Source: Bacteroidales bacterium KHT7 | GTDB lineage: Bacteria; Bacteroidota; Bacteroidia; Bacteroidales; Bacteroidaceae | Direction of reading: 5' to 3' | DNA: 64,000 nucleotides | NCBI GenBank assembly: GCA_900102385.1 | Contig: FNBQ01000001.1 | Location: forward strand, 124,001 to 188,000 | Part shown: positions 1 through 64,000 of the stretch, piece after piece | How positions within the stretch are numbered: position 1 is the first letter of the stretch | Layout of the letters: every line of letters starts with the position of its first letter | Program-made: the position numbers and the translations under genes | Notes under the pieces: generated by a model | Told to the model about the DNA's origin: nothing | Seen by the model: only the letters and a program-made list of their open reading frames with translations | The model's database searches: none

Positions 1-373
1 AGACCAGTTCGACCACGCTTCCGTTAGAAAGCGCGAACATCACGGTTTTGTAGCACATATAAGGCACAAGCAATGCCGAAATTGCCGTGAGGATGTTGAT
101 ATTCGTCTCGCACGGCTGCCACACAACGACCTTTCGAACAGACAGGAACCTGAACGTGAGAAACGATGTCGATACAAGTCCTACAACCCACAGAATAAGG
201 CAGATAACAAACTGGTCTGACACGGCATACAACTCATGATTAAGCGTTAGGTACATGAACAGAATCACGCTCCACACGCCAAGAGTAACGCTCCACGGCG
301 AAAAAACGTCTCTGTAAAGATAGAACAGAAACGCCCATGCCAAAACGAATGTCACAACCAGCGCAATAATCAT
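1..373 (-). CDS. Polytopic membrane protein, Wzy-like, 3' part cut off by window edge
   Basis: Reading the minus strand from the ATG at 373 gives an open frame of about 124 codons that runs off the left edge without a stop. The visible part is rich in hydrophobic stretches (residues about 2-17, 28-42, 53-72 and 86-100), with a short polar segment after the first one that contains FSPWS. This layout, and its place directly behind a Wzz-like gene, suggests an O-antigen/repeat-unit polymerase (Wzy), which would join polysaccharide repeats at the periplasmic face of the inner membrane. Its ATG overlaps the TGA of the upstream gene (ATGA), so the two are translationally coupled. Family assignment is inference; a flippase or another polytopic protein is possible because most of the gene is missing. 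Confidence 0.55.
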   Translation of the reverse strand, partial: MIIALVVTFVLAWAFLFYLYRDVFSPWSVTLGVWSVILFMYLTLNHELYAVSDQFVICLILWVVGLVSTSFLTFRFLSVRKVVVWQPCETNINILTAISALLVPYMCYKTVMFALSNGSVVELV

Positions 374-1401
374 ACAAACTTATAATAGCACAATGTTCCG
401 ATAAAGGTCAAGAAAACTACCATGACGAGAATAACGAGCCGCTTAGGCGAATAAGGTCTTTCGGGAACGACGGCAGGCTTCAGAATAGTGAAAGCCGGAG
501 TGCGCTCCATAACCTTTGCCTTTGCCAACTGCAACTGAGCCGACACCTGCTGATACGAGTTGAAGCAAATCTGCATCTCGTTTTCCAGATTGTCGCTCTC
601 TGCCTTGAAATAGTTCGAAACCAAATCGTGGTTCTGGTCGGAGAAGCGCGCATACCGTCTTTGCGATTCAACATATTCAGCCTTTGCCTTGGCATGAAGT
701 TCGGTAACGTAGGCAAGTTCCTCGCGCGCCTTCTGGGTTCGGTAGTCGGTTATGAATTTCTGAAGTCTGATTCTCACAGAATCGGCAATTTGCGTAGCCA
801 CAAGCGGGTCTTGGTCTGTAACCTCGATGGTTATGACGTCGGTCTTCTTGTCTACGCTACATTGCACTCGCTTGTTTATTATCTTGATAATCTTGTTGTC
901 CTCTTTTGTGTAGATGTTGGCTGAGGTTTTCTTCTGCATCTCGGCAGATGTCGATGAATCGGCTTTCTTCATGCTAGACGAGAGCAATTTCATAGGCAAA
1001 GACCACCAAGCCACCTTTGTATCCTCGATAATGTAGTTTCGGTATGTCTTATTGATGCTTCCGTCGAGGGTTCTCACCTTCACGTCGAACAAATCGGCAA
1101 GAAAGGTTGACGACGACTTCACGTCGGGATAAAGTTCGGGCTGAATGGCATCTTCGCTGCTTCCGTTCATCTTAACGCCAACCATCGATGCCAGCGACGA
1201 CAGATTTCCTGCCAGCGATGAGTTCTGCACCTCGGGAGCCAATTTAACCTCGGCCTTGTACTGCCGCGGAATACTGAATGCCACGACAATTGCCGCAACC
1301 GCAGCCACGCCTATGTTTATTGCGAATCTTTTCTTGTGTTTCAATATAAGATTCCGATATTCTGCAAGATTAACTTCATGAAGTTTTGTTGTCAGTTCCA
1401 T
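370..1401 (-). CDS. wzz: Wzz-like polysaccharide chain-length/co-polymerase protein
   Basis: Protein of 343 residues with the Wzz layout: an N-terminal membrane segment (about 28-45, FAINIGVAAVAAIVVAF), a large periplasmic part with coiled-coil-like stretches (about 215-300), a proline-rich piece before the second membrane segment (VVPERPYSPKR) and a C-terminal membrane helix ending in YYKFV. Wzz proteins control chain length in Wzy-dependent polysaccharide assembly. It is clearly paralogous to the protein at 14576-15643: both have the LAPE motif after the first helix and ERTPAFT before the second. An in-frame TTG lies 4 codons upstream at 1413, but the ATG at 1401 is the better start because a promoter -7 element lies just ahead. 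Divergent to the Wza-like gene at 1898 and coupled by ATGA to the next gene. Confidence 0.88.
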   Translation of the reverse strand: MELTTKLHEVNLAEYRNLILKHKKRFAINIGVAAVAAIVVAFSIPRQYKAEVKLAPEVQNSSLAGNLSSLASMVGVKMNGSSEDAIQPELYPDVKSSSTFLADLFDVKVRTLDGSINKTYRNYIIEDTKVAWWSLPMKLLSSSMKKADSSTSAEMQKKTSANIYTKEDNKIIKIINKRVQCSVDKKTDVITIEVTDQDPLVATQIADSVRIRLQKFITDYRTQKAREELAYVTELHAKAKAEYVESQRRYARFSDQNHDLVSNYFKAESDNLENEMQICFNSYQQVSAQLQLAKAKVMERTPAFTILKPAVVPERPYSPKRLVILVMVVFLTFIGTLCYYKFV

Positions 1402-1424
1402 TATAAAAATCAATGTAATCTTTG

Positions 1425-1432
1425 CAAAGATA
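1425..1432 (-). promoter_or_regulatory. Bacteroidetes -7 promoter element for the wzz-like gene
   Basis: Minus strand TATCTTTG matches the Bacteroidetes -7 consensus TAnnTTTG and would start transcription about 15-20 bases before the ATG at 1401. No TTTG is present at the usual -33 spacing. Confidence 0.55.
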
Positions 1433-1840
1433 CATCATAAATTCAAAAAATCATTACATGGCATAACGAAAAAGCCAAATCAACCATTCTTTACGAGAGT
1501 TAGGTATGAGCAATTATGTAATAAACATACAAAACCATGAATTATCATGCAGAAAAAAAACGCTAAAAACAACTTCTAAGGTACGGGATAGGTTCGGGTA
1601 AGCAAGGAGATAGTAAGGAGGTAGCAAGATGGTAGGTTCGAGAAACGTATATTGATGCAATAACAAAGATACTTCTCTTACAAGAGCCATACCTGCTCAC
1701 TATTTTTTTGTGAATGTGCACACTCCCCAAGACAATCGGGATTGTAAAGTTCTTAATACCCCATTGCAAGAAAAGGAACATCATTGAATTCATGCCGAAC
1801 TGACGTATTCTTTAATTATTCTTAATAAATACTAATAAAT
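1433..1840. other. Noncoding spacer with an 11-base quasi-periodic repeat
   Basis: Spacer between divergent polysaccharide genes. Its notable content is a purine-rich stretch at 1580-1641 in which related units of about 11 bases follow each other (AGCAAGGAGAT, AGTAAGGAGGT, AGCAAGATGGT). The rest is AT-rich with no convincing gene; a 76-codon minus frame (1563-1793) runs across the repeat and looks like chance. Confidence 0.5.
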
Positions 1841-1871
1841 TTTGCCGATAGACAAAAAAGATATACCTTTG
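1841..1871 (+). promoter_or_regulatory. Promoter of the wza-like gene
   Basis: TTTG at 1841-1844, 19 bases, then TACCTTTG at 1864-1871: a full match to the Bacteroidetes TTTG-N19-21-TAnnTTTG promoter. The implied 5' leader before the ATG at 1898 is about 20 bases. Confidence 0.8.
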
Positions 1872-1897
1872 TACGTTTTTTCATAAACAATTACATT

Positions 1898-4336
1898 ATG
1901 ACGATTACACATAACAAGTTTTTCAGAGGCGCAGTCATCGCACTCACACTATTCTTTGCACTATCACAAAACCTAAACGCACAGAGTGGAATGACTGACA
2001 AACAGATTGTTGAATACGTAAAAAAACGCGTAGAAAGCGGCGCAGATCAGAAAGAAATTGCCAAGGAACTTTTGAGAAAAGGCGTTACTCCACAGCAGTT
2101 GCAACGCCTAAAGCAGAAGTACGAAAAGATGAAGAAGGAAGAGAAATCAGGCTCTTCGTCGAAGAATCTTAAAGACCTCTCGTCAGATGATAATCGAACA
2201 AGAAAGAACAACGGCGAAGAACGCGACGAGGATTTGGACGATATCCTCGGCGACATCGAACTGCCAGAGAAAAAAATCTACGGACACGATATTTTCAGAA
2301 ACAAATCGCTCTCGTTTGAGCCAAACATGAACATTGCCACTCCGGTAAACTATGTCCTTGGTCCAGGCGATGAGGTGACTGTTGACATCTACGGCGCATC
2401 GCAGAGCAGCAACACATACAAGGTTTCGCCCGACGGCTCGATAACAATCGAGGACGTTGGTCCGGTATATGTAAGCGGACTCACGGCTGCAAAGGCTCAG
2501 GCAAGAGTAAGAAGCCGAGTTGGCCAGTATTATCAGGGCTCGCAAGTAAAACTCTCGGTTGGCCAGACACGCACTATTGCCGTAAACGTTCTCGGCGAGG
2601 TTACCGCACCGGGAACTTACTCACTCTCAGCATTTTCTACAGTTTTCAACGCCCTCTACCTTGCCGGAGGAGTTACCGACACGGGTACGCTCCGCGAGAT
2701 TAAGGTGACAAGAAAAGGCAAGGTTATCTCAAAGATTGATGTCTACGACTATCTCGTAAACGGAAAACTGGCAGGGAACGTGATGCTTCAGGATAACGAT
2801 GCCATCATCGTTGGCCCTTACGAGAATCTCGTTGAGATTACCGGTCATGTAAAGCGTCCGATGTTCTACGAAATGAAGAAGGACGAGAGTCTTGAGGCTC
2901 TCCTCAAATATGCCGGCGGATTCACGGGCGATGCGCTGAAAAACAGCATTCACATTGAGCGCAAGAGCAGCGAGGGTCAGACAGTTTACAGCGTGAACGA
3001 GAAGGATTTTGCAAGTTTCACTACTCACGACGGCGACTCAATCTATGTTGAGGCAGCCATCGAGCGATACAAAAATATGCTTTCTGTTTCAGGCGCAGTA
3101 TTCTTCCCTGGAAAATATCAGCTTAGCAAGGAGGTAAACTCAGTAAAATCGCTGCTGAAACAGGCTGGCGGTCTTACCGAAGATGCCTTCATTAACCGAG
3201 GCGTTCTGTACCGTATGAAGGAGAACCGCACCCGCATGGCAATGACCATCGACATCGCTGGAATTACCAAAGACACGGCTCCTGACGTACTTCTTCAGAA
3301 CGAGGACTCGCTCGTCATCGCATCTACAGAGGAAATCAACAAGAAGAAGATGATTTACGTCTACGGCGAAGTATTCGTACCGGGCGAACAGCCTTATGCC
3401 GAAGGACTTACAATCGAGGATGCAATCGTTTCGGCTGGCGGATTAAAAGAGACAGCCACTACCCTAAACGTTGAGGTTTCGCGAATGTTGATTTACACAC
3501 ACACGAAAGATTCGACCTACAACACACAGGCAAAAGTATATCAGTTTACGCTGAAAGACGGTCTGCCAATAAACGAAGGCTCAAAGTTCACCCTACAGCC
3601 GGGCGATATGGTTTCAATCCACCGCTCGCCTGAATATCAGCAGCAGCAGAGAATTACCGTAAATGGCGAGGTTCTGTATGCCGGAACTTACACCCTTACG
3701 GGAAAGAACGAGCGTCTGAGCAGCGTAATAAAGCGTGCCGGTGGTCTGACAGCCGCAGCAGCCGGTGCAAACGCGCGCCTCATCAGAAAGATGACTCCAG
3801 AGGAGCGCGAACGTAAGATTCAGCTTGTAGAGATTGAGCGCCGCTCGCTGATGCAGGAAAAGGAGAAGACTCAGAGTCTCAGCCTCGACTCAACAGATAT
3901 CAAGAAACTGAAAATCAAGGAATACTACAACGTAGGTATCGACCTCGACAAGGCGATGAAGAATCCGGGCTGCTCAGAAGATGTCGTACTTCGCGACAGC
4001 GACCAGATTATCATTCCTCAGCACGACTACACCGTGAGAATAAACGGCGAGGTGCTATACTCTAACACCGTAAGCTATGTAAAGGGCAAGAGAGGCAGCT
4101 ACTATCTTAACCAAGCCGGCGGCGTTAGCAAGACTGGCGACAAGAAGAAGGCTTACATCATCTTTGCCAACGGTCAGGTAAGCCGTCTGTCTAAAGGCAA
4201 GGTAATGCCGGGCTGCGAGATTGTTGTGCCAACAAAGCAAAAAAAGGAAACAAACATGCAAAATACATCATTGCTGATAAGTGCAGCAAGCGTTCTGGCA
4301 ACAGTAGCAGACGTTTTGATTTCAGCACTTAAATAA
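1898..4336 (+). CDS. wza: Wza-like SLBB polysaccharide export protein (copy 1)
   Basis: 812-residue periplasmic/outer-membrane polysaccharide export protein. A signal peptide (about 1-29, ending NLNAQ) is followed by a charged linker rich in K and E (about 75-120), the polysaccharide-export start (NIATPVNY followed by LGPGDEV, residues 154-160), and repeated SLBB-type beta-grasp units, each beginning with the INGEV/VNGEV or VSGAVF type strand. The C-terminus has a hydrophobic stretch (about 787-811). SLBB proteins form the export channel of Wzx/Wzy systems; at over 800 residues it is much longer than E. coli Wza (about 380), as usual in Bacteroidetes. It is a full-length paralogue of the protein at 15720-18266, sharing the ordered blocks NKxLSFEPNMNIATPxNY and FxPGxY. 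Own promoter upstream; followed on the same strand by a WecA-like gene after 142 bases. Confidence 0.93.
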   Translation: MTITHNKFFRGAVIALTLFFALSQNLNAQSGMTDKQIVEYVKKRVESGADQKEIAKELLRKGVTPQQLQRLKQKYEKMKKEEKSGSSSKNLKDLSSDDNRTRKNNGEERDEDLDDILGDIELPEKKIYGHDIFRNKSLSFEPNMNIATPVNYVLGPGDEVTVDIYGASQSSNTYKVSPDGSITIEDVGPVYVSGLTAAKAQARVRSRVGQYYQGSQVKLSVGQTRTIAVNVLGEVTAPGTYSLSAFSTVFNALYLAGGVTDTGTLREIKVTRKGKVISKIDVYDYLVNGKLAGNVMLQDNDAIIVGPYENLVEITGHVKRPMFYEMKKDESLEALLKYAGGFTGDALKNSIHIERKSSEGQTVYSVNEKDFASFTTHDGDSIYVEAAIERYKNMLSVSGAVFFPGKYQLSKEVNSVKSLLKQAGGLTEDAFINRGVLYRMKENRTRMAMTIDIAGITKDTAPDVLLQNEDSLVIASTEEINKKKMIYVYGEVFVPGEQPYAEGLTIEDAIVSAGGLKETATTLNVEVSRMLIYTHTKDSTYNTQAKVYQFTLKDGLPINEGSKFTLQPGDMVSIHRSPEYQQQQRITVNGEVLYAGTYTLTGKNERLSSVIKRAGGLTAAAAGANARLIRKMTPEERERKIQLVEIERRSLMQEKEKTQSLSLDSTDIKKLKIKEYYNVGIDLDKAMKNPGCSEDVVLRDSDQIIIPQHDYTVRINGEVLYSNTVSYVKGKRGSYYLNQAGGVSKTGDKKKAYIIFANGQVSRLSKGKVMPGCEIVVPTKQKKETNMQNTSLLISAASVLATVADVLISALK

Positions 4337-4478
4337 AGGCAAAAACAAGCATACGCCGAGGCACTTTTAACAGGGGTATACAAAACAGTTACTTACAACC
4401 AACAGTGCCAGACATTATACGGAATTGTAATAAATACAAAGTTTTTGAGCCATATTCTTGAAAACAAGTTTTTACATT

Positions 4479-5558
4479 ATGAACTATACGTTGATATACT
4501 ACATATTGGCATTTCTGATTTCGTTTTTATTCAACTTCTTCACAATGCCTACATTGTTGAAGATTTGCTACAAAAAACGACTTTACGATGTGCCTGACGC
4601 AAGAAAAGTGCATAAGATTCTTGTGCCACGTTTAGGCGGAATACTTTTCCTGCCATCAACTCTTATTGCCATGTCTGCCGTGCTTATGGCAAGAGCTGCA
4701 CTTGTTGACAACACCATCGAACTTAATCAATGGACTTTTATATTTCTGACAGGAATATTCATTATATACATAATCGGAGTATTAGACGATTTGATTGGAT
4801 TGGGAGCCAACATCAAGTTCGCCGTACAACTCGTAACTGCATTGGCTTTCCCGCTAAGCGGAGTATACATTAACAACCTTTACGGTTTGTTTGGCATATA
4901 CGAGATTCCGTTCTATATCGGATACTTCATAACCGTATTCTGCACTTTATTCATAATCAATGCCATGAATCTTATCGATGGCATCGACGGATTAGCATCG
5001 GGGATAGCCGCAATAGCACTTACAGGATACACAATTCTGTTTGCCACAAATGGCATAGAAATTTACCCTATTTTCTGTGTTTCTGTAATTACTGCAATAT
5101 TGGTATTCATGTACTTCAACATATTTGGTGATGAAAAGAAACAGACCAAAACATTCATGGGAGATACTGGCAGTTTGACATTGGGATACATCATCAGTTT
5201 TCTTGCCATAAAGTATGCAATGAACAATGAGAATATACTTCCATATCGTCCGAATGCATTGTTAGTTTCATATAGCATGCTACTTATTCCTGTGTTCGAC
5301 GTTGCACGAGTTATACTTTACAGATTGCGCAAGCACAAGCCATTGTTTGGGGCAGACAAGAGTCATATACATCACAAATTGCTACGCACAGGCATGTCGC
5401 AGCACAAGGTACTTATGACAATATACTCAATTGTATTGTTCTTCATTGTACTAAACTACGTTATGTCGTCAGTAATAAACATAACAATAATTGTTGTGTT
5501 AGATATAATTTTATGGACAAGTTTTAATCTTTGGTTGGATAAAAAAATGAAGGCATGA
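4479..5558 (+). CDS. WecA/MraY-family undecaprenyl-phosphate sugar-phosphate transferase
   Basis: 359-residue polytopic inner-membrane enzyme of the polyprenyl-phosphate GlcNAc/MurNAc-1-phosphate transferase family, which starts O-antigen or capsule repeat synthesis by moving a sugar-1-phosphate from a UDP-sugar to undecaprenyl phosphate. Diagnostic motifs are visible: the DD pair in GVLDDLIGLG, NAMNLIDGIDGLASG, MGDTGSLTLGY, and the HIHH loop in KSHIHHKLLRTG that is typical of WecA-type members. About ten hydrophobic helices. ATG at 4479 is preferred over the in-frame TTG at 4458. The gene points toward the Wzx/Wzy operon and ends inside a shared terminator, so it may be the initiating enzyme for that operon. 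Substrate (GlcNAc, GalNAc or other) cannot be read from the sequence. Confidence 0.92.
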   Translation: MNYTLIYYILAFLISFLFNFFTMPTLLKICYKKRLYDVPDARKVHKILVPRLGGILFLPSTLIAMSAVLMARAALVDNTIELNQWTFIFLTGIFIIYIIGVLDDLIGLGANIKFAVQLVTALAFPLSGVYINNLYGLFGIYEIPFYIGYFITVFCTLFIINAMNLIDGIDGLASGIAAIALTGYTILFATNGIEIYPIFCVSVITAILVFMYFNIFGDEKKQTKTFMGDTGSLTLGYIISFLAIKYAMNNENILPYRPNALLVSYSMLLIPVFDVARVILYRLRKHKPLFGADKSHIHHKLLRTGMSQHKVLMTIYSIVLFFIVLNYVMSSVINITIIVVLDIILWTSFNLWLDKKMKA

Positions 5559-5579
5559 TAACGTTGGTTATCATGCCTT
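5550..5579. terminator. Bidirectional intrinsic terminator
   Basis: Perfect 13-bp stem (AAGGCATGATAAC at 5550-5562, complement at 5567-5579) with a GTTG loop. It includes the stop codon of the WecA-like gene and lies 6 bases beyond the last gene of the facing operon, so it serves both. Confidence 0.85.
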
Positions 5580-5585
5580 TATTTT

Positions 5586-6332
5586 CTATAAGAATTCAAA
5601 GACTTTTGTAATATACTTTACCGAGCACATAAGGAAATTTGAATATATTCCATATCTGCGGCAGGCTTTAGCATCTTCCTTTGTAAGCAACAATCTGTGC
5701 GAAATGCTGCTCGTACTCATTCCGCCAGTACGCATGGTAACAAAATCTTTTTTAACATATTTTGACGAGATGTGATGTTTGGCAAACAAGCGGACCATCA
5801 TGTCAAAATCGGCGGCGATTTTATAATCCAAGGCGTATAATCCGTATTTCTCGAACACTTCGCGACGAGCATAGAACGATGGATGAGCAGGCATATAGCC
5901 AAAGCGTACTGCCCACGGACGGAAATTCTTCGAACTATAGTAACGCACACATTTGTTCAGGTTGTCGGGATGAACGAAATGGATATCACCATAAATAGCG
6001 TCTACTCCATTCAGTTCTGTTGCAACAGTTTCCAACACATCGTTCGTGGTAAAGAAATCGTCACTATTCAAGATTCCGACGACATCGCCAGTTGCCATTC
6101 TGATGCCCTTGTTCAGAGCATCGTACAAGCCTTTATCTGGCTCTGACAACCATTTCATTCTGCCACCAAACTTCGGCTCATATTCTTTTATCAACTCCAG
6201 CGTTCCGTCCTTAGAACCGCCGTCAACAACAAGATATTCAACATCCGAATATGTCTGAGAAAGAACAGAATCGAATGTAGACTTAAGTGTCGAAACACTA
6301 TTATATGTTGAAGTTATCAGAGAAATCCTCAT
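5586..6332 (-). CDS. GT2 family glycosyltransferase
   Basis: 248-residue GT-A glycosyltransferase. The N-terminus MRISLITSTYNSV, the VDGGSKDGT block and the LNSDD (DXD-type) motif define the nucleotide-sugar-binding fold; the GDIHF segment and a C-terminal K/R-rich region follow. Such compact enzymes add a monosaccharide to the growing undecaprenyl-linked repeat at the cytoplasmic face. The frame continues 15 codons upstream, into the end of the previous gene; the ATG at 6332 begins exactly at the conserved start of the fold and lies 4 bases past the previous stop. Last gene of the 11-gene operon that starts at 18266. Donor and acceptor are unknown. Confidence 0.88.
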   Translation of the reverse strand: MRISLITSTYNSVSTLKSTFDSVLSQTYSDVEYLVVDGGSKDGTLELIKEYEPKFGGRMKWLSEPDKGLYDALNKGIRMATGDVVGILNSDDFFTTNDVLETVATELNGVDAIYGDIHFVHPDNLNKCVRYYSSKNFRPWAVRFGYMPAHPSFYARREVFEKYGLYALDYKIAADFDMMVRLFAKHHISSKYVKKDFVTMRTGGMSTSSISHRLLLTKEDAKACRRYGIYSNFLMCSVKYITKVFEFL

Positions 6333-6336
6333 AAAA

Positions 6337-7380
6337 TTATCTGTTAAGCAATTTTTTGTATAAGTCCATGTATTCATCCGCCATTTTGTCCCACGAGAAA
6401 CGCTTTACATTCTCGAGTCCGTCACGGACAATCTGGTCTCTATTATTTTTCACATATTCCATCTTCATTCTTAACGTATCAACGGTTATATCGTCGAGCA
6501 ACAGTTCTTTGTCGCCTATTACCTCGGGAATAGAAGAAGAATTAAAAGCTATAACGGGACAGCCTGCCATCTGAGCCTCGAGAATTGGCAGTCCGAAGCC
6601 CTCGTACAACGATGTATAAAGCAAGCATATTGCCTCGTTATACAGTTTGTTCAGTTCTGTGTCAGAAACGATGCCGCAATATTCGTACTTCAACCTAGCC
6701 TTGTCGAGCAACTGGATTTCTGTTGACGAAAGAGGGACACCTACAATTTTCAGTTTATACCCAAGTTTTGCCAGAGGCTCTATCAAAGCATTGAAATTCT
6801 TGTATCTGTCGCGCTTTCCAACATAAAGCACATAGTCTTTCTTTTCGACACTACGCATATAAGAGAAACGATTATCAACGCCGTTGTAAATAACCGAGAT
6901 TTTCTCGGGATTAACATCTGGCAGATAATGGAGCAAATCTCTCTTCGTGTTTTCTGAAATACACACAACGGCATCAGACTTGCGGATAGCCTCGTCCTGC
7001 TGACGGCATTGAATGTAGCGAATCAGCGGATTCTTGACGAATTTACGGTATGCAAAATCATGAACCGTGGTAACATTGATTGCATTTCGGTTACTGCATG
7101 TGCGGTAATAACTTGAATGAAATATAAACTTCTCGCTTCCCTTGGCTGAGATGTGCGGATTTAAGAAACGTCCAAACTTAATGCAGAACATCTTCTCTGA
7201 GGCAACATTACTGCCCAAATCCAGATTCTGGCGGCAAATATTGTCATTTGAATTCTGATACTCGATAAACGAAACACCATTCATCTTGGCAAGAACACGA
7301 GACACAAGGTTTGCCCACACCATAGAGATGCCTCCACAGCGTTGAAGCGAAAATACAATATTATCAAAAATTACCTGCAT
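6337..7380 (-). CDS. GT4 family glycosyltransferase
   Basis: 347-residue GT-B glycosyltransferase. The N-terminal domain carries GGISMVWANL, the C-terminal domain the donor-site pattern VLYVGKRDRYKNF and the acidic EGFGLPILEAQMAGCPVIA (E-x7-E) motif near residue 260-280, both diagnostic of GT4 retaining enzymes such as mannosyl- or rhamnosyltransferases. Cytoplasmic or membrane-associated role in repeat-unit assembly. The stop lies 4 bases before the following GT2 start and the start overlaps the preceding gene by one base, showing tight operon packing. Sugar specificity not readable. Confidence 0.9.
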   Translation of the reverse strand: MQVIFDNIVFSLQRCGGISMVWANLVSRVLAKMNGVSFIEYQNSNDNICRQNLDLGSNVASEKMFCIKFGRFLNPHISAKGSEKFIFHSSYYRTCSNRNAINVTTVHDFAYRKFVKNPLIRYIQCRQQDEAIRKSDAVVCISENTKRDLLHYLPDVNPEKISVIYNGVDNRFSYMRSVEKKDYVLYVGKRDRYKNFNALIEPLAKLGYKLKIVGVPLSSTEIQLLDKARLKYEYCGIVSDTELNKLYNEAICLLYTSLYEGFGLPILEAQMAGCPVIAFNSSSIPEVIGDKELLLDDITVDTLRMKMEYVKNNRDQIVRDGLENVKRFSWDKMADEYMDLYKKLLNR

Positions 7381-8540
7381 TACTTACAAAAACTTTCTAT
7401 ACACTTGATGAACCTTCTATTACCATTTTCAAAAGAGAAATAATTATTGTATTCCGTCTTTATCTCATTACGCAAATTGCCGTTTAATTCTATTAAGGAT
7501 ACAATATTCCTTAAACCTGTAGCAAAAGACTGTTTGTCGTTATAAACCTGGAACCACTTGAATTTTCGATACTGTTCATAACCTCTTGCTGATACCTCAT
7601 GAGTCAAAATAGGCATTCCAAGTTTCAAACCATCCATAATACGCAGCTTTAACCCACTTCCACAATTTACCGGGCAAATAAATATGCCTGCCTTATCAAT
7701 TGTTTTAAACATATTTTCTGGGTTTGCCTTCAGAACAACATTCTCATGCATATTACACTTAGCAACCATTTTTTCAGAAGGATTTCTGCCTGCAATTATA
7801 AGTTTGAAATCTCCGCTATACAGCTCTGCTATAATGTTGTAATAATTCTCAAAAACATCAAATACCGACTGTTCTGTTTGTAATCCCGAAAGACTTCCAC
7901 ATATTGCAAGCACCTTATCATTCAAAGCCAAATCATCGCTATTATCAAATGAGTCTGTTACAACACGAGGTTCATACATTCCAACCACAACATGTTTGTC
8001 AAGATTTGATGATATGTTATATTTCGAGATAATAGTTTCCTTGTCATACTCAGTAAGGTACATATTCAATTCCGCCTTATTTAATGCAAGACGTTCGTTC
8101 CGTTCTACCATATATGGAGTAAATCCAAACAAAGTAGAAGGCAAACGATTGTCCATCTGGTATCTTACCTCATAATTATGATGTATCACAGCTGTCTTTA
8201 TACCGTAATCCGACATCATGTCAATAGTATCGGCATAAGTGCTGGCATTCATTATGCAATACGAATATTCCTTCCCATGCTTAGCAAGAAACGAAGGCAT
8301 CCACTGATATAATCTGTGATACCTTCCGCGCAAAAGCCACAGAACTTGACCAGCCTTACTGATTTCCGGAACAAAATAAAAGTTATCATGATCCACATCT
8401 GTAAGAGAATGAGCAATCTGAACAACATCTACAGAATCAGGATAACGCAACACAAGAGAATCGAAGAAAGCCTTGTTTGCAAGTCCTCCTCCCGATTTTA
8501 GGTTGAGACTCTCAGATGTTAATAACAATATTTTCTTCAT
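7380..8540 (-). CDS. GT-B glycosyltransferase (GT4-like)
   Basis: 386-residue protein with GT-B features: N-terminal MKKILLLTSESLNLKSGGG with a glycine-rich loop, HHNYEVRY in the first domain, and a C-terminal domain with LIIAGRNPSEKMVAK and GSGLKLRIMDGLKLGMPILTHE, equivalent to the GT4 donor site though the usual E-x7-E is modified (no first glutamate in the usual place). Together this supports a glycosyltransferase acting on the repeat unit. Transcribed with its neighbours (13 bases from the polymerase gene, one-base overlap with the next glycosyltransferase). Confidence 0.8.
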   Translation of the reverse strand: MKKILLLTSESLNLKSGGGLANKAFFDSLVLRYPDSVDVVQIAHSLTDVDHDNFYFVPEISKAGQVLWLLRGRYHRLYQWMPSFLAKHGKEYSYCIMNASTYADTIDMMSDYGIKTAVIHHNYEVRYQMDNRLPSTLFGFTPYMVERNERLALNKAELNMYLTEYDKETIISKYNISSNLDKHVVVGMYEPRVVTDSFDNSDDLALNDKVLAICGSLSGLQTEQSVFDVFENYYNIIAELYSGDFKLIIAGRNPSEKMVAKCNMHENVVLKANPENMFKTIDKAGIFICPVNCGSGLKLRIMDGLKLGMPILTHEVSARGYEQYRKFKWFQVYNDKQSFATGLRNIVSLIELNGNLRNEIKTEYNNYFSFENGNRRFIKCIESFCK

Positions 8541-8553
8541 ATTAACACTTCAT

Positions 8554-9702
8554 TTAATTCTGTTCATCAAATGTTTTCTCAAATATATACCGTCTTTCCT
8601 GGTAAGACTTAATATCACCAAACATAAAATTATCGTATTGGTATACGGGCTGGTTTATCATTGGTACAGCAATCTTTATGAGACAATATAATGAGACAAA
8701 AGAAATAAACAAAATTCTGTTATTCCTATAATAGAAGCATTTTATCAAATCCATCCACAGAATCCAATAACAGAAATCAAAAAGAATGCATATTCGCTTA
8801 CTTATCTCTGAAAACTCAGAAAACAAGAATGCCGAGAACAAATAAACTAAGAAGGCATTTAAGAACAAACGATTTTCCTTTCGCATACCACAAAGCTTGT
8901 CATAATAGCAAAAGAACAAGACAAGAGTTAACAATCTCTCCAACAGTCCAATACTGACATGAAGATGCGAACTCAAATCTGTATACGCTTCCACCTTCTT
9001 CTCAACAAATGCCCCTCCTATCCCAGACAACTTAAACAACGTAAGAAATACTGGTATATTTGAGAAATATACTGCAACGAAAAATAAGGATATACCACCA
9101 AACACCCACTTGTCGTTTTTTAAATGCATAAAGAAATAAAGTGGGAAGAAAACAACAGAAGAGTAATGAAAACAAAAGGCAAGAATACACATCAAGTAAT
9201 ATTGCAAAGCCTTTCTATTTATAAGATAAGGAATGGCATTACAAAATATCAACAACGATAAAACATTTCGCATCAGATTTAATGACAGAACAAAGCCATC
9301 GAATGCAAAATATAATATAAGAACCAAGCATATATTTTCTGTATATCTTCGTATAAAGTTATATAATAAGAATATACATATAATGCTATGGACAAATACC
9401 ATAAAATGGAAATTGTCAAAAATAGCCTTACAAAGCAACTGAAATAATATCCACCCAAACTCATCACTCTTGCCTAATTGATAATTAGCGATGTCATACC
9501 AATCTGTATTCTCGAACGAGGGATAGTAGTTCATCCAATCATGAGCCACAAATCCCCTAAGTCCGAAGAACAAGACATAAATTACAATTGCAGACCAAGT
9601 TACATACTGGCAGAACTGTTTGTCATCTTTTCTCTGATGCACAAGTAATGCCAATACGCCCAAGACTGCTATAAAAAAAAGATATGGTAATGGGTATAAC
9701 AT
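8554..9702 (-). CDS. EpsG-like repeat-unit polymerase (Wzy)
   Basis: 382-residue integral membrane protein with about ten predicted helices. The segment GLRGFVAHDWMNYYPSF (about residues 48-64) is the EpsG-family signature (R-x-x-x-x-x-DW-x-x-Y), and YSSVVFFPLYF is a further match to that family. EpsG-type proteins act as Wzy polymerases in Gram-negative capsule and exopolysaccharide loci. It is the only polytopic protein of this operon besides the flippase at 13214-14563, which fits the one-Wzx, one-Wzy layout of such loci. Very AT-rich, as is common for Wzy genes. Confidence 0.82.
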   Translation of the reverse strand: MLYPLPYLFFIAVLGVLALLVHQRKDDKQFCQYVTWSAIVIYVLFFGLRGFVAHDWMNYYPSFENTDWYDIANYQLGKSDEFGWILFQLLCKAIFDNFHFMVFVHSIICIFLLYNFIRRYTENICLVLILYFAFDGFVLSLNLMRNVLSLLIFCNAIPYLINRKALQYYLMCILAFCFHYSSVVFFPLYFFMHLKNDKWVFGGISLFFVAVYFSNIPVFLTLFKLSGIGGAFVEKKVEAYTDLSSHLHVSIGLLERLLTLVLFFCYYDKLCGMRKENRLFLNAFLVYLFSAFLFSEFSEISKRICILFDFCYWILWMDLIKCFYYRNNRILFISFVSLYCLIKIAVPMINQPVYQYDNFMFGDIKSYQERRYIFEKTFDEQN

Positions 9703-9729
9703 ATTTCCTAAATTATCAACCTACTCATA

Positions 9730-10758
9730 TTACGACAGAAGTTCCCCCAACCAATTGTCTATTCTGTACTTATCTATTTCAACAAGTTTGTCTGCAGGTA
9801 TTTGCAATGGTGATTCCATAAAACTAATAACATCATGCCTATTCTTCTCTATATCATCGGCATCCACAACAAGTATCTGCTGCGGAGAGTAGAAAGGATA
9901 TTTCAGCACATGTTCGTTTGTTGTAATAATCTTACGCTTTGCTCCCAATGCCCACATAAACCTTGCAGTCAATCCATCCTGATTATCTGGTGCTGTATCT
10001 ATAACAACCTCCGACTCCATTATCTTTTTTCTGAATTCGGAAGGTGACAATGAAATCTGACTACACAAATTTGAATAATAAGCCTCTGGCGTCAAAATAA
10101 CACAACCAAACAACTTGCGAAGCAAATATTTTAGCTTGAAAAACGGATATCTGTCGGCCTGCAACTTTATATACGACGGCAAACTGAACTGCGAAGCAAT
10201 ATTATTGAAGAACTTGAACATCTTATAACGTCTCATGTCGATTCGCCCTAAGCCAAAAGCCTTATACTGCAAATTCACATCAGAATCAGCCTCAACCCAA
10301 AATATAGGCAGATGTCCTACTCCATACTGCTTACTTTCACCAATATCGAATGTTAAGACCTTATCAAATTTATCAAAATTACGTTCAAAGTGATATACAC
10401 ACTTAACAGTATCAAAAAGATAGTTTACAGCATATATCTTAGGATTTCTTTCTCGAAGAATCTCAAAGACACATGGAGACACAGACTGACCGTCCAAGAC
10501 AAACAATATATCATATACTTTACTATATTCCTCCGCAGAAATGAGTTCTTTCCAATACTGTTTATTTTTTTTTCGGAAAGCCTTAGGATGTACCTTCAGA
10601 ATTCTGTTTATTCCCCTATAGCCCCTAACATTATCAGGGTCGTCAAGTTGTTTTTTTTCGGGGATAAAATCCACAGAATATCCCTGTCGTTGCATTTCTG
10701 CAATAACATCCTTGTATATATCCATATGTGGAGTGCCTATAAACAGTATATTCTTCAT
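9730..10758 (-). CDS. Putative CgeB-like GT-B glycosyltransferase
   Basis: 342-residue soluble protein starting MKNILFIGTPHMDIYKDV, with a Rossmann-like N-terminal half (YDILFVLDGQSVSP, YAVNYLFDTVKCVYHFE) and a C-terminal region with SEVVIDTAPDNQDGLTARFMWALGAKRKIITTNE. The last block, a glutamine-glycine-leucine-threonine pattern followed by an R and a helical G-A-K-R loop, resembles the C-terminal donor site of CgeB-type glycosyltransferases found in capsule loci. Its place between an epimerase and the polymerase supports a role in repeat-unit assembly. The family call is moderate; the exact sugar is unknown. Confidence 0.6.
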   Translation of the reverse strand: MKNILFIGTPHMDIYKDVIAEMQRQGYSVDFIPEKKQLDDPDNVRGYRGINRILKVHPKAFRKKNKQYWKELISAEEYSKVYDILFVLDGQSVSPCVFEILRERNPKIYAVNYLFDTVKCVYHFERNFDKFDKVLTFDIGESKQYGVGHLPIFWVEADSDVNLQYKAFGLGRIDMRRYKMFKFFNNIASQFSLPSYIKLQADRYPFFKLKYLLRKLFGCVILTPEAYYSNLCSQISLSPSEFRKKIMESEVVIDTAPDNQDGLTARFMWALGAKRKIITTNEHVLKYPFYSPQQILVVDADDIEKNRHDVISFMESPLQIPADKLVEIDKYRIDNWLGELLS

Positions 10759-10774
10759 CTTATAATGATATCTG

Positions 10775-11911
10775 TTATTTATATAATCCCTTTGCCTTCA
10801 TTTCTGCAATACTTGCATCATAGTTATCCTTCTGAACAGCTTGTCCGTCAACCCACTTACAGAACTCACCAATGCCTGCAGAGAAATCCCATTTAGGCTC
10901 AAATCCCAGTATATTACGCGCCAATGTAATATCTGCATAGTTATGACGGATATCTCCTAAACGATAATTGCCAGAAACAACTATTGGAACTTGTATTCCA
11001 TATTTCTCACAAAGAGTCTGAGCTACAGTAAGCACATCTGTTGCAACACCTGTGCCTATGTTAAACACATGACCATTTGCTTCAGGAACTTCCATACCAA
11101 GTATTGTTGCATCCACAATATCATCAATATATACAAAGTCGCGAGTTTCCTTACCGTCCTCAAAGATATTCAGACCGTTTCCGTTTTTTATACGTGTAGA
11201 GAATATGCTAAGGATTCCAGTATAAGGATTGCTCAAAGACTGTCCAGGGCCATATACATTCTGGTAACGGAACGAAACAGACTCGACCCCAATACTCTTG
11301 CACACCAAGTGTACAAGCTGACCCTGCACCTGCTTTGCTATTCCATATACAGACGATGGATGAATGGCACTATCCTCGGTTGTTGCAACAAGTTCAACAG
11401 GTCCACCACACTTCGGGCACTTACATTCGAAATCGCCTTTCTGCATATCTTCATCCTTTCTTTCCAGCGGATAAACATCGCCACACTTAAGACAACGATA
11501 CTTACCCTCGCCATAAATAGCTCGTGACTCTGCAACGACAACTCGTTTTACACTATGCTTTGTATTGGTAAGGATATCGAGCAAAAGCGCAGTACCACCA
11601 ATATTAGTGTCAACATATTTCTTTATTTCATACATTGACTGTCCCGTACCTGTTTCTGCTGCGAGGTGAATAACATAAGAGACTCCTTCAAGAGCCTTCA
11701 TCCAATCCTCTCTTGAATTAACATCACCCTTTATGAAATTAACCTTGTCCTTTACGTTTCTATAAAGAGGGGATGTCTCTTCAGGATTCACCCCATGAAT
11801 CTGTTCAGACAAAGAATCAAGAACAGTTACTTCATATCCTTTTGCTATAAGTTTTAGAGCTACATTAGAGCCTATGAAACCAGCACCACCAGTAATTAAT
11901 ACTCTATCCAT
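10775..11911 (-). CDS. SDR sugar-nucleotide epimerase/dehydratase with four-cysteine insert
   Basis: 378-residue extended short-chain dehydrogenase. GGAGFIGSN near the start binds NAD(P); YGIAK (tyrosine-x3-lysine) is the catalytic pair; RFVYIDD-type segment DFVYIDDIVDATILGM is typical of nucleotide-sugar epimerases. Unusual for most epimerases is an insert between the SRAIYGEGKYR segment and the catalytic tyrosine that holds two CxxC pairs (CLKC about residue 126, then CKCPKCGG about 151), a probable zinc ribbon. From memory, WbiB-type dTDP-rhamnose 4-epimerase relatives carry a cysteine-containing insert after the same AIYGEG segment, so a 4-epimerase is a reasonable guess. Cytosolic, makes a nucleotide-sugar donor for this operon. 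Confidence 0.82.
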   Translation of the reverse strand: MDRVLITGGAGFIGSNVALKLIAKGYEVTVLDSLSEQIHGVNPEETSPLYRNVKDKVNFIKGDVNSREDWMKALEGVSYVIHLAAETGTGQSMYEIKKYVDTNIGGTALLLDILTNTKHSVKRVVVAESRAIYGEGKYRCLKCGDVYPLERKDEDMQKGDFECKCPKCGGPVELVATTEDSAIHPSSVYGIAKQVQGQLVHLVCKSIGVESVSFRYQNVYGPGQSLSNPYTGILSIFSTRIKNGNGLNIFEDGKETRDFVYIDDIVDATILGMEVPEANGHVFNIGTGVATDVLTVAQTLCEKYGIQVPIVVSGNYRLGDIRHNYADITLARNILGFEPKWDFSAGIGEFCKWVDGQAVQKDNYDASIAEMKAKGLYK

Positions 11912-11914
11912 CGT

Positions 11915-12526
11915 TTACCTTTTTATAAAATTCCCTTGTTTATCGGTTCTATCCCACTTATGGGATTCAAAATTATATTTCTTCACTATAAATGCCGGTG
12001 CCCCGACAACAACACAATAATCTGGAACAGACTTGGTTACAACCGAGTTTGCGCCTATGGTTACATGTTTTCCTATCTTAACACCCTGCAAAATTACAAC
12101 ATTATTATAAATCTTGCAACCTTCTCCTATATGTACAGGCTCAACTGTTATATTCTGTCTTTCTATCGGAACTGCAATATCATCGTAAGGATGATTAATG
12201 TCCGTAATTGAAACATTAGCAGCAATGGCTGTATCACGCCCTATCTCAATACGATCGGCACAGGTTATATGACAGTTCTGCTCTATCGAGACATTTTCAC
12301 CAATAACAATAACCGGCGTAAATGATACGTCGTTGTAGCAAAACACCCCCTCAATCCTTGCATTGTTTCTTATTTGTACACCTTTACCCATTTTAATATA
12401 TTGGGGCGTAATAAGCATAGGCTTTATTACCATTGAAGACATATGATATTCCATGTATCTATGCTTATAACATATATAGTAAAACAGGTGTTTAAACATC
12501 TGATATACGTTACTAAAAATTCCCAT
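11915..12526 (-). CDS. Left-handed beta-helix acetyltransferase
   Basis: 203-residue hexapeptide-repeat acyltransferase (maltose/nodulation O-acetyltransferase-like). Repeats of the type [26 protein letters not shown] and [13 protein letters not shown] build the coil, and the HPYDD segment supplies the catalytic histidine usual in this group. The C-terminus continues after [12 protein letters not shown]. Likely adds acetyl from acetyl-CoA to a repeat-unit sugar. Adjacent to a second acetyltransferase (7-base gap) and to the epimerase (3-base gap). Confidence 0.88.
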
Positions 12527-12533
12527 ATAGCAT

Positions 12534-13208
12534 TTATTGAATAATCTGCTCCAATCCTAATTCCCTACATGACGATTTCAGCATACGCTTGTCTTCTTCT
12601 GAAATATCCTCATCTCCAATAGATGGAACTTTTTCATATTCAGAAGAATACAAATTCTCCAATTTCGATTCTGAAAATCTTTCATCTTCACGATATAGCA
12701 TTTTCTCATGTTGCAATACCTGCTGTAGAGTAAACTTTGTTGCTATCAGTTTTGCAGGCACACCTGCCACTACAGAATATGGCAGAGTATCCTTAGTAAC
12801 AACAGCACCAGCTCCGACTACTGTTCCACGCCTTATTGTAACACCCGGCAACAGTATTGCACCAGCACCAATCCAACAATCTTCCTCTATCACAATGTCT
12901 TTATTAACATCTCCGATATGATATTGTGCATTGAGATAAAAAGGGACTCCCACCTTTAAGACATGCGGACTTGGCACAATAATGCATCCAGATGAAATAA
13001 CAGAATATTTTTTAACATACAGTTTACCATTTAGAGAGATAAAATTTGTATTGTCCTGTATAACGACATAGTCATCCAGATACATATTTTCAGGTACAAG
13101 CTGAGAATTCGGATTAACAAACGTATGTTTGCCGATTTCAGCAAAATGTCGTCTAAAAAGCAACATCCTGACTTTTTTTCTGATATTTAAAATACTACTC
13201 AGTTTCAT
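12534..13208 (-). CDS. Left-handed beta-helix acetyltransferase
   Basis: 224-residue hexapeptide-repeat acyltransferase of the CatB/LbH group. Visible repeats: [37 protein letters not shown], ending with the [14 protein letters not shown] motif found at the end of these coils. The acidic C-terminal tail (about 185-224) extends beyond the coil. Second of two neighbouring acetyltransferases in the operon, so the polysaccharide may carry O- or N-acetyl groups at two positions. Acceptor unknown. Confidence 0.88.
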
Positions 13209-13213
13209 ACCTG

Positions 13214-14563
13214 TTATTTATTCCAAAGACCTGTTGCAGTTTTGTTCAACAATTTGCCAACCTGAATATCCATCAATACTGCATAAAAAAGGTTTATAAT
13301 AATCAACGATATCAACACACCATAAGCTCCCATGTATCCGCCCAAGAGCAATGACATTGGAATATGTAAAAGCATCCCTATCACAACCATTACGGTCTCT
13401 AAATACAATTTTCCCATACCAACTATCAATGTACCGTTCAGCGTCATCCAACAATAAACCGATACATATACAGCAACCATGGACGTCATCATAAAAGGAA
13501 CGTCGACATTATCACCAATCCAAATGAGATATAGTATCTTTGATGCTAATACCATTAGTACTGAAGCACCTACAGACAGTAGCAAAATCTTCTGCATTTT
13601 TTTTCGTATAGATTTCATCCAGTCGTAATCGCCTCTTGTATACGCATCGGTATATGCCGGCCAAAGTGGATTAGTAATGATTGTATAACCCAACATAGTA
13701 AAATTCATAAGTCGGTACGCAAGATTGTAATTAGTCACTTCGAGTGGCGATGACACGTGAGATATCAATACATTCGTACTTTGATACAGAACCAGCACTT
13801 GAACATTTATAATAAAAAACTTGTATCCCAATCCCAACAAATCAGCCACCAGACATTTGCGAACACAAAATATGTTTGGAGCAACACTACGAAATTTACC
13901 GAAATAAAAAATAAAGGATGCCACACATGTAACCACTATAGGCATGATTGCTACAGAACATGCCAATGTTACCAAAGACGGAGGGACACACTTTGTAAGA
14001 ATAACAATAACTACCAGAGACAGGATATTACCAATAACCAGGAAAATATCGGTAAGAGACACCTTTTGAAATGCAGCCACAACAGATGAAAAGACATTAA
14101 CAATCATCTGGGTACAAGCCAACAATACAACTACTTGCATAGCCAACATTATATCTGCCTCATATTTAGGAGCGATATTAAGTATACTACACCAGTTCAC
14201 GTATGGCAACAATATTTCCAGGATAATACATAGTGGCACAAATATCAGCAACATCATAAAATATGTTGTTGAAACAAGTTGCTTTCCCCTCTCCCAGTCA
14301 TTGTTGGCAATAGTCTCAGTCAGCTTATTTTTTAAGCCTTGTGAAAAGCCGATATCCATAAAAGACAATCCAGTCATTATCGAAGACAATGTAAGCCATA
14401 CGCCATACAATTCAGGCGAAACATAGCCAATTGTTAACGGAACAAGAGCAAAAGACACAGCAATACTAACACCCTTCATCAACAAAGATATCAGTATATT
14501 TTTTTTAACAGCTACCGTTCTTGAGTTTCCGTTAAAGAAACCAGCATATTTTTGAAAAGTCAT
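13214..14563 (-). CDS. wzx: Wzx-type polysaccharide flippase
   Basis: 449-residue MATE/MVF-superfamily transporter with 12-14 hydrophobic helices. N-terminal block KKNILISLLMKGVSIAVSFALVPL, then YVSPELYGVWLTLSSI with the GxW pattern and an FSQGLKNKL loop are typical of Wzx flippases of O-antigen and capsule loci. It would turn undecaprenyl-linked repeats to the periplasmic face for the EpsG-like polymerase. The frame can also start at a GTG (14569), 2 codons upstream of the ATG at 14563; the ATG is preferred. It is the only flippase in the window. Confidence 0.9.
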   Translation of the reverse strand: MTFQKYAGFFNGNSRTVAVKKNILISLLMKGVSIAVSFALVPLTIGYVSPELYGVWLTLSSIMTGLSFMDIGFSQGLKNKLTETIANNDWERGKQLVSTTYFMMLLIFVPLCIILEILLPYVNWCSILNIAPKYEADIMLAMQVVVLLACTQMIVNVFSSVVAAFQKVSLTDIFLVIGNILSLVVIVILTKCVPPSLVTLACSVAIMPIVVTCVASFIFYFGKFRSVAPNIFCVRKCLVADLLGLGYKFFIINVQVLVLYQSTNVLISHVSSPLEVTNYNLAYRLMNFTMLGYTIITNPLWPAYTDAYTRGDYDWMKSIRKKMQKILLLSVGASVLMVLASKILYLIWIGDNVDVPFMMTSMVAVYVSVYCWMTLNGTLIVGMGKLYLETVMVVIGMLLHIPMSLLLGGYMGAYGVLISLIIINLFYAVLMDIQVGKLLNKTATGLWNK

Positions 14564-14575
14564 TAACACGTACTT

Positions 14576-15643
14576 CTATTCCTTCTTTGTCTTTCTAAAA
14601 TATTTTCTTATAAAAGTAATCCAAGCAGCATCGGCTATGCATCCCAACAAGATGAATATCAACAATGTTGCAAGTCTTGATCTGCTACTTGCCTTATATG
14701 GCATCTTTGCACTCTGAATCATAGTAAACGCAGGTGTACGTTCCTGAATCTTTGCCTTAGCCTGATCGCGCATCTTTGACATTGTGGCATACACTTCATA
14801 TGCACTCGACATCTTTGATTGCAACGACTGCTCATGAACATTTACCGATTGCAATACAGAGTTACGGTGACTGTCGCTAAACCCTACATACTTGCTCTGC
14901 TTTTCTTTATATTTCAATTCAGCCTCTTTCATCAGTTTATCGTAATACTCATAATCTGTTCGAGCTTTCTTTGTACGATAATCTGTTATATATGCTTGAA
15001 GACGACGCTGTAGAGTGTCTGCCATAATGGCTGCAACCATAGGGTCTTGATCGTCAACTGATATTGTTATCTCACTCGTCTTTTTATCAACATGACAAAT
15101 CAACGTCTTTGCCATATCCTGACATATTTCCATTTCCTGCAATGAAATTCTGAATGGGTCTACGCCCCCTTTCATTCCCGAAGGAGCGTTATCCTTTGGC
15201 TTCATTTTCTCCGAAAGCCACTTTTTGGGATATGACCAAAATGGATATTTAGTGTCATTCTTCAGATGGTCAATGTATGTACGCTCCGTATTGTCATCTT
15301 TCAGACGCACCTTCACATCGAACAATGACTGCAAGAAATCTGTAGAAGAAAATATATCAGGATATATCTCCGGATAAATGGCATCCATCGACGACTTGCC
15401 GCCCAAATCAATACCAAATGACGAAGCCATGTCTGCAAGGTTACTTGCCAGCCCAAGACCACCTGATGACATTTCTGGCGCAAGTATTACCTTTGCCGTA
15501 TATATCTTAGGCGTATTAAATGCAACAACAAGACCTATTGCTGTAAAAGCAACAATAAAACGCACAAGAGTTTTCCACTCTTTCATCAACTTTATTACCA
15601 ATGCAATAACATCAATCTCGTTATTCTTCTTATTTTCCTCCAT
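14576..15643 (-). CDS. wzz: Wzz-like chain-length/co-polymerase protein (copy 2)
   Basis: 355 residues. Layout as in the copy at 370-1401: membrane helix at about 27-44 (FIVAFTAIGLVVAF), periplasmic domain with LAPEMSSGG, coiled-coil region about 225-295, ERTPAFTMI and a second membrane helix (about 330-348, LATLLIFILLGCIADAAWI) with a basic tail KYFRKTKKE. Paralogue of copy 1, with ordered matches across the length. Sits between the Wza-like and Wzx genes, 76 bases after the Wza-like stop. The gene is visibly more AT-rich than the Wza-like gene before it. Confidence 0.9.
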   Translation of the reverse strand: MEENKKNNEIDVIALVIKLMKEWKTLVRFIVAFTAIGLVVAFNTPKIYTAKVILAPEMSSGGLGLASNLADMASSFGIDLGGKSSMDAIYPEIYPDIFSSTDFLQSLFDVKVRLKDDNTERTYIDHLKNDTKYPFWSYPKKWLSEKMKPKDNAPSGMKGGVDPFRISLQEMEICQDMAKTLICHVDKKTSEITISVDDQDPMVAAIMADTLQRRLQAYITDYRTKKARTDYEYYDKLMKEAELKYKEKQSKYVGFSDSHRNSVLQSVNVHEQSLQSKMSSAYEVYATMSKMRDQAKAKIQERTPAFTMIQSAKMPYKASSRSRLATLLIFILLGCIADAAWITFIRKYFRKTKKE

Positions 15644-15719
15644 TATAAAACATCTCTATAAATTTGTACACAAACACTTTAAACGCGAATATTAGTTGTA
15701 TATTGTATAAGCACTAAAT

Positions 15720-18266
15720 TTAGTGCACCAAATTAGCGATAGTCGCTATCATTGTGGCAATAGAAGCCGTTGAGGTTCCTATTGTCAGAATCTCAGAGAT
15801 GGTCATCTTCTTCGATGCCATCTTCTGCGGCACGATTATCTCGCAGCCCGGATTTATGTACTTGCGTCCGCTGCCCTTAATGCGATAAACCATGCCGTTC
15901 ATGTTGATTACATAAACTCTGTTCTTCTTTGCCTTCTGGCTGAAGCCTCCGGCCTGATCTATATAATCCGTAAGTTTCTGCTTGCTATTGTATGCCACGG
16001 TTGTCGAGAACATCACCTCGCCATTAACCTTTACGGTATTTGTGAATGTAGGGATGATTAGTCTGTCGCCCTCGCGCAGCACAATATCGTTCTCCCCTCC
16101 CGGATTGGCAAGAGCCTTGTCGAGTTCTATTCCGACGTAGTAAGTCGTACCCACATCGAGCGTCTTTGCCACCGACACAGAGTCCTTGTCGTTCTCCTTG
16201 GCAGCCGCCTTTATCATCGTCTCCACGCGAAGTTTCTCCTCGGCAGTCATCTCGCGTTCAAGGCGCGCGCCCTTTATGTAAGCCTCCTTTGTCAGTCCGC
16301 CGGCACTCTGCACAAGCTCGCTCAGTCGCTGGCTCTTGCGTGCAAGCGTGTATGTTCCAGCAAAGAGAACCTCGCCTTCTACCGACACGTTTTTCTGCTC
16401 GTAGTAGCCCGGACTTCTTCTCACATACACCTCGTCGAACGGTTCGAGGGTGAACGACGGCTCTCCCTCAACAACGAAGCCCTCTTTCAGAGAGAAACTG
16501 AATGTCTGCGCCATGAAATCCTCCGAGTCTGTAGCCTGCTGGTTCTTTATTCGGCGCGCCACATCGACCTTTACGGTAGATGCCGCCTCTTTCAGTCCGC
16601 CTGCCTGAAGAATGAAATCCTCGAGCGTTTCGTTGGCGGCATATTCGTAGATGCCGGGATAGCGCACCTCGCCCTTGATGGTGAGAATCTGCTCGCCCTG
16701 CATATCCTTCTTGCTTGGTATGAAGAGCACGTCTTCCTTTCGCAGCGGGATATCTGGCACTCTGCCGTGCAGAAGTCCTGCCACGTCGATAGAGAGCACC
16801 TCGAGAGTCATGTCCGAACGGCGGCGATGCATCACGGCATGGTCGAGGAAGGCATCTTCCTTAGGACCGCCGGCACGTTCAATCAGTTCCTTCACAGTCT
16901 TTATGTTTCCGTCGCTCTGATACATTCCGGGGCGGAATACCGCTCCTTTTATCTCAACCTTGTTGGCAAAACGAGGAATCACCGAGTCTACGGTTATCGA
17001 ATCTTCGTCGGATACCTGGAACTTACCGAGTTCAAACTCCTCTACATTAAATATCTGATATTCAAGCCCGTTCTTTCTCAGCACCCTCACGCTCTGCTTG
17101 TAGGCATCGCCTGTGAATCCGCCGGCGTATTTAAGTGCTGTTGCCACGCTCTCGTTCTTCTTCATCTCGTAGAACATAGGGCGTTTAACCTTTCCTGCCA
17201 CGTTTACAAGACAGTCGTACGCTCCTACCACAATCACATCGTTGTCGGCAAGTCGCACGTTGCCAGTCAGTTTGCCGTTAAGGATATAATCGTACACATC
17301 GACCGTGCTCACCAGTTTGCTGTTGCGATACACCTTGATGTCGCGCATCGTACCAATCTCATTCACTCCGCCAGCCATATAAAGGGCATGGAAAACAGAT
17401 GCAAAAGCCGAAATCGTGTATGTTCCGGGCGTAACCACCTCGCCCATTATGTTTACGGTTATGGTCTTCGTGTCGCCCACCGTAAGACGGACTTGCGAGT
17501 TGACGTAGTTTGAGCCGACTTTGCGCTTCAGGTATGCGTTTGCCTGAGCCACCGTCATTCCGCCTATCGTAACAGGACCAATTTCGTCGATGACTATTGT
17601 GCCGTCGGGCGAGATTGTCGATTCTATCGTCTTTTGCGATGCGCCCCACACATCAATGAACACTTGGTCGCCCGGACCAAGCTTATAGTTAGATGGTGTG
17701 GCAATATTCATATTCGGTTCGAACGACAGATTCTTGTTGTTGAAGATGTTACGTCCGAAAATCTCGCGCTTATGTTTTTTCTTCTTTTCGAAGAGGAAAT
17801 CGAAATCCTCGTCAAGCGAATCGGGCATGATGAAATCGAGCTCGCGGCGCATGTCCTTCAGTTTTATGCGCTTCTGTTTCTCGGTCAGTTCCTCGTCATT
17901 TTCCTTTTCGTCGTCGAAAGTTTTCTTTCTGAAGTTATCTTCTTTCTTCTCCTTGTCGTCTTTCTTCTTGTTGCGCAGGCGCGATGCCGACTTCTGCTTT
18001 TCGTCGTCTATGCCCGATATGTTCTTTGCGCCCACCACCTCGCCGCTTTTCTGCTTGTTGTACTTAGCCTTTATGCGACGAATCTGCTCGATGGTTACGC
18101 CTTTCTGCATAAGTTGGATTACAATCTGCGACTGTGACGTACCTTTGTTCTGCTCCTTCAGAATATACTCAATAACCTTGTCGTCGGACATAGACTGTGC
18201 CACGACAGGTGTTGCGCCCATAGTTAGCAGAACAATGATTATTATAAGTTTTATATATTGTTTCAT
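15720..18266 (-). CDS. wza: Wza-like SLBB polysaccharide export protein (copy 2)
   Basis: 848-residue export protein. Signal peptide about 1-24 (ending VVAQ), then a long highly charged linker (about 70-170, runs of KK, EE and DD), then NIATPSNY-LGPGD (190-200) opening the export domain and a series of SLBB units. The C-terminal hydrophobic tail (about 820-845) ends in NLVH. First gene of the 11-gene minus-strand operon. Ordered identity with the protein at 1898-4336 covers the whole length, so both loci carry their own exporter of one type. Outer-membrane channel for the polysaccharide is the family role. Confidence 0.93.
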   Translation of the reverse strand: MKQYIKLIIIIVLLTMGATPVVAQSMSDDKVIEYILKEQNKGTSQSQIVIQLMQKGVTIEQIRRIKAKYNKQKSGEVVGAKNISGIDDEKQKSASRLRNKKKDDKEKKEDNFRKKTFDDEKENDEELTEKQKRIKLKDMRRELDFIMPDSLDEDFDFLFEKKKKHKREIFGRNIFNNKNLSFEPNMNIATPSNYKLGPGDQVFIDVWGASQKTIESTISPDGTIVIDEIGPVTIGGMTVAQANAYLKRKVGSNYVNSQVRLTVGDTKTITVNIMGEVVTPGTYTISAFASVFHALYMAGGVNEIGTMRDIKVYRNSKLVSTVDVYDYILNGKLTGNVRLADNDVIVVGAYDCLVNVAGKVKRPMFYEMKKNESVATALKYAGGFTGDAYKQSVRVLRKNGLEYQIFNVEEFELGKFQVSDEDSITVDSVIPRFANKVEIKGAVFRPGMYQSDGNIKTVKELIERAGGPKEDAFLDHAVMHRRRSDMTLEVLSIDVAGLLHGRVPDIPLRKEDVLFIPSKKDMQGEQILTIKGEVRYPGIYEYAANETLEDFILQAGGLKEAASTVKVDVARRIKNQQATDSEDFMAQTFSFSLKEGFVVEGEPSFTLEPFDEVYVRRSPGYYEQKNVSVEGEVLFAGTYTLARKSQRLSELVQSAGGLTKEAYIKGARLEREMTAEEKLRVETMIKAAAKENDKDSVSVAKTLDVGTTYYVGIELDKALANPGGENDIVLREGDRLIIPTFTNTVKVNGEVMFSTTVAYNSKQKLTDYIDQAGGFSQKAKKNRVYVINMNGMVYRIKGSGRKYINPGCEIIVPQKMASKKMTISEILTIGTSTASIATMIATIANLVH

Positions 18267-18320
18267 TTATAAATCAGGCTTGCCATTATATAGAATAACT
18301 ACACGCAGGCATAATTATTG

Positions 18321-18328
18321 CAAAGGTA
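18321..18328 (-). promoter_or_regulatory. -7 promoter element of the 11-gene polysaccharide operon
   Basis: Minus strand TACCTTTG fits TAnnTTTG, about 55 bases ahead of the ATG at 18266. No clear TTTG at the -33 position. The diverging tmRNA promoter is only 20-30 bases away. Confidence 0.5.
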
Positions 18329-18347
18329 CATATTTTTTCTGAAATAG

Positions 18348-18378
18348 TTTGGTGCACCGATATTTTTTTATACTTTTG
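18348..18378 (+). promoter_or_regulatory. Promoter of the tmRNA gene
   Basis: TTTG at 18348-18351, 19 bases, TACTTTTG at 18371-18378: full match to the Bacteroidetes consensus; the tmRNA 5' end follows about 25 bases later. Confidence 0.75.
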
Positions 18379-18402
18379 CAATTCATTACTTACAAAATCC
18401 AC

Positions 18403-18800
18403 GGGGTTGACCGGTTTTGACAGCGGGTTGAGGTGGTATGTAAGCATGCAGTGCTCCGCTGGTCGGCACTTTAATCTCGGCTTTCAAACTTTTATCTGGC
18501 GAGAATAACTACGCTCTTGCTGCTTAAACCGAAGCACAGTAGGTTAGCTTAATCTCGGCACAAGGTGCTGAGACAAGACATCACTCAGAAGCTCTTGCTC
18601 CGAAACATTCTGGTTAAGTGGTGCAGTCAAGTCGGGGATAGTTGGGTGTGGCCTCGCGCATCCGATGAGATTTTAGAGGATAAGGCGCATGTTGGTGGTC
18701 TGGGTCTTGCATGCGCACGAAAACCGAAGGCCAGAATAAGCATGTAGAAAGCATATTAGTTCCCTGTTTGGACGAGGGTTCGAATCCCTCCAGCTCCACC
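18403..18800 (+). ncRNA. ssrA: tmRNA (transfer-messenger RNA)
   Basis: About 398 bases. The 5' end GGGGTTG pairs with CAGCTCC at 18791-18797 to make a tRNA-like acceptor stem (with two G-U pairs), followed by the GGTTCGAATCC T-arm. The mRNA-like part reads GGC-GAG-AAT-AAC-TAC-GCT-CTT-GCT-GCT-TAA at 18498-18527, giving the tag GENNYALAA, as in other Bacteroidetes. tmRNA rescues stalled ribosomes and tags the unfinished protein for proteolysis. Own promoter and terminator flank it. CCA is not plainly encoded (bases after the discriminator are CCC). Confidence 0.97.
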
Positions 18801-18812
18801 CCACTAAGGAAC

Positions 18813-18851
18813 AAAAATCGCAACTTTCATCTGAGGGTTGCGATTTTTTTT
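18813..18851 (+). terminator. Intrinsic terminator of tmRNA
   Basis: 12-bp stem AAAAATCGCAAC (18813-18824) with GTTGCGATTTTT (18837-18848) and a T run. The same kind of ATCGCAA stem closes the facing gene group at 19243-19280. Confidence 0.85.
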
Positions 18852-19004
18852 GAATTGAAAGTTGAAAAACAATTTAGAATTGACAATGGACAGAGACAAT
18901 TCATAATTCAAAATTGATAATTCATAATTGCTAAGGACTTATAAAGAACAATTACAATACTGATTATTCATTTTGTAAATATAAAATGGCGGGTAGGTAC
19001 GTCC

Positions 19005-19102
19005 AAGGTATATCCAAGCTATATGTTGGGTATATGTAAGCTATATGTAAGCTATATGTTGGGTATATGTTATGTATATGTTGGGTATATGTTTGATATA
19101 TT
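19005..19102. repeat. Tandem repeat of about 11-base units (GGGTATATGTT/AAGCTATATGT)
   Basis: About nine consecutive units share a TATATG core, with the alternating heads AAGC, GGG and ATG. Intergenic, between tmRNA and the secreted-protein genes. No spacer-repeat alternation, so not CRISPR. Confidence 0.7.
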
Positions 19103-19144
19103 CTGTTAAGCCGACATTTCCCCTTGCGTATTTCACATTGTCCC

Positions 19145-19213
19145 GCCGAATTTATCGCTCGAACTCCGTTCGTTTGCTACCTAAGTGACCATAGGTCAAG
19201 CGGCAAATTCGGC
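19145..19213. repeat. Inverted repeat with inner palindrome
   Basis: GCCGAATTT (19145-19153) is the reverse complement of AAATTCGGC (19205-19213), and the enclosed bases contain TGACC-ATA-GGTCA. Could be an RNA or DNA hairpin; function unknown. Confidence 0.45.
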
Positions 19214-19242
19214 AGAACTAAGAAGCAAACAATAGACATAGA

Positions 19243-19280
19243 AAAGAATCGCAATCTTCATACGAAAATTGCGATTCTTT
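19243..19280. terminator. Intrinsic terminator behind the LRR gene
   Basis: 13-bp perfect stem AAAGAATCGCAAT (19243-19255) and its complement (19268-19280), just downstream of the minus-strand stop at 19286. T runs occur on both sides, so it may act in both directions. Confidence 0.75.
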
Positions 19281-19285
19281 TGTGA

Positions 19286-20302
19286 TTAAAAAATTATCTT
19301 TTTGTTGCTTACAATGTAAACTCCTTTTAGTCGTTGTTTTGCTTGCTCTATTGTTGTGTTCTTCATGATGAGACTGCCGCTAACTGAATAAACATCAACA
19401 ATCATATCTTTTTTAACAGGCATGATACCTGTTGCCTCGTTCTTTATCGGCTTAATATTCTTAAAATCCTTCCAATTCACAGCCATCTTGTAATACTCTA
19501 CAGATTCTTCCGGTACATACAAAACGCACGAAGCCTTATCCATTCCTGCAAATGTTGTAGATGTTGTTATTGGAGGTATTTCAACACAACAAGTAAAAGA
19601 CTTAACCTTACTGCAATTATAAAATGTATAATCATATAAACGCTCTAAGTTTTGACCTAAGTAAATAGATTCAATAGAGTTATCATCTCTGAAAGTACCA
19701 GATCCAATTGTCTTAACATTTGGAAGAAAAACCTTCTTCAATGACGTACAAGACATAAAAGCATCCCCTCCCACAGACACAACATTGTCAAGATCTACAC
19801 TTACCAATGAAGAACAACCTACAAAGGCATTATCACCTACAGTAGTTAAACTCTTTGATTCTATTCTTTTTACTTTACTACAATATCCAAAAGCTGCACA
19901 ATCCAGATTTTTTACATTCTGTATCGCAACAGAATCAAGGCCTACACAATTGTAAAAGGCATACTTACCGATCATTTCAGTTGTTGGAGCATAAAACATC
20001 TTAATGTTAGAACAATACTCAAAAGCATCTTCTGCAATCATCTTGAACTTTTTAGATAAAACAATAACAGATGTAACATTCGCATATGAAAAGCCCTTAT
20101 AGCCAACCCCTACAACATTATACTTATTGTCATTATAAGTTACAGTTGCCGGAATCATAACATCTCCAAATGTTCCTGAAGTGATTGTAGCCGTCATTCC
20201 ATCACTATCAAGTTTGTAAGTAAGACCGTTATTTTTCACAGTCTGAGCATTTACGTCTATCATACACAACGCAAACACAATGAATAATAATATTTTTCTC
20301 AT
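19286..20302 (-). CDS. Secreted BspA-like leucine-rich-repeat (LRR_5) protein
   Basis: 338-residue protein with signal peptide (about 1-20, ending DVNAQ). Residues about 45-245 are built from about seven LRR_5 (BspA) repeats, seen as A-F-x-x-C steps: DAFEYCSNI, YAFYNCVGL, AAFGYCSKV, NAFVGCSSL, DAFMSCTSL, TFRDDNSI, YTFYNCSKV. The C-terminal part (about 290-338) contains IVDVYSVSGSLI and LKGVYIVSNKK, resembling the C-terminal sorting/adhesion modules of secreted Bacteroidetes proteins. BspA proteins bind host proteins or other cells, but no ligand can be inferred here. Last gene of a closely spaced group, 13 bases after the gene at 20316. Confidence 0.82.
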   Translation of the reverse strand: MRKILLFIVFALCMIDVNAQTVKNNGLTYKLDSDGMTATITSGTFGDVMIPATVTYNDNKYNVVGVGYKGFSYANVTSVIVLSKKFKMIAEDAFEYCSNIKMFYAPTTEMIGKYAFYNCVGLDSVAIQNVKNLDCAAFGYCSKVKRIESKSLTTVGDNAFVGCSSLVSVDLDNVVSVGGDAFMSCTSLKKVFLPNVKTIGSGTFRDDNSIESIYLGQNLERLYDYTFYNCSKVKSFTCCVEIPPITTSTTFAGMDKASCVLYVPEESVEYYKMAVNWKDFKNIKPIKNEATGIMPVKKDMIVDVYSVSGSLIMKNTTIEQAKQRLKGVYIVSNKKIIF

Positions 20303-20315
20303 ATCTATTTTGTTT

Positions 20316-21632
20316 TTAATTACATATTCTACAAGGTGAATACATTCTTTTTATTTTACTATATTTTTGAGCCACCACCATTCCAGAACAACGGTTTAAT
20401 CCTCTACAACTTGGATAACTATGATATTTTTCGGCATATGGTCCAGTACAAATATAAACAGTCTCAGAAGAAGCACCAACATACTCATTTTCGTAAGAAC
20501 CTGCAATGCCTCTTACATGTCCCGACGAGCGTCTTTCGCCTTGAACTTTAGAGCCTTTACTTACAGTTATAGCAACTGCCGTATTCATGCCAGCAAAACT
20601 ATCTCCATCAGATGTATGGTCGCAAGTATAATCCCACGCAACATTTTGTCTGTCTTCCAATCCATCGAAACCACGTTTTGTTATCTTTGTCAGTTGTGTG
20701 TTATCGCTAAAATTGATACACGTCAATGGAATGCGTATTCTGTGCATTTTATAATACCCTTCAACAAAACCTTCATCGTAAGAATCACTACAATAATATA
20801 CAGCAATTACAGAATCTTTTTCCATCACGATCTCTTTCACTACAGTTGAATCATAATCGATATTCGGGATTGTAAGATTCTGTGACATATAGCCAAGCAG
20901 CAACGTATTATCAACAATTTTATTCGCTTCTTTTATTTTTTGTTGTCTCTCGGCTTCCTCTTTAACCAATATCTCATTGTATTTACGTTTGTAAAGCCTT
21001 ACATCCAAATCCGTAACAAACGCCTTGTCTATTTGATTTTCCAAGACTGTAGGAAGTACATCTATAGGCTTGCCGTTGCCTATTCGAAATTTGAATTGGT
21101 ATTTTTCGACTGCATTTTCTGAGAATTCCATTCCTAACCACGTAATAGGAAGAAACTTACGATAAATTGTTTTTTCCTTTGTCGTGTCTGGCAATTCGTA
21201 TTCTTTAGAGTCTAAGTCATAAAATTTATACTCATCAGAAATGCTATTGTATTTATCTTCAAAATATGTTCTATTTACAAAAGCCCCTAATAACTGAAGT
21301 GTTTGCTTCTTAATCTTGATAAAGTATGTCACATTCATACCATCAACATCAAACCGAAAATACTTTTCCCCATTATAACACTCTGTTTTTGTATTTACAA
21401 GGAGTCCCCAAGACGAAAGATTCAATTGTTTTTTAGAAACGCCTTTTAGCCTATCGCCTTCTTTTCGGAATATATTCTTCTCAATAATTTCAGCAACCGA
21501 ATTTATGTTGCAAACCTGTACTTTATTATTCGTTACTTCTTCAAACGAACTAAATCCCTTTGTCTGCGCAAAACAAATCTGTCCCACACAAACAAGTACA
21601 TGAAAAAACAGAATTTTTGAAACCTTTATCAT
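20316..21632 (-). CDS. Secreted protein of unnamed family with C-terminal four-cysteine module
   Basis: 438 residues; signal peptide (about 1-22, ending CFAQ). The body (about 25-250) is homologous by eye to the protein at 21681-23336: shared blocks are FxSxEE near the start, (S/N)xxxEIxxxNIF-K, TIYRKFxxxxW and a KEExRKxxI stretch before a D-(H/N)-T-V/L-L run. Unlike that neighbour it ends with a compact module CTGPYAEKYHSYPSCRGL, then a further Cys, and PCRICN at the very end (four Cys and one His in all), a pattern I have seen in other secreted Bacteroidetes proteins and which may bind a metal. Function unknown. Same operon as neighbours. Confidence 0.65.
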   Translation of the reverse strand: MIKVSKILFFHVLVCVGQICFAQTKGFSSFEEVTNNKVQVCNINSVAEIIEKNIFRKEGDRLKGVSKKQLNLSSWGLLVNTKTECYNGEKYFRFDVDGMNVTYFIKIKKQTLQLLGAFVNRTYFEDKYNSISDEYKFYDLDSKEYELPDTTKEKTIYRKFLPITWLGMEFSENAVEKYQFKFRIGNGKPIDVLPTVLENQIDKAFVTDLDVRLYKRKYNEILVKEEAERQQKIKEANKIVDNTLLLGYMSQNLTIPNIDYDSTVVKEIVMEKDSVIAVYYCSDSYDEGFVEGYYKMHRIRIPLTCINFSDNTQLTKITKRGFDGLEDRQNVAWDYTCDHTSDGDSFAGMNTAVAITVSKGSKVQGERRSSGHVRGIAGSYENEYVGASSETVYICTGPYAEKYHSYPSCRGLNRCSGMVVAQKYSKIKRMYSPCRICN

Positions 21633-21680
21633 AAATCAACAATTATTCCAACGATATATTTTCGAATTAATCTATTAATC

Positions 21681-23336
21681 TTACCAACTGTCATTTTCTA
21701 AATCTTCATGCAATCCATAAGTATCCCAATGTTTGTAAATATTGTCCCATCCCGCAAAAACCTTTTTAGTTCCATCCGTAAAAATGAAAGTGACATTCGT
21801 TATTTTCAGATAGTGAATAATACCATAATAATCATAAAACAAGTCATTAAAATTACATTTTGCAGAATTTTCAGGAAAAACATATCCAATCATTGTCACA
21901 GTACTTGTTGTACGACCAAAATAATCTCTTTGTATATCACCTACATTATTATATGGACGCAATGTTACTTTTACATACTTTATTGTTTTCTTAAAACAAT
22001 TAAAAAATTTAAATTCCGCACATATTTTATTACAATCATTAGTTCCGTAGTTATACTCAAACAAGAACAACTGATTATTCATTATCTGCTTATACATTTT
22101 CTTTTTTTCAAGGATTCTTTCATTAGCCATTTTTAATACCTCTTGCTCCAATTCTTTCTTGGCTTTGAGTTCGGCTTTACAAACTTCCATTCTTACCTTA
22201 GCACCATTTTCGCCCCTTGCCTTAACTTTCTCATAAAGCTCCAAATCACTAAAATCAAGATTCTTTTCATCAAGCACGACTTCCTTTTCCGTTGTATAAG
22301 TTATACAATAGCACATGTTTCCCAAACACTTATATACATAAAATGTTTCATCCCACAAATTATCAAGAAGGTCATTTTTATTTTCGTTAATACCCTCAGG
22401 TTCTTTATTTTCAGTATACATATCTAACGTATCAGCAACCAAAGAATCTGCACACACTGAATAAGAAGCCATTAAAACAGTATGATCCGTTATTGAATCA
22501 GCTATGGCTTGCTTACGCTTTCTTTCCTCTTTCCTCAAAATATTCTCATATACAGGCAAATAGTCTTTTACTGTCCTCTCGGAAACAAAACCGTTGTTTT
22601 GATTAGAGATATTGGAATCTCCAATTTGTTTTTTTAGATTTCCGAACTCTTTCCATTTAACCTCAGGTAAACGATAGTAAAAATCATAAGTATTATACGA
22701 TTCGTTATATTCCATTTTCCATTCAACCTTAACGAATTTCCGATAAATAGTAGATTCGTTTTTACAATATTTTGGAATGACGCCGGATTCAATGTCATAA
22801 TAAGCATAACTAAGTTGAAACTCATTGAATAGATTTACGAAATAAGACTTATTGGTCATACATTTCAATAAGGGCTTCGTTTCCTCGTTTATCGCGATGT
22901 AAATACTGTCTTCGCCATAAACAAAACGCGGATTGCATACACACTGCAAAAACTGTTTAGATTTTGACTTGTTTGCATAAAAAACTTTTATTCCTTTAAA
23001 TTCCGACATTAACGTCAAGTCGAAGAATTCCTCAACTTTCTCCCTTTTTCCCACATACATTTCATCCGACCTGTCATTATGCGAAGCGTCCTTTAACTTT
23101 TTCAGAGGTTTGTACTTTTTTTCCTTCTTTATGAAAATGTTACGAGACATAATTTCATCAAACCCCTCATTGCTTACCAAACTTAATTTTAGTTTTGCTA
23201 CATTACCCACACATTCCTCTAAAGAGTCAAAGCCGCATTTAGCTTTTTGAGAATGTACTTCAGAAAAAGATAACGTAAAAGCCATTAGAAAAAGAAATCG
23301 CAGAAAACGACTTTCAAATTGTGTTTTATCAACCAT
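21681..23336 (-). CDS. Secreted protein of unnamed family, paralogue of the next gene
   Basis: 551 residues from the ATG at 23336; a longer frame to 23477 exists but its extra residues have no signal-peptide sense and a -7 element lies ahead of 23336. The start MVDKTQFESRFLRFLFLMAF gives a plausible signal peptide ending SEVHSQ. Shares sequence with the protein at 20316-21632 (NIFIKKE, TIYRKFVKVEW, a KEERKRKQAI coil, DHTVLMASY) but has an extra insert (about 290-420, charged, coiled-coil-like) and lacks the C-terminal Cys module; instead its C-terminal 150 residues contain beta-rich segments NYGTNDCNKI and VTFIFTDGTKK. Function unknown. Confidence 0.6.
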   Translation of the reverse strand: MVDKTQFESRFLRFLFLMAFTLSFSEVHSQKAKCGFDSLEECVGNVAKLKLSLVSNEGFDEIMSRNIFIKKEKKYKPLKKLKDASHNDRSDEMYVGKREKVEEFFDLTLMSEFKGIKVFYANKSKSKQFLQCVCNPRFVYGEDSIYIAINEETKPLLKCMTNKSYFVNLFNEFQLSYAYYDIESGVIPKYCKNESTIYRKFVKVEWKMEYNESYNTYDFYYRLPEVKWKEFGNLKKQIGDSNISNQNNGFVSERTVKDYLPVYENILRKEERKRKQAIADSITDHTVLMASYSVCADSLVADTLDMYTENKEPEGINENKNDLLDNLWDETFYVYKCLGNMCYCITYTTEKEVVLDEKNLDFSDLELYEKVKARGENGAKVRMEVCKAELKAKKELEQEVLKMANERILEKKKMYKQIMNNQLFLFEYNYGTNDCNKICAEFKFFNCFKKTIKYVKVTLRPYNNVGDIQRDYFGRTTSTVTMIGYVFPENSAKCNFNDLFYDYYGIIHYLKITNVTFIFTDGTKKVFAGWDNIYKHWDTYGLHEDLENDSW

Positions 23337-23361
23337 ACTTACTGCTCTAAATTTCACGGTG

Positions 23362-23369
23362 CAAAAATA
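23362..23369 (-). promoter_or_regulatory. -7 promoter element for the secreted-protein operon
   Basis: Minus strand TATTTTTG fits TAnnTTTG and lies about 26 bases before the chosen start at 23336. No -33 TTTG at usual distance. Confidence 0.4.
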
Positions 23370-23443
23370 TATAAAAAAAAGCATTTCATCGAAGAAAAAC
23401 AAGTCAAAATCTACCATCCTCATACTTTTACGATCGCTATAAA

Positions 23444-23480
23444 AAAAACGATGCCACCCAAACAAACGGAGCAGCATCTT
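23444..23480 (-). terminator. Probable terminator of the kinase gene
   Basis: On the minus strand GATGC (23478-23474) and GCATC (23454-23450) pair across a 19-base loop with flanking A/T bases and are followed by a run of eight T. Short stem, so moderate support. Confidence 0.45.
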
Positions 23481-23505
23481 TTACAACTTGCAGTATTTAA
23501 TAAAA

Positions 23506-24333
23506 TTATGATAATCTGTTGATGAGGTAAGGCAGAGCCTTCTCGAACTTAACGCCATACCAATGGTCAGCATCTGGCAATGTCTGGCGGATTGACTCGC
23601 AAACAAAGTCGGCGGCGATGGATGCAGCCTCGATTATTGACTTGCCGCGCATCAGAGCACCAGCGAAAGATGATGAATACACATCGCCTGTTCCGTGCAT
23701 AGCCACATCAAGATGCTCGGTAAAGTAATAGTCGAACTTTGAGCCATCGTAACATGCCACGCCCAGTTTGCCCTTCTCAAAACTTACGCCTGTAAGCACA
23801 ACATTCTTTGCGCCAAGAGCATACAAGTCCTTCAGCACCTTCTCAATATACTCCTGTGTGTAGATTCCAGCCAGATAAGGAATGCCAAGAAGCAAGGCAG
23901 CCTCGGTCATGTTTGGCAGAATGATGTCCGCGCCGTTTACCAGCTTGCGCATCTCCATTGGGAAATCGTCGTCGAAGCCGGCATAGAGTTTGCCGTTGTC
24001 GCCCATCACAGGGTCTACTATTCTGAGCGCGCCCGGACGAGCCACCTGATTCATAATGTCGAGGATGTGAGGAATCTGAGCCTTTGACACATAGCCTGTA
24101 TAGAAGGCGTCGAAATCAACGTTCTCTTTCTTCCATCTGTCAAGAATGTTTGGCATTTCGTCGGTAAGGTCGCGGAATGTCCATGCCGAGAAACCTGCTG
24201 TGTGGTTAGACAGTACCGAACTTGGCAATATTGCCGTCTCAATTCCACATGCCGAGATTACAGGCAGAGCCACGGTGAGCGAACATTGTCCCACACACGA
24301 AATATCCTGAATTGTTAGAAGTCTTTTATCCAT
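23506..24333 (-). CDS. Pyridoxal/pyridoxamine kinase (vitamin B6 salvage)
   Basis: 275-residue ribokinase-superfamily enzyme. Opening MDKRLLTIQDISCVGQCSLTVALP and the block LSNHTAGFSAW are characteristic of pyridoxal kinases of the PdxY/PdxK type; GTGDVYSSSFAGALMRGKS (about 230-248) is the anion-hole and catalytic-Asp motif of this superfamily. It phosphorylates pyridoxal, pyridoxine or pyridoxamine with ATP to give the cofactor PLP or its precursors. Single gene, no polysaccharide link evident; its flanks are noncoding, so it is probably monocistronic. Confidence 0.9.
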   Translation of the reverse strand: MDKRLLTIQDISCVGQCSLTVALPVISACGIETAILPSSVLSNHTAGFSAWTFRDLTDEMPNILDRWKKENVDFDAFYTGYVSKAQIPHILDIMNQVARPGALRIVDPVMGDNGKLYAGFDDDFPMEMRKLVNGADIILPNMTEAALLLGIPYLAGIYTQEYIEKVLKDLYALGAKNVVLTGVSFEKGKLGVACYDGSKFDYYFTEHLDVAMHGTGDVYSSSFAGALMRGKSIIEAASIAADFVCESIRQTLPDADHWYGVKFEKALPYLINRLS

Positions 24334-24616
24334 TTTATTTGTTTTTTATTTCTGGCTGCAAAGATTACAAAAACAGAACACCTATTTTATAAAACATTCC
24401 GAAAAAGTAAAAACAATCTTACATTATAACAAAAGCAAAATCGGCAAACCACATTAAAACGGCATTTAAACGAGAGAAAAATCGGCAAAAAACGGCGTTT
24501 TTTGAAAAAATTGGTTAATTTTGTGGTTCACAAAAAAATGATTTTTAACGAAACAGACATAAAAATTTAGATAACATACAGAAATATTTAATCATAGCGT
24601 TTGCTATTTAATCTGA
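24334..24616. other. Noncoding AT-rich spacer upstream of the structured RNA
   Basis: No gene seen. A plus-strand TAATTTTG at 24516-24523 fits TAnnTTTG and could start the transcript that carries the structured element, though no TTTG is found at the usual -33 distance. Confidence 0.4.
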
Positions 24617-24766
24617 AACGTTCGGAAACCTGGCAGTAGAAGAACTAATACAAGACTAAATAAGCAAATGCCTGCGCGTATGGCGTGGGCATTTCTTATC
24701 TTGTATTAGTGGGTCATGCCAGGTACCTCGAACGTTGGATAAGGAATTGTCCCACGTTCTTTTTTT
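24617..24766 (+). ncRNA. Structured RNA candidate with intrinsic terminator, upstream of hsdM
   Basis: Nested complementary arms form a long hairpin: AACGTTCG 24617-24624 with 24729-24736; ACCTGGCA 24628-24635 with 24717-24724; ACTAATACAAGA 24644-24655 with 24699-24710; TAAG 24661-24664 with 24695-24698; AAATGCC 24666-24672 with 24688-24694. That is about 39 pairs. Immediately after comes a terminator stem, GAACGTTGG 24730-24738 with CCCACGTTC 24751-24759 (one mismatch), and a T7 run. The 3' arm of the outer helix overlaps the 5' arm of the terminator, so the two cannot form together. Options: independent small RNA such as a 6S-like RNA, or a leader/attenuator of hsdM. Direction is plus if the terminator is real. 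Confidence 0.6.
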
Positions 24767-24810
24767 GTATATAGAGGTATCTGCATGGCTTTCGTTTTTT
24801 AGACCCTGAA

Positions 24811-24865
24811 TAGCATTCGTATTTAGACATAACTTATTGTGAAATACGAATCTACATTCAATGCT
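24811..24865. repeat. Inverted repeat enclosing the hsdM start codon
   Basis: ATTCGTATTT (24815-24824) and AAATACGAAT (24842-24851) are exact reverse complements; TAGCATT (24811-24817) and AATGCTA (24859-24865) form an outer, partly overlapping pair. The GTG start at 24839 lies in the 17-base loop. Confidence 0.55.
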
Positions 24866-26284
24866 ATCGATGCCATCCTGCGCAATGAGGCGGGATGCAG
24901 CAACGAACTGGACTACATAGAGCAAACATCGTGGCTCTTGTTCCTGAAATATCTCGACGACCTCGAAACGGAGCGCGAAGACGAAGCCGCCCTCGACGGC
25001 AAGGAATACCGCCGCATTATCACCGGCTTCAACCGTTGGAACGCTTGGGCTGCCCCAAAAACCGCAAAGGGCGAACTCGACGTTATCAACGCAATGACCG
25101 GCGACGACCTTGTGGAGTTTGTTAACCAAAAACTCTTCCCTTCGCTCAAACATTTCAAAGATACCGCCGTGTCGCCCGATACGCTTGAATACAAGATTGG
25201 CGAGATTTTCGACGAACTGCGCAACAAGATAAACAGCGGCTACAACATGCGCGAGATTATCAACAAGATAGACTCGCTTCACTTTCAGAGTGCCGACGAC
25301 AAGCACGAGATGACCGTGCTCTACGAGGATAAGATTCGCCGCATGGGCAACGCCGGTCGCAACGGTGGCGAGTACTACACTCCGCGTCCGCTCATTCGCA
25401 CCATCGTTAAGGTGGTGAATCCGCGCATTGGCGAAACCGTTTACGACCCTGCGTGCGGCTCGGCTGGCTTCCTCTGCGAGGCGTTCAACTATATGCAGGA
25501 ACAGATAAAGTCGGTGGCAGATAGCGACATGCTGCAAAAGTCGACCTTCTATGGCAAGGAGAAGAAGGGTTTGCCGTACATCATAGCCACCATGAACATG
25601 ATATTCCACGGTGTGGCTGCGCCCAACATCGTGCGTGGCAATACGCTCACCGAGAACCTTGCCGCCATTCAACAGCGCGACCGCAAAGACGTTATCCTTG
25701 CCAATCCGCCATTTGGAGGCAGCGAGCGCGCCGAGGTGCTGCAAAACTTCGATATACGCACCGGCGAGACGGCTTACATGTTTATGCAGCATTTTATAAA
25801 GATGCTGAAGGTGAACGGTCGCGCCGGCATAGTTATAAAAAACACCTTCCTGAGCAATGGCGATGCCGCAGCCGTGCGCCGCAAACTGCTCGAAGAGTGC
25901 AACCTACACATCATTCTCGACCTTCCGCAGGGCGTGTTCACCGGTGCAGGCGTAAAGACCGTGGTGCTCTTCTTCACCAAGGGCGAGCCAACGCGCAAAA
26001 TTTGGTATTACCAGCTGAACCTCAGCCGCACGCTTGGCAAGACTAACCCGTTGAACGAAGCCGACCTTGCCGACTTTGTGGCGTTGCAGCAGACCAAAGC
26101 CGAAAGCGAAAACTCTTGGACGCTCGATGCATCTGTACTTGGCAACGACTACGACCTTTCGGTAAAGAACCCAAACAAGCCTGAGATTGTAGATAACCGA
26201 ACCACCGAGGAGATTCTCAGCACCATAGCCGACCTCAACAGCGATTCCGCAAGATTGATTAACGAAATAAAGGAGATGCTATGA
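24839..26284 (+). CDS. hsdM: Type I restriction-modification N6-adenine methyltransferase subunit
   Basis: 481 residues. The N-terminal helical domain (1-150) is the HsdM_N type (DAILRNEAG, WLLFLKYLDDLE). The catalytic domain follows with GEYYTPRPL (177-185), the SAM motif I DPACGSAGF (203-211) and catalytic motif IV NPPF (289-292), as in gamma-class N6-adenine methyltransferases. Forms the M2S methylase that protects the host target and, with HsdR, the restriction complex. Starts at GTG; the only other in-frame option before an upstream stop is ATT. First gene of the hsdM-hsdS-rhuM-hsdR group; overlaps hsdS by ATGA. Rich in G/C at codon third positions compared with the polysaccharide genes. 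Confidence 0.96.
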   Translation: MKYESTFNAIDAILRNEAGCSNELDYIEQTSWLLFLKYLDDLETEREDEAALDGKEYRRIITGFNRWNAWAAPKTAKGELDVINAMTGDDLVEFVNQKLFPSLKHFKDTAVSPDTLEYKIGEIFDELRNKINSGYNMREIINKIDSLHFQSADDKHEMTVLYEDKIRRMGNAGRNGGEYYTPRPLIRTIVKVVNPRIGETVYDPACGSAGFLCEAFNYMQEQIKSVADSDMLQKSTFYGKEKKGLPYIIATMNMIFHGVAAPNIVRGNTLTENLAAIQQRDRKDVILANPPFGGSERAEVLQNFDIRTGETAYMFMQHFIKMLKVNGRAGIVIKNTFLSNGDAAAVRRKLLEECNLHIILDLPQGVFTGAGVKTVVLFFTKGEPTRKIWYYQLNLSRTLGKTNPLNEADLADFVALQQTKAESENSWTLDASVLGNDYDLSVKNPNKPEIVDNRTTEEILSTIADLNSDSARLINEIKEML

Positions 26285-27480
26285 AAGAAGGATGGAAATA
26301 TATGAAGTTGGGAGAAATAAGTGAATCTATAAAAGATGGTGATTGGATTGAAAAAAAAGATCAATCATTATCCGGTTTTAGATTAATACAAACGGGCAAT
26401 ATCGGTGTGGGTTTATTTAAAAATAAAGCAGAATCAGCACGTTATATAAGTGAAGAAACATTTTCACGTCTACATTGTGAAGAAGTTTTTGAAGGCGACA
26501 TTTTGATTTCTCGTTTGCCAGACCCTGTTGGACGTGCGTGTATTGTGCCGTATTTGGATACGCGCAACATTACAGCGGTAGATTGTTCAATCGTAAAATT
26601 AAACAGCAAAATAATCAATAGCGATTATTTTCTCCTGTATACTCAATCAAATAAATATTTCAACCAAATATCTTCGTTGTGTACAGGTTCGACAAGACAA
26701 CGTATTACAAGGAAAAAACTTACAGAACTTCAAATTCCCGTTCCCCCGCTCCCCGACCAGCAGCGCATTGTTTCCTATCTTGATGCCGAGTTTGTGAAGA
26801 TAGAAGCCCTTAAAGCCAATGCCGAAAAGCAACTTCAAGCCGCCAAAGATTTGTTTCAAGCCGCTCTAAAAGAGATGTTGACACCGAAAGAAGGATGGGT
26901 GGAGAAGAAGTTAAAGGAGGTAGGTAAAACACAAACTGGTTCAACACCTTCAAAAAGCAATGCCAATTATTATGGCAACTACATACCTTTCATAAGACCT
27001 GCTGAATTAAATTTCAACAATAACGGTGAAATAAAATATGATAGTGAAGTAAAACTGAGCGAGTCTGGTGCTAATTGTAGCAGAGTAATAGATGAAAACT
27101 CTGTATTAATGTGTTGTATTGGCAGCATTGGCAAAATAGGCTTTACAACACTAAAAGTAACTTGCAATCAGCAAATTAACACAATAACACCTTGTAGTGA
27201 TTATAATGCTCGTTTTATTTATTATGCATTATTATCACCTGATTTTCAAGAAGAAGCCATAAAAATAGCTAATAGTGCTCGAGCTACGTTAGCTATTATA
27301 AGTAAAGGAAAATGGGAAAACATTTTTATACCTATACCGCCACGTAAGGAGCAGCAACGTATCGCCGACCGCCTCGACGCACTCTCTGCCAATGTGAAAG
27401 CATTGCAAACGAACTACGCCGAAACCATAACGCTCTGCAACGACTTGAAACAGGCGTTGTTGAAAAAGGTGTTTGGATAG
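26281..27480 (+). CDS. hsdS: Type I restriction-modification specificity subunit
   Basis: 399 residues with the bipartite HsdS plan: target-recognition domain 1 (about 1-155), conserved helix (about 158-205, QQRIVSYLDAEFVKIEALKA), target-recognition domain 2 (about 210-355), and a second conserved helix at the C-terminus (about 357-397, QQRIADRLDALSANVKAL). Each recognition domain reads one half of a split DNA target. The recognition-domain DNA is more AT-rich than the helix regions and the neighbouring hsdM and hsdR, which fits exchange of these segments between systems. Overlaps hsdM by 4 bases; 95 bases precede the next gene, so a second promoter is used there. Target sequence cannot be deduced. 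Confidence 0.95.
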   Translation: MKEGWKYMKLGEISESIKDGDWIEKKDQSLSGFRLIQTGNIGVGLFKNKAESARYISEETFSRLHCEEVFEGDILISRLPDPVGRACIVPYLDTRNITAVDCSIVKLNSKIINSDYFLLYTQSNKYFNQISSLCTGSTRQRITRKKLTELQIPVPPLPDQQRIVSYLDAEFVKIEALKANAEKQLQAAKDLFQAALKEMLTPKEGWVEKKLKEVGKTQTGSTPSKSNANYYGNYIPFIRPAELNFNNNGEIKYDSEVKLSESGANCSRVIDENSVLMCCIGSIGKIGFTTLKVTCNQQINTITPCSDYNARFIYYALLSPDFQEEAIKIANSARATLAIISKGKWENIFIPIPPRKEQQRIADRLDALSANVKALQTNYAETITLCNDLKQALLKKVFG

Positions 27481-27542
27481 ATTTGTGCCAAATCAGCAAA
27501 ATTAGCATACTGAAATCTGCATAATTCGCTAATTATTTTTAG

Positions 27543-27550
27543 TATATTTG
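27543..27550 (+). promoter_or_regulatory. -7 promoter element for rhuM-hsdR
   Basis: TATATTTG fits TAnnTTTG and lies 25 bases before the ATG at 27576. It suggests that rhuM and hsdR can be transcribed separately from hsdMS. No -33 TTTG found. Confidence 0.5.
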
Positions 27551-27575
27551 TACGGATTATAAAAAAAACATAATT

Positions 27576-28592
27576 ATGGACGAACAGCAGAATATAATCA
27601 TATATCGTACAGCAGACGGACGAGCTTCGGTTGTACTCTTTGCTAAAGATGGAAATATATGGCTTAACCAACAACAGATGGCAGAACTTTTTGCCACCTC
27701 GAAGCAATTGATTAGTCACCACATAGCTAACATACTAAAAGAGAATGAATTGAATGAAGATTCAGTTGTAAAACAATATTTGACAACTGCCGCAGATGGC
27801 AAAAATTACAACGTGGTATTCTACTCTCTCGAAATGATTATAGCTGTAGGTTATAGGGTACGAGGCATTCGTGGCACGCAGTTCAGACAATGGGCAACAG
27901 AGCATCTGACGGAATATCTTGTAAAAGGTTTTACGATGGATGACGAGCGCCTGAAGAATCCAGACGGCAGACCCGACTACTTCGATGAATTGCTGCTGCG
28001 CATCCGCGACATTAGAGCATCGGAAAAACGTTTCTATCAGAAGATAAGAGACCTCTTTGCACTAAGCAGCGACTACGACAAGAGCGACAAGGCAACACAG
28101 ATGTTCTTTGCCGAAACGCAGAACAAACTGCTCTATGCCGTAGCCCACAAGACGGCTGCCGAACTTATTGTCAGTAGGGCCGACGCAAACCAACCTAATA
28201 TGGGACTCACCACATGGAAAGGCAGCATCGTGCGCAAAGGCGACGTTATCATTGCAAAGAACTATCTGCACGATGATGAAATAGAGTCATTGAATCGTCT
28301 GGTAGACATCTTCCTGACAAGTGCCGAAGAACGAGTAAAGAATCGCCGGGATCTTACACTTGACTATTGGCGCAAGAATGTGGACAACCTGTTGACATTC
28401 CAAGATAAAGACATACTGCAAGATACCGGTAGCATTACAAACTATGAAGCAGAGAAAACGGTGAAACAAATATATGATGTTTTCAACAACAAGCGTAAAC
28501 AATTGGAGGCGCAAACAGCCGATGCCGAAGATATGAAAATGCTGGAAGATTTAGAAAAAAAAATTGTAGCAGAAAATAAAAAAGGGAAATAG
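27576..28592 (+). CDS. RhuM-family protein (virulence RhuM), inserted in RM operon
   Basis: 338 residues. The N-terminal part has a KilA/antirepressor-like layout (IWLNQQQMAELFATSKQLISHHIANIL, then YNVVFYSLEMIIAVGYRVRGIRGTQFRQWATEHLTEYLVKGFTMDDERLKNP), which is the diagnostic RhuM block; the C-terminal half is charged and helical. RhuM proteins are frequent companions of type I restriction genes in gut Bacteroidales; their role is unproven. The gene lies between hsdS and hsdR, 9 bases before hsdR, so it is probably co-translated with it. The name comes from a Salmonella pathogenicity-island gene, so it does not by itself imply virulence. Confidence 0.9.
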   Translation: MDEQQNIIIYRTADGRASVVLFAKDGNIWLNQQQMAELFATSKQLISHHIANILKENELNEDSVVKQYLTTAADGKNYNVVFYSLEMIIAVGYRVRGIRGTQFRQWATEHLTEYLVKGFTMDDERLKNPDGRPDYFDELLLRIRDIRASEKRFYQKIRDLFALSSDYDKSDKATQMFFAETQNKLLYAVAHKTAAELIVSRADANQPNMGLTTWKGSIVRKGDVIIAKNYLHDDEIESLNRLVDIFLTSAEERVKNRRDLTLDYWRKNVDNLLTFQDKDILQDTGSITNYEAEKTVKQIYDVFNNKRKQLEAQTADAEDMKMLEDLEKKIVAENKKGK

Positions 28593-28601
28593 CCAATAAC
28601 T

Positions 28602-31010
28602 ATGGACGAATCAACAACACGCCGAAAGAAGATAGACCCTGCGCTCTATGCCGTGGGTTGGGAGCAAGTGCCCGAAAGTCAGATACTCAACGAGCAACGC
28701 GCGTACCTCATTGCGCCCGGTCGTGTGGAAAAACTGAAGGCACGTCACCCCAAGAAGGTGGACTACATTCTGGAATACAAGGGCATAAAACTCGCTGTCG
28801 TGGAAGCCAAATCCGACGAAACAGATGTTTCGGTGGGCGTGCCGCAAGCCAAGCAGTACGCCGAAATGTTGCAGATTCGCTATACATACGCTACCAACGG
28901 CGACAAAATCTACTTCATAGATATGGGCGTTAAGGATGCGCACGGCAATTACTCCGTGCCATCTACCGAGAAGTTCATAGACAAATTCCCATCGCCGCAA
29001 GAGTTGTGGCAGATGACATTCCCCGAGGATAACGAGTGGCGCGACCGCTTCAACCTCGAACCACTGAACCGTGGCGGCAGCCGCGAGCCGCGTTATTACC
29101 AAGTAAACGCCATCAACAACGTGCTCAACGCAGTGGCAAACGGACAAAACCGCATTTTGCTAACTATGGCAACCGGCACGGGCAAAACATACACCGCTTT
29201 TCAGATTTGTTGGAAACTATTTCAGACCAAATGGAATCTCCACGGAGCCGACCAACGTCCGCGCATACTTTTCATCGCCGACCGCAATATACTTGCCAAC
29301 CAAGCCGTCAACGATTTTGAACAGTTTCCCGACGATGCCATGGTGCGCATCACGCCCGACGAGTTGCGCAAGAACCATGGCAAAGTACCAACGGCGCGGC
29401 ATCTCTATTTCACCATCTTCCAAACCTTCATGTGTGCCGACGAGAGTGGCGAGCCTTACTATAAACAATATCCAGCGGATTTCTTCGATTTCATCATAAT
29501 AGACGAGTGCCACCGTGGAGGTGCAAATGACGAAAGCCAATGGCGCGAACTTATGGATTATTTTTCGCCCGCCTATCAACTCGGAATGACCGCCACGCCG
29601 CGCCGTCAGGACAACGCCAACACATACCGCTATTTTGGCGAGCCGGTGTATTCCTATTCGCTCAAACAAGGCATCGCCGACGGCTATCTCACGCCATTCC
29701 GCGTGCGCATTTCTGAAAGCAACATCGACGAGTACACTTACAACCCCGACGACGAGGTTGAAGGCGAAATAGATATCGAAAAGACCTATACCGAAAGCGA
29801 TTTCTATAATGGCAAAATAGAGATTCGCCAGCGCGACGAATACCGAGTAAAGGAACTCCTTGCGCAGATAAATCCAGACGAAAAGACGATTGTGTTCTGT
29901 GCCACACAGCTTCATGCGCACATCATTCGCGACATGATAAACCAGCACAAAAAGAACCCTGCGCCGAACTACTGTGAGCGCGTGACTGCCGACGATGGCG
30001 CGGATGGCGAAGAGGCTCTGAGACTCTTTCAAGACAACGAGCACAAGTTGCCGACCATTCTAACCACATCGCAGAAACTATCTACTGGCGTGGATGCTCG
30101 CAACGTGCGCAACATTGCGCTGATGCGTCCTGTAAACAACATGGTGGAGTTCAAGCAGATTATCGGTCGCGGCACACGCCTTTTCGACGATAAATACTAC
30201 TTCACTATTTACGACTTTGTGGGCGCAAGTCGCAATTTTCAAGATGCCGAGTGGGACGGCGACCCATTCTGTCCTGTCTGTGGCAATTATCCCTGCACCT
30301 GCAACAAAAAACCGAAGCCATATCCCAAGGATGAGCCAGAAGGACTACCAGAAGCAAGCGACACCCATAAGCCATGCCCTGTGTGCGGTCATCTGCCTTG
30401 CACCTGCGACGGCGGCAGCAAGCCCCAAAAGAAAATCATCGTCCGCCTGTCGGCACAGCGCACATTCGGACTAAAAACAAAATGGACGGAGAAATTCCAG
30501 TATGGCGACGAACTTATTTCGATAGAAGAATTTATACAGAAACTTTTCGGCAAATTGCCGTCGTTCTTCAACGGACCGGAGGATTTGCGAAAACAATGGG
30601 AGCATCCCGACACACGTCGCGCCCTGCTCAACCAACTGGAACAAGAAGGCTTTCACGAAGAGAAACTTCAGAAGATGCAGTTTGTGATGGGACGCGAGGA
30701 TTGCGACCTGCTCGATGTGCTCGAATATCTTGCCTACGAAACCACGCCTATAGAACGCGAAAAACGCGTTGAACTCGTGCGACAAGACTATTACAAGCAG
30801 CAGACTAAAGCTCAAAAAGAATTCATCGACTTCCTTATCGCCCAGTATCTGCGCAACAGTTACCACGAATTCACGTCCGACAATCTTGGCAAGTTCATCA
30901 ATATGAAATACGGCTCAATTGCCGACGCCAAAGCCAACCTCGATATGGACGTATCGCAGATACGCAACCAGTACATCGAGTTTCAACGACAACTATACAG
31001 CAGAGCATAA
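28602..31010 (+). CDS. hsdR: Type I restriction endonuclease, HsdR subunit
   Basis: 802 residues. Nuclease core: D54, then E68-A-K70 (VEAK), the PD-(D/E)xK arrangement that cuts DNA. Helicase motor: Walker A ATGTGKT (190-196), DECH box (301-304), TATPRR (330-335) and motif VI QIIGRGTR (519-526). A stretch with two near-identical cysteine knuckles follows, CPVCGNYPCTC (557-567) and CPVCGHLPCTC (592-602), then the C-terminal domain that binds the methylase. It translocates and cleaves unmodified DNA together with HsdM and HsdS. Length and motifs fit EcoEI/EcoKI-like HsdR. Ends 4 bases before a strong bidirectional terminator. Confidence 0.95.
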   Translation: MDESTTRRKKIDPALYAVGWEQVPESQILNEQRAYLIAPGRVEKLKARHPKKVDYILEYKGIKLAVVEAKSDETDVSVGVPQAKQYAEMLQIRYTYATNGDKIYFIDMGVKDAHGNYSVPSTEKFIDKFPSPQELWQMTFPEDNEWRDRFNLEPLNRGGSREPRYYQVNAINNVLNAVANGQNRILLTMATGTGKTYTAFQICWKLFQTKWNLHGADQRPRILFIADRNILANQAVNDFEQFPDDAMVRITPDELRKNHGKVPTARHLYFTIFQTFMCADESGEPYYKQYPADFFDFIIIDECHRGGANDESQWRELMDYFSPAYQLGMTATPRRQDNANTYRYFGEPVYSYSLKQGIADGYLTPFRVRISESNIDEYTYNPDDEVEGEIDIEKTYTESDFYNGKIEIRQRDEYRVKELLAQINPDEKTIVFCATQLHAHIIRDMINQHKKNPAPNYCERVTADDGADGEEALRLFQDNEHKLPTILTTSQKLSTGVDARNVRNIALMRPVNNMVEFKQIIGRGTRLFDDKYYFTIYDFVGASRNFQDAEWDGDPFCPVCGNYPCTCNKKPKPYPKDEPEGLPEASDTHKPCPVCGHLPCTCDGGSKPQKKIIVRLSAQRTFGLKTKWTEKFQYGDELISIEEFIQKLFGKLPSFFNGPEDLRKQWEHPDTRRALLNQLEQEGFHEEKLQKMQFVMGREDCDLLDVLEYLAYETTPIEREKRVELVRQDYYKQQTKAQKEFIDFLIAQYLRNSYHEFTSDNLGKFINMKYGSIADAKANLDMDVSQIRNQYIEFQRQLYSRA

Positions 31011-31013
31011 AAA

Positions 31014-31042
31014 AAAGGCGTGCCACATTGCGACACGCCTTT
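31014..31042. terminator. Bidirectional intrinsic terminator
   Basis: AAAGGCGTG (31014-31022) and CACGCCTTT (31034-31042) form a 9-bp stem with an 11-base loop, flanked by A and T runs, between the convergent hsdR and nucleotidyltransferase genes. Confidence 0.85.
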
Positions 31043-31057
31043 CTAAATATTCTATCT

Positions 31058-31972
31058 TTAGAACAGCTTCTCTGGATATTCGCCACTCTCAACAAGAGCC
31101 TTAATCTTGGCTACTGTCTCAGGACGGTCCTCAGGATAAGTTACGCCGAACCACTTTGATGTAGTGTCGAGAACCTTAACTGTTGCAGTACCCTCGTTAA
31201 TCAACTTGTTTACCATGAGAGGAATGAAGAACTCAGCCTTCAGATTCTCCATGTTCTTAGGGTCTTTCAGGAACTCAACGAAGAAGTCCTGACTGTACTT
31301 GAAGTAATCAGGAGTGAAGCCCCATACGTTCATAGAAACAGGAGTGTTGTCGTCAACGGCAACCCAAGTTGTGTTGTCATCGTCGAGATACTTAACAACG
31401 CCGTCGATGCGCTGAATCTTAGTGCGCTCAACAACGGTTGTAAGATGTCCCTCGGCATTTGTTGAGCAGATGCCACGGCTCACAGTTCCGCTCTCTGAAA
31501 GAGTGTTGCCAACGCGGAAGCCAACCATTGAGTACTGGTTTGTTGCGCCCTCAGGAAGTTCGCTCAGGAACTTGCCCATAACGGCAAATGTATCACGGCC
31601 GTAGAAGTCGTCGCAGTTGATAACGGCAAAAGGCTCTTTGATAACGTCCTTGCCCATGAGCACAGCGTGGTTTGTTCCCCAAGGCTTTGTTCTGCCCTCA
31701 GGACAAGTAAAGCCCTCTGGAAGGTCGTCAATGCTCTGGAATACAAGTTCAACAGGAAGTTTGTCCTGATACTTGCTTATAATCTTCTCGCGGAAGTCCT
31801 GCTCGAAATCCTTGCGGATAACGAACACCAACTTACCGAATCCGCCACGGATAGCATCATAAATTGAATAATCCATGATAGTCTCGCCGTTAGGACCCAG
31901 ACCATCGAGCTGCTTCAGACCGCCGTAACGGCTTCCCATTCCTGCAGCTAACAGAAATAAAGTAGGTTTCAT
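31058..31972 (-). CDS. Sugar-phosphate nucleotidyltransferase
   Basis: 304 residues of the NTP-transferase fold. The N-terminal GMGSRYGGLKQL carries the nucleotide-binding G-x-G-(S/T)-R-x(6)-K signature, and the region NCDDFYGRDTF contains the metal-binding Asp of these enzymes. This family joins a sugar-1-phosphate to a nucleotide; the LKQLDGLGPNGETIMDYSIYDAI start is unlike RmlA, so the sugar and nucleotide are uncertain. Transcribed alone, convergent with hsdR; a -7 element lies about 55 bases upstream of its ATG. Could supply precursors to the adjacent polysaccharide locus but is not linked to it. Confidence 0.82.
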   Translation of the reverse strand: MKPTLFLLAAGMGSRYGGLKQLDGLGPNGETIMDYSIYDAIRGGFGKLVFVIRKDFEQDFREKIISKYQDKLPVELVFQSIDDLPEGFTCPEGRTKPWGTNHAVLMGKDVIKEPFAVINCDDFYGRDTFAVMGKFLSELPEGATNQYSMVGFRVGNTLSESGTVSRGICSTNAEGHLTTVVERTKIQRIDGVVKYLDDDNTTWVAVDDNTPVSMNVWGFTPDYFKYSQDFFVEFLKDPKNMENLKAEFFIPLMVNKLINEGTATVKVLDTTSKWFGVTYPEDRPETVAKIKALVESGEYPEKLF

Positions 31973-32023
31973 TTAAATAATATTTTTATAAGTATTACAT
32001 TAACTTTTTTCTAAAAAGTGCAT

Positions 32024-32031
32024 CAAAGGTA
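32024..32031 (-). promoter_or_regulatory. -7 element of the nucleotidyltransferase gene
   Basis: Minus strand TACCTTTG, about 52 bases from the ATG at 31972. Confidence 0.5.
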
Positions 32032-32044
32032 GTGAAAAAATAGA

Positions 32045-32052
32045 TATATTTG
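32045..32052 (+). promoter_or_regulatory. -7 element of the beta-helix protein gene
   Basis: Plus strand TATATTTG, about 130 bases before the ATG at 32184. Facing the minus-strand element at 32031-32024, only 13 bases apart, so the two divergent promoters overlap. Confidence 0.45.
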
Positions 32053-32183
32053 TACGCTAAAAAGTTAAAACAAGTTTAAAAAATTAAAAATATGCGTCGG
32101 GCAGACCATGTTTTAAATAATTCAACTCTTTCTGCACACTAAACATTACAAATACAAATAGGTAAAATCAAAAAATTCTACAA

Positions 32184-35100
32184 ATGAACAAAAAAGCAAT
32201 AATATTCTCACTTATGCTTTGCAGCGTCTGCGGAATGGCTTTTGCCCAAAAGCCAGCACCAAAGAAGCCCCACATCAAATTGGAGAACGGCAAGATGGAA
32301 TACGACACATACCGCTATGTCGACTATTCTTTCTGCGGATACCGCCAGTCTGACACCAGCATACCCGATGTTCCGGTAAAGGCTGTGGTGAACGATGCCG
32401 AGGCTATTCAGGCTGCCATCGACTATGTGGGCAAACTGCCAGCCGACAAGAACGGACATCGCGGAGCTGTTCTGCTGGGCGAAGGGACTTTCGAGATTTC
32501 ACAGCGTCTGCACATTGCCAACAGCGGCGTGGTTCTGCGCGGAATGGGCAGAGACAAGACCATAATACGAAAGAAAGGCGTAGACAGGATGTCGCTCCTG
32601 CTCATCGAAGACAAGGGCGATGTGAAATATACCGACAGCACAACCGTGGCGCAGGACTTTGTATATGTTAACGACAAGACAATACGTCTTGCCAACGCAA
32701 CGAACTACAAGGTTGGCGACCGCATAAGCCTTACATGGCAGAGCACCAACGAATGGATAAACTCGCTGGGCTGCGCAGGGTTCTCGCCAACCAACAGCAC
32801 TCTTGGCTGGCACAAGGGCGATACCGACGTTCAGTGGACACGACGCGTAACTGCCGTAAAGGGCAACGAGATTACGATAGACGTTCCGCTTACAATGACT
32901 CTAAACAAGAGCCTTGCCAACACCATAGTGGCGCGAATGCCCGTTTATAATATAATAGGTGAATGTGGAGTGGAGAACCTAACCCTCGAATCGGATTACG
33001 AGAGCGACTTCGACGAGAATCATTGCTGGACAGGCATCTCGGTAGACAATGCCGAAAACTGTTGGGTGCGAATGGTAAACTTCCGTCACTTTGCCGGAAG
33101 CGCGGTTATACTTCAGCGCGGAGCAAGCATGACTACCGTTGAGGACTGCAAGAGTTACGAGCCAAAGAGCGAAGTGGCAGGCGCGCGTCGTCAGACATTC
33201 TACACTCTCGGTCAGATGAACTTGTTCCAGAGATGCTACTCGGAAGAAGGAATACACGACTTCTCTGCCGGATGGTGCGCCGCCGGTCCTAATGCCTTCG
33301 TACAATGCGAGGCGATGAATGCCCACGGCTACAGCGGCCCCGTTGAGGCATGGGCTTGCGGTCTGCTCTTCGACATCGTAGACATCATAGGAAACGACAT
33401 AAAGTTCTGCAACCTCGGACAGAGCAAGAACGGCGCAGGCTGGAACACTGCCAACAGTATGCTGTGGCAATGTACCGCAGGCGAGATTTTCTGCTACTCG
33501 CCTGATGCCGCCAACACCAACCATTGCTACTACAACTGGTCGAAAGAGAGCGGCGACGGCGACTGGTATGGCGGAGGCAACTTCGGCAAGCCACGAAGTC
33601 TGTTCGCACAGCAACTTGAGGACAGGACAAACGCAAAGAATGCCGAGAAATGCCGCATATACATGCGAAACACCAACGCAAGCAGCAATCCTGCCGTTGA
33701 AGACGCTCAGATTCTTGCCGAGGAAGCCCGAACCGTTCCGCGCGTAACGCTCGAGGCGTGGATTGACTCGGCCGTATTCAACAGCGATTTGCTGGCTCAG
33801 GGCAAGGCGAAGGTCATCAGCACACCAGCAAAGAAGAATGAGGCAACACACCATAACATAGCCATCGCCAACGGACAGATTACGAAAGACGGCAGCGCAA
33901 TAGCCGGAAATCTGTACAGCACTCCGTGGTGGCGCGGAAACATCCGTCCGTCGTTCGTAAAGGGCTTCTACTCTGCCCCAGCCGTAACCCGTTTCGTTCC
34001 CGACCGCGAAGGCACAGGCCTGACCGACCGCATAGACTCGGTTGTTAACTACATGGACAAAAACAACTTCTGCATATTTGCACAGAACTACGGATTGTGG
34101 ACCGACCGTCGCCGCGACGACCATCTGCGAGTAAAACGCCGCGATGCCGATGTGTGGGCACCGTTCTACGAGCAGCCTCTGGCACGTTCGGGCAAGGAGA
34201 CGGCTTGGGACGGAATGACAAAATACGACCTCACAAAGCCGAATAAATGGTACTTTGCACGCCTCAACGAATTTGCCGACAAGTTCGACGGTCTGCTGTA
34301 CTTCCACCACTATTTCCAGCATAACATTCTCGAAGCCGGAGCGCACTGGGTTGACAGTCCTTGGCGTCCGGTAAACAACATCAACGGCTCGGTATTTCCT
34401 GAGCCTGTGCCATTCACCGGCGACAAGCGAATATTCGTGGCAACGTTCTTCTACGACATCAACAACCCGAAGATGGCAGAACTGCACAGACAATACATCC
34501 GCCAGCAACTCGACCAGTTCAAGGGCAAGGAAAACGTCGTTCATCTTATCAGCGAGGAGTTTACAGGTCCGCTACACTTCGTGCAGTTCTGGATTGACTG
34601 CATAAAGGAATGGGAGGCTGAGAACGGCAGAGTGAAGGTTGCCCTCTCGGTTACGAAAGATGTTCAGGACGCAATCCTCTCCGACCCTTCGAGAGCATCG
34701 GTGGTCGACATCATCGACATAAAATACTGGCATTACAACACCAAAGGCCTGTGGGCAATAGAGAGCGGAAAGAATCTGTCGCCGCGCCAATGGCAGCGCA
34801 AGTTCAAGCCGGGCTCAACAGGATTTAACGAGGTGTTCAAGGCTGTGAGCGAATACAAGCAGAAGTACCCGGAGAAGGCGGTTACATACTCGGCTCAGAA
34901 CTTCGACAAGAACGGATGGGCTGTGCTGATGGCTGGCGGCTCGTGCGCAAATATCAAGGTTGACGATGCCTTCCGAAAGAAGTTCCTTGCATCGGTTGCC
35001 AGCATGAAACCCGAAGCAGCAAACGATGACATCAAAGTTATGAAGGGCGACAATGCCGCACTCGTCTACCTAAGTAGCGCAACGGCAAAGGTTTCGCTCC

Positions 35101-35228
35101 CTGCCGGAAAATTCACGCTCTACCAAATAGACAGCACGGGAAAGATGAAGAAAATCTCAGGCAATATAAAAGGTGAATACGCGTTTGGCGAAAAGGCAGA
35201 AAAGGGCGTGTATTGGTTTACTAAGTAA
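32184..35228 (+). CDS. Secreted right-handed beta-helix protein with C-terminal DUF6298-like domain
   Basis: 1014 residues with signal peptide (1-22, ending GMAFAQ). The N-terminal half (about 30-480) reads as a pectate-lyase-type parallel beta-helix: AIQAAIDYV, GAVLLGEGTFEIS, SGVVLRGMGRDKTIIRKKG, GVENLTLES, CWVRMVNFRHFAGSAVIL. The C-terminal half (about 600-930) contains PAVTRFVPDREGTGL, WDGMTKYDLTKPNKWYFARLNEFADKFDG, FHHYFQHNILEAGAHWVDSPWRP and HLISEEFTGPLHFVQFWID, resembling what is catalogued as DUF6298 in Bacteroidetes, a (beta/alpha)8-like glycosidase-related region by impression. Likely a periplasmic or surface carbohydrate-active protein; substrate unknown. Stands alone; no SusC/SusD genes in the window. 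Confidence 0.78.
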   Translation: MNKKAIIFSLMLCSVCGMAFAQKPAPKKPHIKLENGKMEYDTYRYVDYSFCGYRQSDTSIPDVPVKAVVNDAEAIQAAIDYVGKLPADKNGHRGAVLLGEGTFEISQRLHIANSGVVLRGMGRDKTIIRKKGVDRMSLLLIEDKGDVKYTDSTTVAQDFVYVNDKTIRLANATNYKVGDRISLTWQSTNEWINSLGCAGFSPTNSTLGWHKGDTDVQWTRRVTAVKGNEITIDVPLTMTLNKSLANTIVARMPVYNIIGECGVENLTLESDYESDFDENHCWTGISVDNAENCWVRMVNFRHFAGSAVILQRGASMTTVEDCKSYEPKSEVAGARRQTFYTLGQMNLFQRCYSEEGIHDFSAGWCAAGPNAFVQCEAMNAHGYSGPVEAWACGLLFDIVDIIGNDIKFCNLGQSKNGAGWNTANSMLWQCTAGEIFCYSPDAANTNHCYYNWSKESGDGDWYGGGNFGKPRSLFAQQLEDRTNAKNAEKCRIYMRNTNASSNPAVEDAQILAEEARTVPRVTLEAWIDSAVFNSDLLAQGKAKVISTPAKKNEATHHNIAIANGQITKDGSAIAGNLYSTPWWRGNIRPSFVKGFYSAPAVTRFVPDREGTGLTDRIDSVVNYMDKNNFCIFAQNYGLWTDRRRDDHLRVKRRDADVWAPFYEQPLARSGKETAWDGMTKYDLTKPNKWYFARLNEFADKFDGLLYFHHYFQHNILEAGAHWVDSPWRPVNNINGSVFPEPVPFTGDKRIFVATFFYDINNPKMAELHRQYIRQQLDQFKGKENVVHLISEEFTGPLHFVQFWIDCIKEWEAENGRVKVALSVTKDVQDAILSDPSRASVVDIIDIKYWHYNTKGLWAIESGKNLSPRQWQRKFKPGSTGFNEVFKAVSEYKQKYPEKAVTYSAQNFDKNGWAVLMAGGSCANIKVDDAFRKKFLASVASMKPEAANDDIKVMKGDNAALVYLSSATAKVSLPAGKFTLYQIDSTGKMKKISGNIKGEYAFGEKAEKGVYWFTK

Positions 35229-35311
35229 ATTTTTAAGTTGAAACTTGAGAGTTGAAAGTTGAAACCGTTTAATTGACAAGAAAATTGAAACTTGAAAGTT
35301 TGCTTTAGGAC

Positions 35312-35361
35312 AAAATCCCTTGCAGAAGCAACAGTATGTGCGTTGCCCTGCAAGGGATTTT
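35312..35361 (+). terminator. Intrinsic terminator behind the beta-helix protein gene
   Basis: 14-bp stem AAAATCCCTTGCAG (35312-35325) with its complement (35348-35361), an inner GCAAC/GTTGC stem and T tail. Between gene and terminator is an AT repeat stretch (about 35235-35300). Confidence 0.75.
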
Positions 35362-35712
35362 TCGTTCTTCTTACGAATTCTGCGATAAGGGATTACTCGA
35401 ATTTGGGGTAACATTCTTACTTTACCCCCAAAAACGGATTATCAATTTTAGGTACTTTACGGATAACTATTAGATTTTAATTTCAACGATATTCGTATCT
35501 TTTCAGCACACAGAGGCTACTGAAACGCGGTTACTGGGCAATGACGCTTTCTGCGTCATTCTGAAAAAACGATTCATAATGACGGAAAACTGCATTTTTT
35601 ATCATGAGCATACAAACGATTTAATCTTTTGATTTTTAGCAAGATTGCCCATTTTAAGGGCTTTTCAGCAAGAAAATAAGCTTCAGACAGGTGCATTTTC
35701 ATCGGCAAAAAA
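35362..35712. other. Noncoding spacer before tRNA-Asp
   Basis: No gene seen. Contains a short hairpin ATGACGC (35541-35547) / GCGTCAT (35553-35559), possibly a further terminator-like stem. Confidence 0.4.
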
Positions 35713-35743
35713 TTTGCATATTCAAATTTTATTTGTATCTTTG
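35713..35743 (+). promoter_or_regulatory. Promoter of tRNA-Asp
   Basis: TTTG at 35713-35716, 19 bases, TATCTTTG at 35736-35743: exact consensus. The mature tRNA begins about 60 bases downstream. Confidence 0.8.
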
Positions 35744-35804
35744 CATCGCTTTTGGGAACAGAGGTTCCACATAAGTTAACTTACCTTTAAAATATTAGAT
35801 TTCA

Positions 35805-35878
35805 GGTGCGTTAGTTCAGCTGGTTAGAATACATGCCTGTCACGCATGGGGTCACGGGTTCGAGTCCCGTACGCACCG
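35805..35878 (+). tRNA. tRNA-Asp (anticodon GTC)
   Basis: 74 bases. Acceptor arms GGTGCGT and ACGCACC pair; anticodon stem CATGC/GCATG with loop CTGTCAC gives anticodon GTC; T-loop GTTCGAGTC is canonical. Discriminator G; CCA not encoded. Confidence 0.97.
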
Positions 35879-35879
35879 C

Positions 35880-35914
35880 AAAAAGGCTTCACTTTTGATA
35901 AGTGAAGCCTTTTT
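35880..35914 (+). terminator. Intrinsic terminator of tRNA-Asp
   Basis: Perfect 15-bp stem: AAAAAGGCTTCACTT (35880-35894), loop TTGAT, complement (35900-35914) ending in T5. Confidence 0.9.
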
Positions 35915-35922
35915 GGTTTCTA

Positions 35923-36112
35923 TTAAACCCAAATCGGTCGTTAGAAGTACAAAAATCCGTGGTATGGGTTGTAAAATCTTGTAAATAAGCTACTTATGAG
36001 GTCGTTTTTTCAATGGCGGTCATTAGAAAATTCAATTTGTAAAGCATTTGTTATCAGGTGATTATGAAAGCAACCACGAAAATGGTCATCCTAATAACCG
36101 ATTTGGGTTAAA
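35923..36112. mobile_element. MITE-like inverted-repeat element, about 190 bases
   Basis: The left end has AACCCAAATCGGTCGTTAG (about 35926-35944). The right end, read on the opposite strand, has AACCCAAATCGGTTATTAG (36109-36091), so 17 of 19 bases match in inverted order. The inside has no coding frame, but carries a similar piece GGTCATTAGAAAATT. This is the shape of a small non-autonomous transposable element; possible flanking A/T bases are too simple to prove a target duplication. It lies 9 bases behind the tRNA-Asp terminator. No matching transposase is visible in the window. Confidence 0.45.
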
Positions 36113-36125
36113 TTAAACAAAAAAA

Positions 36126-36356
36126 TTAGTAACTCATCGTTGCATCTACCCTGTCGGTCCATTCCGGCAGCAAATATCCGTGAACATCTACGCAATGGTC
36201 GTGGATTGTCTGTTTTCTGTCACTCTCCTGCTTCATCCACCACTTTGTACATTCGGGATATAGCGTAGCTTTCTTGTTTGCCTTAGATGCAATGCGCTCT
36301 TTCTGACCTACAGTGAGCGATACCCACCATGTGTCCAAAACTGAAACCTTTCCCAT
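36126..36356 (-). CDS. Small hypothetical protein, 76 residues
   Basis: Short frame with real-gene support: a full promoter (TTTG-N19-TATATTTG) ends about 30 bases before its ATG. The protein is Trp-rich (four W), opens MGKVSVLDTWW and contains paired Cys at 36 and 55 in KATLYPECTKW and HDHCVDVHG; no signal or membrane segment. No family recognised. Its 3' end lies 10 bases from the MITE-like element. A DNA- or protein-binding role is only a guess. Confidence 0.5.
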   Translation of the reverse strand: MGKVSVLDTWWVSLTVGQKERIASKANKKATLYPECTKWWMKQESDRKQTIHDHCVDVHGYLLPEWTDRVDATMSY

Positions 36357-36386
36357 AATTCTGAGTTTTTTATGATTAATGTTTCA

Positions 36387-36417
36387 CAAATATATGAAAT
36401 TCATTCAAATAATCAAA
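36387..36417 (-). promoter_or_regulatory. Promoter of the small ORF
   Basis: On the minus strand TTTG (36417-36414), 19 bases, TATATTTG (36394-36387): exact consensus. Confidence 0.7.
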
Positions 36418-36427
36418 CAAAACACAC

Positions 36428-36459
36428 AAAAAAACGCCAAGGCGATGAAACCTTGGCGT
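36428..36459 (-). terminator. Terminator of the large polysaccharide operon
   Basis: ACGCCAAGG (36459-36451 on the minus strand) and its complement (36442-36434) with an 8-base loop, followed by a run of seven T on the minus strand. Lies just after the last gene of the operon, 30 bases past the stop at 36490. Confidence 0.85.
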
Positions 36460-36489
36460 CCAAAATCATTCAATTATGTTGTAAAAGTA

Positions 36490-37446
36490 TTACTCTTCGT
36501 GCATCAGCACACGCTCTATGTTAAAGCGAGGACGGTCCTTCACCTCGACATAAATCTTGCCTACATACTCACCCACAACTCCCAGTCCGAGGAGAATACA
36601 GCCCGAGCAGAACCATACTGAAAGCATCAGAGATGTCCATCCCGGAACGGCGTTGCCTCTGAACAGCGAGTACATTACGAAACAGAAGATGGAGAATGAC
36701 ACAATCAAGAACACAATTCCGAAGTAAAGCACCATGTGAACCGGCTTAACCGAGAAACTGGTGATACCGTCGAAGGCGAAACTTATCATCTTCTTGAGCG
36801 GATACTTGCTCTCGCCGGCAAAGCGTTCGGCCCTGTCGTAATAAACGCAGTCGGTTTTGTAACCGATGGTCGGCACCATTCCGCGGAGGAACAGATTGCG
36901 CTCTCTGTAACGCAGAAGCTGTCGGAGTGCTCTCTGGCTCATCAGACGGTAATCGGCATGGTTGTAGACCGATTTCACACCCATCGACTTCATAAGCGAG
37001 TAGAAGCCCAATGCGGTAGTGCGCTTGAACCAAGTATCGGTCTGACGGCTCTGACGCACACCGTAAACGATGTCGCAGCCCTCGTAGTATTTAACTACCA
37101 TCTCGCGAATGGCATTCACATCGTCCTGAAGGTCGGCATCGATAGAGATTGCCATGTCGCAGTTTTCAACGGCACTCGACAGTCCGGCAACGAGGGCATT
37201 CTGATGTCCCACGTTTCCTGCCAGATTTACGCCATTAACATACTTGTTAGCCTCGTGCAGTTCGCTGATAATGTTCCAAGTATTGTCGGTACTGCCGTCG
37301 TTTACATAAAGAATGTAACTGTTTGTTGCAATCAAATCATCCCTAACCAAATCGTCCAGCACTTGTGTAAGACGCGAGGTGGTTTCGTGAAGCACCAACT
37401 CTTCCTTGTAGCATGGCACAACGATTGCCAATCTATGCTTGTTCAT
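36490..37446 (-). CDS. GtrB/DPM1-like polyprenyl-phosphate glycosyltransferase
   Basis: 318 residues. GT-A domain with VVPCYKEE, YVNDGSTDNTW and the acidic SIDADLQDD motif; followed by QSRQTDTWFKR. The C-terminal part (about 228-290) has two membrane helices (VHMVLYFGIVFLIVSFSIFCF and a second) as in GtrB, which makes undecaprenyl-phosphate-glucose for sugar side-branch transfer in the periplasm, and in DPM1-like enzymes. No matching GtrA flippase or GtrC transferase is seen nearby. It closes the operon and is less AT-rich than the genes before it. Confidence 0.88.
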   Translation of the reverse strand: MNKHRLAIVVPCYKEELVLHETTSRLTQVLDDLVRDDLIATNSYILYVNDGSTDNTWNIISELHEANKYVNGVNLAGNVGHQNALVAGLSSAVENCDMAISIDADLQDDVNAIREMVVKYYEGCDIVYGVRQSRQTDTWFKRTTALGFYSLMKSMGVKSVYNHADYRLMSQRALRQLLRYRERNLFLRGMVPTIGYKTDCVYYDRAERFAGESKYPLKKMISFAFDGITSFSVKPVHMVLYFGIVFLIVSFSIFCFVMYSLFRGNAVPGWTSLMLSVWFCSGCILLGLGVVGEYVGKIYVEVKDRPRFNIERVLMHEE

Positions 37447-37523
37447 TGTATTACAATCAAAATAAATTCAGACTATCACAGAAAACTCAACTCACATACA
37501 AATAAAGAGATGATAGAGCGAAT

Positions 37524-38402
37524 TTATCTTTGGTGACGGGCAAAGCCTTCAATTATCAAGTCCTTAGTTTGTTGTATATGCGCACGGCTTGACGCTCCAA
37601 ACAACACACTTTCTATCTTTGGAAAACGCGTTACATATTCCATAGCCTCATCAGGCTTCAATGCACCAGCAGCCAAGCACTGCATTGCCATCGGACGGAA
37701 TTTTCTGTCAGAGTTTAGATACTCCTCATATTCCTCAATGCTTCCAGACATTCTGAAACCTATTTTATTTATAGATGAACAGATTATCGGATTCTCAATG
37801 CCCAAACGCTCACACAAATCAACCATACGAGGCATATTCATTGTTATGAAACCAGGCTCTGCATTATACTTTTTCTTTATATATTTTGCATAAGCCACAA
37901 AAATATCGTCCATTCCCAAACCAAGGAGAAGGTCGACAATAACATTCTGCAAAAAGATAACAGGAGTATTTAATCCGTCGAACATCTTCATCTCTGCATC
38001 TATAAGAAGTTCCATCAATGAAGGGAAATCCTTACGCATAAACGCAAGACCAGCCTTACCTGTTACAGCCAAAATATTACCTGGGATATATGCTTTAAGC
38101 GTACCTAAGATACCAAGTTCCGTAACAGCATTTGCATACTTGTGAGCATAAGGCATACAAGGATGAAACTTGAAATCTTTATATTCTTCCTTATGTTCGC
38201 GCATATAGTTACAGATGTTATATATTCTGTCGTGTGTTGTACACATGAAAGTATTTATTCCGCATGCTCTTGCATTGTCCAGAACATCAATTATTGCCTT
38301 ATCTTCCTTGAAACGTATAGCCTGAGCACGGCTTCTCTCGTCAGAAAGATGGTTTACGGCAAAAAACTGGTTATCACCCAATATAACTTTATCCATAGTC
38401 AT
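37524..38402 (-). CDS. Aldo/keto-reductase-like TIM-barrel protein, function unknown
   Basis: 292 residues. MDKVILGDNQFFAVNHLSDE opens a barrel-like fold; later DGLNTPVIFLQNVIVDLLLGLG, GFITMNMPRMVDLCERLG, PIICSSINKIGFRM, and near the end FPKIESVLFGASSRAHIQQT, which recalls the last strand and helix of aldo/keto reductases. The AKR catalytic Tyr/Lys pair is not obvious, so it may be an enzyme with changed chemistry. It follows a Gfo/Idh/MocA oxidoreductase by 20 bases and precedes the GtrB-like gene; it may act on a repeat-unit sugar. ATG at 38402 used; an in-frame ATG two codons later is equally possible. Confidence 0.5.
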   Translation of the reverse strand: MTMDKVILGDNQFFAVNHLSDERSRAQAIRFKEDKAIIDVLDNARACGINTFMCTTHDRIYNICNYMREHKEEYKDFKFHPCMPYAHKYANAVTELGILGTLKAYIPGNILAVTGKAGLAFMRKDFPSLMELLIDAEMKMFDGLNTPVIFLQNVIVDLLLGLGMDDIFVAYAKYIKKKYNAEPGFITMNMPRMVDLCERLGIENPIICSSINKIGFRMSGSIEEYEEYLNSDRKFRPMAMQCLAAGALKPDEAMEYVTRFPKIESVLFGASSRAHIQQTKDLIIEGFARHQR

Positions 38403-38422
38403 AACGATTCTTGTTTTAATAT

Positions 38423-39442
38423 TTACATAAGTTCAGCATCTTTCTCCATCTTTGCAATAATGTAATCAGTCTGCAAAGCTGCCTCAAAAGAGTTTCTTGT
38501 ATCTACTTCACCAGTCTCTATGCCATGAATAAATGCTGCATTTTCTGCGGTATACTCTTCTCCACGCAAATTAAAGTCAACCATAGGAGTACAGTCTGTA
38601 ATATATTTGAAATTCCATCCCTGCTTCAAACCATATTCAGGTCTGTCTTCTTTGACATATATCTTCAGAGTTGTAGCATCAGCCTCGAGTTTTCCTTTAT
38701 CGCCCTGAATCTTAAGACTTGTAGTCATCTTTCGAACAGTATCATCACTCCAGTTTACGCTAATCTGTCCTTTCAAGCCGTTTTCAAGATAAAGAGAACC
38801 ATACACAGCGTCATCAACCTCCGAAGAGAAAATAGATGGCATCTGTGTACCTCTACAATCAACGATATTGCTACCGCAGATATAGTTAATCAGATTAAGC
38901 ACATGAGCGGCATAATCCTCGATGCAACCGCCACCATTTTTCTTATCGCTACGCCATGTTCCACCTTTTGATTTTAGGACAACAGGACCATATGCCTCTC
39001 CCATAAAATGGAATGGCTTTCCGATAACGCCCTCTGCCAAAAGACGCTTCATCTCATTAAATGTACCAATATATCTATTATGATAGCCAACTTGATTTAC
39101 CAAGCCTTTGGCTTTTGCCATCTGTACCATTTTTTCGCCTTGTTCAACAGTCAAAGCAAAAGGTTTTTCACAGAAGACATGACATCCTTTCTCCATCGCA
39201 TACATTACCATGTCATAATGCAGTTTTGTTGGAGTTACCACATATACACAATCAGGTTTCTGCTCATCAATCATCTTTTTATAGTCTGTGTACATCTGTA
39301 TCTTAGTCAACTTTTTGAAAGCACTCTGCAACAGACTATCCATATCACACGCGGCTACCAAATCAACGTTTGGTAGTCCACCAAGGATTGCAGCATGACT
39401 CATTCCCATCTTGCCTAATCCTATAATTGCTGCTTTTATCAT
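38423..39442 (-). CDS. Gfo/Idh/MocA-family oxidoreductase
   Basis: 339 residues. N-terminal Rossmann fold with AIIGLGKMGMSHAAIL (G-x-G-x-x-G), the diagnostic EKP loop in HVFCEKPFAL (residues about 92-101) and a C-terminal domain from about 125. In polysaccharide loci such NAD-dependent enzymes oxidise or dehydrate nucleotide sugars (for example 3-keto or glucosamine derivatives). The substrate here cannot be told. Its companion at 37524-38402 is 20 bases downstream, so the two may work in sequence. Confidence 0.88.
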   Translation of the reverse strand: MIKAAIIGLGKMGMSHAAILGGLPNVDLVAACDMDSLLQSAFKKLTKIQMYTDYKKMIDEQKPDCVYVVTPTKLHYDMVMYAMEKGCHVFCEKPFALTVEQGEKMVQMAKAKGLVNQVGYHNRYIGTFNEMKRLLAEGVIGKPFHFMGEAYGPVVLKSKGGTWRSDKKNGGGCIEDYAAHVLNLINYICGSNIVDCRGTQMPSIFSSEVDDAVYGSLYLENGLKGQISVNWSDDTVRKMTTSLKIQGDKGKLEADATTLKIYVKEDRPEYGLKQGWNFKYITDCTPMVDFNLRGEEYTAENAAFIHGIETGEVDTRNSFEAALQTDYIIAKMEKDAELM

Positions 39443-39560
39443 ATATTAAAATTTATCTCCAAATTTATTGATTACTTATAACGAGGCGCAATATACGCTT
39501 TTTTTATTTTATAATAGTATTTTAGCTTTACATTTTTCAACACTATTTCTCATCTTATTT

Positions 39561-40554
39561 CTATCCTCCTAAAACTAACAAGTTCAGCCACTTTCTCTTC
39601 CTAACAAAATGTTTTGAAACCAGAATCGGAATTACGCAACCCAAAAATGTAACCACTCCAACCCAAACATAATAAGGAATATAAACATACAAAAGAAAAT
39701 TTGTGTAAAGAATCCTTAAAGGAATTACTACCAACATAGAGATAATATAAATATCCATGCAGTATTTTCCTAATCCTTTCATCACTGATCTAAAAAGGCC
39801 CTTTTTCTGTTCTGCAATTCTGGTACTAAAACAATACAGCATAATAATCCCACTCAAAACTCCCAACACGTTTGTCAACCAAAAACGATTACAAAACTGC
39901 AAGCATGTAAGTAGTAAAAATGCCAATATACGCTCTGTCTAATATTTTTTTCGTTGGAACATAATGTTTTGCCAAGACACCACCAAGAGCAAACCAGATA
40001 AAGTCATAAAAAACAAGATCTATTTTTCCAATCATCCAACTCTTATCTATATAATAAAGTATATACATCAGAATGGACATTACAAACAACCAATATGTTC
40101 CAAGTTTTTTTGCAAGAACACAAACTACTGCCATTACAAACAATACCCAAAGAAACCAACATCCACCGGCTGGGCTTTTTCCAAAAAGCATATCAACAAA
40201 ATAATTTGGAGAAAGAGGATGATTTGCAACCGAACTTCCTATAGTCTTTCCCAATATATAAATTAAAGAAAAGAAAAGATATGGAACCATCAGTCTCTTG
40301 AATCTCTTAAGGAGATTTGTTTTTATATCGAATCTACCAGTCCTTGGAATAAATAAGAAACCTGCAAACATAAAAAATACAGGCATATGAAAAGAATATA
40401 TCCATTCCATTACAAAATGCGCAAAAGAGTCTTGCCCAATTATATACCAACCCTTTTCTGCATCAGGAAATGAATGTCCTAATACGGCCAGAAAGATTGC
40501 AAATCCTTTTACAATATCAATCTCCTCATAATAGGTTTTATTGTCAGTCTCCAC
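39561..40554 (-). pseudogene. Acyltransferase-3 (OafA-like) gene split by a frameshift
   Basis: Two minus-strand frames join into one acyltransferase-3 protein. The first (40554-39889, GTG start) has the N-terminal DIVKGFAIFLAVLGHSF and the FHMPVFFMFAGFLF block of the family, ending in a stop after YMLAVL; the second, shifted frame continues FLLLTCLQFCNRFW and membrane helices to 39561. The joint is near 39916-39920, an A5 run (T5 on the coding strand); removing one T gives an uninterrupted reading YIGILLLTCLQFCN. So a one-base insertion (T4 to T5) fits. Could be a decayed gene, a sequencing error or a frameshift-tunable gene. Family: integral membrane O-acetyltransferases of surface polysaccharides. 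It overlaps the glycosyltransferase gene start region by 11 bases. Confidence 0.8.
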
Positions 40555-41683
40555 TTATTCGCTTCATTATTTGTATGTACTGATCTGTTATATTCTCCCA
40601 ATTAAAGCGTTTCTTAATATCCTTTTGGCCAGCACACGCATTTGTCTTCAGAAGTTCAGGATTATCCAAGGCTTTTTGGAGTGCATCACGAAGTGACATT
40701 GCATTTCCACTTTCAAAAGTGATAGCATTTTCTTTTGTAATAAAAGTGTTTTCGCGAATATCACTACAAATTAGTGGAGTTCCTAGCCCCATTACCGTTA
40801 GGATAACAGGAGAAAGACCTTCGATCAACGACGGTTGACAATATGCGTACGCATTCTTCATAAGAATATTTGTATCCTCTCCATACACATACCCCGGACA
40901 GATAATTCTTGAATCAGCCGTTGTCTTAATCTTGCTCTCATATTCATTTGGATTTGGAGAGCCACCAATCATCACCAACTTTTTGTCAGTCTTCAATCCT
41001 TCGAAGGCCTCTTTCAATAAATGAAGTCCTTTATCAGGGATGAAACGTCCGACAAACAAGAAATACTCGCCTTTCTTTAACGAAAGTTTGTCTAGAATTT
41101 CTGTATTGTCTGATGGTTCAGGGACTTCGCTTCCATACGGAATAAAATCATACGTTTTATTATACTTTTTCTCGTAATATTCCTTTGTATAAATATTGTC
41201 AAAGACTACAGCATTTGGAATATGAGCCGTTAGGAAATTAGAAAACAAATAATAGAGTTTTCCATACCACGGCCATTTGTCACGCTTCCAATCCATAGCA
41301 AACTGACTCACGACAACTTTCTTTCCTGCAAGTCTTAAGAACAGTGCCCACAAACTATTTGCTCCACTATGAAGATGTACAACATCTGCCGTATCGTGTA
41401 CAATCACATCCCACGTACATTTGCACGAATGCAAAAGACTATCAAAACCGGCCTTACTTACAGTCTTAAATGGTTTCAGGCATACTCCTTCGTGTTCCAA
41501 ATTTTTATCTTCACGCGTTTCATTTGGATATATACGCGTATATGCCAGCAACTTATATCCTCTCTTAACTATACGAGGATATAATTCTACTGCAAATTTG
41601 TCACTACCAGCGCCACCTGCCCTTGGAGGAATATCACGAAAACCTCCAAAAGCTGCAATACGCATTTCTTTCTTGTCTTTCAT
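40544..41683 (-). CDS. GT4 family glycosyltransferase
   Basis: 379 residues. N-terminal domain with MRIAAFGGFRDIPPRAGGAGSDKFAVELYPRI; C-terminal domain with FLFVGRFIPDKGLHLL and the acidic EGLSPVILTVMGLGTPLI (E-x7 region) typical of GT4. N-terminal pattern (GFRDIPPRAGG) recalls DUF1972-type rhamnosyltransferases. Two ATG starts are possible, 18 bases apart; the first is used. Adds a sugar to the repeat unit of the large operon. Confidence 0.88.
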   Translation of the reverse strand: MKDKKEMRIAAFGGFRDIPPRAGGAGSDKFAVELYPRIVKRGYKLLAYTRIYPNETREDKNLEHEGVCLKPFKTVSKAGFDSLLHSCKCTWDVIVHDTADVVHLHSGANSLWALFLRLAGKKVVVSQFAMDWKRDKWPWYGKLYYLFSNFLTAHIPNAVVFDNIYTKEYYEKKYNKTYDFIPYGSEVPEPSDNTEILDKLSLKKGEYFLFVGRFIPDKGLHLLKEAFEGLKTDKKLVMIGGSPNPNEYESKIKTTADSRIICPGYVYGEDTNILMKNAYAYCQPSLIEGLSPVILTVMGLGTPLICSDIRENTFITKENAITFESGNAMSLRDALQKALDNPELLKTNACAGQKDIKKRFNWENITDQYIQIMKRISGD

Positions 41684-41733
41684 TATAGAACTGTGTGGTT
41701 TTAAGCTTCTTTTTTACTATTTCTAGAATAAAA

Positions 41734-42639
41734 CTAGTTTAAATATCCTTTATAATAATTATCAATGTACTCCTTTAGCGAAACTTTCCAATCTCTCATT
41801 GCACTTACACCGCGTAGATTGAGTTTGCGCGTCCATAGACGTTCGCACGCAGGACGAGGAGCAAAATAATCCTTTGCGAAATACTCAGAACTTACAACGT
41901 TTATCTTGATTTCGTTTTCAAGTCCTAAGCTTTTCAGAAGTTCTTGAGCGACCTCCAGTCTGCTTGTCTGTCCACCGCACACACAATTATACAATCCCCA
42001 ATACTCTTTCTGAATCAGGTTCTTAACAGTTTTTGCGAAATCTTGTGTGTATGTTGGAGTTCCATCTTTATCGTTTACAATGAAAAGTTCCTTTTTTCCA
42101 TCCTTCAACTGCTTCATCAGTTTCTGGATAAACTTTTTATCTTTTGAAGGGCCGGCTCCCATCATCCAACCTGCACGACAGACGAGATAACGCTTAGCAT
42201 TCTCCACAACAAAACGCTCTCCCATATATTTTGAACGAGCGTAAGCACCTAGTGGATTTGGCATATCCCAATCATCGTATAACTGCTTCTTTCCATCGAA
42301 AATTCCGGCAGTGCTTATGTACAAAAGGGGAATATCCAACTCGTTGGCAATATACACAGCATTCTCCACACAAAGGGTATTTGTAAGATATGTTTCATCT
42401 GCATTATTTTCGCACCATTCCAAATCGGTATAGGCTCCTAGATGGAACAGATAATCAGGATTGAAATCCATTACATCCTTCTTATAAGCCTCGAAATCAC
42501 GGAAGTCAAGGAATGATAACCAACTGGAATTAACATCCTTATCGGTACACTTGATATCATAATCGTCCTTAAACTGCTGATAAAAAGCCTCGCCTAACAT
42601 TCCACCACAACCTGCAATATAAATTTTCTTTTTTGTCAT
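41734..42639 (-). CDS. RmlD-like sugar-nucleotide reductase (SDR)
   Basis: 301 residues. N-terminal AGCGGMLGEAF is the NAD(P)-binding glycine-rich loop, DFNPDYLFHLGAYTDLEWCENN matches the RmlD pattern for dTDP-4-dehydrorhamnose reductase, and YARSKYMGERFV holds the catalytic tyrosine/lysine. RmlD reduces the 4-keto group of the deoxy sugar. No RmlA, RmlB or RmlC lie in the window, so this may act on a different keto sugar, including the CDP-linked product of RfbG. Cytoplasmic. Confidence 0.85.
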   Translation of the reverse strand: MTKKKIYIAGCGGMLGEAFYQQFKDDYDIKCTDKDVNSSWLSFLDFRDFEAYKKDVMDFNPDYLFHLGAYTDLEWCENNADETYLTNTLCVENAVYIANELDIPLLYISTAGIFDGKKQLYDDWDMPNPLGAYARSKYMGERFVVENAKRYLVCRAGWMMGAGPSKDKKFIQKLMKQLKDGKKELFIVNDKDGTPTYTQDFAKTVKNLIQKEYWGLYNCVCGGQTSRLEVAQELLKSLGLENEIKINVVSSEYFAKDYFAPRPACERLWTRKLNLRGVSAMRDWKVSLKEYIDNYYKGYLN

Positions 42640-42662
42640 AATAATAGTATTTTAAGATAACA

Positions 42663-43580
42663 TTAATCCCAATCCAAAGTTGCAACCCACTCTGCAGTTT
42701 TTTTAACAGCATCGTCAAAGTTCCATTTTGGCTGATATCCGGTATCTCTGTAGAGTTTTGTCACATCAACACTTGTATAATCAACATGAAAATCTTCATG
42801 ATATGTCCCCAAACGAATCTCTGCCTCAGGACATATAATATCACGTACCCTTGCAACAATATCCTTCAATGGCAAACGCATTTTATTGCCAATATAATAT
42901 ACAGAATCAGACAAGCCTTTTTCGCCAGCCAAAACCAAAGCCGAAAGAGTGTCTTCAATATAATTCCAGTCATAAAGGTGAATACCCTCTGTCAAATCAA
43001 GAGATTCACCTTTCAGCAATTTATGCACAAACAAGTTTGTTGAACGACGAGAATAATCGCCTTCTCCAAATGTGTTGGCAAAAGCAACACTTAAGAAAGG
43101 AATACCTCTCTGAGCCGCCGTAGCATGAGCCAACACACGCGCCGCCTGCTTTGCTGCACCATAGACATTACAATGTGCTCCGGCATTATGACTAAGAGTT
43201 GCACTCTCACTTATCATATATTCAGAGAATGAAGTCGAAAACAAAAATTTCTTACATCCCATTTTTCCGGCTTCATTAACAGCGTCGCAAAGAGGCTTTA
43301 TATTCTGAGACTGAACCACATAATCATTCGTAGCCTTTCCATATCCGCCCCATGCCAGATAGTAAAAAATATCAATATCCTTTACATCTGTCATTGTTGA
43401 TATTTTATCGAAATCCTCAAATCCGGTCTTTATAATTTCCAGATTCTCAAAACTTCTATACTGTTCAATCTTCTCTGGATGTGGAACAATAGCAAGAACA
43501 CGTGCTCCTTCTACTAAATAATGTCTGAGCAAATGCTGACCAATAAAGCCCGATGCTCCAGTAATTGCAATTGTTTTCAT
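42663..43580 (-). CDS. NAD-dependent epimerase/dehydratase (SDR)
   Basis: 305 residues; ITGASGFIGQHLL cofactor loop, FSTSFSEY and NVYGAAKQAARVLA (Y-x3-K) catalytic region, SVYYIGNKMRLPLKDI near the C-terminus. Acts on a nucleotide sugar of the large operon. Neighbours are the GT4 at 43599 and the RmlD-like gene at 41734, with short gaps. Similar in layout to the SDR at 52636-53577, so the operon has two related SDRs. Confidence 0.85.
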   Translation of the reverse strand: MKTIAITGASGFIGQHLLRHYLVEGARVLAIVPHPEKIEQYRSFENLEIIKTGFEDFDKISTMTDVKDIDIFYYLAWGGYGKATNDYVVQSQNIKPLCDAVNEAGKMGCKKFLFSTSFSEYMISESATLSHNAGAHCNVYGAAKQAARVLAHATAAQRGIPFLSVAFANTFGEGDYSRRSTNLFVHKLLKGESLDLTEGIHLYDWNYIEDTLSALVLAGEKGLSDSVYYIGNKMRLPLKDIVARVRDIICPEAEIRLGTYHEDFHVDYTSVDVTKLYRDTGYQPKWNFDDAVKKTAEWVATLDWD

Positions 43581-43598
43581 TATATCAATGAGTTTTTA

Positions 43599-44825
43599 TT
43601 ATAAGAGTTCCCTATAAAAATTAATCAATCTATTATAATAGTTTTCCCTATCAAAATGTTTTTGGGCAAAACTTAGTGCCTGCCTACGCATCTGTATATA
43701 ATTGTTATTGCTCAAAGAACTGGCTCTTGATATGACGTCTTTTAAATCAGAAATATCACCACACCTAAAACTAAAACCAGTCTCGCCTTCTGCTATAATC
43801 TCAGGAATTCCCCCGATTCTTGCGCCAATGACTGGCGTTGAAGCGGAGTAAGCCTCAATTATTGTCATAGGATTGTTTTCATACCACTCCGAAGGAACAA
43901 TTATAAAATAGGCATTCTTTACTAGGTTCTTTAATTCGTCACCGCTCTTATAGCCCAAGAATTTCACATTTCGGATGTTATTTTCAGAAACGAAACGCTT
44001 CAAATCATCTTCTTCGGAACCAGTTCCTACTATTTTTAAGTTTATGTCTTTTAAGTCTTTAACCGCGTTCAGAAGGGTGTTTACACCTTTTTCCTTTGAC
44101 AGTCTTCCGAAATACAGGAAATATTTTTCTTCTAAGGACGTATTTGCCTCAACATCTATTGCATCTGAGAAATTATACAATACAACAGTCTTTCTATTTT
44201 TCAAAAAAGACATATACGGTTCATGCTTCTTCTTTGCAAAATTACTGACAAACAGAAAACCATCTATTTTCTCAGGAGCATGAAGAACTTTATTACGAAA
44301 ATAAATCTCAGCTGTCATCATAATGCTTAACAAATAACTATCCTTACAACACTTATTTGTTATACATTTCCAAAACTTATGTCCATCACACAGCTCACAG
44401 ACTTTACCTTTGCCATTCTTGAAAATATATGCAGGACAAACCATTCTGTAGTCATGAACTGTCATTATGGTTGGGATTTTATGCTTTTTCAAGACATCTA
44501 ATACAGAAGGAGACACATTACCCCACATAAGATGAATCTGAGCAACATCTGGATGTTCTGCTTCAATCAACTGCTCAATTTTTTTTGCTGCCTCAGTATG
44601 ATAAAAATACGAAGTTACATTTTTCAACGGTTTTGACAAACCTTTTCTTGACTCTCTTGATGAGGCAAAATATGAAGAATATTCAGATTCAAAATTTTCG
44701 TTCCATTTGAGTGAGAAAAAAATGACTTCATGTCCGTGCTCTTTTAAAAGTTCAGCCGTATTGAACATCACTTTCTCAGCTCCGCCTAATATATGATGGT
44801 AGGCATCTATCTGTAAAATTTTCAT
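43599..44825 (-). CDS. GT4 family glycosyltransferase with cysteine insert
   Basis: 408 residues. N-terminal domain with the glycine loop in HILGGAEKVMF; a cysteine-rich stretch after the first domain (CPAYIF, CELCDG, CITNKCCKDS) occurs in many GT4 enzymes of this type. C-terminal domain FLYFGRLSKEKGVNTLL and the acidic EWYENNPMTIIEAYSASTPVIG (E-x7-E type) complete the fold. Role in repeat-unit assembly. Placed directly after the degraded pyruvyltransferase remnant. Confidence 0.88.
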   Translation of the reverse strand: MKILQIDAYHHILGGAEKVMFNTAELLKEHGHEVIFFSLKWNENFESEYSSYFASSRESRKGLSKPLKNVTSYFYHTEAAKKIEQLIEAEHPDVAQIHLMWGNVSPSVLDVLKKHKIPTIMTVHDYRMVCPAYIFKNGKGKVCELCDGHKFWKCITNKCCKDSYLLSIMMTAEIYFRNKVLHAPEKIDGFLFVSNFAKKKHEPYMSFLKNRKTVVLYNFSDAIDVEANTSLEEKYFLYFGRLSKEKGVNTLLNAVKDLKDINLKIVGTGSEEDDLKRFVSENNIRNVKFLGYKSGDELKNLVKNAYFIIVPSEWYENNPMTIIEAYSASTPVIGARIGGIPEIIAEGETGFSFRCGDISDLKDVISRASSLSNNNYIQMRRQALSFAQKHFDRENYYNRLINFYRELL

Positions 44826-44851
44826 GTTCTAACAAACAAAAATCCCTTATT

Positions 44852-45497
44852 TTAATTTTTTATCATCATATCCAGCATTTTTATTGAACGTTCACGTTCC
44901 TTTCCTATTATCTCATTTACTGGTCCATAATCAATCTCACGCTCAACAACAGAAAAATCATTCAAATCTGTAATAATACGACTTTCCAAGTTTGTTAACT
45001 CAAGTATACTTTTTATTCTGGTTCCAGTACCATCGTTTGGCATGATAACAGCAAATTTCTTATTGAACAATAGAGCAAACACCGTACCATGAAAAGAATC
45101 TGTGACCATGTATCTGCAATGTTTTATCGTTCTGATAAAATCTTTCACTTCCGGAGCAAAAATTTTATCACCGCCATGAATTAAATGATGCCAAGTTGGA
45201 GACATTGTTGCATACTTGACATGCTTATTATTAGAAAAATCCTTTACATACTTTCTGAAATCAGGATTGTTATGTAAATAGTACACTAACAGATTATCGT
45301 TATAAGCCTTCTCATCACAATCCACCCCAATGAATTCATTCCACTCTTCTTTTGACAACAAGAGAACAGGATCTAAAACTATTCCTAAATTATTTATCCC
45401 CATTTTATCAAGTAAGTCTACAGCTGATTTTTCTTACTGTTATATGGCTATATTGTTTAAGCCACTTTTCATATAGATGATATTTTGTTTCATCGAT
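44852..45497 (-). pseudogene. Remnant of a second polysaccharide pyruvyl transferase
   Basis: An intact C-terminal part (residues from LDPVLLLSKEEWNE through TDSFHG to the end) is readable from the ATG at 45403. Homology continues upstream in two frames: KSAVDLLDKMG just before, then, after a shift at the T5 run 45428-45432, YEKWLKQYSHITVR, which is usual pyruvyl-transferase sequence. It then meets the stop codon of the neighbouring pyruvyl transferase and the remaining N-terminal two fifths are absent. So it is a decayed or truncated paralogue with both a deletion and a frameshift. Not expected to be functional. Confidence 0.8.
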
Positions 45498-45498
45498 A

Positions 45499-46653
45499 TC
45501 AGCTCATATCCAATGCCTCTTTTAGATAATTCCACATTCTATTTCGATACACATCCAATTTCTCATTTACTACGAGCCATGCAATCTGTTCATCGATAAT
45601 AGAAGCTATGTCGGAATCTGCATTCACGCGTCTTCTTTCAAGACCAAGATTACCACAGACTGTATCAATTCGTGAATTTTTTGACGCACCAGAAGTTGCG
45701 GAATAACGATTTAAAATAACAAACTGTTTTTGAGAGATTATACTAAACGCGCATCCATGGAAAGAATCAGTTATCACATACTCAGCTCCACGAATTATAT
45801 TCAGAAACTTATTTGGATCTACATCAAATGGAGTGATATCACCGAATTTCTCATCACACTCAACATATTGATCCAAAAATTTCAAGAATACAATCTTCAG
45901 ATTCTTCTTTTCGGCAAACTTCTTTACAGCCTCTCTATGTTTACTATTTGCTCCTAAGAAATAGCAAAAAATATATGGCTCATCGTATACTTTTTCAACA
46001 GGAACAAGTTTTTCCCACTGTTCCTTATCAAAGCCGAAGACAGGGTCCATCAAGACAGGCACATCTCTGTTTGTCAGTTCCTTAACAATCTCTGCGCCAC
46101 GATTCTCTCGACAACTGACATATTCAATTCTATTTATATACTTTGCCGTTCCTTTTTTCTGATAGCCGGGAATTTTGTCTACACCAAAACTTGACGCGAA
46201 AGAAACCTTACGAACATTATCTGGAACAAACATCAAATTATAAAAATTTGTACCATATCCAGATGGAGACCACAACTGATCACTACATGATACAACAGCA
46301 TCAAATTTTTTTGCAATATTTTGTATATCCTTATATGATGCCCCGTAGACTTCGTACTTATCGAAATATTTTTTGTCATAACTCTTAAATATTTCACTAC
46401 GTAGTTTCAGAGAAGAAGCCCATTGCGGATGTTTCTTATTAATTCTATTACGGCTCCAGTTTTCTATTTTATCCTGACGAAAACTTGAATTAAATATCTT
46501 AGGAAGAGATTTAATTTTAAACCACAAACCAGCCTTCCCATAATGAATAACCCTACACTCATGTCCTAGACTTTCTGTCATTCGTATAGTAGCTAAGGCT
46601 TGCAATTTGCTACCATAATTAGCATTTTCGTATTTTACACACAATCCTATCAT
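45499..46653 (-). CDS. Polysaccharide pyruvyl transferase
   Basis: 384 residues. Family features: N-terminal NYGSKLQALATIRM, FDAVVSCSDQLWSP, VSFASSFGVDKIPGY, the VLMDPVFGFDKEQWE block and the conserved ITDSFHGCAFSII (TDSFHG) motif near residue 292. Transfers pyruvate from phosphoenolpyruvate to a sugar of the polysaccharide, giving an acidic ketal. It lies next to the FrhB-like fusion gene; the two families are often neighbours in polysaccharide loci. The following gene is a broken paralogue. Confidence 0.9.
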   Translation of the reverse strand: MIGLCVKYENANYGSKLQALATIRMTESLGHECRVIHYGKAGLWFKIKSLPKIFNSSFRQDKIENWSRNRINKKHPQWASSLKLRSEIFKSYDKKYFDKYEVYGASYKDIQNIAKKFDAVVSCSDQLWSPSGYGTNFYNLMFVPDNVRKVSFASSFGVDKIPGYQKKGTAKYINRIEYVSCRENRGAEIVKELTNRDVPVLMDPVFGFDKEQWEKLVPVEKVYDEPYIFCYFLGANSKHREAVKKFAEKKNLKIVFLKFLDQYVECDEKFGDITPFDVDPNKFLNIIRGAEYVITDSFHGCAFSIISQKQFVILNRYSATSGASKNSRIDTVCGNLGLERRRVNADSDIASIIDEQIAWLVVNEKLDVYRNRMWNYLKEALDMS

Positions 46654-46659
46654 ATTGTA

Positions 46660-48852
46660 TTATTTTCCCTTATTTATTGCTTCAATAATCCACCATAAAG
46701 ACTTATGGCTGCCTATGAATCTCTGAGCATGACAAATTATTTCTGAAATATAATCTTTTAATGTTGGATTTTCTAGCTGTTTGTCATAAATAGGAGTTTG
46801 TCGTCCTATCAATTTGTCCATCCTTGCTACTGCAGCAGCTTTTCTCTTCTTCGGATACAACATTACTTTCTGACTTTCGTTCAAGGTATGAGCATTCAAG
46901 TCATCCATGTGTATAAAACCGTCTTCTGAGGCTTTTTTGAGTAAATTCTCCCAATATTCACTTCTAACAATCCAAGAACTTATTCCTATCATATCGTCAG
47001 AATATGGTTTTATATGTATATCTCCAAAACATATGTCAGCTAATTCTCCATAATGATCAATACAAGTAAGACAACGATGAGGTTTGAAGAAACTCCGCAA
47101 TAGTGGTCCGTAATACTTTACATATGGAACTCTTAAATTTTTCAGTTTAGAAATTCCATTTAACTCGATAGTTAAAGAGCCCAAACATCCATTGTCGCGG
47201 AATTGGAAATAGCGAATATCCTCCTTCTTTACATGATAATGTTTAAAAATATAATCTTGAGCATTGAAACTTCTTCCAGAGGAACAATAAAGGGCAAAAT
47301 ATCCGATTATCTTCTCGTTGAACCTACGATCGATAGAAGCGCGCTTTCTAAATCCCTGAATATGGCATGGAACACCAACAATAACAAATTTTTTTCCTTC
47401 GTCCCTAACGATATCGTTTCCAACTACATTAAGAGCCACAGGGCAATATTTTGAACTTCGTGCTTTTATAACATCATCACGAGTTTTTGCAATATAAGAA
47501 TATGGAGTAATCTTATCTTCTTTATACCCTGTTACAACTGCGCCATCAATTATCTTGTTTTCCAGCAGATAAATAAGAAACTGTGTCACCAAGCCTCCAC
47601 TTGCCGAATGATAGCGGACTTCTTCATCTAAACTATATCCTGTATGTAACCCAACATATCGCCCAATATACTTGTCTTCTTTTACCGATTCATCAGTAAA
47701 AAAAATACTTGCCTTTTGCTTTAAGTTTATTCCAATACCGGGACATACTTTCAAACATTTACCACACTTTTCTCCCAAACACAAATCCTCAGAAACGGCA
47801 GGTCTGTGTTCCCCATCTATTCGCCTTATTGCTATGGCAGACTTAGGACACACGTCTTCACAGACACCACATCCTGTACAAAGTTTGTTCTTAACAGTAT
47901 AGTCTATGTTCATAACATGAGACTTCATTACTTCTCGTCTATATTCTTTTATTCTATTCATTATTCCGCGAGGAATAAACATGGATATAATATACATGGT
48001 CAATAAACCACCATGATAGCGTATAGTATTAATCAATCCATAATTTCTTATCACAAAGAAAAACCATTTCACTCTTTGTAAGAGTTTCATATTTGAAAAG
48101 AATATTCCATGAAAATAGCCGAATGTTGTTCCCACAAATACAGTTCTATCAAATAACTTTCTTTTCTCCTTAAATGCGTGAAACAATAAAGGGCAACCCA
48201 CAATAAGATCTTCATAACTCCAAGTTGGAGCATTGTCAGAATCTTCAACAATAGAAGTTTCTGTAAATAGGCATACAGCATCCTCATTTGCCTCTAAATA
48301 TTTAAACAAAAAGATATTTTGTCCGTTCATCGTTGACATATATCTATAATAATAAAAAAGATAGTCGCGCATCTTCTCCATATTATAAATACTTGTTGAC
48401 ATAAATGTCAATCTACTATGTACAGAATATGAACTTCTTTGTTTACATAATTTGGCAACATCCACCAATCCATGCGTTTCTTTCCCCAATGGAGAATTAA
48501 ACTTGAAAAAAGAGAAATCAGGATTTTTCTTTATATGAGCAAGAACCACATCAACAGCATCTTCCCTTAGTAAATCATCATCCCCCAAAGTCCAACACCA
48601 CTTTGTATCACAATTATACAAAACACCTACTATATTTGCATCTCCACCAATATTTGTCCTATTTAGCTTTATCGTAAAAAGTCGCTTTTCTTCTTCGGAA
48701 AATAAAGACGACACAGGAACAGGACTACAATTATCATATACCACCAATATAGTCTCATCTGTCAACTGCGGCAACAGAATTCTTACCGTACGTTGTATTT
48801 GTTCAGGTCTTTTATATGTTGGTATACCAATAGTTAATATGGGATTACTCAT
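46660..48852 (-). CDS. Fusion of GT2 glycosyltransferase and 4Fe-4S FrhB-like protein
   Basis: 730 residues with no internal stop. Part 1 (about 1-300) is a GT2 glycosyltransferase: ILTIGIPTYKRPEQIQ, VVYDNCSP, LNRTNIGGDANIV and the acidic TLGDDDLL. Part 2 (from about 315) is a coenzyme-F420-hydrogenase beta-subunit-like protein: ferredoxin cluster C325-x2-C328-x2-C331-x3-C335, second cluster C358-x4-C363-x2-C366-x3-C370, then SASGGLVTQFLIYLLE, the GVPCHIQGFRK motif and the C-terminal FrhB domain. Standalone FrhB-like genes in polysaccharide loci usually begin right before the first cluster; here M314 could mark the ancestral start. The redox role in polysaccharide synthesis is not established. 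The fusion may channel a sugar intermediate. Confidence 0.85.
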   Translation of the reverse strand: MSNPILTIGIPTYKRPEQIQRTVRILLPQLTDETILVVYDNCSPVPVSSLFSEEEKRLFTIKLNRTNIGGDANIVGVLYNCDTKWCWTLGDDDLLREDAVDVVLAHIKKNPDFSFFKFNSPLGKETHGLVDVAKLCKQRSSYSVHSRLTFMSTSIYNMEKMRDYLFYYYRYMSTMNGQNIFLFKYLEANEDAVCLFTETSIVEDSDNAPTWSYEDLIVGCPLLFHAFKEKRKLFDRTVFVGTTFGYFHGIFFSNMKLLQRVKWFFFVIRNYGLINTIRYHGGLLTMYIISMFIPRGIMNRIKEYRREVMKSHVMNIDYTVKNKLCTGCGVCEDVCPKSAIAIRRIDGEHRPAVSEDLCLGEKCGKCLKVCPGIGINLKQKASIFFTDESVKEDKYIGRYVGLHTGYSLDEEVRYHSASGGLVTQFLIYLLENKIIDGAVVTGYKEDKITPYSYIAKTRDDVIKARSSKYCPVALNVVGNDIVRDEGKKFVIVGVPCHIQGFRKRASIDRRFNEKIIGYFALYCSSGRSFNAQDYIFKHYHVKKEDIRYFQFRDNGCLGSLTIELNGISKLKNLRVPYVKYYGPLLRSFFKPHRCLTCIDHYGELADICFGDIHIKPYSDDMIGISSWIVRSEYWENLLKKASEDGFIHMDDLNAHTLNESQKVMLYPKKRKAAAVARMDKLIGRQTPIYDKQLENPTLKDYISEIICHAQRFIGSHKSLWWIIEAINKGK

Positions 48853-48947
48853 AACGATTTTTTATAAAAATTCACAAATATGCATTTAAACATTCTTCTA
48901 GATAAAGAATACATAATGAAAAGATTGAACTCACACAATAGTATTTT

Positions 48948-50030
48948 TTATCTTACTGATAAAAACCTTTCGATTTCCTCAACACATAAATCGTAAACAT
49001 CTTCTGTGCGGTACTTTTTATACCAATCAACAACCAAATCAACGCACTGATGAATATTCATTCTTGGATGCCATCCTAAACGTGTTTTGACTTTGTTTAT
49101 GTTCAACATCAAAAAATTAGCTTCATGTACAGAATTAGGATCTGAAGAATCCTTCAACTCTCCTCGCCCATAATTTTTTACTATTTCTGACGCAACTTCC
49201 CACACGGTAGAAACGCAATCTGCCTCAGGACCGAAATTCCATCCTTCACAATAAGTAGTTGGTTCATTCCACATTTTAGAAGCCAACAACATATAACCAG
49301 ATAATGGCTCAAGAACATGCTCCCACGGTCTTATTGCTTTCGGAGAACGTATATCTATAACTTTATCCGCTTCAAGCGCACGTATACAATCAGGAATGAT
49401 ACGATCTAAAGCCCAATCACCACCTCCAATTACGTTTCCTGCACGAACGGAAGCAATACTTACAGTATGCTTCTTCCCATAATCTGCAGGATTGAAGAAA
49501 GATCTTCTCCAACTTTGAATAGCAATCTCACAAGCACCTTTTGAAGAAGAATATGGATCATATCCTCCAAACGGATCGGTCTCGACAAAGCCTTGTCCTT
49601 GCTCATTATTATCATAACACTTATCTGTAGTTATCATTACAGCAACTTTTACAGATCTTGTGTTTCTTATGGCTTCCATAACCTGTATTGTTCCCATAAC
49701 ATTTGTTTCATATGTTTCTGCAGGAATACTATATGAAAGTCGAACTAATGGCTGGGCTGCTAGATGGAAAACTATTTCGGGCTGATACTCTTCGAAAATC
49801 TCCTTCATTCGCTTTCCATCACGAATATCGGCTCTAATATCTGCCTTTATTTTTTTCCCTATATTTGACAATACAAAATTATCACGTTCTGAATTTGGGT
49901 CGAGTGAAACACCAACAACTTCCGCTCCCAACTCATTAAGCCAAATAGCAAGCCAACTTCCCTTAAAACCTGTATGTCCTGTTATCAAGACACGCTTGTT
50001 TCTATAAAAATCATCGAATACGTCTACCAT
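48948..50030 (-). CDS. rfbG: CDP-glucose 4,6-dehydratase
   Basis: 360 residues. The N-terminal RVLITGHTGFKGSWLAIWL is the diagnostic RfbG signature, ITTDKCYDN and the catalytic YDPYSSSKGACE (Y-x3-K) follow, and REDGWNFGPEA-like CEGWNFGPEAD near residue 280 is typical. Converts CDP-glucose to CDP-4-keto-6-deoxyglucose with bound NAD. Four bases downstream of RfbF, as usual, so the pair is co-translated. The customary next enzyme RfbH is missing from the window. Confidence 0.95.
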   Translation of the reverse strand: MVDVFDDFYRNKRVLITGHTGFKGSWLAIWLNELGAEVVGVSLDPNSERDNFVLSNIGKKIKADIRADIRDGKRMKEIFEEYQPEIVFHLAAQPLVRLSYSIPAETYETNVMGTIQVMEAIRNTRSVKVAVMITTDKCYDNNEQGQGFVETDPFGGYDPYSSSKGACEIAIQSWRRSFFNPADYGKKHTVSIASVRAGNVIGGGDWALDRIIPDCIRALEADKVIDIRSPKAIRPWEHVLEPLSGYMLLASKMWNEPTTYCEGWNFGPEADCVSTVWEVASEIVKNYGRGELKDSSDPNSVHEANFLMLNINKVKTRLGWHPRMNIHQCVDLVVDWYKKYRTEDVYDLCVEEIERFLSVR

Positions 50031-50033
50031 TTC

Positions 50034-50837
50034 CTATCTGTTAAAATTCGGGACAGCACGTTCCCATTTCTTCCAAGGTGCTGTTCCATCTGCAAGAAGT
50101 TTCTCTAACATCGCTTTCTCACGTACATTATCCATGCACTGCCAGAAGCCCTCATGAATGTATGACATTAACTGACCTTCAGATGCAAGTTTTGTCAACG
50201 GACCTTTTTCAAAGATAGTTTCATCTCCTTCTATCATATTAAAAATTGCCGGCTCCAATACCATATAACCAGCATTTATAGGAGCACCATCCACAGAACT
50301 CTTTTCCCTAAAAGAACGTACAGAATTATTTTCTGAAATATCAAGAACACCTTTATCTTGAGCCTGCTTTACAGCTGTTAAAGTTGCTATTTTTCCATGA
50401 GACCTATGAAACTCAACCAATTTATTCATATCAACATCACAAACGCCATCACCATAAGTCATCAAGAAAGCCTCGTTACCAACGTATTCCTGAATTCGTT
50501 TAATACGTCCTCCAGTCATTGTGTTGTAACCTGTATCAACCACCGTAACTTTCCAAGGTTCGAGATGACTGTGGTTTACAGTCATCTTGTTTTTCCCTTC
50601 TCTAAAATCGAAACTAACATCAGAATTATATAAAAAATAGTTTGAAAACCATTCCTTTATATACTCCTGTTTATACCCTGCACAGATTATAAATTCGTTA
50701 TGTCCATAATATGCATACTCCTTCATAATATGCCAAAGTATTGGCATTCCGCCAATCTCAATCATTGGTTTTGGTTTAAACTGACTTTCTTCGCTAATGC
50801 GTGAACCAAAACCTCCAGCCAATAATACTACTTTCAT
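50034..50837 (-). CDS. rfbF: Glucose-1-phosphate cytidylyltransferase
   Basis: 267 residues. MKVVLLAGGFGSRISEESQFKPKPMIEIGG is the RfbF signature with the G-G-F-G-S-R loop and the K pair, and TYGDGVCDVD supplies the metal-binding Asp. Makes CDP-glucose from CTP and glucose-1-phosphate, the entry to CDP-deoxysugars. Followed directly by RfbG. Confidence 0.96.
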   Translation of the reverse strand: MKVVLLAGGFGSRISEESQFKPKPMIEIGGMPILWHIMKEYAYYGHNEFIICAGYKQEYIKEWFSNYFLYNSDVSFDFREGKNKMTVNHSHLEPWKVTVVDTGYNTMTGGRIKRIQEYVGNEAFLMTYGDGVCDVDMNKLVEFHRSHGKIATLTAVKQAQDKGVLDISENNSVRSFREKSSVDGAPINAGYMVLEPAIFNMIEGDETIFEKGPLTKLASEGQLMSYIHEGFWQCMDNVREKAMLEKLLADGTAPWKKWERAVPNFNR

Positions 50838-50843
50838 ACAGAA

Positions 50844-52652
50844 TCAATCCTTAAAAACACACTCAGCCTGCAACTCATCACTCATGAAAGGAGCCATTTT
50901 TTCAAGAGGAGCAGATGTCATCTGACCAGTACTATTATCCAAGAAAGATGCAGCCTTCGGGAACAATGTTTGGAATGGTGGCATGTGAATCTGACAGAAT
51001 ACCGGTCCGTCCATTGTTAATACTTTTTCTATTGTCTCGTCAAGAACTTCCTCGTCACAGATGTCAAATGTAGGATATCCATAAGCCTTAGCAATCTTTA
51101 TCATATCAGGACAAATAATACCACTCTTTGAATCTGTACCTGTATATCGTCCCTCGAAGAACGATTTCTGAGTCGTCTTCATTGCCAAATATCCATCATT
51201 CTCAAACATAAATATCTTAATAGGAAGATTGTAGTTTAGAATGGTCTGAAGTTCTTGAATATTCATCTGAATACTACCATCACCAGAAATACACACAGTA
51301 CGACCAGTATAGCCCTTGCTTACAGCTGCACCAATAGCTGCTGGAAGATCATATCCCATAGATGCACATCCCTGATTTGCAAAGACTCTTACTCCCTTAG
51401 GTACTTGCATTATCTGGAATGTTGAAGTATAAGCTGTACCGTTGGCAGTAACAACACAATCTCCACTTTGAAGATGCTTAAACAATTTATCCGCAAACTT
51501 ATAAGAATTTATGTATCCTGGTTCAGATGGATTATCATCGAGAACTGATGGGATCTTCTTTTCTATTTCGCGTCCCCAAATTCTGAACTTTTCAAAACCT
51601 GGTGTTTTGAAATTCTTTATTGCCACTTCAAACTTGTCCAAGAACTCGGAGATATTTGCATTTATCTGAAGATCAATCTTCAAAGTTGGTTTTTTCATCT
51701 CGTCTGCATCAGCATCTATCATAACCTTATATGCCTTTGTTGCAAACTTCTCGTATGCATAGCCTACTTGACGAATACCAAGTCGTGTTCCAAGAATTAT
51801 TAGCAAGTCTGAATTTTGTACCATTATATTACCAATACGATCGCCACAAATACCAGGCTTACCATAACACAAAGGATGATCATACCAAATAATATCACTT
51901 CCACTGATTGACGTTACTACAGGAATCTGTAAACTCTCAGCAATCTTAATAAATTTCTCAACACGTTTTGCCAAACGAACTCCGTTACCAACATAAATAA
52001 CAGGAGCCTTAGCACTTTTTATTTTCTCAACCAACTGTAATATTTGCTGATCTACAAGCTCATGATCTACAGTATCCTCAATCTCTGAAGGGTCAAACTC
52101 TTTCATCTGAGTTTCATCAACTATTGCTCCCTGAACATTAAGAGGAACATCAATCCAAACAGGACCAGGACGTCCATTCTGAGCAATATACATCGCCTTG
52201 TCTATCTCATACTTAACCATCATTGGGTCAAATATTGTTACTGCATATTTCGTTATAGGCTTTACAAGTGCTATAACATCAGACTCTTGGTCGCCAAGTT
52301 GTCTCAACTTTAACTCAGGACAACAAGACATATGTGTACTTGCCTTAATCTGTCCCGAGATATAAAATGCAGGTATTGAGTCAAGCCATTGTCCAAGAAC
52401 TCCAGTAAGTGCATTTGTTCCGCCAGGACCTGTTGTCACGTTTGTAACACACATTTTCCCACTTGCACGATAATATCCTTCCTGTGCTATTGCACATGCC
52501 TGCTCATGATGATTACATACATATTCAAGTCCTTCGGTGTGACCAAGAGCATCGTTCAAATGCATGGCACCACCTCCAGGTATAAAGAAACAATGTTCAA
52601 TTCCATGTTTCTTTACCAAATGCTCAAATATAAAATTACTTACTTTCTTCAT
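50844..52652 (-). CDS. Thiamine-diphosphate enzyme of the acetolactate-synthase type, sugar locus
   Basis: 602 residues from the ATG at 52652 (a GTG two codons upstream is also open). ThDP-enzyme features: catalytic-Glu region NHHEQACAIAQEGY (E50), a central FAD/nucleotide-like domain, and the cofactor motif with SGDGSIQMN followed by the usual downstream END. The C-terminal stretch SAPLEKMAPFMSDE resembles members found in O-antigen loci. In yersiniose-type pathways a ThDP enzyme (YerE) adds a two-carbon unit from pyruvate to a CDP-4-keto sugar, producing a branched sugar; the context (RfbF, RfbG, then this, then an SDR) supports that type of role. Exact acceptor is unknown. Overlaps the SDR upstream by 17 bases. 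Confidence 0.82.
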   Translation of the reverse strand: MKKVSNFIFEHLVKKHGIEHCFFIPGGGAMHLNDALGHTEGLEYVCNHHEQACAIAQEGYYRASGKMCVTNVTTGPGGTNALTGVLGQWLDSIPAFYISGQIKASTHMSCCPELKLRQLGDQESDVIALVKPITKYAVTIFDPMMVKYEIDKAMYIAQNGRPGPVWIDVPLNVQGAIVDETQMKEFDPSEIEDTVDHELVDQQILQLVEKIKSAKAPVIYVGNGVRLAKRVEKFIKIAESLQIPVVTSISGSDIIWYDHPLCYGKPGICGDRIGNIMVQNSDLLIILGTRLGIRQVGYAYEKFATKAYKVMIDADADEMKKPTLKIDLQINANISEFLDKFEVAIKNFKTPGFEKFRIWGREIEKKIPSVLDDNPSEPGYINSYKFADKLFKHLQSGDCVVTANGTAYTSTFQIMQVPKGVRVFANQGCASMGYDLPAAIGAAVSKGYTGRTVCISGDGSIQMNIQELQTILNYNLPIKIFMFENDGYLAMKTTQKSFFEGRYTGTDSKSGIICPDMIKIAKAYGYPTFDICDEEVLDETIEKVLTMDGPVFCQIHMPPFQTLFPKAASFLDNSTGQMTSAPLEKMAPFMSDELQAECVFKD

Positions 52653-53577
52653 AGACACGATTTTTATAGTTATTAATTATAATCTTTACCACTTGCTCAA
52701 ATGTATAATCTGAAATAAATCCACCTGTTGCAGATTCAGTCTTATCCATAATTGGTTCCAGAGAAACAACATTTGCAGGAGTATACCCACCAAATATCAG
52801 TTTACTCTTAGACTCTGTCAACTTATACATTTCATAAACATAATCCTTCAATACTCGTGTATCTTTTGAACCAATCAAATAAGTCTCAGACCCAAAATCT
52901 CTTGTATTTAAAGCATGCTCACACAATAAGAACATTTGTTTCACAGCATCTTTTATGTATACAAAATTCCACTTCTGCTCACAAGAAGACAACTGTACAT
53001 CCTCATTATTAAGCATTTTTCTAATACTACTCATAACAAGTGTCCACAAATGATCAGTATCACCATAAATACTTACGATTCTAAGGTGTATGAATTTCAT
53101 TTCCAGATCTTCACATCGCCTACTTGCAATGTTTCCAAATTCCAATTTTGCCCGTCCATATTCATTTTCCGGATGACACTCAGAATTTTCATCGAATGGA
53201 TGATTTATATAACCATATTCCGCCTGCGAACCCGCATGAAGGAACAACTTACAACCCATTTTATGAGCCACATCAACAGCCTCCAACGAGTATTTTATAT
53301 TATTATCTTGAAGAACTTTATCGTGACGCCCTTCATGACTTGTTCCGCTCCACGCAAGATGTATGAAAACATCGGCAGAACTGATATGTTGCAACACAGA
53401 ACTGACATCTGAAAGATCCTCGTATAGTACAATCTTTACTAGATCCGATTCCGGAATACAATTATTCGTTTTGGAGGTTCTTCGGCATACGATATACACC
53501 TCATGACCATGTTCTATCAAAAGATGTGTCAATGCAACTCCTATAAAAGAAGAACCACCAGTTATTACATACCTCAT
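52636..53577 (-). CDS. NAD-dependent epimerase/reductase (SDR)
   Basis: 313 residues; cofactor loop ITGGSSFIGVALT, LFLHAGSQAEYG and NEYGRAKLEFGN (Y-x3-K) catalytic pair, KWNFVYIKD, YLIGSKD. Adjacent to the ThDP enzyme with a 17-base overlap, so translation is coupled; a 4-keto or branch-carbonyl reduction in the same sugar pathway is the natural suggestion, as YerF does for yersiniose, but direct similarity to YerF cannot be judged here. Confidence 0.82.
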   Translation of the reverse strand: MRYVITGGSSFIGVALTHLLIEHGHEVYIVCRRTSKTNNCIPESDLVKIVLYEDLSDVSSVLQHISSADVFIHLAWSGTSHEGRHDKVLQDNNIKYSLEAVDVAHKMGCKLFLHAGSQAEYGYINHPFDENSECHPENEYGRAKLEFGNIASRRCEDLEMKFIHLRIVSIYGDTDHLWTLVMSSIRKMLNNEDVQLSSCEQKWNFVYIKDAVKQMFLLCEHALNTRDFGSETYLIGSKDTRVLKDYVYEMYKLTESKSKLIFGGYTPANVVSLEPIMDKTESATGGFISDYTFEQVVKIIINNYKNRVYEESK

Positions 53578-53618
53578 ATTATTTAGCGTATATATAAAAT
53601 CTTACTTATGTACTATAA

Positions 53619-54776
53619 CTATACTTTTGCCTTATAACATTTTACATACTCATCAACAATTGATGCCCAATCCACTTGCGGTTTCCAAATTGATTTTATA
53701 TTATCTTTCATCATTTTTACATCTTGTGGATTATGCAACATATATGCCAGCGCTTCTGAAAGAGATTCAACATCACATGGTTCAACAACAATTCCCGTTT
53801 TTTTGTCAATCACCGAATGCGGAAGTGCCCCAACATTTGTAACAATCAAAGGAACACCCATTGTAAATGCAGTTTGTACAACTCCACTCTGCGTTGCATC
53901 TTTATAAGGACAAACAGAAAACAAGCACCCCTTTAGCAATCCTGCTAATTCGCAAATATCAATATATCTATTTATAATAATAATATTTCTGTTATGTTCA
54001 TAAAGCTCTTTATCAAAGTAAATGCTTCCACCTCCAGCAATTACTAATTTAACATTTGGAAACATATCACTTATTTTATTAAAAGCCAGAATTAAATATT
54101 CTACGCCTTTATAAGGAGCTATTCCACCAAAAAATAGAATATAAGGAGAGTCAATTGGAGATTTTGCAGGTTCTAACATAGTTATGCAATCATAACTACC
54201 CAATTTAGATACAAAAACCTGTTTCCTTGGATAATTATTATTATTACAAAATTGCTCCAGACTGCTATCGTTTAGAAGTAGTATTTTAGGAACTAAACTA
54301 AATGCAAGCTTTCTCATTCTTAACATATGCTTATTCTTTAAATTATTTGAATGAGGAAACGGGTCATGTAGTGTAAGTACCATTTTCTTATGTAAGAAAT
54401 ACAACAAACATTCTGTTTTATCTAATGGATACGTTATATGAATGACATCGTATTTATTTTTCACCAACTCTCTTAACAAGCTTGATAACAAAAATATTGT
54501 TGAAGGATGGAATGCAGAAGAATGTGTTCTATTTATAACTTTAACTTTTGTTAAATCAATAAAATTTTTATAGGGTTCAAACAACTCACAATACACAGAT
54601 GAATCAAATATTCCGTCTCTATGAAATTGTTTTTTTATATTGAATAAAGTACCTTTTAATCCCCAACAATTACACAATATATAATATGTAACATCAACGG
54701 AACTTTTCTGCATTTTCCTAATCAATGGGAAATCACAATCTGCAAATCCGATGCTACTTATATACGCTATTTTCAT
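53619..54776 (-). CDS. GT4 family glycosyltransferase
   Basis: 385 residues. N-terminal MKIAYISSIGFADCDFPLIRKM and C-terminal ILFFGGIAPYKGVEYLI with KLVIAGGG, DICELAGLLKGCLFSVCPYKDATQSGVVQTAFTMGVPLIVTNVGALPH. The last block is the GT4 donor site with a Q/S-type variant rather than the usual E-x7-E. It is likely an inverting or retaining hexosyltransferase for the repeat unit of the large operon. Confidence 0.85.
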   Translation of the reverse strand: MKIAYISSIGFADCDFPLIRKMQKSSVDVTYYILCNCWGLKGTLFNIKKQFHRDGIFDSSVYCELFEPYKNFIDLTKVKVINRTHSSAFHPSTIFLLSSLLRELVKNKYDVIHITYPLDKTECLLYFLHKKMVLTLHDPFPHSNNLKNKHMLRMRKLAFSLVPKILLLNDSSLEQFCNNNNYPRKQVFVSKLGSYDCITMLEPAKSPIDSPYILFFGGIAPYKGVEYLILAFNKISDMFPNVKLVIAGGGSIYFDKELYEHNRNIIIINRYIDICELAGLLKGCLFSVCPYKDATQSGVVQTAFTMGVPLIVTNVGALPHSVIDKKTGIVVEPCDVESLSEALAYMLHNPQDVKMMKDNIKSIWKPQVDWASIVDEYVKCYKAKV

Positions 54777-54794
54777 AATAATAAGAAGAATATT

Positions 54795-55772
54795 TTATTT
54801 TGTAACTCTCTTTATTATGGCATAGAAAAATGATACTAACAATGTTTTTTTTGTAATGTTATATTTTTCAAAGTTTCTTGCCCAAAAAAAGACATTCCAT
54901 AAACATACTGTCATATCTTTTATCAACTCCATTTTCTGCTTATACAAAAAACGTTGTTCAAGTCCTCCTTGTACCAACTTTAATATTTTTTTTTCAGTAT
55001 CAAAAAAATTATCTGGCACACTATCTTCTATATATTTACCATAATCCTTTAGAAAAGATACATACCATTTTTTTTCTAGATTCACGGCCTCTAATTTGCA
55101 ATCAGTTTTGCCAACAGAACTTATTGTATAACGATTCTGCCTATACTGAAAACATAAAGTTTGAGTATTTGCAACACCACCAAACTGTGCACATTTTACA
55201 GCTGTTATATCATCAGATGCCCAAGCAAGCGGAAACTTGATGAAACCACCAATTTCTTTTAACACAGGAACAGAAAAACAAAAATCTCCTATATATTGTC
55301 TATTTCTCCAATTCCACCTATTCCATAACAACGACATACAACTTTCCCATTCTGGCCTAGGGGATTGCAATTCATAAAAAGCTGATTTTTCATCTATTAT
55401 CTCAGTCCATGCATGATAAACTCCTAAATTAGGATGTTTTCTTATCAACTCTGCATACTCAGACAAACAATTAGGAAGTAATTTATCATCATCTCCCATA
55501 CATATTATATAGTTACCAGAACTATATTCTAAACATTTATTCCAATTATCAACAACATCAACAGCACCACAATTTTTTTCGTTTACATAATATTTAATTC
55601 TTTCATCTGAGTAAGAAGAAACTATTTCATCGATATTTTCAGGTGACGCATCATTAACTATTATTAACTCAAAATTAGTATAACTCTGAAGGAGTATACT
55701 ATCAATACATTCTTTTAGAAAGAATGATTTATATGTTGGAACAACTACAGAAAAAAGGATATCAGTTTTCAT
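54795..55772 (-). CDS. GT2 family glycosyltransferase
   Basis: 325 residues from the ATG at 55772; a longer frame to 55802 only adds residues in the overlap with the upstream gene. VVVPTYKSFFLKECIDSI, IIVNDASPENIDEI and the acidic ICMGDDDKLL are the GT-A donor and metal motifs. The C-terminal part has WASDDITAVKCAQFG and RYTISS. Adds a sugar in repeat-unit assembly. The start overlaps the end of the polymerase-like gene by 11 bases. Confidence 0.86.
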   Translation of the reverse strand: MKTDILFSVVVPTYKSFFLKECIDSILLQSYTNFELIIVNDASPENIDEIVSSYSDERIKYYVNEKNCGAVDVVDNWNKCLEYSSGNYIICMGDDDKLLPNCLSEYAELIRKHPNLGVYHAWTEIIDEKSAFYELQSPRPEWESCMSLLWNRWNWRNRQYIGDFCFSVPVLKEIGGFIKFPLAWASDDITAVKCAQFGGVANTQTLCFQYRQNRYTISSVGKTDCKLEAVNLEKKWYVSFLKDYGKYIEDSVPDNFFDTEKKILKLVQGGLEQRFLYKQKMELIKDMTVCLWNVFFWARNFEKYNITKKTLLVSFFYAIIKRVTK

Positions 55773-57078
55773 GCATTTTTTTTTTCTCATATAAAATTCC
55801 AAGAATACATCCTAATATAAGAGATGTAGGATATACACTTAACATTTCTCCAGTCATATTTGCAAACAAAATATAGACCAAACAAATTGTTATACCTAAA
55901 TTTGCCAAGAATAAATCAATTTTCCTAGCATTTATTAAATATAACAGAATCTGTATCCATACAACTAAATATAAAATATAGCCAACAAAACCTCGTTCCA
56001 ACAAATAAGAATATAGAACACTTTCCAGTCCTGCTAAGTCTTCGTCTACAGCATTTCCAGTTGACCAGCCCAAATCAATTCCGAAAAAATGGACACCACG
56101 TCCAAACAACATACTGTTATTAATATGTTTCATAACAGCCGCAAATTGTACAGAACGCATATCTACGGAACTTCCTGCATATTCATCACCTTGGACATCA
56201 CTAAACAAAAACATCAACTGATTAAATCGCTCTCTTACTACTGAGTTTGATTCATATGCAACAACACAAATCAATAGGAATATAGCAATTCTAAAAAAAA
56301 TTCTCTTATTAAACTTATACGTCAAATGAAAGAAAATGATCACACCTATAAATGTGCAAAAGAATACAGTTCTTGCACCACACATGATGACTCCAAACAA
56401 GCAACATAATAATAAAATAAAAAATAAATAAGATTTTAGCAATTTTCTCAAATAAGCATATAAATAAAGGTACAAAAGCATGCAACATATATATCCATAA
56501 TCAAAAGGATTGTTAAACATTGCCTGAACTCTAAATCGACCAGAATCTGTAAAATGATCACCAGAAAGAATACGAAAAGAATTCATATGACTTGTCATCT
56601 TTGTTACAAAAAGAGATTCATGATCTACCATATTAATCGCTCCAATCAATGTTAATATAAACACCGGTATAATAGAAAATCGAATCAAAGATCTTAAATG
56701 TTTCTCATTTTTTATAACAACAAAAGCGTATATTAATGCAAACTTTCTTAATAACAAATCTGATAAAACAAAATTATATGCACTTTTTACAGTATGAAGA
56801 TGTGGACTGAAAATAATAGCCAATATGGCGGATAAACAAAATATATAAAATATATTTCCAATAAAAGACTCCCTGATTTTTTTTAAATCCAACGCCTTAT
56901 TGGGAATTTCTGACAATACAAAAAAAACGACTAAAAAAAAAACGCCTGGTTTATCAAAAAGATCAACTAATGTTAAATTTATAGAGTAAATAAGCAACAA
57001 TGCTATTTTTCTTTCACGGGATATAAAGAACATTGATAATCCCATAAGAACAACTATAAATCTCAAGAATATAACCAT
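55762..57078 (-). CDS. O-antigen polymerase/ligase-like membrane protein (Wzy)
   Basis: 438 residues with about twelve hydrophobic helices. Between helices lies a long periplasmic-type loop (about residues 290-345) containing SVVRERFNQLMFLFSD, GSSVDMRSVQF and FGRGVHFFGIDLGWSTGNA, the layout of Wzy/WaaL-family loops with R and G-R-G positions. First gene of the large minus-strand operon. Joins or transfers repeat units at the periplasmic face. Whether it polymerises or ligates is not readable. Confidence 0.8.
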   Translation of the reverse strand: MVIFLRFIVVLMGLSMFFISRERKIALLLIYSINLTLVDLFDKPGVFFLVVFFVLSEIPNKALDLKKIRESFIGNIFYIFCLSAILAIIFSPHLHTVKSAYNFVLSDLLLRKFALIYAFVVIKNEKHLRSLIRFSIIPVFILTLIGAINMVDHESLFVTKMTSHMNSFRILSGDHFTDSGRFRVQAMFNNPFDYGYICCMLLYLYLYAYLRKLLKSYLFFILLLCCLFGVIMCGARTVFFCTFIGVIIFFHLTYKFNKRIFFRIAIFLLICVVAYESNSVVRERFNQLMFLFSDVQGDEYAGSSVDMRSVQFAAVMKHINNSMLFGRGVHFFGIDLGWSTGNAVDEDLAGLESVLYSYLLERGFVGYILYLVVWIQILLYLINARKIDLFLANLGITICLVYILFANMTGEMLSVYPTSLILGCILGILYEKKKMHEN

Positions 57079-57516
57079 AGCATTTTACCCTAACAAACAA
57101 TTCAACACCTAAACCTACCCTAATATTTTCACAAAAACAAATATTGCTAAATAATCATAAAACAAATTATATATAAACAGCGTTCTATTTGTATACTAGA
57201 AAACGAAATATTTATTTGCTATGCGTTTTCTCCAATTTCTTTATCAAACGAGTATAGATAATCGCAAAAATTTAGATATTATTTTCCTCAATCTAAAAAT
57301 TCCTACAATTTTCTTATAATTATAATAAGAACGTAATGCCCACATGCAACTCCTAAACACAGGCAATAAAATAGGGTCACCACAGTATTGCTACAATGGA
57401 GTCAACAAGTTTATCATAAATATATGTGAGGGAAAACGCCTTATTCATGTACTTATTTAAAGCGACACATCATTCAAAAAAAGCAAAAACATCCCTCCTA
57501 GGATTTTCAGTTTATG
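57079..57516 (-). other. Long 5' leader or remnant region of the large operon
   Basis: About 430 bases lie between the proposed promoter and the first ATG. AT-rich, with no known leader motif recognised. One 48-codon minus frame (57390-57244) reads plausibly (starts QYCGDPILLPVFRSCMWALR and ends SILV then stop) and may be the relic of a former first gene; family not recognised. Confidence 0.4.
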
Positions 57517-57547
57517 CAAAAATACAGTAAAATCTGTAATATGCAAA
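57517..57547 (-). promoter_or_regulatory. Candidate promoter of the large polysaccharide operon
   Basis: On the minus strand TTTG (57547-57544), 19 bases, TATTTTTG (57524-57517). The -33 element coincides with the T tail of the tRNA-Phe terminator. Confidence 0.45.
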
Positions 57548-57580
57548 AAAAAGGCTAAAGAATTAGATTCTTTAGCCTTT
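57543..57580 (-). terminator. Intrinsic terminator of tRNA-Phe
   Basis: Perfect 14-bp stem (57580-57567 with 57563-57550, loop of 3) followed by a T run on the minus strand, 6 bases past the tRNA. Confidence 0.88.
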
Positions 57581-57585
57581 CAAAG

Positions 57586-57658
57586 TGGTGCCACCAGGAA
57601 TCGAACCGGGGACACAAGGATTTTCAGTCCTTTGCTCTACCAACTGAGCTATGGCACC
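57586..57658 (-). tRNA. tRNA-Phe (anticodon GAA)
   Basis: 73 bases on the minus strand. Acceptor GGTGCCA/TGGCACC with discriminator A, anticodon stem AAGGA/TCCTT with loop CTGAAAA (anticodon GAA), T-loop GTTCGATTC. CCA not encoded. Confidence 0.97.
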
Positions 57659-57675
57659 TTGCTGTTTTGCGGGTG

Positions 57676-57706
57676 CAAAGATATGTAAAAAAAACTATTC
57701 TGCAAA
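57676..57706 (-). promoter_or_regulatory. Promoter of tRNA-Phe
   Basis: On the minus strand TTTG (57706-57703), 19 bases, TATCTTTG (57683-57676): exact Bacteroidetes consensus, about 18 bases before the tRNA. Confidence 0.82.
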
Positions 57707-57769
57707 ATTTTCCAACGAAATCTTAACATATAACCGTAAAAAAACTTTCCTTGCATAGGTTATACGCTG

Positions 57770-60097
57770 TTAGAACGGATAACCTATGGCGAAGTGGAAG
57801 TTAGTCATATCCTTTAGTTTACGAATGTTGAAGTAGCCGCTCTTGCCTGTATCATACGGTGCATGAAGGCCGAAACCAAGATCGAGGCGGATGACAAGAA
57901 ACTCCATATCGTAGCGGAGACCGAAGCCGGCATCGGTTGCAATCTGGTCGAGAAGGTTGCTTCCGCTGAACTTTGAGCCGGGACGCTCGGAGTCGCTGCG
58001 GATAGACCAAATGTTTCCGGCATCGAAGAACAGAGCGCCGTAAAGACTTCCGACGATGTTTGGACGCCATTCGAGATTCATCTCAAGTTTGATGTCGCCA
58101 GTCTGGTCGATGTACGAATACTTGTTTCGCGTTGCCGGATGGAAACTTCCCGGTCCGAGAGTACGAACCGTGAATCCGCGGAGGCTGTTGGCTCCTCCGG
58201 TGTAGAATTGCTGACTATATGGTGCTTCGGAACTGTTTCCGTAGGCGTAGATAATTCCACCGTAGAGTCGGAATACAAACTTGTCTTTGTCGTTCAGATT
58301 CCATGTGCGGCGGGCATCGCTCGTAATCTTAATATACTGGGCATAAGGATTATTGAAAAGCGTCTTGCCCTGTCGAGAATACGAATCGCCCTTGCACAGA
58401 CGAACTGTCGAGATAATATTTCCAGCCTCAGCAATGGTGTTTTCCCAATAGAAATGCTTGCTGCGGTGAGTCTTGCACGCATCGTCGTATGTGTAAGTAT
58501 AACTCATCTCAGGAATGAGTTGGTCTTTCATGCTCATTGCCAAAGCCGGATTGGCGGCTGTGATGGCATCGAACTGCTCGGTTGTTGAGACGAGGCGGTT
58601 AAACACAAGGCTGAACGGTGTGAAAGTATGCTTTCGCGTTCTGCTCTGCGTAAAACTGAATTTTACGCCGCCACCGAACGACAGCATCTTGAAGAAGCCT
58701 GCACGATTCAGCATATTTGCGTGAATCTCGTAACTTGTCGTTCCCGGATAAGTGAAATGACGGCGCATGTATCTTCTGAATCCCGGAACCATAAGTCGCG
58801 GATAGTCGAGTTGTATTTTCCCACCAAACTCGTACGAATTGATGCGGTCGGCTCCTTGTCCGTCAACATCCTGAGTCTGCCATTCGTACGAGCCGTTAAC
58901 CCTGAACGAAAGCCGCTCGCCTCCTCTGAATACATTTCGCTTGGTTACTCCGAGTTCGAATCCCGGACCAACCTGTCCGTTGCTCTTCTGAACAACATTC
59001 AGGTTGAGGTCGCCGTCGAGGAGCTTATCCATCGTGGCATTAACAACGAGATTCATAGTGTCGCACGATTCGAGCGTGTCGGTTGGCTCGCACTTGAACT
59101 CGAGCGAACTGAAAATGCCGAGTCCGTTGATGTGCTGCATCGCCGCGTTCTGCTTCTCTTCTGAATACAACTCACCTTTCTTTATATTAAGGTTGCGGTT
59201 GAGAACGCCCATTCGCAAAGGCGATTTCTTTCCCGAGAATTTTACGATTGTTCCGCTTCGGCGCGACTTCAGACTGTCAGAAAGCACATCGCGGGCATTT
59301 TTTTTCAGATTGATTTTCACGTTCCCAATATACCACGGATGCTGGGCGTTCTGCGGAAGGAACGGAATCGGCTCGATTTTCATCTGCACCGAATCTTTTT
59401 TCATAACCGTGTCGGCACGATAAGCGATGTAGTCGGGACGGAAATAGTAATATCCGTTGTTGCGCAGAAGCGTTGCTATTCGCGTGCGTTCCTCGTCGAG
59501 ACTCAAAACGCTGAAAGCCTCACCCTTCTGTAGCACGCGCTCCTTTTCGGTTGCCTTTATCAGACTGTCGGCCGTATTTGGGAACGGACGATATTCTATT
59601 GAGTCGAGACAATAGAGCGGTCCGAATCTCACGATATAATCGATTTTTGCCTTCCGCTCGCTCGTCTTAATGATGTCGTAGTCAACCTTTCCGCGAAAAT
59701 ATCCCCAGTTGTGAAGAGTGTTTGTGGCAACGAGCGCACGCGTCTTCGGAACGACATTCGAGATGTAAGTTGGCGATGTGGCGAAAGCGTTGAACATCCA
59801 TTTTCCGAACAATGTGTTCTGATGATTTACCCACGCATTGTATGTCCACAGACCGATGCGCAGTGGCGAGCGCAACGACGAACTTCCCATCAGCGAGCCG
59901 TTTGGAGCGTATGCCAGGGCGGCATCAAGTTCTATCATCATCTCGTCGTAGTGCGGACCTGTTCCCTTGTCCTCATACTTAATCTTTCGGATTCCGGTAT
60001 AGAGGGTTTCATTCTCGGCAATATTCTTTGTCTCCGAACATGCCGTGAAACCAATCATTACCATTATTATATATATATAATATTTCTTCATTGTCAT
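57770..60097 (-). CDS. tamL: TamL-type outer-membrane lipoprotein of the Omp85/BamA superfamily
   Basis: 775 residues. The start MKKYYIYIIMVMIGFTAC ends in a lipobox, so the mature protein is a lipoprotein, the hallmark of the Bacteroidetes TamA relative called TamL. POTRA-like segments occupy about 30-390 (IRKIKYEDKG, YFRGKVDYDI, YYFRPDYIAYRADT) and the C-terminal half is a 16-strand-type barrel with the Omp85 RGF motif (GANSLRGFTVRTLGPGS) and terminal strand ending FHFAIGYPF. Pairs with TamB, whose gene stops one base before this one starts. Helps in insertion or lipid/protein transport at the outer membrane. A second ATG two codons in is equally possible as start. Confidence 0.9.
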   Translation of the reverse strand: MTMKKYYIYIIMVMIGFTACSETKNIAENETLYTGIRKIKYEDKGTGPHYDEMMIELDAALAYAPNGSLMGSSSLRSPLRIGLWTYNAWVNHQNTLFGKWMFNAFATSPTYISNVVPKTRALVATNTLHNWGYFRGKVDYDIIKTSERKAKIDYIVRFGPLYCLDSIEYRPFPNTADSLIKATEKERVLQKGEAFSVLSLDEERTRIATLLRNNGYYYFRPDYIAYRADTVMKKDSVQMKIEPIPFLPQNAQHPWYIGNVKINLKKNARDVLSDSLKSRRSGTIVKFSGKKSPLRMGVLNRNLNIKKGELYSEEKQNAAMQHINGLGIFSSLEFKCEPTDTLESCDTMNLVVNATMDKLLDGDLNLNVVQKSNGQVGPGFELGVTKRNVFRGGERLSFRVNGSYEWQTQDVDGQGADRINSYEFGGKIQLDYPRLMVPGFRRYMRRHFTYPGTTSYEIHANMLNRAGFFKMLSFGGGVKFSFTQSRTRKHTFTPFSLVFNRLVSTTEQFDAITAANPALAMSMKDQLIPEMSYTYTYDDACKTHRSKHFYWENTIAEAGNIISTVRLCKGDSYSRQGKTLFNNPYAQYIKITSDARRTWNLNDKDKFVFRLYGGIIYAYGNSSEAPYSQQFYTGGANSLRGFTVRTLGPGSFHPATRNKYSYIDQTGDIKLEMNLEWRPNIVGSLYGALFFDAGNIWSIRSDSERPGSKFSGSNLLDQIATDAGFGLRYDMEFLVIRLDLGFGLHAPYDTGKSGYFNIRKLKDMTNFHFAIGYPF

Positions 60098-63000
60098 TTA
60101 TTTTTTCTCGGCTTCATTCTGTTCCTCTTCCTTCTTTATTGCAGCTGGCTTCGGCTCTTCAGAGGCTGAAGGCTCGTTTCGCCGCATCTGCTGAGAGCCG
60201 TTTGGCTGCTGACGCTGAGGCATCGGAGCGTTCTTCTTTGTGTTCTTGAAGATGAACAGTTCGCTGAACTTATCCATCTTCTTGCGGAGCACAAGACCCG
60301 CGCCATTCTCTGTCAACTGTCCTTCGAGCATATTGTCGTAAACTTGGTCGTGGAACAGGCGGACGACTCGCGTGCCCGAATTGTCGAGACGATACTCGAT
60401 AGCCACATCGTCTATGAACGACTGTCCAGCATCGGTATTGTTGTCCGACGAGATTTTTCCGCCGATCACGATACTCACGCGGTTATTCCAGAATCGCTTT
60501 GCAAAACGGAACGAATAGTCGGTGTGCATCTGTCCGTCGGCTCCGGTGTGGTCTTCCATTCCGAGGCTGATATCCATTGTCTGCAAGGCGTTGCCGGCAA
60601 TGTTGTTTATCTCACTCTGCAAGAAACTGTTCATCGCATTGCTCATAGAGAAGTTGCTGTTGTTGCCCTCGGCAAGATAGAGTCCGGTTGCAAGCATTGA
60701 TACAGCCAGTTTTCCGCGCTGCGCACTTGTCATGGCATTGAGTTCGTTCTGAACGGCATTATCTTCGGGAGCGGCAAGAGTAAACTCGAGTCCCATGTTT
60801 TCGAGGGTATTTGTAACCTTAACACCCACATCGAAGGCAACCGAACGAGGTGTCTCGCCATCGGTAACCGTCGCCTTTACTCGCTCGGTTGCCATGAAGT
60901 AAAGGGTTGGATTGAACACATCACCCGTCCACTCAATGTAACTGCCGTTCTGGATTGTGAACGTCTTGAGCGGAATTACAGGCAGAGCATATTTCATCTC
61001 GCCGTTGTTCAGCGTGTAGCGTCCTGTAAGTATCATCTGTCCTTGCGGAGTGTACTGGAACACGAGGTTTCCGCCGCCTTCGAGATTGATGTAACTCTGG
61101 CGGTCGGCACTAATGTCGCACTTAATCTGCGCGCCTTGCTCCATCTGGATGTTCAGAAGCATGTCCATACCAAAGATTGTGGCATCTTCCTCGATAATCT
61201 TCTTGCCCGAACTTGTGTCGCTGAAATCCTCGAACACAACCAAGTCGGCAAGTCGGTCTTCGACGGTGAGAGGCGTGTCGCGAAGAACGTATGTTACATC
61301 GGTATTTCCCTGAACATTGAGATATCCGCGGACAACGAGGTCGTTTATAACGCCTTTGACAGAGCAGAAGAAATCGACAACCACCTTGCCGTAGACCATC
61401 GAATTGATGTTTCGCTTGGCACTTACGAGAGTGAAGTTTCGTGCTCCCATTCGCATGTTTACGCGAATCTTGTCGGTACGCACAAAGTTGATGTCACCGT
61501 TAATCTTAAACGGATTCTTGTCGAACGAATATACATTGAAGTCTTCGAACTTCATAACGCTGTTCTCGATTTTCACCGGTGTATCGTCGAACTTGAAGTT
61601 GAAACCGTACAATGCCGATGACAAGGTTGCCTTGTTCAGTTCGACAGAGCCGTTTACAATCGGGCGATTCAGGTTTCCGGTTATATCGAGCGAGCCGCCG
61701 CATGTGCCATCGAACGCGCACATGTGGTCTGGAATGAATCCATTTACGATACTGAGCGGGAACTTGTAGAAACGGGCCGTCAAATCAAGGTCGCCAGCCT
61801 CAGTGTTGTAGTAAGTTCCCTTGACTGTGGCAACCTCAACGCCGTCCTTCATCATTCTGCCGTCAACATAATGTCCGTCCTCGCCTTTTGGCAGATAAAC
61901 GAATTCGGCACCGATGTTTCCGATAGGACATTCTTCGTATGTCATATTATGAACGTCGATATCGCTTGCCACAGAGAAATCGGTCTCGCTGTTGACCATT
62001 GCGTGGAACGAGCCGTTGAAATCGCCAGTTACATAAGGGCAATACGGAATTGACGAGGTGATGTCGCCAAGTTGCAAATGACTGACATCGAGCGTCAAAT
62101 CTTGCCAATATTCGCTGTCGGGCGTTGAATAGAGTTTCAGACCGGTTCCGTCATCGGCAAGGAGTTCGACTTTGGCATCGACATGATATCTTTCGCCTGA
62201 AATGAGGATGAAGTTATCGTCGTTCAGTTTAAACTCGCGATAGCCGAGCGTCGGATGCGACGGATAGAAGTTTATAAGATAGCCGTTCTCTACTACCCCA
62301 ACCTGCGCACCGAGTTTTATGGCGAGTTTGTCTTTGTCGTCGTAGAGCGCGACGAGGGCTTTCGCTCCGTTCTCTACCATCTCGCCATCGAGCTTCGCCT
62401 TGAAGACGAACTGTTTGTTCTTCGGACCGTTTTCGACAAGTCCGCGGAACTTGATGCTCGTTGTGTCTTGCGAAACCACAAGGCGAACAGTATCAATCTG
62501 CATACTGTCGGCATCTATCGAGTAGATGTGCATCTTGCCGTTCAAACCCTTTTCGGGCGAAGTATTCATTCTTATTCTGAAATCGCCGAAACTGTAGCCG
62601 TTGATAGCAAGCAGGTTCGAAACCGGATTATTGTTACCCATCTCGAGTTTCAAGTCCATCAGAGGCATTGCGCGGCGAAGTTCGTTTTGGTCGATACGCT
62701 TCTTTTCGAGCTGGTCGCTGATAATCTCGCCGAGTTTCATACATTGGTCTGAAAGCGCCATCAATCCGCCGCTGACGTGCATTCCGAGTTTCATGTCGCC
62801 CGAAGAAGCCGAAGCATAAGTTGTGTCGGCATCGGCGTAGGCATTTAAAATGAAATCTTGCGGATAGTACGATGTTTTTTCGGTATTGATGTACATATCG
62901 TTTACCGAAGCCTGAAGTTGATACATGTCCTTCATGTCGGTAGAAGCACTGGCTTTCAGTTTCATTCCGGCATCGAGAGGGTCTTCGACAACATCCATTG

Positions 63001-64000
63001 CAAGAAAATCGACTTTTCGCAAATCAACGTCCATATCTGCCGATACGAAATCCTTTTTCAAATCGCCCTCGGCATTGGCTTTCATGGCGATAAGTTTGTT
63101 GTCGGTATCGGCCGAAACCTTGTAATGATTGTTGGCGTATGTTGCGTTGAAATTAATCTTGTCGAGATGATATTTGTCGTAGTGCAACTTACTGATATGC
63201 GCCTTTGCCTCGGCATGAGTGGCAGCCGAATAAACGTCTGTGCCCTTTCCGCGAGCCTCAACGTTGCCCGAGAAGGTGTACATCGCCTCTTTTGGCATGA
63301 AGTGATGAACGTTTATGTCCTTTATGTCGAGGTTTGCTGTGTACGATTCGCTCTTGCCGTTATAAAGTGCATCGAAGGTGGCTCTTCCGCCGCCCTCGGT
63401 AAACACTCCCTTGGCATTATACGATTCTGTAGCCATATCGGCGGTGGCATGGGCATCGAGCGTCATGCCGTCGGGCAGATTGTAGTCGCCCATCACGTCG
63501 GGCATAATGGCTGAAATCCATTTCAGATTTCCGGTCGTCGCCGTCATCTCGGCATCGGCATACATTTTTTCAGGCTCCATCACATTTCTGATGTGAGACT
63601 TTCCCTTTGCCTCCAAGCAGCCTTTCATGTTGGCATAGATGCCCGTGATGTCCATTGCATCGGCATTTCCGTCAACATTTGCACGAAGGTTGAACGGCAC
63701 GTTGGGATAATGCCGCGCCACGTTTTCAGGCAGATTCTCGCCTGCCAATGTTATGACATCCTGCTTTCCGAGGCTTGCCCTGAAGCGCGCGTACATTCTG
63801 CCTCCCGAACCCTTCTCGAACGAATTCAGGTCGAAGTCGACGATGGCATCGCCGTACGAATCGGGCGTGCGGAACATAGCCTCGGGCAGATGTATTGATG
63901 TCGAATCCATCCAGAACTTGCACATCAGCGAGTCCATCTTGAGTCCCGAACGTTCGCTGAACGAGCATCGCGAAACATTCAGAGCCGTGCGGCGCGGATT
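60098..64000 (-). CDS. tamB: TamB-family translocation/assembly protein, 5' end cut off by window
   Basis: Very large protein; at least 1300 codons are visible and the frame stays open through the right edge with no stop, so the true start lies beyond 64000. Long series of TamB beta-taco repeats (AKGKSHI, DADTTYASASSGDMKLG, DLTARFYKFPLSIVNG), and a C-terminal DUF490 domain of about residues 1000-1180 with the LTGRYTLNNGEMKYALPVIPLKTFTI and FTLAAPEDNAVQNELNAMTSAQRGK blocks. The C-terminal tail (about 1240-1279) is proline- and glutamate-rich, low complexity. TamB spans the periplasm with TamA/TamL and carries lipids or proteins to the outer membrane. Operon with TamL (adjacent, stop 1 base before the next start). 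Confidence 0.93.
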   Translation of the reverse strand, partial: NPRRTALNVSRCSFSERSGLKMDSLMCKFWMDSTSIHLPEAMFRTPDSYGDAIVDFDLNSFEKGSGGRMYARFRASLGKQDVITLAGENLPENVARHYPNVPFNLRANVDGNADAMDITGIYANMKGCLEAKGKSHIRNVMEPEKMYADAEMTATTGNLKWISAIMPDVMGDYNLPDGMTLDAHATADMATESYNAKGVFTEGGGRATFDALYNGKSESYTANLDIKDINVHHFMPKEAMYTFSGNVEARGKGTDVYSAATHAEAKAHISKLHYDKYHLDKINFNATYANNHYKVSADTDNKLIAMKANAEGDLKKDFVSADMDVDLRKVDFLAMDVVEDPLDAGMKLKASASTDMKDMYQLQASVNDMYINTEKTSYYPQDFILNAYADADTTYASASSGDMKLGMHVSGGLMALSDQCMKLGEIISDQLEKKRIDQNELRRAMPLMDLKLEMGNNNPVSNLLAINGYSFGDFRIRMNTSPEKGLNGKMHIYSIDADSMQIDTVRLVVSQDTTSIKFRGLVENGPKNKQFVFKAKLDGEMVENGAKALVALYDDKDKLAIKLGAQVGVVENGYLINFYPSHPTLGYREFKLNDDNFILISGERYHVDAKVELLADDGTGLKLYSTPDSEYWQDLTLDVSHLQLGDITSSIPYCPYVTGDFNGSFHAMVNSETDFSVASDIDVHNMTYEECPIGNIGAEFVYLPKGEDGHYVDGRMMKDGVEVATVKGTYYNTEAGDLDLTARFYKFPLSIVNGFIPDHMCAFDGTCGGSLDITGNLNRPIVNGSVELNKATLSSALYGFNFKFDDTPVKIENSVMKFEDFNVYSFDKNPFKINGDINFVRTDKIRVNMRMGARNFTLVSAKRNINSMVYGKVVVDFFCSVKGVINDLVVRGYLNVQGNTDVTYVLRDTPLTVEDRLADLVVFEDFSDTSSGKKIIEEDATIFGMDMLLNIQMEQGAQIKCDISADRQSYINLEGGGNLVFQYTPQGQMILTGRYTLNNGEMKYALPVIPLKTFTIQNGSYIEWTGDVFNPTLYFMATERVKATVTDGETPRSVAFDVGVKVTNTLENMGLEFTLAAPEDNAVQNELNAMTSAQRGKLAVSMLATGLYLAEGNNSNFSMSNAMNSFLQSEINNIAGNALQTMDISLGMEDHTGADGQMHTDYSFRFAKRFWNNRVSIVIGGKISSDNNTDAGQSFIDDVAIEYRLDNSGTRVVRLFHDQVYDNMLEGQLTENGAGLVLRKKMDKFSELFIFKNTKKNAPMPQRQQPNGSQQMRRNEPSASEEPKPAAIKKEEEQNEAEKK

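Follow-up and report, generated by a model that had tools for sequence, protein, structure and literature searches.

A candidate class of conditional leader RNAs ahead of restriction-modification genes in Bacteroidales

The locus and the fold of the window copy

The window, a stretch of 64,000 nucleotides from Bacteroidales bacterium KHT7, carries on its + strand a type I restriction-modification (R-M) operon, hsdM-hsdS-rhuM-hsdR. The methylase gene hsdM (24839-26284, +; PF02384, 1.7e-60, and PF12161) is followed by hsdS, a RhuM-family gene and hsdR (26281-31010, +; PF01420, PF13310 and PF04851/PF08463, respectively), the RhuM-family gene between hsdS and hsdR occupying 27576-28592 (+; PF13310, 1.3e-107). 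The window also holds a tmRNA gene (18403-18801, +; Rfam RF00023, 126.9 bits) and tRNAs at 35805-35878 and 57586-57658. Ahead of the operon lies an element of ~170 bases (24596-24766, +), which ends 73 bases before the GTG start codon of hsdM at 24839. An earlier note, made from the letters of the window, had placed a structured RNA about 70 bases ahead of a methylase gene, and this position is correct. The extent that it gave, 24617-24766, does contain the core fold, whereas the conserved element begins ~20 bases earlier, at 24596. Further upstream, the box TAATTTTG (24516-24523, +) is recognised by its sequence as TAnnTTTG, which we take to be the -7 type of Bacteroidota promoters.

From its 5’ end, the element starts with a near-invariant leader, L (24596-24613, +; AGCGTTTGCTATTTAATC in the window), which is able to pair with 24654-24672 and also to form a small hairpin of its own. 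Next comes a long rod on the + strand, composed of a closing helix P1 (24617-24624/24729-24736, 8 perfect pairs), P2 (24628-24635/24717-24724, 8 pairs), P3 (24644-24655/24699-24710, 12 pairs, its sequence free and its pairing kept), P4 (24661-24664/24695-24698, 4 pairs), and an apical hairpin P5 with conserved G-U pairs (24666-24677/24683-24694). All five helices of the nested hairpin described earlier (8, 8, 12, 4 and 7 pairs) are found in their places; the last one, P5, counts 12 pairs with G-U instead of 7. The 5’ strand of the rod is designated A, and its top, GACTAAATAAGCAAATGCC (24654-24672, +), which is the partner of L, overlaps P4 and the base of P5. The 3’ strand, A’ (P4’, P3’ and P2’; 24695-24724, +), is common to both rival folds described below. 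The intrinsic terminator announced after the rod is present: folding predicts a terminator-type hairpin, PT (24730-24759, +; outer arm 24730-24735, then 24737-24742), which leads into a U-run of seven T (24760-24766, +). Its 5’ arm, 24730-24742, is overlapped by the 3’ arm of the closing helix, P1’ (24729-24736, +), and the two structures exclude each other, as had been proposed. The earlier observation of the helix, the terminator and their overlap is confirmed, and the structure is larger than first noted: in the main form of the element, pairing partners run beyond the U-run, nearly to the start codon. In the window this downstream segment, A2 (24774-24812, +; pairing 24774-24789 and 24802-24812), is partially complementary to A’, matching P2’ and the GGGTC of A’.

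The minimum free energy of 24600-24780 is -73.9 kcal/mol, compared with -41.2 +/- 4.2 for 200 shuffles (z -7.8), none of which folds as well. The reverse strand, at -58.7, is also well outside its own shuffles (z -7.95). Since both strands beat their shuffles, the z-score alone cannot say which of them folds; the asymmetry between G-U and A-C can.

Occurrence of the element

In a search at the DNA level, 32 of 399 genomes of the window’s family had a match. Together with further DNA searches, this one provided a first alignment of 23 sequences, which seeded a covariance model. At E <=0.01 the model detects the element in 262 of the 399 genomes of the family (about two thirds) and in 136 of 393 genomes of the order; at E <=1e-4, it does so in 24 of 296 genomes of the phylum, the window’s own genome and one relative included. 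As few candidates were scored per genome (6, 7 and 9 in the family, order and phylum searches), copy numbers are lower bounds. The window’s own genome has at least five copies at E <=0.01 and a sixth at E 0.03. These copies are dissimilar, and four of them precede different R-M genes: the window copy and C23 (hsdM type), C44 (methylase) and C53 (type III mod type).

Two sets of elements were assembled. Set 1 comprises 144 elements (141 distinct sequences) retained from 155 model matches after removal of six duplicate loci, four partial or weak matches and one on the reverse strand; being drawn from the top of ranked lists, it is biased toward the form found in the window. Within it, a main form (>=100 bits; 107 elements with a downstream ORF plus one without downstream sequence) is separated from a diverged form (<=95.4 bits, n=36). 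Set 2 was gathered from named GTDB genomes, blind to the downstream gene, by exact matches to an 18-base motif that lies at the element’s 5’ end. At least 119 stretches carry this motif, and 108 of the 119 listed, those matching the whole model, were used. The 11 others were cut by a contig end or gave a weak or no match, two of them being full-length with a long insertion (75-78 bits). Pooled tests bear on 227 distinct elements, with all of set 2 taken as main form except L300; the two sets share some contigs.

The diverged form (the 36 loci of set 1 with low scores, L330-L335 and L337) also occurs outside Bacteroidales, and several of its copies precede secreted-looking proteins. To note, elements in several genomes (G476, G414, G544, G467) are 170-400 bases away from the end of a contig, as though adjoining repeated sequence. 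A phage origin was considered and rejected: no match to the window element was found in 50,697 phage records, and two IMG/VR contigs that carry the 18-mer score only 22-25 bits with the model. One Prevotella plasmid matches half the query; its adjacent gene is on the other strand, and it has no same-strand neighbour gene.

Covariation of the rod and strand of folding

The earlier note held that its reading should fall without covarying pairs. In the 23-sequence alignment, two-sided variation affects 30 of the 46 pairs, two-sided cells number 159 as compared to 54.8 after shuffling, and 87% of cells are paired versus 37-44% when the partners are slid. Of 500 shuffles, none reaches the alignment in paired cells, two-sided pairs or cells, or covariation score, while 5 do so in further pair types. 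When 80 distinct rows are fitted to the model, one weak reverse-strand row among them, 44 of 47 pairs have changed on both sides and two-sided cells amount to 935 versus 294. In this larger alignment, such changes affect all six modelled pairs of P1, all eight of P2 (97.8% of cells paired), eight of nine in P5, and all five of PT (79.2% of cells paired).

The strand is indicated by the mismatches tolerated. Among the matches listed, the 190 pooled main-form elements exhibit 377 G-U versus 80 A-C in A:A’, and 113 versus 11 in P5. Since G-U on one strand is A-C on the other, this asymmetry indicates that the + strand is selected to fold, as RNA, in both A:A’ and P5. At the place of the U-run, at least six T in eight bases are found in 168 of these 190 listed main-form elements. 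P1’ and the modelled core of the terminator occupy separate columns of the consensus alignment; their overlap arises from their extensions and is observed, by a permissive folding test, in 160 of the 190 main-form elements among the matches listed. The terminator hairpin of the diverged form is weaker.

A helix P0, joining a 5’ AGCGU to a 3’ ACGCU near the U-run, is not established: its cells are paired at 71% in 51 main-form rows and at 82% in 29 diverged rows, with 3 and 0 two-sided cells, respectively. The apical GCGTGG is complementary to a CCACGC preceding the U-run, yet is nearly invariant. In the diverged form, an AGTYCC before the U-run pairs with a GGRACT after it, with at least six pairs in 26 of 33 loci as compared to 56% when loci are mismatched (nine of 42 loci were dropped because their U-run pattern was unmatched); from these sequence counts, this pairing is suggestive only. 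A small hairpin after the U-run is common in the same form, with a GGGACT-like loop matching the AGTYCC before the U-run.

A second, competing fold

Two further complementarities would compete with the rod. The first involves L, near-invariant across the class (AGCGTTTGCTATTTATTC), whose complement is the top of the rod 5’ strand, spanning P4 and the P5 foot. The model did not include this L:A pairing, in which 92.4% of cells are paired versus 38-51% with partners slid. Its two-sided cells number 45 against 12.7 after shuffling (0 of 500 shuffles), but its eight two-sided pairs are reached by 24 of 500 shuffles. In its upper part, 384 of 393 cells pair in the 51 main-form rows and 190 of 205 in the 29 diverged rows. 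Where one position of L has A in place of G, all 10 partner bases are U (Fisher 3e-6). The L:A duplex of the window is worth -14.7 kcal/mol.

The second complementarity is a feature of the main form. There, the stretch from the U-run to the start codon, A2, is similar to A, and its complementarity extends over all of A’. Among the matches listed, the mean A’:A2 duplex energy over the 188 pooled main-form loci is -41.1 kcal/mol. Ranked against those of 30 other loci, the A2 of a locus itself falls in the best 5% for 95 of these 188 listed loci, while a control stretch located 90-160 bases downstream does so for 10 and the A strand for 142; conversely, in 21 of the 188 the locus’s own A2 pairs worse than half of those from other loci. 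In the diverged form, where A2 is mostly missing, the mean is -21.6 versus -20.9 for the control stretch, and the own A2 reaches the best 5% in 9 of 37 loci versus 0 of 37 for the control; from these ranks, there may be a trace of A2 in this form as well. Constrained folding of 127 main-form leaders among the matches listed favours the second rod by a mean of 4.2 kcal/mol with a spread of 10.3. The energies of the two rods often differ widely, coming within 6 kcal/mol of each other in only 49 of these leaders, and it is the first rod that is favoured in 39. For 20 diverged leaders, the mean advantage of the first rod is 10 kcal/mol. Between the two states, the start region differs little in its mean unpaired share (0.49 versus 0.42).

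In the window, A’ and A2 are partly complementary (-26.7 kcal/mol) and A2 ranks at 0.27 against other loci, and is thus not exceptional here. The energies of the window leader are -94.4 for the first rod, -75.7 for the second and -99.3 for the free fold, a hybrid that keeps P3-P5, yields P2 to an extended hairpin around the terminator and makes use of A2. Within the same genome, A2 ranks at 0.0 for C23, 0.0 for C44 and 0.2 for C53. The rival helices of the earlier note hold in the window, and the full four-segment arrangement is better seen in relatives, including C23 and C44. Mutually exclusive conserved structures are L:A against P4 and the foot of P5 and, in the main form, A:A’ against A’:A2, the arrangement being partial in the window. 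By comparison across loci, the + strand rod A:A’, the L:A complementarity, a terminator at or over the foot of the rod and the main-form complementarity of A2 to A’ are established as predicted pairings.

The A’:A2 pairing has a weaker strand asymmetry, with 502 G-U versus 258 A-C. As mismatched loci are also rich in G-U (373 versus 236), selection on A’:A2 as RNA is less certain. This weak asymmetry, the three mutually complementary strands and a cargo of the accessory-island type might be explained by a DNA element, in which A, A’ and A2 would be an invertible or recombining repeat, akin to an inverton or an integron attC site, that moves cassettes such as R-M genes. We consider this explanation highly improbable: the G-U preference points to + strand selection as RNA for A:A’ and P5, the repeats vary by locus so that no common recombinase site is seen, 108 of the 119 listed contigs carrying the 18-mer agree with the model over its full length, terminator end included, and in one arrangement, and no arrays occur in the window’s own genome.

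Position ahead of genes

The element is oriented with the gene that follows it. Among the pooled matches listed, the longest frame of the downstream kilobase is on the strand of the element in 213 of 217 cases, as compared to 80 of 139 for upstream stretches. A start codon is found 35-80 nt past the element in 154 of the 240 downstream genes among the matches listed, a count made by a mechanical ORF rule and with repeats included. A TAnnTTTG box lies within 120 bases upstream in 106 of the 144 elements of set 1, versus a mean of 9.5 for mononucleotide shuffles and 6 of 141 for a control stretch. The element thus occupies a 5’ UTR position, with a promoter upstream and a same-strand gene at a fixed spacing downstream, as judged by sequence only. 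Likewise, the conserved folds and their mutual exclusion emerge, as predictions, from the comparison of loci. These observations favour the attenuator- or riboswitch-like leader that the earlier note had put forward. In the window, the short ORF upstream of L, located between the promoter box and L (ten codons, MIFNETDIKI; 24538-24570, +), is shortened by one inserted T in a sister genome (L018); it is therefore probably not a leader peptide, and such a peptide is unlikely at this locus.

The main alternative of the earlier note was a standalone small RNA with a 6S-like rod shape. 6S RNA usually has one or two genes per genome and is not tied to R-M, whereas the present element is multi-copy. 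No Rfam 15 family matches it over the gathering score; below that score, matches are at chance level (best E 0.56), and no 6S family appears up to E 10. The resemblance to 6S RNA or 6S-Flavo, as to other Rfam families, is therefore rejected. A search of the window’s own genome with RF01685 (6S-Flavo) gave nothing anywhere, which makes it a weak control. More generally, a standalone RNA that has its own promoter and terminator, acts in trans and travels with neighbouring genes would account for the promoter box, the terminator-type 3’ end, the stable rod and the several copies in many genomes. It would leave aside the fixed spacing to the start codon, the co-direction with the downstream gene and the pairing beyond the U-run; moreover, P3 differs between copies, so that no common trans target is obvious. 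Such an RNA is an unlikely explanation. Co-direction, spacing, promoter box and the dissimilarity of the copies within the window’s genome favour, at the level of sequence comparison, a leader acting in cis.

Genes under the element

The 108 loci of set 2 provide 97 distinct downstream proteins, after removal of repeats and of loci with less than 500 bases downstream. Among these matches listed, 71 of the 97 are R-M proteins: 65 belong to three BLAST clusters, four are D12-class methylases, one is of IIG type and one is a type IV-like helicase. The clusters were checked by family models, with representatives of most sub-clusters examined singly and the others by family tallies; one R-M sub-cluster of 11 (10 in set 2) matches weakly, with a Pfam E of 4e-5, below the cut-off, and 3e-11 in PADLOC. 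With self-hits excluded, a tblastn search with these R-M proteins gives hits in 63 of 86 downstream stretches and in none of the 84 upstream ones among the matches listed. Of the listed loci having both flanks, 47 of 65 have R-M downstream and none upstream. In the main form of set 1, 71 of 107 downstream proteins are R-M or DISARM/PLD-nuclease-like. The R-M and defence types following the element include type I, II, IIG, III and DISARM-like systems.

The remaining cargo is diverse. Of the set 1 main-form proteins, 103 were passed through Pfam and include six acyltransferase-3, five PAP2 and three DUF6056 proteins. For the diverged form, R-M proteins of the same clusters make up 2 of the 36 downstream proteins, and the Pfam tally is scattered, with no family exceeding two of 36 and with LRR, VWA, BACON and other surface or secreted types; defence is therefore not the sole job of the class. 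In the window’s genome, the element accompanies 3 of 11 N6_Mtase loci and 1 of 4 N6_N4_Mtase loci (four of about 15). This share and the other cargo indicate that the element is neither needed for R-M nor limited to it. The PAP2 and acyltransferase-3 genes behind main-form elements (L074, L102, L124, L125, L148; L053, L054, L062) suggest that surface modification may share the switch with restriction. A WYL-domain regulator is found behind the element in at least two genomes (L064, L068, L239, L305, some of them apparently the same contigs); WYL-type proteins are placed beside CRISPR-Cas by PADLOC.

The length of some of these operons, such as the 6-kb hsdM-hsdR, together with the high degree of structure and the multiple copies, is reminiscent of processive antitermination RNAs of the put or EAR kind, which modify RNA polymerase for read-through of long operons. 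To our knowledge, such RNAs need neither a terminator of their own nor alternative pairings of this sort, and the element has both a terminator-type hairpin and the L:A and A’:A2 alternatives; this explanation is very unlikely.

A proposed four-segment switch

Taken together, these features are probably best read as those of a widespread class of conditional leader RNA acting in cis. Its four segments would act as a switch between A:A', on the one hand, and L:A together with A':A2 on the other. In the first state, A would pair with A’ and the closing helix P1 would capture the 5’ arm of the terminator. In the second one, L would hold A, the freed A’ would pair with A2, and the terminator hairpin would be displayed at the tip of a second rod, near the start codon. 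The choice of state, made co-transcriptionally, would set read-through or translation of the downstream operon, most often an R-M operon, in response to a trigger that may be a ligand, a protein, an RNA or the speed of transcription. As the conservation of L and P5 extends over loci whose genes are unrelated, the factor that governs this choice is expected to be one that these bacteria have in common instead of a product of each operon.

A strict ligand-binding riboswitch would be a special case of this cis-acting leader, in which L, the internal loops and P5 form the aptamer for one small molecule. The conservation of L and P5 across many genera, the terminator at or over the rod foot and the diversity of the genes under the element are in line with this idea, while the genes themselves (methylases, acyltransferases, PAP2 and secreted proteins) point to no ligand; we view it as possible but doubtful. 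Equally tentative is a broader proposal, in which many unrelated defence operons (type I, II, IIG and III R-M, DISARM-like) and some surface genes would be placed under one RNA switch with a single common trigger. Defence might then be raised or held back in concert while the transcript is being made, for instance when a phage infects or when a newly acquired operon enters the cell.

Relation to known systems

Several known systems share parts of this architecture. The trp and his leaders are attenuators of four segments that pair as 1:2 and 3:4 or as 2:3, with the terminator in one state. The element follows the same scheme, but nothing in the window points to a leader peptide, and its 3:4 helix encloses the terminator and U-run rather than forming the terminator. 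The hok mRNA, in which tac, ucb and dcb engage in alternative pairings and metastable folds, encodes a small toxin; it resembles the element in having several mutually complementary segments in one mRNA, whereas the genes downstream of the element are mostly methylases. R-M systems of the EcoRI type are controlled by their own antisense RNA. The likeness is that of an RNA bearing on R-M gene expression, predicted here from sequence, but in the EcoRI case a single system is served by its own RNA, whereas one leader class precedes type I, II, IIG, III and DISARM-like genes. The crcB and pfl riboswitch classes, as presented in PMC2864571, also combine a structured 5’ UTR domain overlapping a terminator with varied genes; the element differs from them by its lack of an Rfam match, its R-M-dominated main form and its partners beyond the U-run.

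The class was not found described in the literature searched, including by motif letters; most subscription journals, preprints and all supplements were beyond the reach of this search. Palindromic candidate RNAs have been reported in Bacteroidetes (PMC8040213), and motifs that never entered Rfam are listed elsewhere (PMC2864571). Some of these candidates may overlap with the present class. Attenuator-like leaders are a known kind of RNA; what appears to be new is the class itself, the strand shared across the U-run and the attachment to R-M.

Implications for defence control

Control of R-M genes is usually ascribed to C proteins, to the methylase of the system itself or to antisense RNA. Shared by several types of R-M and carried by about two thirds of the family genomes sampled, a common leader would be a new level at which defence is controlled in a major group of gut bacteria. 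Its architecture is unusual: the 5’ strand has a second copy past the terminator, and this copy competes for the 3’ strand. One RNA switch may thus be shared by a whole class of phage-defence genes, and learning what triggers it would show what is sensed by these bacteria as they adjust restriction.
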